Below, piece after piece: positions 1 through 33,729 of a stretch of 33,729 nucleotides of DNA. A model generated the notes under the pieces. It was not told the DNA's origin and ran no database searches. It worked only from the letters and a program-made list of their open reading frames with translations. Source of the DNA: Clostridia bacterium (GTDB lineage Bacteria; Bacillota; Peptococcia; DRI-13; SV3-B141); contig JAHDSB010000053.1 in NCBI GenBank assembly GCA_018433015.1, positions 1-33,729 on the forward strand, given 5' to 3'. A program made the translations under genes and the position numbers. Numbering within the stretch: position 1 is the stretch's first letter; each line of letters starts with the position of its first letter.

Positions 1-90
1 TATTTGCTGGGCTGTAGAAATGATGTGGTTGAAGAAGTTATCTATGTAGATGCCCGAGGAGGTTCTTATAGAAAGCCACCAGTGTTATAA
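1..90 (+). CDS. C-terminal end of an unrecognised protein (partial)
   Basis: Frame 1 is open from the first base to a TAA at 88-90 and encodes the last 29 residues of a protein whose start lies outside the window. The tail contains CRNDVVEEVIYVDARGG and ends SYRKPPVL. I do not recognise the family and assign no function. A strong hairpin with a T-rich tail follows about 55 bases downstream, which supports this being the real end of a transcription unit. Confidence 0.5.
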   Translation, partial: YLLGCRNDVVEEVIYVDARGGSYRKPPVL

Positions 91-140
91 GCAATTTAAT
101 AAAGATAATTAAAATTAAAATAAATTAAAGAAAAATTTAA

Positions 141-187
141 ATGTAAGCAGGGATTAATTTTAAAAAAATTGATCCCTGCTTTTACAT
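141..187 (+). terminator. Intrinsic terminator after the partial gene
   Basis: A 16-nt arm at 146-161 pairs with 165-180 with one G-U wobble, has a three-base loop, and is followed by TTTTA. It closes the unit ending at 90 and separates it from the gene at 276. Confidence 0.8.
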
Positions 188-275
188 TAATTGCCTTTAA
201 ATTATGAGGATTTAATAAATGCAAGCGGTTCATACTAAAAGAAGTGCAATACATTATACAAAGGAGGGCAATTTG

Positions 276-635
276 ATGGAAAAACGTCGCCCCAGACAGC
301 TATTTGAAGAATTTACAGGGGGACTGCAAGAAGTAGCAAAAACTAATGGCGAAGAAGTTAGAATTTTTATGGGGATGTTAGGAACTTATTATAAGCCGGG
401 AAATATAGATGTAAAAACTAAAGAATTAATCAGTGTAGCTATCGGCGTATATAATCGCTGCGAGTACTGTATTGTATATCATGTATATAAGGCTATGGAA
501 GCGGGAGCTACTCGGGAAGAAATTATGGAAGCTGCCATGGTAGCAGTTGCCTTTGGAGGAGGTCCTTCTATGGCCTTCACGGCAGGCCTCTTAAAGGATG
601 CTATTGAGGAATTCGAGCCTGATTTCAAAAAATAA
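276..635 (+). CDS. Carboxymuconolactone decarboxylase (AhpD-like) family protein
   Basis: This 119-residue protein has the compact helical CMD/AhpD fold signature. The core reads NRCEYCIVYHVYKAMEAGATREEI, giving a CxxCxxxH motif like the thiol active site of AhpD-type peroxidase reductases, followed by a GGGPSM segment. Members with this motif often act in thiol-dependent peroxide or redox chemistry, but small CMD proteins are diverse and the substrate here is unknown. The start is set at ATG 276 because AAGGAGGG at 261-268 sits seven bases upstream; an in-frame ATG at 219 lacks such a site. The gene stands alone between two terminators, so no operon context helps. Family assignment is firm, the biochemical role is not. 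Confidence 0.85.
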   Translation: MEKRRPRQLFEEFTGGLQEVAKTNGEEVRIFMGMLGTYYKPGNIDVKTKELISVAIGVYNRCEYCIVYHVYKAMEAGATREEIMEAAMVAVAFGGGPSMAFTAGLLKDAIEEFEPDFKK

Positions 636-646
636 TACCTTCTAGG

Positions 647-674
647 GAAAAGCGGCTCAAGACCGCTTTTCTTA
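647..674 (+). terminator. Intrinsic terminator after the CMD gene
   Basis: A nine-base stem with arms at 647-655 and 663-671 (core AAAAGCGG / CCGCTTTT) has a seven-base loop and lies 12 bases after the CMD stop codon. Its 3' arm ends in a T run. Confidence 0.8.
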
Positions 675-696
675 ATGGTTATACTATGTTAAATTA

Positions 697-705
697 TGGT
701 ATAAT
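697..705 (+). promoter_or_regulatory. Candidate extended -10 promoter for the nucleotidyltransferase gene
   Basis: TGGTATAAT gives an extended -10 element (TGn plus a perfect TATAAT at 700-705). The -35 position (677-682) is poor, as expected for extended -10 promoters. It lies 39 bases before the gene start at 744 and after the CMD terminator. Confidence 0.45.
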
Positions 706-743
706 AAATTAAATTATTTAAGCTAGCAGATAAGGTGGTTGTA

Positions 744-1049
744 ATGGGGAAAGCTAAAAGGGAAAAGATATTAGAGCAAGTCAAAGAGCTTGTAGTAGAT
801 GAGATAAGTACCCGGCCGGCTAAGTTGTATCTTTTTGGTTCTTGGGCCAGAGGTGAAGAAAAGCACAGTTCGGATATAGACATTGCTGTGGAACAGATCA
901 GGGAATATGATAAGTATCTAATAACAAAAATACGCTTAAAATTAGAAGAATCAAATATTCCCTATAGGGTAGACGTAGTGGACTTATCTGCCACAGATCA
1001 AAACTTTAATGATAGAGTAAAGAAGGAGGGGATCTTATGGAAAGATTAA
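744..1049 (+). CDS. mntA: MntA-type minimal nucleotidyltransferase (antitoxin of a HEPN/MNT pair)
   Basis: The 101-residue product is a single minimal nucleotidyltransferase domain. The signature GSWARG spans residues 32-37 and is followed by the paired aspartates of SDIDI (Asp44, Asp46), with a further Asp in the YRVDVVDL strand. In MNT/HEPN systems such proteins neutralise a HEPN-domain RNase toxin (HepT), in characterised cases by AMPylating it. The start at ATG 744 is chosen because AAGGTGG at 732-738 is correctly spaced; an in-frame GTG at 735 lies inside that site. A strong ribosome binding site and ATG for a second gene overlap the 3' end, which is the usual mntA-hepT arrangement, but the second gene stops after 16 codons. 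The antitoxin therefore appears to be an orphan here. Confidence 0.8.
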   Translation: MGKAKREKILEQVKELVVDEISTRPAKLYLFGSWARGEEKHSSDIDIAVEQIREYDKYLITKIRLKLEESNIPYRVDVVDLSATDQNFNDRVKKEGILWKD

Positions 1050-1087
1050 ACAGCATCAGGAAAAAAGTAAACGCTATCACAGCTTAA
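1037..1087 (+). pseudogene. Truncated remnant of a HepT-like HEPN toxin gene
   Basis: AAGGAGGGG at 1023-1031 is correctly placed before ATG 1037, which overlaps the end of mntA. The frame gives MERLNSIRKKVNAITA and then TAA at 1085-1087. The position, the overlap and the basic amphipathic start fit the first helix of a HepT (DUF86) protein. The expected remainder of roughly 100 residues, including the RxxxxH RNase motif, is absent in all three forward frames of the next 190 bases. I infer a deletion leaving a stub. It could instead be a genuine tiny ORF. Confidence 0.5.
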
Positions 1088-1164
1088 ATAATTTACCTCA
1101 AATTAAAGGAAGATTATATAAAATTTACATAATTTAAAAAGGGCAATTATTTTTAGCATAGAAC

Positions 1165-1218
1165 TTAGTATAAGAACATACTAATATAATGACATACAAA
1201 CATTAGGACTAGTATACT
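1165..1218 (+). promoter_or_regulatory. Candidate promoter and palindromic operator of the amino-sugar operon
   Basis: The 189 bases between the toxin stub and the regulator gene contain a perfect inverted repeat, TTAGTAT (1165-1171), six bases, ATACTAA (1178-1184), immediately followed by a perfect -10 TATAAT at 1185-1190. A second perfect palindrome, AGTATACT, lies at 1211-1218 and shares the TAGTAT/ATACT core. Palindromes abutting a -10 box ahead of a GntR gene are typical autoregulatory operators. The -35 match is weak, so activation or a missed spacing is possible. Confidence 0.45.
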
Positions 1219-1276
1219 TGCTTAAGTTAAAGAGCTAATAAGTTTTAACCTAATTATTTCTTGAAGGAGTGGGAAG

Positions 1277-1999
1277 ATGCTTAATAAAAACGTACCTATA
1301 CCTTTGTATTATCAAATTAAAGAAGATATTATCCGAAGAATAGAAAATGAAGAGTATAAAACAGGGGAAAAGCTTCCCAGCGAAAATGAAATGCAAAAAA
1401 TTTATAATGTTAGTTTAATCACCACCAGAAAAGCTTTAATGGAATTAGTTAACGATGGTTATATCTATCGTATTCAGGGGAAGGGGAGCTATGTGGCAGA
1501 ACCTAAAATTAATCGGCAGTTAAGTTTAATGAGTTTTACAGAGGAAATGAAGCAAAAAGGATATATCTGTGCTACTAAAGTTCTGGATTATCTTTATATT
1601 AATGATCAGAATATTGCTAATAAATTAGGTGTTAGCCCTGAAGAGGAAATTATCAAAATACCCAGGTTACGCCTAGTGGAAAATGAGCCTATTGCTTTAC
1701 AAATTTCTTATTTACCGGGGTCTCTCTTAAGCACTGAGGAATTAAACCAGGTCAGAAAAAGTAAATCCTTGTATCAAGTGCTGGAAGGGAAGGGGATAAT
1801 AGCGCATAAAGCCCTAGAAAAATACAGCATTAAGCTTTTGCATGATCATAAAATATATTCCTTATTAAACGTACCTAAAAATTCACCGTCTTTTTATGTT
1901 AAACGCCTTACTTATACGGAAAACAAGGAGATATTCGAGTATGCAGTATCGTTTTTACGTTGGGATAAATATAGCATTGAAGTAGAAGTATCAAAATAA
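1277..1999 (+). CDS. GntR family regulator, HutC/UTRA subfamily (NagR-like)
   Basis: The 240-residue protein has an N-terminal winged helix (about residues 5-75, with PLYYQIKEDIIRRIENEEY, GEKLPSENEM and TTRKALMELVNDGYI) and a C-terminal UTRA effector domain (about 90-235) that usually binds a phosphosugar or small carboxylate. Regulators of this subfamily, such as NagR/YvoA, DasR and AgaR, control amino-sugar catabolism and commonly respond to glucosamine-6-phosphate or N-acetylglucosamine-6-phosphate. It is the first gene of a run of PTS, SIS, nagA and nagB genes and is probably their repressor. GAAGGAG at 1263-1269 precedes ATG 1277. The exact inducer cannot be read from the sequence. Confidence 0.88.
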   Translation: MLNKNVPIPLYYQIKEDIIRRIENEEYKTGEKLPSENEMQKIYNVSLITTRKALMELVNDGYIYRIQGKGSYVAEPKINRQLSLMSFTEEMKQKGYICATKVLDYLYINDQNIANKLGVSPEEEIIKIPRLRLVENEPIALQISYLPGSLLSTEELNQVRKSKSLYQVLEGKGIIAHKALEKYSIKLLHDHKIYSLLNVPKNSPSFYVKRLTYTENKEIFEYAVSFLRWDKYSIEVEVSK

Positions 2000-2033
2000 G
2001 CTTAAGAAAGATAAGAAGATTAGGAGGATTTAG

Positions 2034-2525
2034 ATGGGAAAAAATTATATTCGCGTAGATGATAGGTTAATTCATGGGCAGATTATTGCTAGCTGGGCAA
2101 TCTATTTAAATATAAAAAATATTATTGCTATCGATGATAAAACTGCTGCCAATCCTATGCTTAGTTCCATCATGGCTATGTCTGTTCCTAAAAAGTACAA
2201 AACCAAGATTTGTTCCTTTGTGGAAGCTCAGGACATTTTAACTGAGATGAAAAATAGTCCAGACAATAACTTAATTATTACCAGATTTCCTCGAAATTTG
2301 TTAGCTATTTTTGCGGAAGGAATAGAGGCGGAATCCATACATATCGGAAGTGTGGCCAAGAAAAATGGAAGTTCGGTGCAAATAACTGCTAATTCCTACT
2401 TGGATTTTGAAGACATGGAAGCCCTGGAAAAGCTGCATCGGGAAGGGAGGCATATTGTATTTCAGCTAGTACCTGATTCTGCTAAGGTATGTTGGGATAA
2501 GGTACGTGATAAATACGTTAAATAG
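2034..2525 (+). CDS. PTS mannose-family transporter subunit IIB
   Basis: This 163-residue protein matches the mannose/fructose/sorbose/N-acetylgalactosamine IIB family in length and start. The segment IRVDDRLIHGQI carries the phosphorylated histidine (His14), which takes phosphate from IIA and gives it to the sugar during transport. It lies 34 bases after the regulator, with AGGAGGA at 2022-2028. Its neighbours are the IIC and IID membrane subunits and, two genes later, IIA, so a complete four-part permease is encoded. Sugar specificity cannot be read directly; the nagA and nagB genes downstream suggest an N-acetylated amino sugar. Confidence 0.92.
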   Translation: MGKNYIRVDDRLIHGQIIASWAIYLNIKNIIAIDDKTAANPMLSSIMAMSVPKKYKTKICSFVEAQDILTEMKNSPDNNLIITRFPRNLLAIFAEGIEAESIHIGSVAKKNGSSVQITANSYLDFEDMEALEKLHREGRHIVFQLVPDSAKVCWDKVRDKYVK

Positions 2526-2592
2526 GGAGGTGATAATTAAACTGACAGATGTAAAAGGGGAATAAAGGTATTTTTAGAGGGAGGTAAAAACC

Positions 2593-3375
2593 GTGATTTT
2601 TAAATTAATCTTAATTGCTCTTTTTTCTTATTTAGGAGCAATAGGAGCGCCCTTCATCTTGGGGACTACCGGCGGTTTTTATACATTAGGGCGTCCCTTA
2701 GTGGCTTCGGCTATAGTAGGCTTAATCCTGGGAGATATGCAGACTGCTTTAGAAGTAGGGGTAATGATTCAAGCTATGTACATCGGAATAATCACACCAG
2801 GGGCTATCATGCCTTTTGATGTTGATTATATTGGTTATTTGACACCAGCCTTAATTATTCTTTCTAAAATGGACCCGAAATTAGCGCCCACTTTAGCAGT
2901 ACCTGTAGGGTTATTGGGAGTATTTTTGTGGGTCAATGTTATTTGGATTGCCAATGTCTACTTTGCCCACAGAGCAGATAAGTATGCGGAAGAAGGAAGT
3001 ATGCAGGGAGTAATCTCTATGAATATACTTCCTCAGATATTAAACTTTGTGGTAAGATTTGGAGCGGCCTTTATAGTTTTATATTATGGAAAAGATTTTC
3101 TCCAGGGTATGCTGGACTCTATACCTGAATTTGTAACCCATTACCTGGGAGTAGTGGGAGGTATGTTGCCTGCTTTAGGTATCGGCTTATTATTAAATAT
3201 GATCATTAAAGAAAAGTCCTATCTGGGCTTATTCTTAGTTGGATTTGTGCTAGCTGTATATTTAAAGCTGTCAATTATCGCAATTGCCATATTAGCAGGA
3301 GTACTGGCAATATTCTGGTATAAAATGAGCTCGGGAGGAGGTAAGTTTGATGGCGGACAAAAAATTGTCTCCTAA
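2593..3375 (+). CDS. PTS mannose-family transporter subunit IIC
   Basis: The 260-residue, very hydrophobic protein is the sugar-channel IIC subunit of the mannose PTS family. It contains several membrane helices and the family segment VGVMIQAMYIGIITPGAIMPFDVDYIGYLTPA (residues about 56-87, quoted here by its ends: VGVMIQAMYIG and DVDYIGYLTPA). Translation starts at GTG 2593, preceded by GGGAGGT at 2579-2585. The 3' end overlaps the IID gene by 26 bases, which implies translational coupling of the two membrane partners. The 67 bases before the gene contain a second, seemingly unused Shine-Dalgarno sequence at 2525-2534. Confidence 0.9.
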   Translation: MIFKLILIALFSYLGAIGAPFILGTTGGFYTLGRPLVASAIVGLILGDMQTALEVGVMIQAMYIGIITPGAIMPFDVDYIGYLTPALIILSKMDPKLAPTLAVPVGLLGVFLWVNVIWIANVYFAHRADKYAEEGSMQGVISMNILPQILNFVVRFGAAFIVLYYGKDFLQGMLDSIPEFVTHYLGVVGGMLPALGIGLLLNMIIKEKSYLGLFLVGFVLAVYLKLSIIAIAILAGVLAIFWYKMSSGGGKFDGGQKIVS

Positions 3376-4162
3376 AACTTTATTTAGATCCTGGCTAACT
3401 TGGTTTTTCTTCAACGGTTCTTCCCAAAGTGGTGAAAGAATGCAAGGCATAGCTTTTGCCCATTCCATGGTACCTGTTATTAAAGAACTATACGGGGATA
3501 AACCGGAAGAAGTAAAAAGTGCGCTAAAGAGGCATCTCATGCTTTTTAATGTTGAGCCCCAGGTAGGATCAGTTATACCCGGCATAGTGGCTGCCATGGA
3601 AGAACAGAGATCTAATGGAGCAGATATTGATGATGACTCTATTAATACGGTAAAAGTTGCCTTAATGGGCCCCCTCTCGGGGATTGGAGATACATTAGTT
3701 CCAGGAACATTGATCCCCATTTTACTGGCTATAGCCATAGGTATAACGAATAGTTCCGGCGTGGTGGGTCCTATTTTATATGCTGTGGTATATCCAGTTA
3801 TTACTATCTTATATTCTTGGTACTTGTATAAGCTGGGTTATACTGCGGGCATAACAGGCATTCAAGGGATGATAGTGGAAGGTAAAATCGATGCGTTAAC
3901 AGATGCTCTGAGTGTCATGGGATTAATTGTGATGGGAGCTCTAAGTGCCACATATATCAATGTTACAACTCCCCTAAAGTATGTTTCAGGAGAAATGGTT
4001 TTATCTATTCAGGGAGTGTTAGATAATATTATGCCAGGAATTCTATCTTTACTTGTTATTGGTTTAATTTTTGCTTTGTTAAGGAAGAAAAAGTCTCCCC
4101 TGTGGGTTGTAGGGTTTATTTTTGTTTTTGCTTTAGTAGGTACAGCTATTGGGATTTTTTAA
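3350..4162 (+). CDS. PTS mannose-family transporter subunit IID
   Basis: This 270-residue protein is the IID subunit that pairs with IIC to form the sugar channel. It starts with a cytoplasmic segment (KTLFRSWLTWFFFNGSSQSGERMQG), holds the family signature GPLSGIGDTLVPGTLIP in the middle, and ends with hydrophobic helices and a basic turn (LRKKKSPLW). ATG 3350 is preferred over TTG 3347 because GGAGGAGGT at 3334-3342 is spaced seven bases away. The coding region begins inside the end of the IIC gene, so the two are co-translated. Family assignment is secure; the sugar is inferred from the operon only. Confidence 0.9.
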   Translation: MADKKLSPKTLFRSWLTWFFFNGSSQSGERMQGIAFAHSMVPVIKELYGDKPEEVKSALKRHLMLFNVEPQVGSVIPGIVAAMEEQRSNGADIDDDSINTVKVALMGPLSGIGDTLVPGTLIPILLAIAIGITNSSGVVGPILYAVVYPVITILYSWYLYKLGYTAGITGIQGMIVEGKIDALTDALSVMGLIVMGALSATYINVTTPLKYVSGEMVLSIQGVLDNIMPGILSLLVIGLIFALLRKKKSPLWVVGFIFVFALVGTAIGIF

Positions 4163-4191
4163 TATAAAAATTAGGAATTGGGGTGTTAGTG

Positions 4192-4953
4192 ATGTCAGTT
4201 GCTTATTTTACAAAAGGGATGGAAGTATTGCAAAAGATTACAGCTACTCAGGAGGAAAAAATTAAGGAAGCGGCAGGATTTATGGCTGAGTCTATCGCTG
4301 TAGGCAATTTAGTTCATTTTTTTGGTAGTGGTCATTCAGTAATACCCATTTTAGATGTATTTCCTCGCTACGGGGGGATTGTGGGCTTCCACCCTCTGAT
4401 GGATCCCCGTTTAATGTGGTTCAATGTGATAGGAGCAGGAGGGGCTCGGGAATTATTGTGGATTGAAAGACAAGAAGGATATATTAAAAACTATTTGCAA
4501 AGTTATGATTTTAAGGATACAGAAACCATGGTCGTTTATTCCCATGGAGGATTGAATGCTGCTCCGGTGGAGGCTGCTCTATATGCTAAAGAAAAAGGTA
4601 TGAAAGTTATTGTCGTTACATCACGAGAAAATTATCTAAAAGCTACTGCAACCCACTCTACCGGTAAGAAGCTGGGGGATCTAGCCGATGTAATGATAGA
4701 TAATTGTGTACCCTTAGAGGATTCTTTAGTTCCGGTAGAAGGTTATCACCAGAAAGTGGGGGCAGGCTCCACCCTGGCTGTAATTTTCATAACTCAAGCT
4801 TTAGCTGCGGAAACCGCTAAATTACTGCAACAGAGAGGGCATAAACTATCTATATTTGTATCACCAAATGTAGTAGAGGTTTCTAAGGATAACAATGATC
4901 AAGTATATGCCGAATATACCAAGTTGCTCAAAAAGAATAATATAACTATCTAA
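4192..4953 (+). CDS. SIS-domain (sugar isomerase-type) protein, divergent copy
   Basis: The 253-residue protein has an SIS fold, the Rossmann-like phosphosugar-binding domain of sugar-phosphate isomerases, deaminases and MurNAc-6-phosphate etherases. FGSGHS lies at residues 44-49. Compared with its paralogue at 5422, the phosphate-loop motif is altered: SNSGRNPVPVE there becomes SHGGLNAAPVE here, and the AGGAREL stretch is also different. The start at ATG 4192 is supported by alignment with the paralogue (both open MSxxxxYF) although a GTG lies at 4183. It sits between IID and IIA of the PTS, so a role in handling the imported sugar phosphate is likely. The reaction is unknown; isomerase, deaminase, etherase or sensor are all possible. 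Confidence 0.75.
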   Translation: MSVAYFTKGMEVLQKITATQEEKIKEAAGFMAESIAVGNLVHFFGSGHSVIPILDVFPRYGGIVGFHPLMDPRLMWFNVIGAGGARELLWIERQEGYIKNYLQSYDFKDTETMVVYSHGGLNAAPVEAALYAKEKGMKVIVVTSRENYLKATATHSTGKKLGDLADVMIDNCVPLEDSLVPVEGYHQKVGAGSTLAVIFITQALAAETAKLLQQRGHKLSIFVSPNVVEVSKDNNDQVYAEYTKLLKKNNITI

Positions 4954-4971
4954 AGAAGTGAGTTGAAAAAC

Positions 4972-5397
4972 ATGAAATTTATAATAACAGGCCATAGTTC
5001 TTTCAGCACCGGGATATTAGGAGCGGCGGAAATGATTATGGGAAAGCAGGATAATGTGGTAGTAGTAGATTTTTTACTCAGCGATGATGTTGATTCTTTA
5101 CATAGTAAGCTAGGGGCAATCTTGGATTCTGGTGAAAGTGAAGAAGAAATCATTATTTTTACAGATTTAGCAGGAGGAAGCCCTTTTAATAGAGCCATGA
5201 TGGCATGTGCGGAACGTTGGGGGCAAAAAATACATGTCCTGGCCGGAATAAATCTTCCCCTTTTATTAGAAGCTTTTAATTTACGAGGATGTAATAAAGA
5301 CGGTAAGGATTTAGTAAATCAGCTCTTGGAGATAGGAGCCACCACTATATGTTATGGGAATAAAATGCTGGAGGAAGAGATGGGTCCGAAGGTTTAA
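4972..5397 (+). CDS. PTS mannose-family transporter subunit IIA
   Basis: This 141-residue protein is a mannose-type IIA domain. It opens MKFIITGHSSFSTGI, where His8 is the residue phosphorylated by HPr, and carries the FTDLAGGSPFNRA loop typical of the family. It relays phosphate from HPr to the IIB protein at 2034. ATG 4972 is taken as the start, about nine bases after GAAGTGAG; a TTG at 4963 is an alternative that would add three residues. The gene is separated from its IIB-IIC-IID partners by a SIS-domain gene, an unusual order suggesting that the SIS protein belongs to the same functional unit. Confidence 0.9.
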   Translation: MKFIITGHSSFSTGILGAAEMIMGKQDNVVVVDFLLSDDVDSLHSKLGAILDSGESEEEIIIFTDLAGGSPFNRAMMACAERWGQKIHVLAGINLPLLLEAFNLRGCNKDGKDLVNQLLEIGATTICYGNKMLEEEMGPKV

Positions 5398-5421
5398 GGT
5401 CTATAGGGTGGGAGGTCAAAA

Positions 5422-6183
5422 ATGAGTTTGCTAACAGAATATTTTCTAAAAATAGAAAAATTATTGCACAATATTGAAGTAAAGCAGAAAAATGTGTTGG
5501 AAGAGATTGCGGCAAGATTAAGTTATATAATCTCCCAGGGAGGAGTTATCCATACTTTTGGCACGGGTCATTCTCATCTTCTGTCAGAAGAGTTATTTCA
5601 TCGTGCAGGAGGCTTGGCCCTTGTCAATGCCCTGTTGGAACCGGAATTAATGCTTCACCAGCAGGATGATAAGAGTATGTTAATAGAGAGACTAAAGGGG
5701 TATGGGGAAATACTTTTAGACATTAATCCCCTGAGGGCAGGGGATGCCCTAGTGATAATTTCTAATTCCGGCAGAAACCCTGTTCCTGTGGAGTTAGCCT
5801 TAGGAGCTCAAAAAAGGGGATTAACAGTTATTGCTTTAACAAATTTAGCCCATAGCAGTAAAGTAGCAGCCCGAGATGAAAGTGGCAAAAGGTTATTTGA
5901 AGTAGCCGATTATGTTCTAGATAATTGCGGCTGTGTAGGTGATGCTTGTTTACCTGTGAAAAATAAACCATATAAGATTTGTCCTACTTCAACAATTTCC
6001 GGTTGTATTATGCTGCAAGGACTAATAGCGGCCACCGTAGAGAAGTTATTGGAACAAGACTGCGAACCTCCGGTTTTTATGAGCTCCAATATCGATGGTA
6101 GTGACAAATACAATAAAGAGCTAATTAAGCGGCTATATGAGGAAAATCCGTCCCTGGGAAAAGTATTTAAGTATAGAGTATGA
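5422..6183 (+). CDS. SIS-domain (sugar isomerase-type) protein
   Basis: This 253-residue SIS-domain protein is the same length as the paralogue at 4192 and is co-linear with it, but keeps the standard motifs: FGTGHSH at residues 46-52 and ISNSGRNPVPVE at 113-124, where the Ser-rich loop normally holds the sugar phosphate. It resembles the family annotated as sugar isomerase domain-containing or UPF0309 proteins, for which no reaction is well established as far as I know. GGGAGG at 5409-5414 precedes ATG 5422. Two SIS genes flanking a IIA gene in front of nagA and nagB suggest a step before deacetylation, for example isomerising an unusual amino-sugar phosphate or cleaving a substituent from it. 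That step is inference. Confidence 0.78.
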   Translation: MSLLTEYFLKIEKLLHNIEVKQKNVLEEIAARLSYIISQGGVIHTFGTGHSHLLSEELFHRAGGLALVNALLEPELMLHQQDDKSMLIERLKGYGEILLDINPLRAGDALVIISNSGRNPVPVELALGAQKRGLTVIALTNLAHSSKVAARDESGKRLFEVADYVLDNCGCVGDACLPVKNKPYKICPTSTISGCIMLQGLIAATVEKLLEQDCEPPVFMSSNIDGSDKYNKELIKRLYEENPSLGKVFKYRV

Positions 6184-6225
6184 TTTTTTTGCTCCGATTC
6201 TGTGAGGGTATGAGGTGATTTTATA

Positions 6226-7365
6226 ATGAAGGCTATATATAACGGTAAGTTGCTTTTGGAAGATGGAGTTTACACAGATAAAGTTATATTATTCGATAGT
6301 AAAATTCACAAGATTATACCTGAAACAGAGTTTCGGCGGGAGGGGCTAGATTGCTATAATGCGGAAGGATGCTATATTTCCCCAGGTTTTATCGATATCC
6401 ATATTCATGGAGCAGGAGGCTTTAACACTATGGACGGGACTACTGAGGCCTTGAATGAAATCAGTAAGTCTATTATAGTTAAAGGTACTACCAGTTTTTT
6501 ACCGACAACGATGAGCATGTCTTCTCATCAAATATATGGTGCTTTAGATAGTGTAGAGGAAGTTATGGCAAGGGATACAGAAGGAGCTCAGGTATTAGGT
6601 GTACATATGGAAGGGCCCTTTATCAGTAAAGAATACAAGGGAGCCCAGAATGAAAAATATATTATTTCTCCCGCGGAAGATTTCCTCCAGGGGTATGAGA
6701 AAATAATCAAAATTATCACTATTGCTCCTGAAATTCCTCGAGCGTTGGACTTTATAAAGAAAACGAGGGAAAAGCAGGATATTATGTTTTCCCTAGGACA
6801 CAGTGGAGCAACATTTGAGGAATCCCAGAGGGCTATTGCAGCAGGGGTAAGTCACGTTACCCATTTATTTAATGCGATGCCTCCCTTGCATCATCGTAAT
6901 CCCGGTATTGTAGGGGCCGCTTTTAGCAGTCAGGTTTCAGTGGAATTTATTGCAGATAATATTCATATTAACCCGGCTTTGTATCAATTAATCCTGCAGA
7001 TAAAAGGAAGAGAAAAAACCGTGTTAGTTACTGATGCCATGAGAGCTGCTTGTTTAGGTGAGGGTGAATATGATCATGGAGGATTAAGAGTTTTTGTAAA
7101 GAATAAGCGAGCCTCCTTACAAGATGGTACTTTGGCAGGCAGCATTCTTACTTTGGATGAAGCTGTTAGAAATATTAAGAAATATACCAAGTTATCTTTA
7201 TTTGAAATAGTGAAACTTGCCAGCCTTAATCCGGCCAAAGTTCTTAATATTTCCCGGAGCAAGGGGAGCATTTCTCCGGGGAAAGATGCTGATCTTATTA
7301 TCTTTGATGAAGGTATTCAAATTAAGCAAGCTTTTGTAAATGGGAAACTAAAGTATTTTACATAA
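6226..7365 (+). CDS. nagA: N-acetylglucosamine-6-phosphate deacetylase
   Basis: The 379-residue protein belongs to the amidohydrolase superfamily and hydrolyses the acetyl group from GlcNAc-6-phosphate, giving glucosamine-6-phosphate for NagB. Visible landmarks are the HxH pair in GFIDIHIHGAGG (His59, His61), the metal ligand Glu129 in HMEGPF, His192 in LGHSGAT, His213 in THLFNAMPPLHHRNPG and the catalytic Asp270 in LVTDAM. Length and motif order are as expected for NagA. GAGGTGAT lies just before ATG 6226. It is immediately upstream of nagB, which completes the pathway to fructose-6-phosphate. Activity on GalNAc-6-phosphate (an AgaA role) cannot be excluded from sequence. Confidence 0.95.
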   Translation: MKAIYNGKLLLEDGVYTDKVILFDSKIHKIIPETEFRREGLDCYNAEGCYISPGFIDIHIHGAGGFNTMDGTTEALNEISKSIIVKGTTSFLPTTMSMSSHQIYGALDSVEEVMARDTEGAQVLGVHMEGPFISKEYKGAQNEKYIISPAEDFLQGYEKIIKIITIAPEIPRALDFIKKTREKQDIMFSLGHSGATFEESQRAIAAGVSHVTHLFNAMPPLHHRNPGIVGAAFSSQVSVEFIADNIHINPALYQLILQIKGREKTVLVTDAMRAACLGEGEYDHGGLRVFVKNKRASLQDGTLAGSILTLDEAVRNIKKYTKLSLFEIVKLASLNPAKVLNISRSKGSISPGKDADLIIFDEGIQIKQAFVNGKLKYFT

Positions 7366-7384
7366 ACTAGAGGATGGAGACGAA

Positions 7385-8182
7385 ATGAAAGTACATATTT
7401 ATGACAATTATCAACAATTAAGCACACAGGCAGCCCAGTGCGTTGCAAAACAGCTCAAGGAGAAAAAAGCTAGTGTGTTAGGGTTAGCAACAGGCAGTAC
7501 GCCTCGTGGTATGTATGCGGAACTTGTGCGCTTTTATAAAGCAGGAAAATTGGATTTTAGCTCAGTTACAACATTCAACTTAGATGAGTATTATGGTATC
7601 AGTAAAGAAAACAAACATAGTTATTACTACTATATGAGGGAAAATTTGTTCCAATATATTAATATAGATATAAAAAATGTACATATTCCTAATGGTTTAG
7701 CTGAGAATGTGGAGGAAGAATGTTTACGTTATGAAAAGGAGATTACTGGGGCGGGAGGACTGGACTTAATAGTATTAGGAATAGGTAGAAACGGTCATAT
7801 TGGGTTCAATGAGCCGAACATACAATTTGAAACTATGACCCATTTAGTTAGATTAGATAAGGACACCATTAAAGCCAATACCAGATTTTTTGAGAAGGAA
7901 GAAGAGGTTCCTACAACTGCTATTAGTATGGGAATAAAAACGATTATGCAGTCTAAAAAAATATTACTGTTAGCCAACGGAAGAGATAAAGCATCGGCTA
8001 TTCACAAAGCACTGTTAGGAAAAGTACGACCGGATATACCGGCTTCCATATTACAGTTGCACAATAATGTATCCATATTTTTAGATAAAGAAGCAGCTAG
8101 ATTTTTGTCTCCTAAGAAAGATAAGACAAAAAGATTAAGATGTGCATTTGATTACAATACTACTCTGATAAGTGAAATGTAA
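7385..8182 (+). CDS. nagB: Glucosamine-6-phosphate deaminase
   Basis: The protein converts glucosamine-6-phosphate to fructose-6-phosphate and ammonia, the last step of amino-sugar use. LGLATGSTP binds the phosphate, Asp67 lies in NLDEYYG, and the active-site loop reads GIGRNGHIGFNEP (Asn136, His138, Glu143). Asn in place of the first loop Asp of the E. coli enzyme is also what I recall for Bacillus NagB, so it is not a defect. At 265 residues it is about 20 longer than the short Bacillus form, with a basic tail (SPKKDKTKRLRC) after the usual end. GAGGATGGAG precedes ATG 7385. It is the last gene before a strong terminator. Confidence 0.95.
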   Translation: MKVHIYDNYQQLSTQAAQCVAKQLKEKKASVLGLATGSTPRGMYAELVRFYKAGKLDFSSVTTFNLDEYYGISKENKHSYYYYMRENLFQYINIDIKNVHIPNGLAENVEEECLRYEKEITGAGGLDLIVLGIGRNGHIGFNEPNIQFETMTHLVRLDKDTIKANTRFFEKEEEVPTTAISMGIKTIMQSKKILLLANGRDKASAIHKALLGKVRPDIPASILQLHNNVSIFLDKEAARFLSPKKDKTKRLRCAFDYNTTLISEM

Positions 8183-8185
8183 AAA

Positions 8186-8209
8186 AAAGGAACCCCTGGG
8201 GGTTCCTTT
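8186..8209 (+). terminator. Terminator of the amino-sugar operon
   Basis: GGAACCC (8189-8195) pairs with GGGTTCC (8200-8206) over a four-base loop, flanked by an A run and a T run. It starts directly after the nagB stop and, because of its symmetry, may also stop transcription from the convergent gene at 8256. Confidence 0.88.
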
Positions 8210-8255
8210 ATAACATAAATAGCATACAATTAGAGGTTACTTAGGCAGGAAAATT

Positions 8256-8576
8256 TTAATAGTAAGGATAAGGAGTGGGGCATAGACAGCGTAAGAAAAG
8301 TGGGCATAATATTATTAGCAAGATGATTATAAATATTATCCAAAAAAATCCGCTAAATCCATAGCCAAAACCATAACCAAATTGTTGAGTATCTTGAATT
8401 TCATCGCTTTCACGGCTTTCACCTAGGGGACCATAGAAGCCGGGCCAATAAGGGGAACCATAGGGATAGCCAAAGTAAGGAGAGCCATAGAAGGGATAAT
8501 ATGGTCCAGGGTAGTAAGGATAGCAACCAGGGCCATAGAAAAAACAATTAGGATCAGAATTTGTTGTTTCAGCCAT
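8256..8576 (-). CDS. Tyr/Gly/Pro-rich small membrane protein, possibly spore-associated
   Basis: The 106-residue product starts MAETTNSDPNCFFYGPGCYPYYPGP and is built mostly of Tyr, Gly, Pro and Phe up to about residue 50. A short acidic linker (GESRESDEIQDTQQ) follows, then a Gly/Phe/Tyr stretch, one strong membrane helix (FFWIIFIIILLIILCPLFL) and a Cys/Pro/Tyr tail. ATG at 8576 is chosen because a perfect AAGGAGGT lies six bases upstream (8583-8590 on this strand); the frame is open further but without a better start. I recognise no family. Composition resembles spore coat and other structural proteins, and a CATACAATA -10-like element lies upstream. It could also be an envelope protein of another kind. 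Confidence 0.65.
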   Translation of the reverse strand: MAETTNSDPNCFFYGPGCYPYYPGPYYPFYGSPYFGYPYGSPYWPGFYGPLGESRESDEIQDTQQFGYGFGYGFSGFFWIIFIIILLIILCPLFLRCLCPTPYPYY

Positions 8577-8639
8577 TTGTATACCTCCTTTAGGCAATTT
8601 AGCTAGCAATAAAAAGTTATATACTAGGATTTTCTCTTG

Positions 8640-8667
8640 TATTGTATGAAAGATGTCCACAAGTTGT
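8640..8667 (-). promoter_or_regulatory. Candidate sigma-K/sigma-E type promoter of the Tyr-rich protein
   Basis: On the minus strand AC (8667-8666), a 17-base spacer and CATACAATA (8648-8640) match the mother-cell pattern known from Bacillus (AC, 16-17 bases, CATAnnnTA). The element lies 64 bases upstream of the start codon. The short consensus makes chance matches common. Confidence 0.35.
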
Positions 8668-8758
8668 TACTATAGTTGTCCCATGATTTAGATATTTTTT
8701 AAAATTTATCTTTACTCTTGCCTTAAAGAGGGTTACTTAATTATATACTCACATAAAT

Positions 8759-8828
8759 AAAAAGAGGGCTTTAATGTACATTCTCCTCTACTAAAAGGAA
8801 GAGTATATCATTGATAAGCCCTCTTTTT
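8759..8828 (-). terminator. Terminator-like long stem after the DUF2680 gene
   Basis: A 13-base perfect stem pairs 8759-8771 with 8816-8828 (core AAGAGGGCTT / AAGCCCTCTT), ending in a T run on the minus strand. The loop is unusually long (44 bases) and contains a weak inner pairing. It lies 38 bases past the stop of the gene at 8866-9234 and before the next minus-strand gene. Confidence 0.65.
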
Positions 8829-8865
8829 AACTAGTTAAAATTTATTTTTTTGTAGTCAATTTTCT

Positions 8866-9234
8866 TTAGTAATTAAAGCATGGACCATGACCATTGAATC
8901 CGCGGTTACCAAAGCCACGTCTGCCAAAAAACTGTCCGGATTCTGAGGCATCTTGAAATCTTGCATCCATATTTTCTTCCATCAACTGGGCCTCTTCTGG
9001 ATTGATAAGGTCATATTCTACATATTTTTGAACCATTTGTTTTCTTATTTCCAACATCTTGGAATAAAGGGAACTTAATTCTTCTTTTTGTGTATCATTT
9101 AGCTGTATTGGTGATGTATTTCCCCAGATTCTAGCAGGCTGCATTACATCTGTGGGATTAGTATCAGCAAAGGCTAATGAGGAGGTTACTGCTAAAACTG
9201 TTAAAACAAGAAGTAAAGTAATATATTTTCTCAT
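8866..9234 (-). CDS. Exported DUF2680 (YckD-like) family protein
   Basis: The 122-residue protein begins with a clear signal peptide (MRKYITLLLVLTVLAVTSSLAFA, cleavage expected after AFA). The mature part carries the DUF2680 pattern: LNDTQKEELSSLYSKMLEIRKQMVQKYVEYDLINPEEAQLMEENM (quoted only to locate residues 45-89; key features are alternating Leu, Lys and Glu in two amphipathic helices). It ends in a Gly/Phe/Arg-rich tail (GFGNRGFNGHG). The function of DUF2680 proteins is not known to me; they are small secreted or wall-associated helical proteins. GGGGTGTAAGG precedes ATG 9234. The gene is followed by its own terminator-like stem and is divergent from the DUF89 gene. Confidence 0.75.
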   Translation of the reverse strand: MRKYITLLLVLTVLAVTSSLAFADTNPTDVMQPARIWGNTSPIQLNDTQKEELSSLYSKMLEIRKQMVQKYVEYDLINPEEAQLMEENMDARFQDASESGQFFGRRGFGNRGFNGHGPCFNY

Positions 9235-9409
9235 CCTTACACCCCCTTTCCCGTTGTTATTATTAATATAAACAATTCATTTGACGAAAAGAGGGCTAAT
9301 TTGTGAATTAACTGTGAACTCTATTTAGAAATATTTTCAGTAGGATTATTGGGTCAAATGTTTAATAAGTAAAGTAAGAAGAGATTTTAATCAAAAGAGG
9401 AGGGAAAGC

Positions 9410-10285
9410 ATGAGGACTCATTTGCTTTGTATACCATGCCTGCAAAATCACGCTATTAAAACTGTTCAAATGATAGATAATAATGAAGAGGTGCAAAAGC
9501 AGGTATTATTGGAAGTAATGCAAATTCTGCTAGAAACTGATTGGGAACAAACTCCCGTTGATTTTGCAGATGCTATTTATGGGGTTATCGGTAGGGTTAC
9601 AGGTATTGAAGATCCCTATGAAAGCCTAAAAAGATTTAATAATGATGAAGCATTAAAGATAGCTAGGAAGATAAAAAATGATATAAATAAACTTGATAAT
9701 AAAAAAGAAATGCTTAAAATGGCTACTTTAGCTGCCATTGGAGGCAACATTATAGATTTTGGCCCTAACGATAAATTTGATATAGATGGAACTGTAAAGC
9801 GTGTATTAGAAAAAGAAGTTGATGCTGAGGATTATTCTTTATTAGAAGATGCCGTATTAACAGGAGACAAATTATTATATTTTGCTGATAATGCAGGAGA
9901 AATTGTATTTGATAAGTTATATCTAGAGACCTTGCTTAAAGTAAGGGAAAAACCTTTTCAACAAATTACTTTTGTCGTAAAAGGTTGCCCTATTATGAAC
10001 GATGCTATGATGGAGGATGCAATATATATTGGTTTGGACAAAATACCTAATATTACATTCAAGTTGTTAGGTAAAGGAGATGGTCAAACGGGACCGAAAA
10101 GAGGGTCTGTTGAAGTTAAAAAATGGCTTGAGGAGCATGATGTGATTATTTCTAAGGGACAAGCCAATTTTGAAGGGTTTAGCGACTATAAGAAAATATT
10201 CTTTCTGTTCTTAGCCAAATGTAGTTATATGGCTTCTTTATTGGGTGTAGAACAAGGAAGTGTTGTTATTAAATATAATGTTTGA
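9410..10285 (+). CDS. DUF89 / ARMT1-like metal-dependent phosphatase family protein
   Basis: This 291-residue protein has the DUF89 layout: an N-terminal Cys pair (CIPC, residues 7-10), then ADNAGEIVFDKL, KGCPIMNDA and SKGQANFEGF, the conserved Asp/Asn/Lys set that surrounds a divalent metal, and a Cys near the end (FLAKC). DUF89 proteins are metal-dependent phosphatases proposed to remove damaged or misplaced sugar phosphates such as fructose-1-phosphate. The N-terminal Cys pair marks the prokaryotic subfamily, whose substrates are less clear. AGAGGAGGG precedes ATG 9410. The gene stands alone: a DUF2680 gene diverges from it and a separate promoter follows it. Confidence 0.8.
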   Translation: MRTHLLCIPCLQNHAIKTVQMIDNNEEVQKQVLLEVMQILLETDWEQTPVDFADAIYGVIGRVTGIEDPYESLKRFNNDEALKIARKIKNDINKLDNKKEMLKMATLAAIGGNIIDFGPNDKFDIDGTVKRVLEKEVDAEDYSLLEDAVLTGDKLLYFADNAGEIVFDKLYLETLLKVREKPFQQITFVVKGCPIMNDAMMEDAIYIGLDKIPNITFKLLGKGDGQTGPKRGSVEVKKWLEEHDVIISKGQANFEGFSDYKKIFFLFLAKCSYMASLLGVEQGSVVIKYNV

Positions 10286-10322
10286 TTGCCATTTGATCTG
10301 CTCTTAATAGATATGGTGTATC

Positions 10323-10351
10323 TTGACAAACAGGTTATATGTTTATATCAT
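10323..10351 (+). promoter_or_regulatory. Strong sigma-A type promoter ahead of a structured leader
   Basis: A perfect TTGACA (10323-10328) is followed by exactly 17 bases and TATCAT (10346-10351), five of six matches to the -10 consensus. It lies 190 bases upstream of the methyltransferase gene, so the transcript would have a leader of about 180 bases. Confidence 0.7.
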
Positions 10352-10357
10352 ATAAAT

Positions 10358-10530
10358 TAATGAAAATATATGTATAAGAAGTACATATAGGCAGATAAAA
10401 ATCTGCCAGCCGTCGGCGTTAAAATTGATTAGTTAAAACATTTGCATATTGTATTGAACAACTTATAGTATGAAGCTATATTTTGGGAAGCTAGAAAGCT
10501 CTCTTAGAGGGCTTTCTTTTTTTATTGAGA
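10358..10530 (+). promoter_or_regulatory. Structured 5' leader with terminator (candidate riboswitch or attenuator)
   Basis: Between the promoter and the operon start lie an 8-bp hairpin (10367-10374 with 10382-10389), directly stacked next to a perfect 7-bp hairpin GGCAGAT-AAAA-ATCTGCC (10390-10407), then a GC-rich GCCGTCGGC segment (10409-10417) in otherwise AT-rich DNA, and finally an intrinsic terminator (10493-10523) only 18 bases before the start codon. Promoter, aptamer-like folds and a terminator just before a gene is the layout of a transcription-attenuating leader. I do not recognise a known riboswitch class. A small independent RNA is the alternative. Confidence 0.45.
10493..10523 (+). 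terminator. Intrinsic terminator directly upstream of the methyltransferase gene
   Basis: An 11-bp stem (AGAAAGCTCTC 10493-10503 with GAGGGCTTTCT 10507-10517, one G-U pair) with a three-base loop is followed by a run of T. It comes after the 10323 promoter, so it is more likely regulatory than the terminator of the DUF89 gene 207 bases upstream. Confidence 0.75.
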
Positions 10531-10541
10531 GGGTGAATTAA

Positions 10542-11378
10542 ATGAATAGTGAGGAAATCTTTGCAAAGTGGAGGTTGAAAGGAAATAACAAAGAAGCAAG
10601 TGTTGATATGTGGAATTCCATGGCACAAAGCTTTAATGAGCAAAGGATACCATCTTTTGCAGACAATAAATTTTTGCAGCTTCTGCAAAGAAATAACATG
10701 TTTAGCCTTGATTCTCTTGTACTTGATGTAGGATGTGGTCCAGGAAAATATACTCTAGCTCTGGCGGAACGCTGTAAAAAATGTGTCGGTGTAGATCTTT
10801 CTCCTAGAATGATTGAAATTGCCAAGCAAAAGAAGGTAGAAGAAAAGTTAGAAAATATTGAGTTTTACTGTGCCGATTGGCATGAAGTTAATTTACAGCA
10901 GATGGGGTTTGAAAAGAAGTTTGATCTTGTTTTTGCACATTTGACTCCTGCTGTGCAAAGCGCGGATACATTTCAAAAGCTTTTGTCTGCTAGCAAAGGT
11001 TGGTGTGTGTTGTCGAAACCTACCCACCGTACCGATCCTGTATCTGATAAGGTTAAAAAACTTGTAGGAATAACAGAAAAACGCGAAAGTTGCAATGAGG
11101 AAATCCTGTTTGCATTTGAGCTCTTGTGGCGACAGGGAATGTTTCCTTGTGTTACCTATGAAAAGCAGCGGTGGAGTATGCAAAAAACGTTGAACGAAGC
11201 ATATGGAATGTATATTAATCGCGCTAAAACTTATCGTAATATATCTTTGGCAGAAGAAGAGATAATAAAACAATATTTACAATCCATTGCAGTAAACGGA
11301 TTGATATGTGAAGAGGTCGATACTACTATTACTACATTGTACTGGCATGTTGAAAAGGAGGTAATATGTAATGAATAA
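10542..11378 (+). CDS. Class I SAM-dependent methyltransferase (transport operon)
   Basis: This 278-residue protein has a Rossmann methyltransferase core. Motif I is LVLDVGCGPGKYTLALAE, the acidic residue at the end of strand 2 is in CVGVDLSPRM, and CADWHEV and FDLVFAH mark the following strands. The substrate is not predictable. GAGAGGGTGA at 10527-10536 precedes ATG 10542. The last eight bases overlap the FmdE gene, and three ABC transporter genes follow, so it is probably made together with an import system and may modify the imported compound or its metal ligand. This five-gene run looks somewhat richer in G and C than its neighbours by eye, a possible sign of transfer. Confidence 0.82.
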   Translation: MNSEEIFAKWRLKGNNKEASVDMWNSMAQSFNEQRIPSFADNKFLQLLQRNNMFSLDSLVLDVGCGPGKYTLALAERCKKCVGVDLSPRMIEIAKQKKVEEKLENIEFYCADWHEVNLQQMGFEKKFDLVFAHLTPAVQSADTFQKLLSASKGWCVLSKPTHRTDPVSDKVKKLVGITEKRESCNEEILFAFELLWRQGMFPCVTYEKQRWSMQKTLNEAYGMYINRAKTYRNISLAEEEIIKQYLQSIAVNGLICEEVDTTITTLYWHVEKEVICNE

Positions 11379-11898
11379 ACAATTATGGGACAAAGCAGTG
11401 GCCTTTCACGGACATGAATGTCCCGGGCTGGCAATTGGCTTCAAGGCCTGTGAGGCTGCGGCAGAAAAACTGGGAATTGGAAGGTCTAATGATGAGGATA
11501 TTGTGTGTGTTACGGAAAATGATGCCTGTGGGGTGGATGCTATTCAGGCCATTTTTAGTTGCACATTTGGTAAAGGAAATTTGCTCTATCGGGGTACAGG
11601 TAAACAGGCTTTTTCCTTTTTCGAGCGTACTAGTGGAAAGAAATTGCGCATTTGTTTAAAACCAAAAAAGAATGAAGGTATGGAGCGGGCCCAGTGGCAA
11701 AAGTATCTTTTAAATGCTCCTGTAGATGAGATTTTTTCCTTTTCGGAACCAAAATTTGCTGTGCCTGAAAAAGCGCGGTTATTTAATACGGTAATTTGCG
11801 AGATCTGCGGCGAAGGTGCACCCGAACATAAAATGCGAGCGCAGGATGGGAAATTGGTATGTATGGACTGTTTTAAAATCTACGATAGAGGTTGGTAA
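11371..11898 (+). CDS. FmdE family protein with C-terminal zinc ribbon
   Basis: The 175-residue protein starts with the FmdE signature AVAFHGHECPGLAIGFKA (HGHECPG at residues 13-19), continues with TENDACGVDAIQ and ends in a zinc-ribbon-like motif with Cys143/Cys146 (CEIC) and Cys164/Cys167 (CMDC). FmdE is named from the molybdenum formylmethanofuran dehydrogenase operon of methanogens, but bacterial copies occur without that enzyme and their reaction is unknown. Conserved His and Cys suggest metal or cofactor binding. Translation overlaps the methyltransferase (ATG 11371 before its stop at 11378). The downstream importer makes a role in handling an imported metal species the most economical idea. 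Confidence 0.85.
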   Translation: MNKQLWDKAVAFHGHECPGLAIGFKACEAAAEKLGIGRSNDEDIVCVTENDACGVDAIQAIFSCTFGKGNLLYRGTGKQAFSFFERTSGKKLRICLKPKKNEGMERAQWQKYLLNAPVDEIFSFSEPKFAVPEKARLFNTVICEICGEGAPEHKMRAQDGKLVCMDCFKIYDRGW

Positions 11899-11925
11899 TT
11901 CAAGTAAGAAAGAAGGTAAACCGTA

Positions 11926-13026
11926 ATGAATAAAAAGTTGATGGTACTAATTTCGGTACTGGTATTGATTTTAACCGGATGTACAGCTGTGACATCTTCC
12001 TCATCTTCTGAGCAGGAGTCTGAAACCCGTATGATCACCGATGCCTTTGGGCGTCAGGTTGAACTGCCTGAAAAGATAGAAACTGTAGCTGCTATCGGTG
12101 GTGCAGCCCGTATCCTTACTTACGGCGGGTGTGCTGATAAGCTGGTAGGCGTGACAGATATGGATAAAAAGAATGTGTCAGCCATGCCCTATAGCGTTGT
12201 CAATGCCGAACATTTTGCCACGCTAACTTCAGTAGGGAGTGGTGGCAGCAATGATACCTGTTATATAGAGGAACTAGTAACCCTTGCTCCTGATGTTATC
12301 TTTGGTATGACTGATGAAGATACCATCAAAAATATAGCAGCAAAGACGGGTATTCCTACCATCAGTATCTATCCCACCGACATGTTTGATGAGAGCTTTT
12401 ATTCCGCTTTGGAGCTGATTGGTCAAGTAATGGACACCCAGGACCATTGTTCGCAGGTAATCAACTATGTACAGGATTGTCAGAAGGATTTGGCTAATCG
12501 CACAAAGAACATCCTCGACCAAGATAAGCCTTCCGTTTATACTGGGGCTGTAAGTTTTCGCGGTGCCCATGGTTTTGAAGGTACCTACGCTCTTTATCCA
12601 CCATTTACTGCTATTCATGCCAAAAATGTAGTGGATGAAACGGGGGGATCGGGTGCCTTGCTGATAGATTTGGAAAAGGTAATGGAATGGGATCCCGATA
12701 TTATTTTCCTCAATCCCACCAATATGAACCTGGTTAATGAGGATTATGCAAAAAATAAAGCTTTTTATGATAACTTACAGGCAGTACAAAAGGGCCAAGT
12801 ATATGCCCAGATTTCTTATAACTACAATTGGACCAATATGGAAATCGCTATCGCAGATGCCTATTATGCAGGTAAAATAATTTATCCGGAGCAGTTTGCA
12901 GATATTGATCCTATTGAAAAAGCAGAGGAAATCTTTACAGTGATGCTGGGGGAACCCTTCTATGAGGAACTGGCGGCAGACGGCTATCAATTTGGTAAAA
13001 TCACTATAGGAAATAGTAGGGAATGA
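11926..13026 (+). CDS. ABC transporter substrate-binding lipoprotein (FecB/BtuF/FhuD type)
   Basis: The 366-residue protein starts with a lipoprotein signal (MNKKLMVLISVLVLILTGC, lipidated Cys19), followed by a Ser-rich linker and the class III binding-protein fold used for siderophores, haem, cobalamin and, in MolA-like cases, molybdate. ITDAFGRQVELPEKIETVAAIGG and the later DIIFLNPTNM segment are typical of the family. It would sit on the outer face of the membrane and deliver ligand to the permease at 13023. GAAGGTAA precedes ATG 11926. The stop codon overlaps the permease start (ATGA). The ligand is unknown. Confidence 0.9.
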   Translation: MNKKLMVLISVLVLILTGCTAVTSSSSSEQESETRMITDAFGRQVELPEKIETVAAIGGAARILTYGGCADKLVGVTDMDKKNVSAMPYSVVNAEHFATLTSVGSGGSNDTCYIEELVTLAPDVIFGMTDEDTIKNIAAKTGIPTISIYPTDMFDESFYSALELIGQVMDTQDHCSQVINYVQDCQKDLANRTKNILDQDKPSVYTGAVSFRGAHGFEGTYALYPPFTAIHAKNVVDETGGSGALLIDLEKVMEWDPDIIFLNPTNMNLVNEDYAKNKAFYDNLQAVQKGQVYAQISYNYNWTNMEIAIADAYYAGKIIYPEQFADIDPIEKAEEIFTVMLGEPFYEELAADGYQFGKITIGNSRE

Positions 13027-14075
13027 AAAAACAGGGGACATACAATGGATATATTCATTTTAAGAAAATTTTTATTCTTTTGCTTGGCGCTGTCACCGGG
13101 CTTCTGGCTTTATTAGCAATCAGTGCGGGTTCAGCAGATCTTTCCCTAAAGGATGTGATCATGACCCTCTTGGGCTGGGGCAGTAAACAGTCATCAATCG
13201 TAGTATTTAACCTTAGGATGCCTAGAATTGTGACTGCTATTGTTGCGGGGATCGGCCTTGCCACGGTAGGGTGCGCCATGCAGAGTATCTTGCGCAACCC
13301 TTTAGCTTCTGCATCAACTTTGGGGATTGCCCAGGGTGCGGCTTTCGGAGCTTCTTTTGCCATTATTGTTTTAGGGGCCGGAATGCAGAACCAAACCTTG
13401 GATGGGATTACTATTTTAAATCCCTATCTGGTATCTATTTGCGCTTTTGTTAGTGCTATGATGTCTACCTTGATTGTACTGGGACTATCTCATTACAATA
13501 AAGTTTCTCCCGAGGCTATGGTATTATCGGGTGTGGCCTTGAGTACACTATTTTCCGGTGCTACAACGCTTTTGCAATATTTTGCAGAGGATGTAAAGGT
13601 GGCAGCTGTGGTATTTTGGACCTTTGGTGATTTGGGGCGTACCAGCTGGAGGGAAGTGCTGGTTATGTTTATTATGGTGGTAGTTGCCCTGATCTATTTT
13701 ATTTTTAATCGTTGGAATTACAACGCCTTGCAAAGTGGGGAAGAAACGGCCAAAGGTTTGGGCGTCAATGTTGATAGTATGCGTATCAGCGGCATGTTAA
13801 TTTGTTCCCTGACTGCCTCTACCATTGTTTCTTTTGTGGGTATTATAAATTTTATTGGGCTTATAGCACCCCACTTAGTACGGCGATGTATTGGCAGTGA
13901 TTATAGGTATCTTCTTCCTTCATCAGCCTTGATGGGAGCACTCTTGTTGCTATTGAGTGATACAGTGGCTCGTTTAGTGGTATCACCCATTATTTTGCCT
14001 ATTGGTGCTATAACCTCTTTCTTGGGGGCACCTTTATTCCTGTATTTGCTGTTTAAGGAGGTTGGCAAAAAATGA
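13023..14075 (+). CDS. FecCD/BtuC-type ABC transporter permease
   Basis: This 350-residue permease has about ten hydrophobic segments. Family landmarks are LRMPRIVTAIVAGIGLATVGCAMQSILRNPLA (residues about 61-92, named by its ends LRMPRIV and ILRNPLA), the TLGIAQGA stretch and the ATPase-contacting GFIGLIAPHLVRR-like loop, here NFIGLIAPHLVRRCIGSDYR. Such permeases import iron-siderophores, haem, cobalamin or molybdate/tungstate. It starts with ATG overlapping the binding-protein stop by four bases and ends overlapping the ATPase start by four bases, so the three parts are translationally coupled. Confidence 0.92.
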   Translation: MKKQGTYNGYIHFKKIFILLLGAVTGLLALLAISAGSADLSLKDVIMTLLGWGSKQSSIVVFNLRMPRIVTAIVAGIGLATVGCAMQSILRNPLASASTLGIAQGAAFGASFAIIVLGAGMQNQTLDGITILNPYLVSICAFVSAMMSTLIVLGLSHYNKVSPEAMVLSGVALSTLFSGATTLLQYFAEDVKVAAVVFWTFGDLGRTSWREVLVMFIMVVVALIYFIFNRWNYNALQSGEETAKGLGVNVDSMRISGMLICSLTASTIVSFVGIINFIGLIAPHLVRRCIGSDYRYLLPSSALMGALLLLLSDTVARLVVSPIILPIGAITSFLGAPLFLYLLFKEVGKK

Positions 14076-14833
14076 TAGAAGTTAAAAATTTAGATTTTTG
14101 CTATAAAAAAGATAAGGTTATTCTTAGTCAAGTAGCATTTGATGCTATAGAGGGTCAGTGTATTGCTGTATTGGGCAATAATGGTGCAGGGAAAAGCACA
14201 CTTATTAAGTGTCTCAACCATATTCTAGAACCACAAAAAGGTTACATTTATGTAAATGGGGAGAACGTCTGCGATTTTAAGCGTAATGAGATTGCAAAGC
14301 GTATGGCTTATGTGGCGCAACATAATACTGTTGATAAGTTTACTGTCTTTGATTCTGTATTATTAGGACGCAAACCATATATAAGGCTGGAACCTAAACA
14401 GGAGGATATAGAAATTACGGAGTCGATTATTAAGCGGATGGGATTGGAAAGTTTTGCTTTGCGTTATGTGGATGAACTTTCTGGCGGTGAGAGGCAAAAG
14501 GTAATGTTAGCCCGAGCATTAGCTCAACAACCACGGGTGCTGTTGCTGGATGAGCCCACAAGCAATCTTGATCTGCGCAACCAATATGAGGTGTTAGCAA
14601 CAGTGCAGGAGATTGCAAGACAAGATAATATTAGTGTTATTATAGTTATTCATGATTTGAATCTGGCCCTGCGCTACTGTGATCGGTTTCTATTTGTCAA
14701 AGATAGCAAGATCTATACTTATGGGGGTCCAGAGGTTATGACTCCTGGGAATATCAGTTTTGTGTATGAGATGCCCGTAGCAGTGGAAACGATTTGTGGT
14801 GTGTCCATGGTTGTTCCCTTGCCGCAAAATTAA
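14072..14833 (+). CDS. ABC transporter ATP-binding protein of the FecE/BtuD type
   Basis: The 253-residue ATPase has Walker A GNNGAGKST (about residues 36-44), signature LSGGERQ, Walker B VLLLDEPTSNLD and the switch histidine in VIHDLNLALRYCD. It powers the FecCD-type permease encoded just upstream, with ATGA overlap of the two genes. The C-terminal part (MPVAVETICGVSMVVPLP) matches the small extra domain common in FecE proteins. It is the last gene of the operon and is followed by a terminator. Confidence 0.93.
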   Translation: MIEVKNLDFCYKKDKVILSQVAFDAIEGQCIAVLGNNGAGKSTLIKCLNHILEPQKGYIYVNGENVCDFKRNEIAKRMAYVAQHNTVDKFTVFDSVLLGRKPYIRLEPKQEDIEITESIIKRMGLESFALRYVDELSGGERQKVMLARALAQQPRVLLLDEPTSNLDLRNQYEVLATVQEIARQDNISVIIVIHDLNLALRYCDRFLFVKDSKIYTYGGPEVMTPGNISFVYEMPVAVETICGVSMVVPLPQN

Positions 14834-14867
14834 ATAAAATTTTATTTTTCATATACTAGTTTCATGT

Positions 14868-14909
14868 TAAAGGGCAAAGGATATGTTTTATTGAATCCTT
14901 TGTCTTTTA
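14868..14909 (+). terminator. Terminator of the FmdE/ABC operon
   Basis: Fifteen bases at 14868-14882 pair with 14895-14909 including two G-U pairs (core CAAAGGAT / ATCCTTTG), followed by T-rich sequence. It lies 35 bases after the ATPase stop. Confidence 0.75.
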
Positions 14910-14955
14910 TCTGTTTATTTGTATGTAGACCGATTATTTCTTTGGTATTTATGTA

Positions 14956-15007
14956 GATAAAATGAGAGAAAATTATCAGTGATATCTTAATTTTCTCTCA
15001 TTTTATC
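14956..15007. repeat. Perfect 20-bp inverted repeat upstream of the EF-hand protein
   Basis: Arms at 14956-14975 and 14988-15007 are exactly complementary (left arm begins GATAAAATGAG, right arm ends CTCATTTTATC), with a 12-base loop. It begins 46 bases after the previous terminator and ends 28 bases before the next gene's ribosome binding site. No T run follows, so it is not a classical terminator. It could be an operator, an mRNA 5' stem or a bidirectional stop. Confidence 0.7.
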
Positions 15008-15047
15008 CGATTAATAGTAAAAGAATATTAGTTTGGAGGAGGTTTAC

Positions 15048-16121
15048 ATGAAAATTAATGGTTCTGACTTGATCGTGGAAAGTTTTCATGCCAGGACAGA
15101 AAAAAAGGAAAAACAAGAAAACCTTACTATTATTAGGGAGCAAGGGAATAAAGATATTCTCCAACTGTCAAAAGCGGCGGTACAAGCCCAAATGTTACCT
15201 AACAGCAAGAGTACCTTGCAAGGAGGAGAAAAAGTTGATGTTGCTCCCCTTGAAGGTGAAGATTTTGTAGTACTTGAACCTAGTGAAGAAGACAAAATCA
15301 AAATCAGTTTAATAGAAGCTTTTTTAAAAGGTTTGACGGGAAAAGCTATAAAAATAAACATACCTAAGATAGAGTTAAAACATACAGAAGAAGATGAATT
15401 AAATCAAGCCTTCTCTAGAATAAAAAATCAGCATAATAACCAAAATCGCAAGGGTTGGGGAATCATTTATGATTATCATGAAGCGTATCAGGAAAAAGAA
15501 GTAATGTCTTTTTCAGCGCAAGGTGTAGTGAAAACGGCGGATGGCAAGGAAATAAGGCTTGATCTGCGGTTAAATATGAGTCGAGAATTTATGTATAGCC
15601 ACAATATCAGTATTAGGGCAGGCGATGCCAAATTGGTTGATCCCCTGGTTATTAATTTTCAAGGTAAAGCACCGGAATTAAGCACTACTAAATTTAGTTT
15701 TGACCTGGATGCCGATGGTAAAAAAGAGCAGATTTCCTTCTTAAAAGAAACCAGTGGATTTTTATGCCTTGATAAAAATCAAGATGGTGTAATCAATGAT
15801 GGAAGGGAATTGTTTGGTCCACAAACAGGGGACGGTTTTCAGGAATTGTCCTGCTACGACAAGGACGGCAACCTGTGGATTGATGAAAACGATGAAATCT
15901 ATGATAGTTTACGTATTTGGACCAAAGATGCTAAAGGGCGGGATCACTTGTTAGCTTTAGGTGAAATAGGAATAGGTGCCATATACCTTGGTAGTGTAAG
16001 CTCCCTTTTTTCCCTCAAGGATAGCAGTAATGATTTACTGGGACAAATAAAAGAAACTAGTCTGTTTTTAAAAGAAAATGGTCAGGTCGGCACCGTTCAG
16101 CATGTTGATTTTGCCGTTTAA
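15048..16121 (+). CDS. Uncharacterised protein with EF-hand-like calcium loops
   Basis: This 357-residue protein has no signal peptide or membrane helix. Residues 1-130 are charged and low in hydrophobics; 155-210 look like a beta-rich domain (SFSAQGVVKTADGKEIRLDLRLNMS region). The C-terminal third holds acidic loops of EF-hand or dockerin type: DLDADGK (219-225), DKNQDGVINDGRELFGP (242-258) and DKDGNLWIDEND (271-282), followed by LRIWTKD. This D-x-N/D-x-D-G plus GRELFG arrangement recurs in bacterial calcium-binding and RTX/VCBS-related proteins. ATG 15048 is chosen because GGAGGAGGT at 15036-15044 precedes it; an in-frame TTG at 15033 overlaps that site. It is a single-gene unit and its role is unknown. 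Confidence 0.75.
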   Translation: MKINGSDLIVESFHARTEKKEKQENLTIIREQGNKDILQLSKAAVQAQMLPNSKSTLQGGEKVDVAPLEGEDFVVLEPSEEDKIKISLIEAFLKGLTGKAIKINIPKIELKHTEEDELNQAFSRIKNQHNNQNRKGWGIIYDYHEAYQEKEVMSFSAQGVVKTADGKEIRLDLRLNMSREFMYSHNISIRAGDAKLVDPLVINFQGKAPELSTTKFSFDLDADGKKEQISFLKETSGFLCLDKNQDGVINDGRELFGPQTGDGFQELSCYDKDGNLWIDENDEIYDSLRIWTKDAKGRDHLLALGEIGIGAIYLGSVSSLFSLKDSSNDLLGQIKETSLFLKENGQVGTVQHVDFAV

Positions 16122-16185
16122 AAAAAGGAGTACCTATTTAATATATATAAAATTATAGTTTTTTCTGTATGATCATATGCAATAG

Positions 16186-16224
16186 AAAAGACCAAACCCA
16201 ACAAGTTTGCTGGTTTGGTCTTTT
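16186..16224. terminator. Bidirectional terminator between convergent genes
   Basis: A 13-bp perfect stem (AAAAGACCAAACC 16186-16198 with 16212-16224) carries A and T runs on both sides. It can serve the calcium-loop gene on the plus strand and the chemoreceptor gene on the minus strand, whose stop lies eight bases away. Confidence 0.9.
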
Positions 16225-16232
16225 GCTATTTT

Positions 16233-18215
16233 CTATAATTTAAAATTAGCAACCATGGTATTGAGCTCCTCAGCTAATTCAGCCACTTTTTCAGCCGAGT
16301 CGGTGATATTTTGTACAGAAGCTGCTTGTTCTTCCGTAGAGGCTGCTACTTCCTCGGCACTAGCAGTAGTTTCTTCAACAATGGCTACAATATTGTTTAC
16401 CTTATTTAAGACTGAATCGCTTAAAGATACAAGATTATGGCTTTGTTCAGCTAAATCTCCTAGTTGTTTGCTGGATTTATGGGCCCTTTGTTGGATAGTG
16501 TCAAAAAATTCGATAGTTTGATGCACTGTTTTTTCTGTTGCTAATAAAGAAGTATTACCGTTATTAACATCGTTCATTGTTTTATTAGTCTCTGCTTGAA
16601 TTTCCAAGGCTAAATCATCTATTTCTTTAGCTGCTCGGTTACTTTCTTCTGCCAGTTTTCTAATTTCCTCTGCTACTACAGCAAAGCCTCGGCCTGATTC
16701 GCCGGCTCTGGCAGCTTCAATAGCAGCATTTAAAGCTAAGAGATTAGTTTGCTCTGCCACATCGCCAATGAGATTAACAATCTCTGTAATTCGTGTAGAC
16801 TTATCGCTCAAGGAACCTACACTATTTTTAGCCTTGGTCATCACATCTTTTAATTGCTTAAGGGAGTCACCTGTAGAATTTATTATATCCTTACCTTTTA
16901 GGGCAGCCTGGGCATTTCCTAGGACGGCATTAGCTTCTGCCGTAACATCCTTAGAGGAATTATTTATTTCTTCACCCAATTGGTTAAGGATATTTACCAT
17001 TTCATCAATACTCTTGCTTTGTTCCGTTGCACCGGTAGCCACTTCAGAGATGGCCCGGGCAACTTCGTCTGTAGCCACAGCCGTTTGTTCTGAGACATTT
17101 TTCATTCCTGTGGCGGATTCAGCCAGCAAGCCGGCACTATTTTTAGTTTGTTGTACCATAGATTTCAATTTTTCTTGCATTCTTTGGTAACCTTCCGAGA
17201 GGAGATATATTTCTTTAAAACCTTTAGGAACGATCTCCTGGGTAAAATCTCCTTCTGCAATTAGTTCTGATTGCTTAATCAAGGTTTTTAACAGCCGTGA
17301 TAACAATCTGGCCATGATGGTACCGAGAATAGTTGCCAACGCAATACTAATCAAGAGGATAAAGACAGTACTTTTACTAAAGCTTTGCAAAATCTGCATC
17401 ACTTCATTTTTATCTTGGGTAATAAAGACTGTCCAATCAAGTAATTTCACGGGGGCATAAGCAAATACTTCCGTTTTGTCCTCTACTTCATAATCCTCTC
17501 TCCCCGGTTTGTTTAATTGGGCTAAATCAATCATCTCAAATTTTTCTTGGTTTTTTACTTTATCACTCTCAGGATGAACGATATATGTACCCTTACTATC
17601 GATAGCAAAAGAATAACCGGTAGTTCCTATACCCAAATCTCCAATACTGTTGGAGATTGCTTTTAGGTCGATATTAGCACCCACAGCTCCGATAACTGAG
17701 TTGTTGTGATCAAAAATGGGATAAACATTAAATATCATTGGTTCATTTGTAGCATCGGAAATAAAGGAGTCGGAAATATATTCTTTTTGCGTGGAAAGGA
17801 CTTGTTTAAACCAATCTCTATCGCTAAAATCATAATCACTCCATCCTTCTTGAGGATAAACATTTACAACTTGCCCGGCAACATTCATGATATATATGTA
17901 TTGTAGCTCGAGATAATCTTTCTGAAAAGTTTCCAGGCTTTCCCGCTGTAACTCCAGATTAGAAAAATCTCTAACTGCGGGCTCATGACTAAAGGATTCT
18001 AGCGCCTTTTTTATTCCCGTAATACTCACTTCTACTTCTTTAGCTTTTGATGTTACTGCCGTTATTTTATTTTCCCACAACATATTTTCGAACTCATCCA
18101 TTCTACTAGTAGTAGCAAAATATTGGATAGCTGTAGGAATAAAAGAAAAGAGAACAAATGCGATTATTAGGAAAGAAGCAATACTGATTTTTGTTAATTT
18201 ATTATTTTTAGCCAT
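16233..18215 (-). CDS. Methyl-accepting chemotaxis protein with dCache sensor domain
   Basis: The 660-residue receptor has TM1 at about residues 11-31, an extracellular double-Cache domain (about 38-270, with [24 protein letters not shown] and [13 protein letters not shown]), TM2 at about 282-304, a HAMP linker (305-358) and a cytoplasmic signalling domain. The hairpin tip that binds CheA and CheW is [20 protein letters not shown] and continues [20 protein letters not shown] at 18215 follows AAAGGGGGG; the frame extends upstream without a usable start signal. The ligand is unknown; amino acids or carboxylates are common for this class. No flagellar or che genes are in the window. It is transcribed alone. 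Confidence 0.93.
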
Positions 18216-18266
18216 TCTAGATCCCCCCTTTGATATATGTATAAAAATAATATATACATTACAGGT

Positions 18267-18296
18267 ATTATAACAAATAATTTTAAAAAATATCAA
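18267..18296 (-). promoter_or_regulatory. Candidate promoter of the chemoreceptor gene
   Basis: On the minus strand TTGATA (18296-18291), an 18-base spacer and a perfect TATAAT (18272-18267) give a sigma-A type promoter 52 bases upstream of the start codon. The sigma-28 type motif usual for chemotaxis genes was not seen. Confidence 0.55.
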
Positions 18297-18425
18297 TAAA
18301 TAATATAAAATGCCTAAATTATTATTTAATTTAGTATAATTAGGGAGATCTTTATTTTATTGTTATCATGTCAACGATAGGATCTGGGAAAACTATTTCT
18401 AAGAGAATCTTATAGAGGTGACTAG

Positions 18426-19052
18426 GTGCGAAGAAATAGGACTCTTGTATATCAACGTAAATATAATAAATATCCTGATTCTTATGATAGATTTATGGAA
18501 CCTTTAGAAAAAGGGGTCATGAAAAAATGGAGGAAGCTCTTATGCTATAAAGCAAAAGGGAAAGTATTAGAAGTAGGTGTAGGCACAGGTGCTAACTTTC
18601 CTTATTATCCACCGGGTGTTGAAATTATTGGCGTGGACGTTAGTACACAAATGTTGTCAGTTGCGGAAAGAAAATTAACTATGTCCAAGGTACCCGTTGA
18701 GCTAATAACTGCAAATGTTCAAAACCTGCCTTTCCCTAATAAAACTTTTGATACAGTTATAACTGCTTTTGTTTTTTGTTCTGTACCTGATGTTTTCTTG
18801 GGGCTACAGGAACTAGAAAGGGTGACAAAGAATGGAGGAAAGCTTTATTTTTTAGAGCACGTCAGAAGTGAGAACTATTTGTTAGGATTACTGATGGATG
18901 GTCTTAACCCCCTCTTAAATAAATATATGGGAGAGAACATTAACCGCAAAACTGAAGAAAATATTAAGTTAACCGGAATGAAGGTAGAGGGTGTTATAAA
19001 TTTATTTGGTGATATCGTAAAACTAATTAAAGTTTCCCCTCATAAGAAATGA
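18426..19052 (+). CDS. Class I SAM-dependent methyltransferase (UbiE-like)
   Basis: The 208-residue protein has the N-terminal helix YDRFMEPLEKGVMKKWR common to small UbiE-like methyltransferases, motif I in VLEVGVGTGANFPYYP, the strand-2 acidic residue in IIGVDVSTQML, and the later LPFPNKTFDTVITAFVFC and GGKLYFLEHVRS segments. GTG 18426 is preferred because GAGGTGA at 18415-18421 lies just upstream and the next ATG would cut into the conserved helix. A -10-like TATAAT lies at 18335-18340. The substrate is unknown; it may be a lipid, quinone or small molecule. Its stop codon falls inside the terminator hairpin that follows, so it is separate from the copper genes. Confidence 0.82.
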   Translation: MRRNRTLVYQRKYNKYPDSYDRFMEPLEKGVMKKWRKLLCYKAKGKVLEVGVGTGANFPYYPPGVEIIGVDVSTQMLSVAERKLTMSKVPVELITANVQNLPFPNKTFDTVITAFVFCSVPDVFLGLQELERVTKNGGKLYFLEHVRSENYLLGLLMDGLNPLLNKYMGENINRKTEENIKLTGMKVEGVINLFGDIVKLIKVSPHKK

Positions 19053-19058
19053 GGGGAA
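19034..19058 (+). terminator. Terminator overlapping the methyltransferase stop codon
   Basis: TTCCCCTCAT (19034-19043) pairs perfectly with ATGAGGGGAA (19049-19058) over a five-base loop, followed by TTTATT. The TGA stop (19050-19052) lies within the 3' arm. Confidence 0.85.
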
Positions 19059-19100
19059 TTTATTCACAGCTTCTTCATAATTTAGACAAAAATTTTATTT

Positions 19101-19126
19101 ATACTGACATTGTAGATGTATAGTAT
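19101..19126 (+). promoter_or_regulatory. Imperfect palindrome ahead of the copper genes (candidate operator)
   Basis: ATACT-g-ACAT (19101-19110) faces ATGT-at-AGTAT (19116-19126) about a TTGTA centre, with only the one- or two-base insert breaking symmetry. It overlaps the best -10-like sequences (TATAGT 19119-19124; TATAAA 19124-19129). It is neither a clear CopY (TACAnnTGTA) nor a CsoR box, so the regulator could be the response regulator encoded downstream. Confidence 0.35.
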
Positions 19127-19157
19127 AAAAAAAGTTGTTAAAGGAGATGAGTAACAT

Positions 19158-19400
19158 ATGGGCTATGGAATGATGAAATACGGAATGATGGGTTATGGTA
19201 TGATGCCTTTTATGCTGCTATGGTGGGGTATTATAATTAGTGGATTTATTTTTGCCGTTTACGGTTTGATAAGAGTAGCTCGTGGTAAAAAACCGGACCG
19301 TGCTGTTCAGGATGTTCTGGAGCAATTAAGATTACGTTTAGCAGCAGGAGAGATAGCCCCGGAAGAGTATCAGAAAATAAAACAAGTGTTAGAGAGTTAG
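19158..19400 (+). CDS. Met-rich SHOCT-domain membrane protein
   Basis: The 80-residue protein starts with a Met/Gly/Tyr-rich stretch (MGYGMMKYGMMGYGMM), has one membrane helix (FMLLWWGIIISGFIFAVYGLI) and ends in a SHOCT domain (LEQLRLRLAAGEIAPEEYQKIKQVL), a short helical pair found at the end of many bacterial membrane proteins. Repeated GxMM motifs could bind Cu(I) through Met sulphurs, and the gene lies 51 bases upstream of copA, so a part in copper handling at the membrane is a reasonable inference. AAAGGAGATGAG precedes ATG 19158. It could otherwise be a general small membrane adaptor. Confidence 0.75.
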   Translation: MGYGMMKYGMMGYGMMPFMLLWWGIIISGFIFAVYGLIRVARGKKPDRAVQDVLEQLRLRLAAGEIAPEEYQKIKQVLES

Positions 19401-19451
19401 AAAATATAGAGAAGTCAAAGTAGATATTGATTTTTAAAGAGGGGAAAGCCT

Positions 19452-21863
19452 ATGGAGAAATCTAGTTTTAAAGTACAAGGCATGACTTGTGCTGCGTGTG
19501 CAGCAAGAATAGAACGAGTATTAACTAAAATGGAGGGTATATCTGAGGCTAATGTTAATTTGGCCCTGGAAAAAGCTACAGTAGAATATGATTCTGCAAT
19601 AATCAGTGTTGCTGATATTGAAAGTAAAGTATCAGGCCTGGGATATAATATCGTGCCGGAAAAGATGGACTTAAAAATAAGTGGTATGACCTGTGCGGCT
19701 TGTGCAACAAGAATAGAGAAAAAGTTGAACTCTTTACCGGGTGTGACGAAAGCAGTAGTAAATTTGGCTACGGAGAAGGCATCCATTAATTATTTGTCTT
19801 CAGATTTAAGTTCAAGAGATGTTAAAAGTGCTATAGAAAAGATAGGCTACCATGGTGAGCTAATAGATGAAAATCTAGATATTGATAAAGAAAGGGCAGC
19901 TAGAGAATTAGAAATTAAACGACAGAAAATACGTTTTATAATATCTGCAATTCTATCTTTTCCCTTATCTCTGATGATGTTTGCAGAACTTTTTCAGTGG
20001 ACCTTTATTCCTCAAATAATCTTTAATAAATATTTTCAGTTAGTCTTAGCTACACCTATCCAGTTTGTGGTAGGAGCTCAGTTTTATACCGATGCTTATT
20101 ATGCCCTGAAGAATAAGAGCGCCAACATGTCTGTGTTAGTTGCTTTAGGAACGTCTGCTGCTTACTTTTTCAGTTTGGCAGTAGTATTTTGGGGTGAGCA
20201 AATAGGCGTGGAGCATGTATATTTTGAGACTTCAGGGATAATTATAACCTTGATAATTTTGGGCAAACTCTTGGAAGCAAATGCTAAGGGAAAAACCTCA
20301 GAGGCTATCAAGAAACTGATGGGATTACAGGCCAAAACAGCTCGAGTAGTGAGAGAAGGCAGAGAGCTAGATATACCTGTGGAAGAAGTGATAGTAGGAG
20401 ACCTTATTCTCGTCCGACCCGGGGAAAAAATCCCTGTAGATGGAGTGATTAAAGAAGGTTATTCTGCGGTAGATGAGTCCATGTTAACAGGAGAAAGCAT
20501 ACCTGTGGATAAAAAAGCAGGTGATCAGGTAATTGGCGCTACGATTAATAAACATGGAAGCTTTAAATTTGAAACTACTAGAGTAGGAAAGGATACGGCC
20601 TTAGCTCAAATTATTAAAGTTGTAGAAGATGCTCAGGGCTCCAAAGCTCCTATACAACGCATGGCAGACATTATATCCGCATATTTTGTTCCTATAGTAA
20701 TAGCTGTAGCTATAATTACTGGGGGAGTATGGTATTTCCTAGCTGATCCCGGTAATATCACTAGGGCCTTGCTGAACTTCACCGCCGTTATGGTTATTGC
20801 TTGTCCTTGTGCTTTAGGATTGGCTACTCCTACGTCTATTATTGTAGGAACAGGAAAAGGGGCAGAAAACGGCATTCTAATCAAAGGCGGAGAGCATTTG
20901 GAAAATGCCCATAAGCTTGATACAGTAGTGTTGGATAAGACGGGTACTATTACTAAGGGTAGTCCTGAGGTTACGGATATAATCAGCCTTGATGCTTATG
21001 GGGAAAAGGACCTTCTCTACTTAGCGGCTGCTGCGGAGAAAGGTTCGGAGCACCCCTTAGGGGAAGCCATTGTAAAGAAAGCACAAGAGATTCATGATAA
21101 AATTACAGATCCCGTAGATTTTAGAGCCATACCCGGACACGGTATCCAAGCTGTTGTGGATAAAAAAGTTGTGTTAGTTGGTACTAGAAAACTAATGCAA
21201 GAAAACAATGTTGTTGTTGATCAATATGAAGATAAAATGAAAGAGTTAGAAAATCAGGGAAAAACATCTATGCTTATTGCTGTCGATAAAAAAATGGTAG
21301 GAATCGTAGCGGTAGCTGATACAGTAAAAGAAAATTCCCCAAGAGCTATCAAGGAATTAATAGCTATGGGGATAGAAGTAGTAATGATTACAGGTGATAA
21401 TAAGCGGACAGCTCAGGCTATTGCTAAACAGGTAGGCATAGAGCAGGTCTTAGCGGAAGTTTTGCCTGAGGATAAGGCTGAAGAAATTGAAAAGCTAAAA
21501 AAACAAGGCAAAAAAGTGGCTATGGTTGGAGACGGGATTAATGATGCTCCTGCTTTAGCTACGGCAGATGTGGGCATAGCTATTGGTACCGGTACAGATG
21601 TAGCTATGGAGGCTGCAGATATAACTTTAATGAGGGGGGATTTACGAGGCATAGCAGCAAGCATTCAATTAAGTAGGGCTACTATGAGGAATATAAAACA
21701 AAATCTTTTTTGGGCTCTTTTTTATAATTCCTTAGGTATACCTATAGCCGCCCTGGGTTTTTTGAATCCTGTTGTAGCAGGCGGTGCTATGGCTTTTAGT
21801 TCTGTTTCAGTAGTCACTAACGCTTTACGCTTAAAGAGGTGGAGTTATCACCCAGAAGCGTAA
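19452..21863 (+). CDS. copA: Copper-exporting P1B-type ATPase
   Basis: The 803-residue pump has two N-terminal metal-binding domains, each with GMTCAAC (Cys13/Cys16 and Cys81/Cys84), then the transmembrane region with the CPC metal site (residues 451-453 in [15 protein letters not shown]), the actuator TGES (346-349), the phosphorylated Asp495 in DKTGTITKG, the nucleotide-binding SEHPLG and the hinge [10 protein letters not shown]. The C-terminal helices contain YNSLGIP and [15 protein letters not shown], features of the Cu(I) subgroup. It moves Cu(I) out of the cytosol using ATP. GAGGGGAAAG precedes ATG 19452. It is followed 28 bases later by copZ. The motif set is complete. Confidence 0.97.
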
Positions 21864-21891
21864 TTTATTAAAGCGGGGAGGAAAACAAAAA

Positions 21892-22095
21892 ATGGAAAAG
21901 AAAACCCTATTAGTAAATGGTATGTCCTGCAATCACTGTAAAATGGCAATTGAAAACGCTCTACAAGATATAGGAGTTAAAAGCGAAGTCGATCTAGCTA
22001 ACAAGTCGGTAAAAATAGAGTTTGATCAGGATAAAGTAAGTATAAAAAAGATAATCGAAGAAATTGAAGGTCAGGGTTACGAAGTAACTGAATGA
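21892..22095 (+). CDS. copZ: Copper chaperone (heavy-metal-associated domain)
   Basis: This 67-residue protein is one HMA domain with the metal-binding motif GMSCNHC (residues 10-16) and the expected beta-alpha-beta-beta-alpha-beta length. It would carry Cu(I) in the cytosol and deliver it to the CopA pump encoded just upstream. GCGGGGAGG precedes ATG 21892. The TGA stop (22093-22095) lies inside the 5' arm of a 16-bp hairpin, which probably limits read-through into the two-component genes that follow. Confidence 0.95.
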   Translation: MEKKTLLVNGMSCNHCKMAIENALQDIGVKSEVDLANKSVKIEFDQDKVSIKKIIEEIEGQGYEVTE

Positions 22096-22127
22096 GGCAT
22101 GTGATTTATATACATGCCTCATTCAGT
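22087..22127 (+). terminator. Strong hairpin at the end of copZ
   Basis: A 16-bp perfect stem (ACTGAATGAGGCATGT 22087-22102 with 22112-22127) surrounds the copZ stop codon. The following bases (TCATAATG) are not a real T run, so it may be a partial terminator or a transcript-end stabiliser that separates copAZ output from the downstream regulators. Confidence 0.6.
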
Positions 22128-22182
22128 TCATAATGTGAATCAGGAAGGTGTTCTCCAGTAAAATCAGGGAAGGAAGAGTAGA

Positions 22183-22866
22183 GTGACGAAGAAAATTAAT
22201 ATATTAGTTGTGGACGATGAACCCGGAATTAGGGAATTAGTATCCTTATATTTAGCTAAAGAAAACTTCAGGGTTATTACTGCAGAGAATGGCCAGGATG
22301 CATTAAATAAATTAGAAGATAATGAGGAAATTGATTTATACATTATCGATGTAATGATGCCTCAGATGGATGGATTTTCCTTATGTAAAGAAATACGCCA
22401 ATTTTCTGATAAACCCGTCATTTTCCTTACTGCCCGTGGTGAAGAATATGAACGACTAATGGGTTTTGAATTAGGTGGAGATGACTATGTAGTAAAGCCG
22501 TTTAGTCCGCGAGAGTTGGTGGCTAGAGTAAAATCCATATTAAAACGAAGTAACAATTTAACAGGGGAGTCTTTCATAAAAGCAGGGGATATAAATATAG
22601 AAATACCGGGGAGAGAGGTTAGATTAGCTGGGGAGAAAGTTTATTTAGCCCCTAAAGAATATGATTTATTAGTGTATTTGGTTAGAAACAAAGGAATAGT
22701 ACTAACGCGGGAACAAATCATGGAAAATGTATGGGAATATGAGTATGATGGAGATTTTCGTACCGTAGATACACACATCAAAAAGCTAAGGGAAAAATTA
22801 GGAAAAGAAAGGGCAGAATATATCAAAACAGTCTGGGGACTTGGTTATAAATTTGAGGTGGAATAA
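22183..22866 (+). CDS. OmpR/PhoB family response regulator
   Basis: This 227-residue regulator has a receiver domain (Asp11/Asp12, phosphorylated Asp56 in YIIDVMMPQMDG, Thr83 and Lys105 in VVKPFSPREL) and a winged-helix DNA-binding domain from about residue 130 (LAPKEYDLLVYLVRN, FRTVDTHIKKLREKLG, TVWGLGYKFE). GTG 22183 is the start, after AAGGAAGAG. The kinase gene begins at the base after its stop codon, so they form a pair. Location after copAZ suggests control of copper or envelope-stress genes, perhaps through the palindrome at 19101, which is inference. Confidence 0.93.
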   Translation: MTKKINILVVDDEPGIRELVSLYLAKENFRVITAENGQDALNKLEDNEEIDLYIIDVMMPQMDGFSLCKEIRQFSDKPVIFLTARGEEYERLMGFELGGDDYVVKPFSPRELVARVKSILKRSNNLTGESFIKAGDINIEIPGREVRLAGEKVYLAPKEYDLLVYLVRNKGIVLTREQIMENVWEYEYDGDFRTVDTHIKKLREKLGKERAEYIKTVWGLGYKFEVE

Positions 22867-24624
22867 GTGATTAGAAAGAGCATAGTCGCTAAATTATGGG
22901 CGGCCATAGTAATACTGATGATTATTGTTTTGATTATACTTAATATGGGCCAGTTTCAACTAGTGGAAAACTTTTATTATAACCGTATTACTCAGACTTT
23001 AATCCAACAAGGTCAACAACTGACAGAATTATACAAAAATGATCCCCAGAAATTTGAAAATGGCATAGAAGTAGACAATATATCACGTATTATTAATGCC
23101 CATATTGTTTTAGTTGATAGCCAGGGAAAAGTAAAAACTTGCAACGACATGATGATGCTTACTCAAGGTTCTTTTTTTCTAGCGGAAGAGCTTAAAGAAG
23201 TTTTTCAAGGCGATATCGCTGTAAAAAGGGGATATCATCATCACTTCGCGACGCAAATGTTATCTATTGCCGTACCAATTTATGAAAATAATAATATAGA
23301 AAATGCTTTACTACTATTTACACCAATAGCGCCAATAACTGCGACCCTGGCCTCTTTGCGTAAACTAATCTTTTGGGGAATGATAGGTTCTATTATATTG
23401 GCATCGATTCTGGCGTTCTTTTTATCTAGATCTATTTCCCGACCTCTTATTCAGATGAATAAAGCCGCCTTAGAAATGGCTAAAGGGAACTTTCAGCAAA
23501 ATATACCTGTAAAAAGTAAAGATGAAATTGGCATCCTTAGTGCTTCCTTTAATTTTTTAGCGAGCAGATTAAAAAATAACATTACAGATCTTTCCTATGA
23601 AAAAGAAAAATTAGAAAGCATTCTTGCCAGCATGACAGATAGTGTAATTACCTTTGATATGTATGGAAAAATTAGTTTATTTAACCCCCAAGCAAAAAAA
23701 TTATTGGATAATTGTCCTGATTTAGAATTAAATAAGCTCTTACAAGATTGTATACACCTAACACAATTAAATTCTCTTTTTCAACAGGTTCTTGCAGAGC
23801 AAGCAGCAAACAAGGGAGAAATTGTTGTTAATAATAAAAAGGTTGCTGTAAGATTATCTCCTCTATTTGAACCTAATACGCAAAAATTGCTAGGAGTAGT
23901 AGCTCTTTTACAGGATGTTACTAAAGAACGTAAGTTGGAGGAGATGCGGAGAGACTTTATAGCTAATGTTTCCCATGAATTGCGAACACCCATCAGTCTT
24001 ATCCAAGGTTATACAGAAGCAATATTAGATGGAGTTAGTGATTCTCCCCAACAGCGTACCAAGTTTCTTTCTATTATCCATAAGGAATCCCATACCCTTA
24101 AGCGGCTTGTGGAGGACCTCTTAGAGATTTCCCGGTTGCAATCGGAGACTATAGTGTTGGAAAAAGAAGTATTCGATTTGGAAAAGGTTATTTGGCAAGT
24201 TTACGAAAAATATAAAAAAACTTTAGATGAAGCGAAACTGGAATTTACAGTGCAAATAGATCCGGAAGCTGCTCATATTTGGGCAGACAGATTTCGTATG
24301 GAACAGTTGTTAACCAATCTAATTAGTAATGCCGTTAGGTATTCCTCTAAAGGGAAAATTAGTATAAATGTTGGTAAAAACGATAAGGGCGTTATTTTAC
24401 GTATTAGCGATACCGGTCGAGGTATACCGCAAGAGGATTTGCCTTTTATTTTTGAAAGATTCTACAGGGTTGACAAATCAAGAAACAGAGTTATGGGGGG
24501 TACAGGGTTAGGCTTATCTATTGTCAAGAATGTTGTTAAAGTACATGGAGGAGAAATTACTGTAGCCAGCCAATTAGGTAAAGGAACCACATTTACAATT
24601 TTTCTTCCTGATAAGAAAGGTTAA
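22867..24624 (+). CDS. Membrane sensor histidine kinase with PAS domain
   Basis: The 585-residue kinase has TM1 at about residues 9-27, an external sensor region (28-165), TM2 at about 167-187, HAMP (188-240), PAS (about 245-352), the HisKA site VSHELRTP with His370, and the ATPase part (NLISNAVRYS, ISDTGRGIP, FERFYRVDKSR, GGTGLGLSIV). The sensor region contains CNDMMM (Cys92, Met95-97) and GYHHHF (His124-126) plus Met131, a set of residues that could bind Cu(I) or Ag(I). Translation starts at GTG 22867, immediately after the TAA of the response regulator, with GAGGTGG inside the end of that gene serving as the binding site. It phosphorylates the partner regulator. Confidence 0.92.
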   Translation: MIRKSIVAKLWAAIVILMIIVLIILNMGQFQLVENFYYNRITQTLIQQGQQLTELYKNDPQKFENGIEVDNISRIINAHIVLVDSQGKVKTCNDMMMLTQGSFFLAEELKEVFQGDIAVKRGYHHHFATQMLSIAVPIYENNNIENALLLFTPIAPITATLASLRKLIFWGMIGSIILASILAFFLSRSISRPLIQMNKAALEMAKGNFQQNIPVKSKDEIGILSASFNFLASRLKNNITDLSYEKEKLESILASMTDSVITFDMYGKISLFNPQAKKLLDNCPDLELNKLLQDCIHLTQLNSLFQQVLAEQAANKGEIVVNNKKVAVRLSPLFEPNTQKLLGVVALLQDVTKERKLEEMRRDFIANVSHELRTPISLIQGYTEAILDGVSDSPQQRTKFLSIIHKESHTLKRLVEDLLEISRLQSETIVLEKEVFDLEKVIWQVYEKYKKTLDEAKLEFTVQIDPEAAHIWADRFRMEQLLTNLISNAVRYSSKGKISINVGKNDKGVILRISDTGRGIPQEDLPFIFERFYRVDKSRNRVMGGTGLGLSIVKNVVKVHGGEITVASQLGKGTTFTIFLPDKKG

Positions 24625-24740
24625 ATAATAGCTAGGAATTATTATTGCTTTTTAAAACATGATATACTTATAGTAATGGTGTAATTAAGGTTTATTTTTT
24701 TGTATATTATACTTGGGTTAGTATGGAGGGGGGGCAGAGT

Positions 24741-26306
24741 TTGGATAGATTTATTAGATTAAAAATCGAGACGAGAGACAGAGTAGGCATGACTTCTGAC
24801 ATACTTAAAACGTTTAACAAATATAATATCAATCTTAAAGCGTTAGAAGTGGGACCGGGGATTTTAAGTGTGAAAATTGATAATAATTTTTCTATTGAAC
24901 TGGGAGTTTTAATGAAAGAATTAGGTTCCATCAAAGATGTAATCAATGTTGTCAGAATACATTCTATGCCTCAGGAATTGAAAGAAAAATATATCAATGC
25001 TGTTCTAAATGCTACCGGTGAAGGCATAATTGCTGTGGATAAAGAAGGGATTATAACAACATTTAATCAAGCGGCAGAGAAAATATTGAACATGAAAAAA
25101 CAAGATGCAATAGGTAAAAGGGTGGAAAATGTAATTTCTGAAGATGCTCCTATTTTGAGCATGATTAAGACAGGTAAAATTTATGATAATGAAGAAATAA
25201 TATTGCAGGATAATAATAAAAAAAGTCATTATTTTACATCAGGGAGACCCATTATTGATTTGAGTGGAACCCCGGTGGGTGCGGTAGCCTCATTAAAAGA
25301 TATTGAAAGTGTAATGAAGTTGGTACACTCGGTTACCAAACCTAGCATGAATACTTTTGATGATATTTTAGGAAATAGTAAAAGTATCGTTAATGTGAAA
25401 AAAATGGCCCTTGCTGTGGCAAAAAGTGATTCTACGGTCTGTATAAGGGGAGAAAGCGGTACGGGTAAGGAATTGTTTGCCAGGGCTTTACATATGGCAA
25501 GTCCTCGCAGGAATAATCCGTTTGTTGCCATAAATTGTGGAGCCCTGCCTCCTACCTTATTGGAAAGTGAACTATTCGGATATGAAGAAGGTTCTTTCAC
25601 GGGAGCAAAAAAGGGAGGGAAACAGGGATTCTTTCAGTATGCCGATAAGGGAACTATTTTTCTTGATGAGATAGGTGATCTTCCCTCCCATTTACAAGTA
25701 AAATTATTAAGGGTTTTACAAGAATATAAGATTAGAAGAATTGGTAGCAATGAAGAAATACCCATTGATGTTAGAGTAATAACGGCTACAAATAAGAATT
25801 TAGAAAAAATGATTGAAAGTGGTCAATTTAGGCAGGATTTGTACTATCGTTTAAATGTTATTCCTCTTATCATACCGCCCTTACGGGAGCGTAAAGAGGA
25901 TATTCCCATGTTAGTAAATGAATTTGTGGGTAAATTATCAAAAAGACTAAATAAAAGTAAAGTTGAGATAACTGATGATGCTATGAAAAAACTATGTTCA
26001 TACGATTGGCCGGGAAATGTCCGGGAACTTTCTAATGTAATAGAAAGAGCTATAAATATCTGTGAAGATAAAATTGAAATACAGCACGTTATTTTAAGGA
26101 AGGACTTGCCTGATACCACTATAGATATAGATAACTTTAGCAAATTAACTAGTAAGACATTAAATGACATAGTAGCCGAGGTAGAAAGGAAAGCCATAAA
26201 AGAGGCGCTGAAAGAGTATGGAAGTATAAGGAAAGCGGCGGGAGCCTTAGGGGTAACCCATGCTACAATAATAAACAAGATGAAACGTTATGACATTAGC
26301 AAATAA
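24741..26306 (+). CDS. Sigma-54-dependent activator with ACT and PAS domains (TyrR-like)
   Basis: This 521-residue enhancer-binding protein has an N-terminal ACT domain (residues 1-75, IETRDRVGMTSDILKTF), a PAS domain (about 82-190, GIIAVDKEGIITTFNQAAEKIL), an AAA+ domain with Walker A GESGTGKE (237-244), the sigma-54 contact loop GSFTGA (284-289) and Walker B TIFLDE (305-310), then GNVREL (425-430) and a Fis-type HTH (about 490-515). The layout matches TyrR-like regulators of amino-acid genes. TTG 24741 is chosen because the G-rich GGAGGGGGGG at 24725-24734 fits it; ATG 24723 precedes that site and would add six residues. A -24/-12 promoter follows downstream at 26457, making the methionine lyase gene the obvious target. 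Confidence 0.9.
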   Translation: MDRFIRLKIETRDRVGMTSDILKTFNKYNINLKALEVGPGILSVKIDNNFSIELGVLMKELGSIKDVINVVRIHSMPQELKEKYINAVLNATGEGIIAVDKEGIITTFNQAAEKILNMKKQDAIGKRVENVISEDAPILSMIKTGKIYDNEEIILQDNNKKSHYFTSGRPIIDLSGTPVGAVASLKDIESVMKLVHSVTKPSMNTFDDILGNSKSIVNVKKMALAVAKSDSTVCIRGESGTGKELFARALHMASPRRNNPFVAINCGALPPTLLESELFGYEEGSFTGAKKGGKQGFFQYADKGTIFLDEIGDLPSHLQVKLLRVLQEYKIRRIGSNEEIPIDVRVITATNKNLEKMIESGQFRQDLYYRLNVIPLIIPPLRERKEDIPMLVNEFVGKLSKRLNKSKVEITDDAMKKLCSYDWPGNVRELSNVIERAINICEDKIEIQHVILRKDLPDTTIDIDNFSKLTSKTLNDIVAEVERKAIKEALKEYGSIRKAAGALGVTHATIINKMKRYDISK

Positions 26307-26320
26307 AAGCATTAATTTTA

Positions 26321-26374
26321 ATTTACTGTAAATTATCAAGTTTTTGTTTATTGTAGAAATGTAAAATAATTTAC
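26321..26374 (+). promoter_or_regulatory. Two GTAAA/TTTAC palindromes (candidate activator sites)
   Basis: ATTTAC-T-GTAAAT at 26321-26333 and GTAAA-ATAA-TTTAC at 26361-26374 share the TTTAC/GTAAA half-sites of the TyrR box (TGTAAA, six bases, TTTACA), though their spacing and orientation differ from it. They lie about 85-135 bases before the -24 element, the usual range for enhancer sites. Confidence 0.4.
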
Positions 26375-26376
26375 CG

Positions 26377-26429
26377 CTGGATAAAAAAGTAACCATTTTT
26401 ATAGCAAAAATGGTTACTTTTTTATCCAG
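26377..26429. terminator. 24-bp perfect stem-loop after the activator gene
   Basis: Arms at 26377-26400 and 26406-26429 are exactly complementary with a five-base loop; the arm begins CTGGATAAAAAAG and ends ACCATTTTT. It is 70 bases after the activator stop and 27 bases before the sigma-54 promoter. The T run lies inside the 3' arm rather than after it, so it may act as a two-way terminator or as a protein-binding site. Confidence 0.6.
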
Positions 26430-26456
26430 GGAGGCTGTAAACCCCATTGTATCAAG

Positions 26457-26473
26457 TTGGCATCATTCTTGCT
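26457..26473 (+). promoter_or_regulatory. Sigma-54 (-24/-12) promoter of the methionine gamma-lyase gene
   Basis: TTGGCAT (26457-26463), five bases, then TTGCT (26469-26473) matches the sigma-54 pattern TGGCAY-N5-TTGCW with correct GG-GC spacing. It lies 42 bases before the start codon at 26516 and immediately downstream of a sigma-54 activator gene. Confidence 0.82.
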
Positions 26474-26515
26474 TTATATAATGCTGTAATCATAAAATAG
26501 TCGGGAGGTCATATT

Positions 26516-27700
26516 ATGAAATTTAATACTAAATCTATCCATGCAGGAAAAGTGCATGATAAGCAAACTGGAAGCCACGCCACTCCTATTTATCAAACTT
26601 CTACTTTTATCTTTGAAAATGCTGAGCAAGGAGCAAGAAGGTTCGCCGGTGAAGAAGAAGGTTACATTTATACTCGTCTCGGCAACCCCAACATGTCAGA
26701 AGTAGAGAAAAAAATGGCTGCATTAGATGGTGGAGAAGCCGGAATGGTAACAGCTTCTGCAATGGCTGCTATATCTACAACTTTATATAGCCAACTTCAA
26801 GCAGGGGACCATATAATTGCTTCTGATACATTATATGGCTGTACATTTAGCTTTATCAGTAATTTATTGCCTCGTGCCGGTGTTGAGGTAACTTTTGTTA
26901 AAGCTGCTGATCCGGAAAATATTAAAAAAGCTATGAAGCCTAACACAAAAATTGTTTATGTAGAAACACCTGCTAACCCAACTATGACTATTATTGATAT
27001 CCAGGCTGCTGCAGAAATTGCCCATGCCGGTGGAGCAAAATTGGTAGTAGATAATACTTTTGTTACCCCCTATTTACAGAGACCTTTAGAATGGGGTGCT
27101 GACTTTGTTGTATACAGTGCTACAAAATATCTGGGTGGACATGGTGACCTTTTAGCAGGTTTTGTAATAGGGCCTAAAGCTGAAATTGATAGAATGAAAG
27201 TTCCTTTCCTCAAAGATATTGGAGGTATCATCAGTCCTTTTGATGCTTGGTTATTGAACAGAGGACTAAAAACACTAGGCGTAAGAATGGATCGCCATTG
27301 TGAAAATACTATGAAGGTTGCAGAATATCTGGAAGCACATCCTTTAATTGAAAAAGTAAATTATCCCGGTTTACCATCATTCCCACAATATGAATTAGCT
27401 AAAAAACAGATGGACAACTTTGGTGGAATGCTTAGCTTCGAACTTAAAGGTGGGGTAGAAGCTGGTAGAGTATTGATGAACAGCGTAAAATTGATTGCTT
27501 TAGCAGTTAGCTTAGGTTGTGTTGACTCCTTAATTCAACATCCTGCTTCCATGACTCATTCTCCTGTACCTCGTGAAGAAAGATTAAAAGCAGGTATTAC
27601 TGACGGATTAGTAAGATTATCTGTTGGTATTGAAGATGTAGAAGATATCATTGCTGACTTAGATCAAGGTCTAAATGAAGTAAAAAAAGTTGTTAAATAA
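26516..27700 (+). CDS. megL: Methionine gamma-lyase (PLP-dependent)
   Basis: The 394-residue enzyme belongs to the Cys/Met-metabolism PLP family. Features seen are Tyr52 and Arg54 in YTRLGNPN (cofactor phosphate from the neighbouring subunit), Tyr107 and Cys109 in TLYGCTFSF, and the PLP lysine Lys204 in SATKYLGGHGD. The YGCT Cys corresponds to Cys116 of Pseudomonas methionine gamma-lyase and separates this group from cystathionine lyases and synthases. It would split L-methionine into methanethiol, ammonia and 2-oxobutyrate. CGGGAGGTC precedes ATG 26516. The sigma-54 promoter and the upstream ACT-domain activator indicate induction by an amino acid. Cysteine or homocysteine may also be substrates. 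Confidence 0.9.
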   Translation: MKFNTKSIHAGKVHDKQTGSHATPIYQTSTFIFENAEQGARRFAGEEEGYIYTRLGNPNMSEVEKKMAALDGGEAGMVTASAMAAISTTLYSQLQAGDHIIASDTLYGCTFSFISNLLPRAGVEVTFVKAADPENIKKAMKPNTKIVYVETPANPTMTIIDIQAAAEIAHAGGAKLVVDNTFVTPYLQRPLEWGADFVVYSATKYLGGHGDLLAGFVIGPKAEIDRMKVPFLKDIGGIISPFDAWLLNRGLKTLGVRMDRHCENTMKVAEYLEAHPLIEKVNYPGLPSFPQYELAKKQMDNFGGMLSFELKGGVEAGRVLMNSVKLIALAVSLGCVDSLIQHPASMTHSPVPREERLKAGITDGLVRLSVGIEDVEDIIADLDQGLNEVKKVVK

Positions 27701-27740
27701 TTATTTTATGATAAACTATTATTTACAAGTTTAAGATAAG

Positions 27741-27772
27741 GTCCAGGGATACCCAAATAAGTGTCCCTGGAC
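27741..27772 (+). repeat. Hairpin between the lyase and racemase genes
   Basis: Twelve bases at 27741-27752 pair with 27761-27772 (GTCCAGGGAT..., one G-U pair) over an eight-base loop. No T run follows, so it is more likely a processing or stabilising stem, or a weak terminator lowering expression of the downstream genes. Confidence 0.5.
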
Positions 27773-27796
27773 TGAATAAAGCTAAGAGGGATTTTT

Positions 27797-28432
27797 ATGA
27801 AAATTGGAGTTATAGCCGGAACAAAATGCGATACCCAGATGGGGGTAGAAGTATTAAATAAATATGGATATTCTGGTGTAGGTAAATATATATCGGAAAC
27901 TCCCCAGGAGCAATCTAATTTACAGGTTTTATATCCTGAAAAATTAGAAAAAATAGTCGAGTCAAAATTAACAGAATTTAAACAAAAGCAAATTAATAAA
28001 GTAATAATATATTGTAATTCTCTCAGCAGTGCTGTAGATATGGATAAGCTATCTTCTAAAACAGATATGAAGTTAATAACTCCTTTACACGTCTACAAGA
28101 AAATATCTCCAGAATATACTACACTTGGTGTTATAGCTGCCAACAATCAGAGTACCAGGGGGATTGAAAAAATAATTCAAGAGCAGAACCCTCATTGTAA
28201 TGTAATAGGAGTAGGATTGTTACCTCTGGTGGCGGCTATCGAAAAAATGATACCTCCACAACAAATAGTTACTGACTTTTCCTTAGCTAACTTGATGCTG
28301 TTTTTTAATTCTATAAAGGTTGAAGCTGTTATCTTAGGATGTACTCATTTCCCTTATTTTGCGGAGGAATTGAAGAAAGTTTCCAAAATTCCTATAATTG
28401 ACCCCGCACTTTATATGTTAAAAATGTTATAA
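27797..28432 (+). CDS. Aspartate/glutamate racemase family protein
   Basis: The 211-residue protein has the two-cysteine layout of PLP-independent amino-acid racemases: IIYCNSLSSAV with Cys73, and LGCTHFPYF with Cys182 and His184. Glutamate racemase usually has a CNT(A/S) first motif, so CNSL, the missing N-terminal D-S-G-x-G loop and the short length point to a broader Asp/Glu/hydantoin racemase group, not cell-wall MurI. AAGAGGGA precedes ATG 27797. Its place between a methionine lyase and a carrier suggests it interconverts enantiomers of the amino acid being degraded, which is inference. Confidence 0.75.
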   Translation: MKIGVIAGTKCDTQMGVEVLNKYGYSGVGKYISETPQEQSNLQVLYPEKLEKIVESKLTEFKQKQINKVIIYCNSLSSAVDMDKLSSKTDMKLITPLHVYKKISPEYTTLGVIAANNQSTRGIEKIIQEQNPHCNVIGVGLLPLVAAIEKMIPPQQIVTDFSLANLMLFFNSIKVEAVILGCTHFPYFAEELKKVSKIPIIDPALYMLKML

Positions 28433-28521
28433 TATTACTTCAAGTATCTGTAATATAAGGGTGAAGGATTTCCTAAGATACTGTTTTAAACAAAAATTTA
28501 AAAATGGAAAGGGGAAGTATT

Positions 28522-29847
28522 ATGGAGAAAAAGGGAAGTGCTCTCGCTCTAACGCCATTAATAGTCTTTTTAGTATTATTTCTCGGTACAGGGTTGTATT
28601 TTAATGCCATAGGAACGGACATGGCGTTTTACCAACTGCCGTCTCCTGTAGCAGCCGTTGTCGGAATTATTATTGCTTTTCTTATGGGTAAAGGAACAAT
28701 TGATGAAAAGATGGATAGTTTCATCGCAGGAGTTGGAGAAAGTAATATCCTGATTATGTGTATGATTTATCTGTTGGCCGGAGCTTTCTCATCTGTAGCC
28801 GGAGCAATGGGTGGTGTAGATTCTACAGTTAACTTTGGTTTATCTATTATTCCTGCTAGTCTTTTGTTACCTGGACTTTTCCTTATTTCTGCGTTTATTG
28901 CCACAGCTATGGGGACTTCCATGGGAACAATTGCTGCGGTAGCTCCTATTGCAGTTGATATGGCTGCAAAAACCGGTTTGCCTGTAGCAGTAGCTATAGG
29001 TACTGTTGTTGGAGGAGCTATGTTCGGTGATAACTTATCAATGATTTCAGATACAACAATTGCTGCCACTAGAACACAAGGTGTAGCGATGAGAGATAAA
29101 TTTATCATGAACTTTAAAATAGCTTTACCGGCGGCTCTTGTGGCTATGGTTCTTTTACTTCTCTACGGCGCTCAGGGTGCTATACCTGAAAACTTAGATT
29201 ACAGTTTTATTAAAATTTTACCCTACTTAGCAGTTTTAATATTAGCCTTACTGGGTATGAACGTTTTTGTGGTCTTAATTATCGGTATTGTTTTTGCTGG
29301 AGGTATAGGCCTTGTAGAAAGTAGTTTCAGCTTATTAGGATTTGCCCAACAGATTTATGCTGGTTTTACAGGAATGCAGGAAATCTTCATCTTATCCTTG
29401 TTAATAGGCGGACTTGCTAATATGATTGCCAAAGAAGGCGGAATTGAATATATTCTTCGTGTTATCAACAGTATGATAAAAGGGAAAAAGGGTGCCGAGA
29501 TTGGTATAGGAGCCCTGGTATCTGTAGCAGATATCTGTACAGCTAATAATACTGTGGCCATTGTGTTAGCCGGCCCTATGGCTAAGGATATTGCTAAAGA
29601 AAATGGCGTAGATCCTAGAAGAAGCGCGAGTCTCCTCGATATTTTTGCCTGTATTTTCCAGGGTATCATTCCTTATGGTGCACAGCTCTTATTAGCAGGA
29701 AGTATTGCAGGATTATCTCCTCTTCTAATAATGCCTCATCTCTATTATCCATACCTCTTAGCAGTAATGGTAATCTTAGCAATCATCTTCCAGTTCCCGC
29801 GGGCTCAACTAAGTAATAACAAACCTGTAGAAGAGAGTGCTAATTAA
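28522..29847 (+). CDS. NhaC-family Na+/H+ antiporter-type carrier (possible methionine transporter)
   Basis: This 441-residue protein has about eleven to twelve membrane segments and NhaC-family motifs: ATAMGTSMGTIAAVAPIAVDMA, GGAMFGDNLSMISDTTIAATRTQG and, in the second half, ADICTANNTVAIVLAGPMA. The family holds Na+/H+ and malate/lactate antiporters, and also MetT, a methionine transporter predicted from SAM-riboswitch context. Following a methionine lyase and a racemase, uptake of methionine or another amino acid driven by sodium is plausible. ATG 28522 is selected because AAAGGGGA at 28508-28515 fits it; an ATG at 28504 lies upstream of that site. A strong terminator follows. Confidence 0.82.
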   Translation: MEKKGSALALTPLIVFLVLFLGTGLYFNAIGTDMAFYQLPSPVAAVVGIIIAFLMGKGTIDEKMDSFIAGVGESNILIMCMIYLLAGAFSSVAGAMGGVDSTVNFGLSIIPASLLLPGLFLISAFIATAMGTSMGTIAAVAPIAVDMAAKTGLPVAVAIGTVVGGAMFGDNLSMISDTTIAATRTQGVAMRDKFIMNFKIALPAALVAMVLLLLYGAQGAIPENLDYSFIKILPYLAVLILALLGMNVFVVLIIGIVFAGGIGLVESSFSLLGFAQQIYAGFTGMQEIFILSLLIGGLANMIAKEGGIEYILRVINSMIKGKKGAEIGIGALVSVADICTANNTVAIVLAGPMAKDIAKENGVDPRRSASLLDIFACIFQGIIPYGAQLLLAGSIAGLSPLLIMPHLYYPYLLAVMVILAIIFQFPRAQLSNNKPVEESAN

Positions 29848-29870
29848 TTAGTAAATAAATAATATATATA

Positions 29871-29911
29871 AACAGAAAAGATAGCTTGTAAAAGCTATCT
29901 TTTCTGTTTTT
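29871..29911 (+). terminator. Terminator after the NhaC-family gene
   Basis: A 17-bp perfect stem (29871-29887 with 29892-29908; core AAAAGATAGCTT) has a GTAA tetraloop and a T tail. It ends the sigma-54-controlled module. Confidence 0.93.
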
Positions 29912-29985
29912 CATATTAAAAGAGGAATAAAGCAAAGGGTAGAGAACTGTAAATATGGAAAAATTATCAAAGGAGAGATCAACTT

Positions 29986-30249
29986 ATGCTTAGAAGAGAG
30001 CTGGTTATTTCTAATAAGACGGGGTTACACGCCAGACCTGCAGCTATGTTTGTGCAAAAGGCCAACAAGTTTACATCTTCCATATTAATCGAAAAGGATG
30101 GCAAAGAAATAAATGCCAAAAGTATAGTATCTGTATTGGCGGCAGGAATAGGCTCAGGTGCTAAAGTGACACTTGTTATCGACGGTGAAGATGAAAAAGC
30201 AGCGGAAAAAGATTTAGTACAATTGGTTGAAGATAACTTTGGGGAATGA
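29986..30249 (+). CDS. ptsH: Phosphocarrier protein HPr
   Basis: The 87-residue protein has the HPr site GLHARPAAMFVQKA with the phosphorylated His15 and the regulatory Ser46 in NAKSI. His15 accepts phosphate from enzyme I and passes it to IIA proteins such as the one at 4972; Ser46 phosphorylation by HPr kinase controls carbon catabolite repression in Firmicutes, and His15 excludes Crh. The stretch after Ser46 (VSVLAAGIGSGAKV) differs from the usual MGVMSLGIGKGA pattern, so a specialised HPr is possible. AAAGGAGAG precedes ATG 29986. It is monocistronic, without enzyme I nearby. Confidence 0.9.
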   Translation: MLRRELVISNKTGLHARPAAMFVQKANKFTSSILIEKDGKEINAKSIVSVLAAGIGSGAKVTLVIDGEDEKAAEKDLVQLVEDNFGE

Positions 30250-30287
30250 ATAATAGTTTTTAAATATAATTAGAGATTTAAAAAAAC

Positions 30288-30327
30288 AATAAGGGTACAA
30301 CTCAAGGAATTGGGTCGTACCCTTATT
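30288..30327 (+). terminator. Terminator after HPr
   Basis: AATAAGGGTAC (30288-30298) pairs with GTACCCTTATT (30317-30327), continued inward by six more pairs after one mismatch, and followed by TATTG. It lies 38 bases after the HPr stop. Confidence 0.85.
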
Positions 30328-30436
30328 TATTGCGTTTCTGCAGTGCTAAGGCTGCTCCAATCGAAGGGTTGACAACCCTCTAATGTAGTTTATGCAGGAG
30401 ATTAATAGATGTGAATGTAAAAAAATAATTAAATAC

Positions 30437-30490
30437 TTGACCGAGAGGTCAAAATGGATTATAATTTATACAAAGATGACCATGTGGTCA
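30437..30490 (+). promoter_or_regulatory. TetR promoter with two palindromic operators
   Basis: TTGACC (30437-30442), 17 bases and a perfect TATAAT (30460-30465) form a strong promoter. The perfect palindrome TTGACCGAGAGGTCAA (30437-30452) covers its -35 box, and a second, TGACCATGTGGTCA (30477-30490), covers the likely transcription start. Both share TGACC/GGTCA half-sites and their centres are 39 bases apart, the expected form of TetR autorepression. Confidence 0.85.
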
Positions 30491-30508
30491 AAAAGCGAGG
30501 TGAAAAAA

Positions 30509-31141
30509 TTGTCTGAGGAATCCGGAAATAAATATACGGTACAGGAAAAAAAAGAACATATCTTGATGACTGCATTACAGGAATTTTCTGAAAAAGGTTA
30601 TGACGGTGCCTCTACTAATTTAATTGTACAAAGGGCCGGTGTTTCAAAAGGGTTGTTATTCCATTACTTTGGTAATAAGAGGAACTTATATTTGGCTACT
30701 TTTGAGATGTGCTTTCAGAAAATGTTGCCCTATTTTAATCATAAATTTTTGCAGGTTTCTTCTGATATCATCGAGCGAATTATGGAAATATCATTATTAA
30801 AGTTGAAAATTGCCATGGATCAGCCCTTAATGCATAGTTTTCTTACAGCAGCTTATATTGAGGCTCCAGAAGAAGTTAGAGATGAGATAAAAACACGTTA
30901 TGAACAGTTAACTGCCCAATATATGCCCTATGTTTTAGAAAATATAGACTATAGTTTGTTCAAAGAAGATATTAATCGGGAAAAGGCATTAGAATTGATT
31001 ATGATAATATTGGATGCAATTACAGAGAAATATATTAAAACATATAAGAAAACAGAAAAAAAAGGAACTCTCATACTAAAAGATTTTGTTGATGAATTAG
31101 AAGATTATTTAATTTTGCTTAAACATGGGATTTATAAGTAA
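30509..31141 (+). CDS. TetR/AcrR family transcriptional repressor
   Basis: The 210-residue protein has an N-terminal TetR HTH (about residues 19-65: ILMTALQEFSEKGYDGAST, AGVSKGLLFHYFGNKRNLY) and an all-helical ligand domain of unknown specificity. TTG 30509 is taken as the start because GAGGTGA (30497-30503) precedes it by five bases and because any earlier start in this frame (for example ATG 30392) would place both operators inside the coding region. It lies 23 bases before an ABC exporter operon and probably represses that operon together with itself, releasing DNA when it binds an exported compound. Confidence 0.85.
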   Translation: MSEESGNKYTVQEKKEHILMTALQEFSEKGYDGASTNLIVQRAGVSKGLLFHYFGNKRNLYLATFEMCFQKMLPYFNHKFLQVSSDIIERIMEISLLKLKIAMDQPLMHSFLTAAYIEAPEEVRDEIKTRYEQLTAQYMPYVLENIDYSLFKEDINREKALELIMIILDAITEKYIKTYKKTEKKGTLILKDFVDELEDYLILLKHGIYK

Positions 31142-31164
31142 AGAGTATAGTAGGAGGTGCTAAG

Positions 31165-32019
31165 ATGCTGGAAGTAAAAAATTTGTATTTTAAATACCCA
31201 GAGAGTCATGAGGAAGCAGTGAAAAATGTTAGTTTTCAAGTTGAAAAAGGAGAAATTTTTGGTTTTCTGGGGCCAAATGGGGCCGGAAAAAGTACCACTC
31301 AGAAGGTACTGACAGGCCTACTAAAAAACTATCGAGGTAAGGTTACGGTTTTAGGCAGGGATTTAGCTCAATGGGGGAAGGCTTACTATGAAAATATCGG
31401 GGTTTCTTTTGAGTTACCTAATAACTTTTTAAAACTAACGGGGTTAGAGAATTTAGAATTCTTTGCTTCTCTTTATGAAAAAGAAGCGGAAAAACCCCAG
31501 AAACTCCTGGAAATGGTTGGTTTAAAAAATGATGCTCACACAAAGGTGGCTAATTATTCTAAGGGTATGCAGATGCGCTTAAATTTTGCTCGCTCTTTGC
31601 TAAATAAACCAAAATTAGTTTTTTTAGATGAGCCCACATCTGGTTTGGATCCTGTAAGTGCACGGCAAATAAAAGATATTATATTAGAGCAGAAAACAAA
31701 AGGCCATACAGTGTTTCTTACGACTCATAACATGTTTATCGCCGAAGAACTGTGTGACCGAGTAGGGTTTATTGTTGATGGTGAGATTGTACTAATTGAT
31801 TCACCCCGGAAACTAAAGGTAGAAAGGGGCAAACACCTTGTCTCATTAGAATACTATAGTAATAATAAAATATTCACAACAGAATTTCCCCTGGCTGGTT
31901 TAGGGAAAAACTCTGATTTTCTAGAGTTAATTAAAGATAAGGAGATACGAAGAATTCATTCTCAAGAACCTAACCTGGAGGATATCTTTATTCAGGTTAC
32001 AGGGAGGAACTTGCAATGA
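31165..32019 (+). CDS. ABC-2 type exporter, ATP-binding protein
   Basis: The 284-residue ATPase shows Walker A GPNGAGKST (about residues 36-44), signature YSKGMQMR, Walker B LVFLDEPTSGLDP and the switch His in LTTHNM. A C-terminal extension (about 215-284, ending LEDIFIQVTGRNLQ) is typical of drug, antibiotic or Na+ exporters. AGGAGGTG precedes ATG 31165. The stop overlaps the first permease start by four bases. With two half-size permeases and a TetR repressor upstream it forms an inducible exporter. The compound exported is unknown. Confidence 0.92.
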   Translation: MLEVKNLYFKYPESHEEAVKNVSFQVEKGEIFGFLGPNGAGKSTTQKVLTGLLKNYRGKVTVLGRDLAQWGKAYYENIGVSFELPNNFLKLTGLENLEFFASLYEKEAEKPQKLLEMVGLKNDAHTKVANYSKGMQMRLNFARSLLNKPKLVFLDEPTSGLDPVSARQIKDIILEQKTKGHTVFLTTHNMFIAEELCDRVGFIVDGEIVLIDSPRKLKVERGKHLVSLEYYSNNKIFTTEFPLAGLGKNSDFLELIKDKEIRRIHSQEPNLEDIFIQVTGRNLQ

Positions 32020-32720
32020 GAAAATTGGCAGCTGCCATTAAAATGGATATAAGGCTTCATAAGCGGTATGGATTTTATTATGCTGCAGCCTTTATTACAG
32101 TAGTGTGGTTTGCTTTACTTAGGACCTTTCTGTCTGCTTATTTGACTGATGCTATTCCCTTTATAATCTTTGCAGATTTAGGAATAGTAGGGTTTTATTT
32201 TATTGCGGGGCAAATCATCTTTGAAAAGACGGAGAGAACCATCTATGCTCTAGTAGTAACGCCTCTTACCGTGGCAGAATATTTAATATCCAAATTATTT
32301 ACTTTAACATTTTTGGCCTGGATTATTAGTATGATCGTAGTTATCAGTAGTTATGGACTAGAATTTAATGTGTTATCTTTTTCAATAGGGGTTATTTTGA
32401 TGTCGTTAATTGTTTTACTTATAGGTGTTATTGGTGTCATGCCATATAATTCTATTAGTTCTTTTTTACTGCCATCACAGCTTTATTTTCTGGTTATAAA
32501 CTTACCTTTATTGTATTATTGGGGCTGGTGGCAAAACCCCTTGTTATATTTAATACCTACCCAGGGAGCACTTTTACTGATGAAAAATGCTTTCACGCCT
32601 ATTGAAACCTGGCAGCTCTTCTATGCCGTTGTATATCAGCTTATTTGGCTTATAATATTAGGTCGTGTAGCTCTGGGGAGATTTGAGGGGTATATTGTAG
32701 CTCAAAAGGGAGGACGTTAA
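32016..32720 (+). CDS. ABC-2 type exporter permease, first subunit
   Basis: This 234-residue protein has six membrane segments, a cytoplasmic basic start (MRKLAAAIKMDIRLHKRYG) and the ERTIYALVVTPLTVAEYLISKL loop typical of ABC-2 permeases. It resembles the small permeases annotated in Clostridia and actinobacteria as drug (fluoroquinolone-type) export subunits, but the substrate cannot be told. It starts by ATGA overlap with the ATPase gene and is followed one base later by the second permease gene, so both are needed together as a heterodimeric channel. Confidence 0.85.
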   Translation: MRKLAAAIKMDIRLHKRYGFYYAAAFITVVWFALLRTFLSAYLTDAIPFIIFADLGIVGFYFIAGQIIFEKTERTIYALVVTPLTVAEYLISKLFTLTFLAWIISMIVVISSYGLEFNVLSFSIGVILMSLIVLLIGVIGVMPYNSISSFLLPSQLYFLVINLPLLYYWGWWQNPLLYLIPTQGALLLMKNAFTPIETWQLFYAVVYQLIWLIILGRVALGRFEGYIVAQKGGR

Positions 32721-32721
32721 G

Positions 32722-33456
32722 ATGAAATATTTAGTTGCCTTTGGCTTAAATGATTTAAAAAATATTCGCCGAGATTCCCTACTTATTTATCTGATCTTAG
32801 TCCCCTGGCTGCTTGTACTGTTAGTTATACTGTTATTACCGGAAGTAACAAATTGGTTTGTTACAGAACATGGATTTGATTTAGTACCTTATTATCCTCT
32901 AGTTTTAAGCTTTTTTTTCATACTTCAAATCCCTTTCCTTTCTGGGTTGGTCTTTGGTTTTCTTCTCTTGGATGAGAAGGATGAACGCATATTTCCCGCA
33001 TTACAAGTGACTCCCGTATCTTTGAAAAACTATATAATATATAGGTTTATTGTAGCAGTGACATTTACTGTTATTTATGTATTAGCTACCTTAGCAGCAA
33101 CTGGTTTCATGGAATACTCCTTATTACCTAAGGTTGTTCCGGTAGCCTTAGTAGCTGGTCTTATAGCGGTATTGCTAATTTTGTTGTTGATTGTATTTGC
33201 CCATAATAAAGTGGAGGGGCTGGCGATTACGAAAGCTTTCGGTATCTTACTTTTGGGTCCCTTAGCAGCATTTTTTGTGGAAAGTAAAGGGCAGGCTCTC
33301 TTAGGAATCTTACCCACTTACTGGCCTGCTAAAGCTTTTTGGTTAATAAGTGAGGGGAAAAGCGCTTACTTGCAACTTTTTATAGGTGCTATATATTTAT
33401 TAGCTTTGATTGTCATACTACTAAAACGTTTTGAGAAAAGGATAAGACAGCTCTGA
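32722..33456 (+). CDS. ABC-2 type exporter permease, second subunit
   Basis: The 244-residue protein has about six membrane segments and carries LNDLKNIRRDSLLIYLILVPWL at the start and DEKDERIFPALQVTPVSLKNYIIYRF in the first loop, the same signature as the preceding permease (ER-I-AL-VTPL). GGGAGG at 32709-32714 precedes ATG 32722, which begins two bases after the upstream stop codon ends. The two permeases differ in sequence and probably form a heterodimer with the ATPase encoded at 31165. No terminator of standard form is seen after the stop; an AT-only stem lies at 33479-33503. Confidence 0.85.
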   Translation: MKYLVAFGLNDLKNIRRDSLLIYLILVPWLLVLLVILLLPEVTNWFVTEHGFDLVPYYPLVLSFFFILQIPFLSGLVFGFLLLDEKDERIFPALQVTPVSLKNYIIYRFIVAVTFTVIYVLATLAATGFMEYSLLPKVVPVALVAGLIAVLLILLLIVFAHNKVEGLAITKAFGILLLGPLAAFFVESKGQALLGILPTYWPAKAFWLISEGKSAYLQLFIGAIYLLALIVILLKRFEKRIRQL

Positions 33457-33532
33457 GTACATTGGAAAATATAGGGTGATATGATATATTTAAATTATCA
33501 TATTTCAAAAGGTAGAAAAGAAGTGGAGATAA

Positions 33533-33729
33533 ATGGTACTTGTAGATAACAAGAAATTGCTTGCTAAAGCAGATGTTGAAAGAGGGGAGCTCCAACTTTG
33601 GGAAGTCCAAAATGCAGAAAAAAAAGAGTATGAATTAATAATTAATGGCATTTTTATTATGGCTTCTTACAACAATTTATCATCAGAATTGTTAATACGT
33701 GATTCCATGAAAGTTTTAACAGAGTCAGA
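33533..33729 (+). CDS. N-terminal part of a protein, possibly spermidine-synthase-like (partial)
   Basis: GTGGAGAT at 33523-33530 is followed at once by ATG 33533 and an open frame to the end of the window (65 codons). It reads MVLVDNKKLLAKADVERGEL, then a Glu/Lys-rich piece, then YELIINGIFIMASYNNLSSELL. The last part, an N-terminal beta-hairpin ending in an MASYNNLSSE motif, is reminiscent of aminopropyltransferase/spermidine-synthase-like methyltransferase-fold proteins. The nucleotide-binding core lies beyond the window, so this is only a suggestion. The gene is on the same strand as the ABC exporter and could be read from it. Confidence 0.5.
   Translation, partial: MVLVDNKKLLAKADVERGELQLWEVQNAEKKEYELIINGIFIMASYNNLSSELLIRDSMKVLTES

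Follow-up and report, generated by a model that had tools for sequence, protein, structure and literature searches.

A candidate nickel/cobalt-linked transcription attenuator with tandem ANGRA-loop hairpins before an importer operon of a Clostridia bacterium

In the guanidine-II (mini-ykkC) riboswitch, tandem hairpins with short conserved loops control expression. The RNA element which we describe here is similar in these respects, but the guanidine-II loops are ACGR, whereas the element has an AYGRA pentaloop or an AGRA tetraloop and is found with nickel/cobalt genes. The NiCo (czcD) riboswitch is another case of RNA control of nickel/cobalt-linked genes. However it has a different architecture and it is linked to exporters, while the element is linked to uptake and maturation genes. 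Cobalamin riboswitches precede distant relatives of the operon studied here, but none is present in the window. The protein CsrA prefers ANGGA loops, which resemble the loops in part of the members of the element; GAA is however the commoner element loop. The antitermination systems with ANTAR proteins (EutV, NasR) have tandem hairpins, conserved loop bases and a second hairpin which overlaps the terminator stem, as the element does. Their targets are dual hexaloops with A1 and G4 (PMC8934654), whereas the element has A-N-G-R-A pentaloops with G at position 3. Its spacing is also far more variable and several of its carriers encode no ANTAR protein.

A search of Rfam 15 at gathering thresholds, with guanidine-II, NiCo, cobalamin and TwoAYGGAY included, gave no match on the element; relaxed thresholds gave only chance-level matches on the window leader. 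An earlier sequence-only reading had seen no known riboswitch class here, in agreement with this search. We did not find the element in the open-access literature, and control of nickel/cobalt uptake by it at the RNA level in anaerobes is apparently undescribed there. Most probably the element family consists of transcription attenuators which are linked to nickel/cobalt and missing from Rfam. For the leader in the window we favour, with a probability of about 0.55, a conditional transcription terminator (attenuator) which belongs to this widespread family.

The leader in the window and its orthologs

The window, which is the whole stretch of DNA analysed, has 33,729 nt (Clostridia bacterium, GCA_018433015.1, contig JAHDSB010000053.1, positions 1 to 33,729, forward strand). 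Its relevant features are given in Table 1. The sequence-only reading had proposed a promoter, a leader of about 165 nt with two adjacent perfect hairpins, and a terminator 18 nt ahead of the start codon: all of them are confirmed. With 11 of 12 positions as in the consensus, the promoter ranks best among 30 promoter-like sites in 6 kb. Transcription would start near 10358, with P1 shortly downstream. The terminator is the top entry of the terminator scan, and the predicted folding of the leader is better than in all 200 dinucleotide shuffles (z = -4.7). A proposed alternative pairing of the GC-rich patch with hairpin 2 had to be abandoned: the predicted folds do not contain it and the comparison of relatives does not support it, nor does hairpin 2 recur across the family. 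P1b, and the loop motif which it shares with P1, had been overlooked. The fold which contains P1b and the terminator-overlapping hairpin is less stable than the minimum by 2 kcal/mol, also while the terminator is still incomplete.

Table 1. Features of the leader and of the operon in the window
Feature	Position	Strand	Description
Promoter	10323..10351	+	Predicted; TTGACA (10323-10328)-N17-TATCAT (10346-10351)
Hairpin 1 (P1)	10367..10389	+	UAUAUGUAU-AAGAA-GUACAUAUA; 9 bp, ANGRA loop, innermost pair U.G
Hairpin 2	10390..10407	+	GGCAGAU-AAAA-AUCUGCC; 7 bp, loop AAAA, no ANGRA loop
GC-rich patch	10409..10417	+	GCCGTCGGC
P1b	10464..10480	+	UAUAGU-AUGAA-GCUAUA; 6 bp, ANGRA loop, aligned in L023
Terminator-overlapping hairpin	10489..10500	+	AGCU-AGAA-AGCU; P2 position, weak, 4 bp, loop one base short of ANGRA
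Intrinsic terminator and T-run	10493..10524	+	Stem 10493-10517, 11 pairs
Class I methyltransferase	10542..11378	+	First gene of the operon
FmdE	11371..11898	+	C-terminal zinc finger
Peripla_BP_2 protein	11926..13026	+	Substrate-binding, BtuF-like
Permease	13023..14075	+	FecCD/BtuC type
ATPase	14072..14833	+	ABC transporter

We have compared the leaders of close orthologs of the methyltransferase (56-67% identity). Most of them end in terminators, and most have in common small hairpins with an A-N-G-R-A pentaloop and a pyrimidine-purine closing pair, for example GGCU-AUGAA-GGCC (L027), GAGUC-AUGAA-GGCUC (L030) and GGAGC-AUGGA-GCUCC (L005); in L024-L026 and L029 no clear ANGRA hairpin was found. 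A lack of conserved structure in orthologous leaders would have refuted the sequence-only reading; instead most of them have ANGRA hairpins, and there are covarying competing helices. We define the family partly by at least two ANGRA hairpins in the leader, and the window leader has them in P1 and P1b. Both have at least 6 bp, a combination which appears in none of 5000 dinucleotide shuffles of the same leader.

The leader of the 67% ortholog (L023) can be aligned with that of the window over its full length, and the hairpins then fall on each other (the alignment scores 111.5, shuffles 74 +/- 6.6). The counterpart of P1 is GUAU-ACGAA-AUAC; in P1b one stem pair differs on both sides, G-C to U-A. 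In the place of the terminator-overlapping hairpin L023 has GCU-AAGAA-GGC. The position of P1 also agrees with that of P1 in the larE leader of the window's own genome. Judging from the ANGRA hairpins, the alignment with L023 and the canonical elements which precede orthologous operons, the window leader appears to be a diverged member of an RNA switch family which is widespread.

Eight leaders (L024, L026, L027, L028, L030, L044, L006, L054) share a second element between terminator and start codon, AUCCCCCC..GCGG.UUGU...GGG.AAUCUUGAU...AGGGGU. Its C-run might base-pair with the Shine-Dalgarno region. This second element is found neither in the window leader nor in L023. Among distant relatives of the methyltransferase, cobalamin riboswitches lie upstream in L008 and L010 and downstream in L012, which hints that the operon may be linked to corrinoids or cobalt.

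Competing helices and gene association across the phylum

The last ANGRA hairpin of the family, P2, has the form xCC-AYGRA-GGy and lies inside the 5' arm of the terminator in most orthologs; the 3' arm is CUUYRUGG, followed by U's. P2 and the terminator compete for the 5' arm and cannot coexist. This pattern was searched in 398 genomes of the phylum and gave 35 matches, against about 8 with the reversed pattern. In the pattern matches the bases x and y covary (12 A-U, 7 G-C and 1 G-U; permutation p = 1e-4). Both bases are in the 5' arm and do not pair with each other in the terminator, which does not demand their covariation. In 40 elements, collected by requiring the third pair and not the outer pairs, pairing in the P2 helix reaches 82.5%; slid versions give 50% or less, and all 500 shuffles lie below the P2 value. 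The terminator helix is 96% paired, also above every shuffle. Two mutually exclusive conserved helices with one strand in common are the signature of a switch.

Of 87 elements, 29 have an additional upstream ANGRA hairpin; shuffles give 1.7, a 17-fold enrichment, and eight altered loop patterns occur only 0-4 times each. In 28 of 42 elements there is an apical hairpin whose loop contains GRA. Loops and closing pairs are strongly conserved, while the number of hairpins varies, their spacing ranges from 20 to 120 nt and there is no conserved junction.

A covariance model (R1) built from 38 elements finds the element at E <= 0.01 in 115 of the 398 genomes, which are related and give counts that are not independent; if the rough E-values hold, about four genomes are expected by chance. 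There are up to 14 copies per genome, a ready-made regulon. The first downstream genes were counted in about 100 elements, by sequence clusters with one annotated exemplar each, and some of these first ORFs are guesses. Uptake genes are prominent: CbiM/NikM (12), nickel-type SBP_bac_5 binding proteins (10), Peripla_BP_2 (5), FecCD (3), and nickel/peptide-type ATPases (4) and permeases (3). Other genes are FmdE (5), DUF4198-like (5), methyltransferases (4), CooC-like ATPases (4) and DUF3842 (3), together with CobN, CooT and LarE. The genes after the element are thus largely nickel/cobalt-related, and the element marks FmdE, DUF3842, DUF4198 and the methyltransferase of our operon as related to these metals. 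Nickel enzymes such as CO dehydrogenase, hydrogenase and lactate racemase sustain these anaerobes.

In carrier genomes an ANGRA hairpin is convincing and close to the gene in about 13 of 30 CbiM leaders. Most FmdE leaders in these genomes lack the element, partly because FmdE is often internal to an operon. In the window's own genome, where CbiM was not found, the strict pattern has no match and the model gives one convincing match, before larE (TIGR00268, 329 bits), the product of which is LarE of the nickel-pincer cofactor. This larE leader has a TTGACA promoter with the P1 hairpin directly behind it. Another match in this genome (G000:C78, L199) was discarded, as it appears to fall in a coding region. 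Two genomes of the same order (G001, G008) carry the element before both larE and FmdE. In G001 this FmdE gene stands ahead of a related methyltransferase and a FecCD permease.

Small membrane proteins which resemble ECF-transporter S components (MPFLTAQIPNLGSRLLPMHIPVLL type; L298, L079, L188, L094) are likewise encoded behind the element. Upstream of the leader, a repeated GCAGGA(A/T)TT...AGAATA, similar to a sigma-H-type promoter, is found before cbiM elements (L108-L111, L115).

Mechanism and alternative readings

In the attenuator which we favour, two or three small A-N-G-R-A-loop hairpins would form during transcription of the leader. P2, the last of them, would occupy the terminator's 5' arm, and only one of the two could form. 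While P2 is held, the polymerase would go on into the importer operon; without this, the terminator would form. Read-through may take place when the metal is scarce, as is sensible for uptake genes. P2 would probably be held by a trans-acting RNA-binding factor which grips the tandem loops: with their variable spacing they are most like the sites of such a protein. The AU-rich leader in the window should work like the canonical members. It counts against this reading that the variable spacing and the gene sets are no proof of metal sensing. The original suggestion of an attenuator, possibly metal-linked, is supported by the terminators with a covarying competing hairpin and by the nickel/cobalt genes; its anatomy of hairpin 2 against the patch is not.

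The question which the element poses, a sensor RNA or a sensor protein, can be tested directly. Could the tandem hairpins themselves decide whether P2 or the terminator forms, by binding Ni2+, Co2+ or a cofactor with nickel or cobalt? The strong conservation of loops and closing pairs speaks for it, as do the tight gene association and the use of cobalamin riboswitches by distant relatives of the operon; the ligand might possibly be contacted loop to loop, as in guanidine-II. On the other hand the wide variation in hairpin number and spacing is against it, and the simplest polarity, in which a ligand stabilises P2 and turns expression on, is the wrong one for an importer whose own metal represses it. 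We consider this reading rather unlikely, and only as a tentative idea would the element be a new class of riboswitch for nickel, or for a nickel/cobalt cofactor, in control of nickel uptake and nickel-enzyme maturation across the phylum. It is helped by the fact that no tested protein occurs in all carriers, which keeps direct sensing by the RNA viable. Among known antiterminators and RNA-binding proteins, ANTAR, CsrA and CooT are very improbable partners of the hairpins. ANTAR has the same logic and is encoded in the window's own genome, but it is missing in 9 of 26 carriers and the loops break its hexaloop rule. CsrA would suit the loops of GGA type, but most are GAA and it is missing in 6 of 26 carriers, with the window's own genome among them. 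CooT is a nickel protein; its genes adjoin some elements and co-occur with them (odds ratio 25), which may reflect only a shared nickel metabolism, but it is missing in 28 of 115 carriers, again including the window's own genome. Since each is missing from some carriers, none can be the universal sensor.

There is also the doubt whether the window leader belongs to the family at all. It could be an ordinary leader, with a terminator which is constitutive or serves the upstream gene, and resemble the family by chance. Model R1 has no match there, its stems are AU-rich and the hairpin which overlaps the 5' arm of the terminator is weak. R1 was trained on GC-richer CC-AYGRA-GG members. Against a chance likeness we have the absence of two such hairpins from the shuffles, the full-length alignment with L023, the canonical elements before orthologous operons, also within the same order, and the promoter, which lies after the upstream gene and ahead of the terminator. 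We find such a coincidence improbable.

CooT domains were also observed in long frames beside FmdE matches (G384:C68, about 7430-8178; G142:C1, about 384280-385105), and other genomes have CooT frames of 260-330 aa. The long frames beside FmdE matches are possibly FmdE-CooT fusions.
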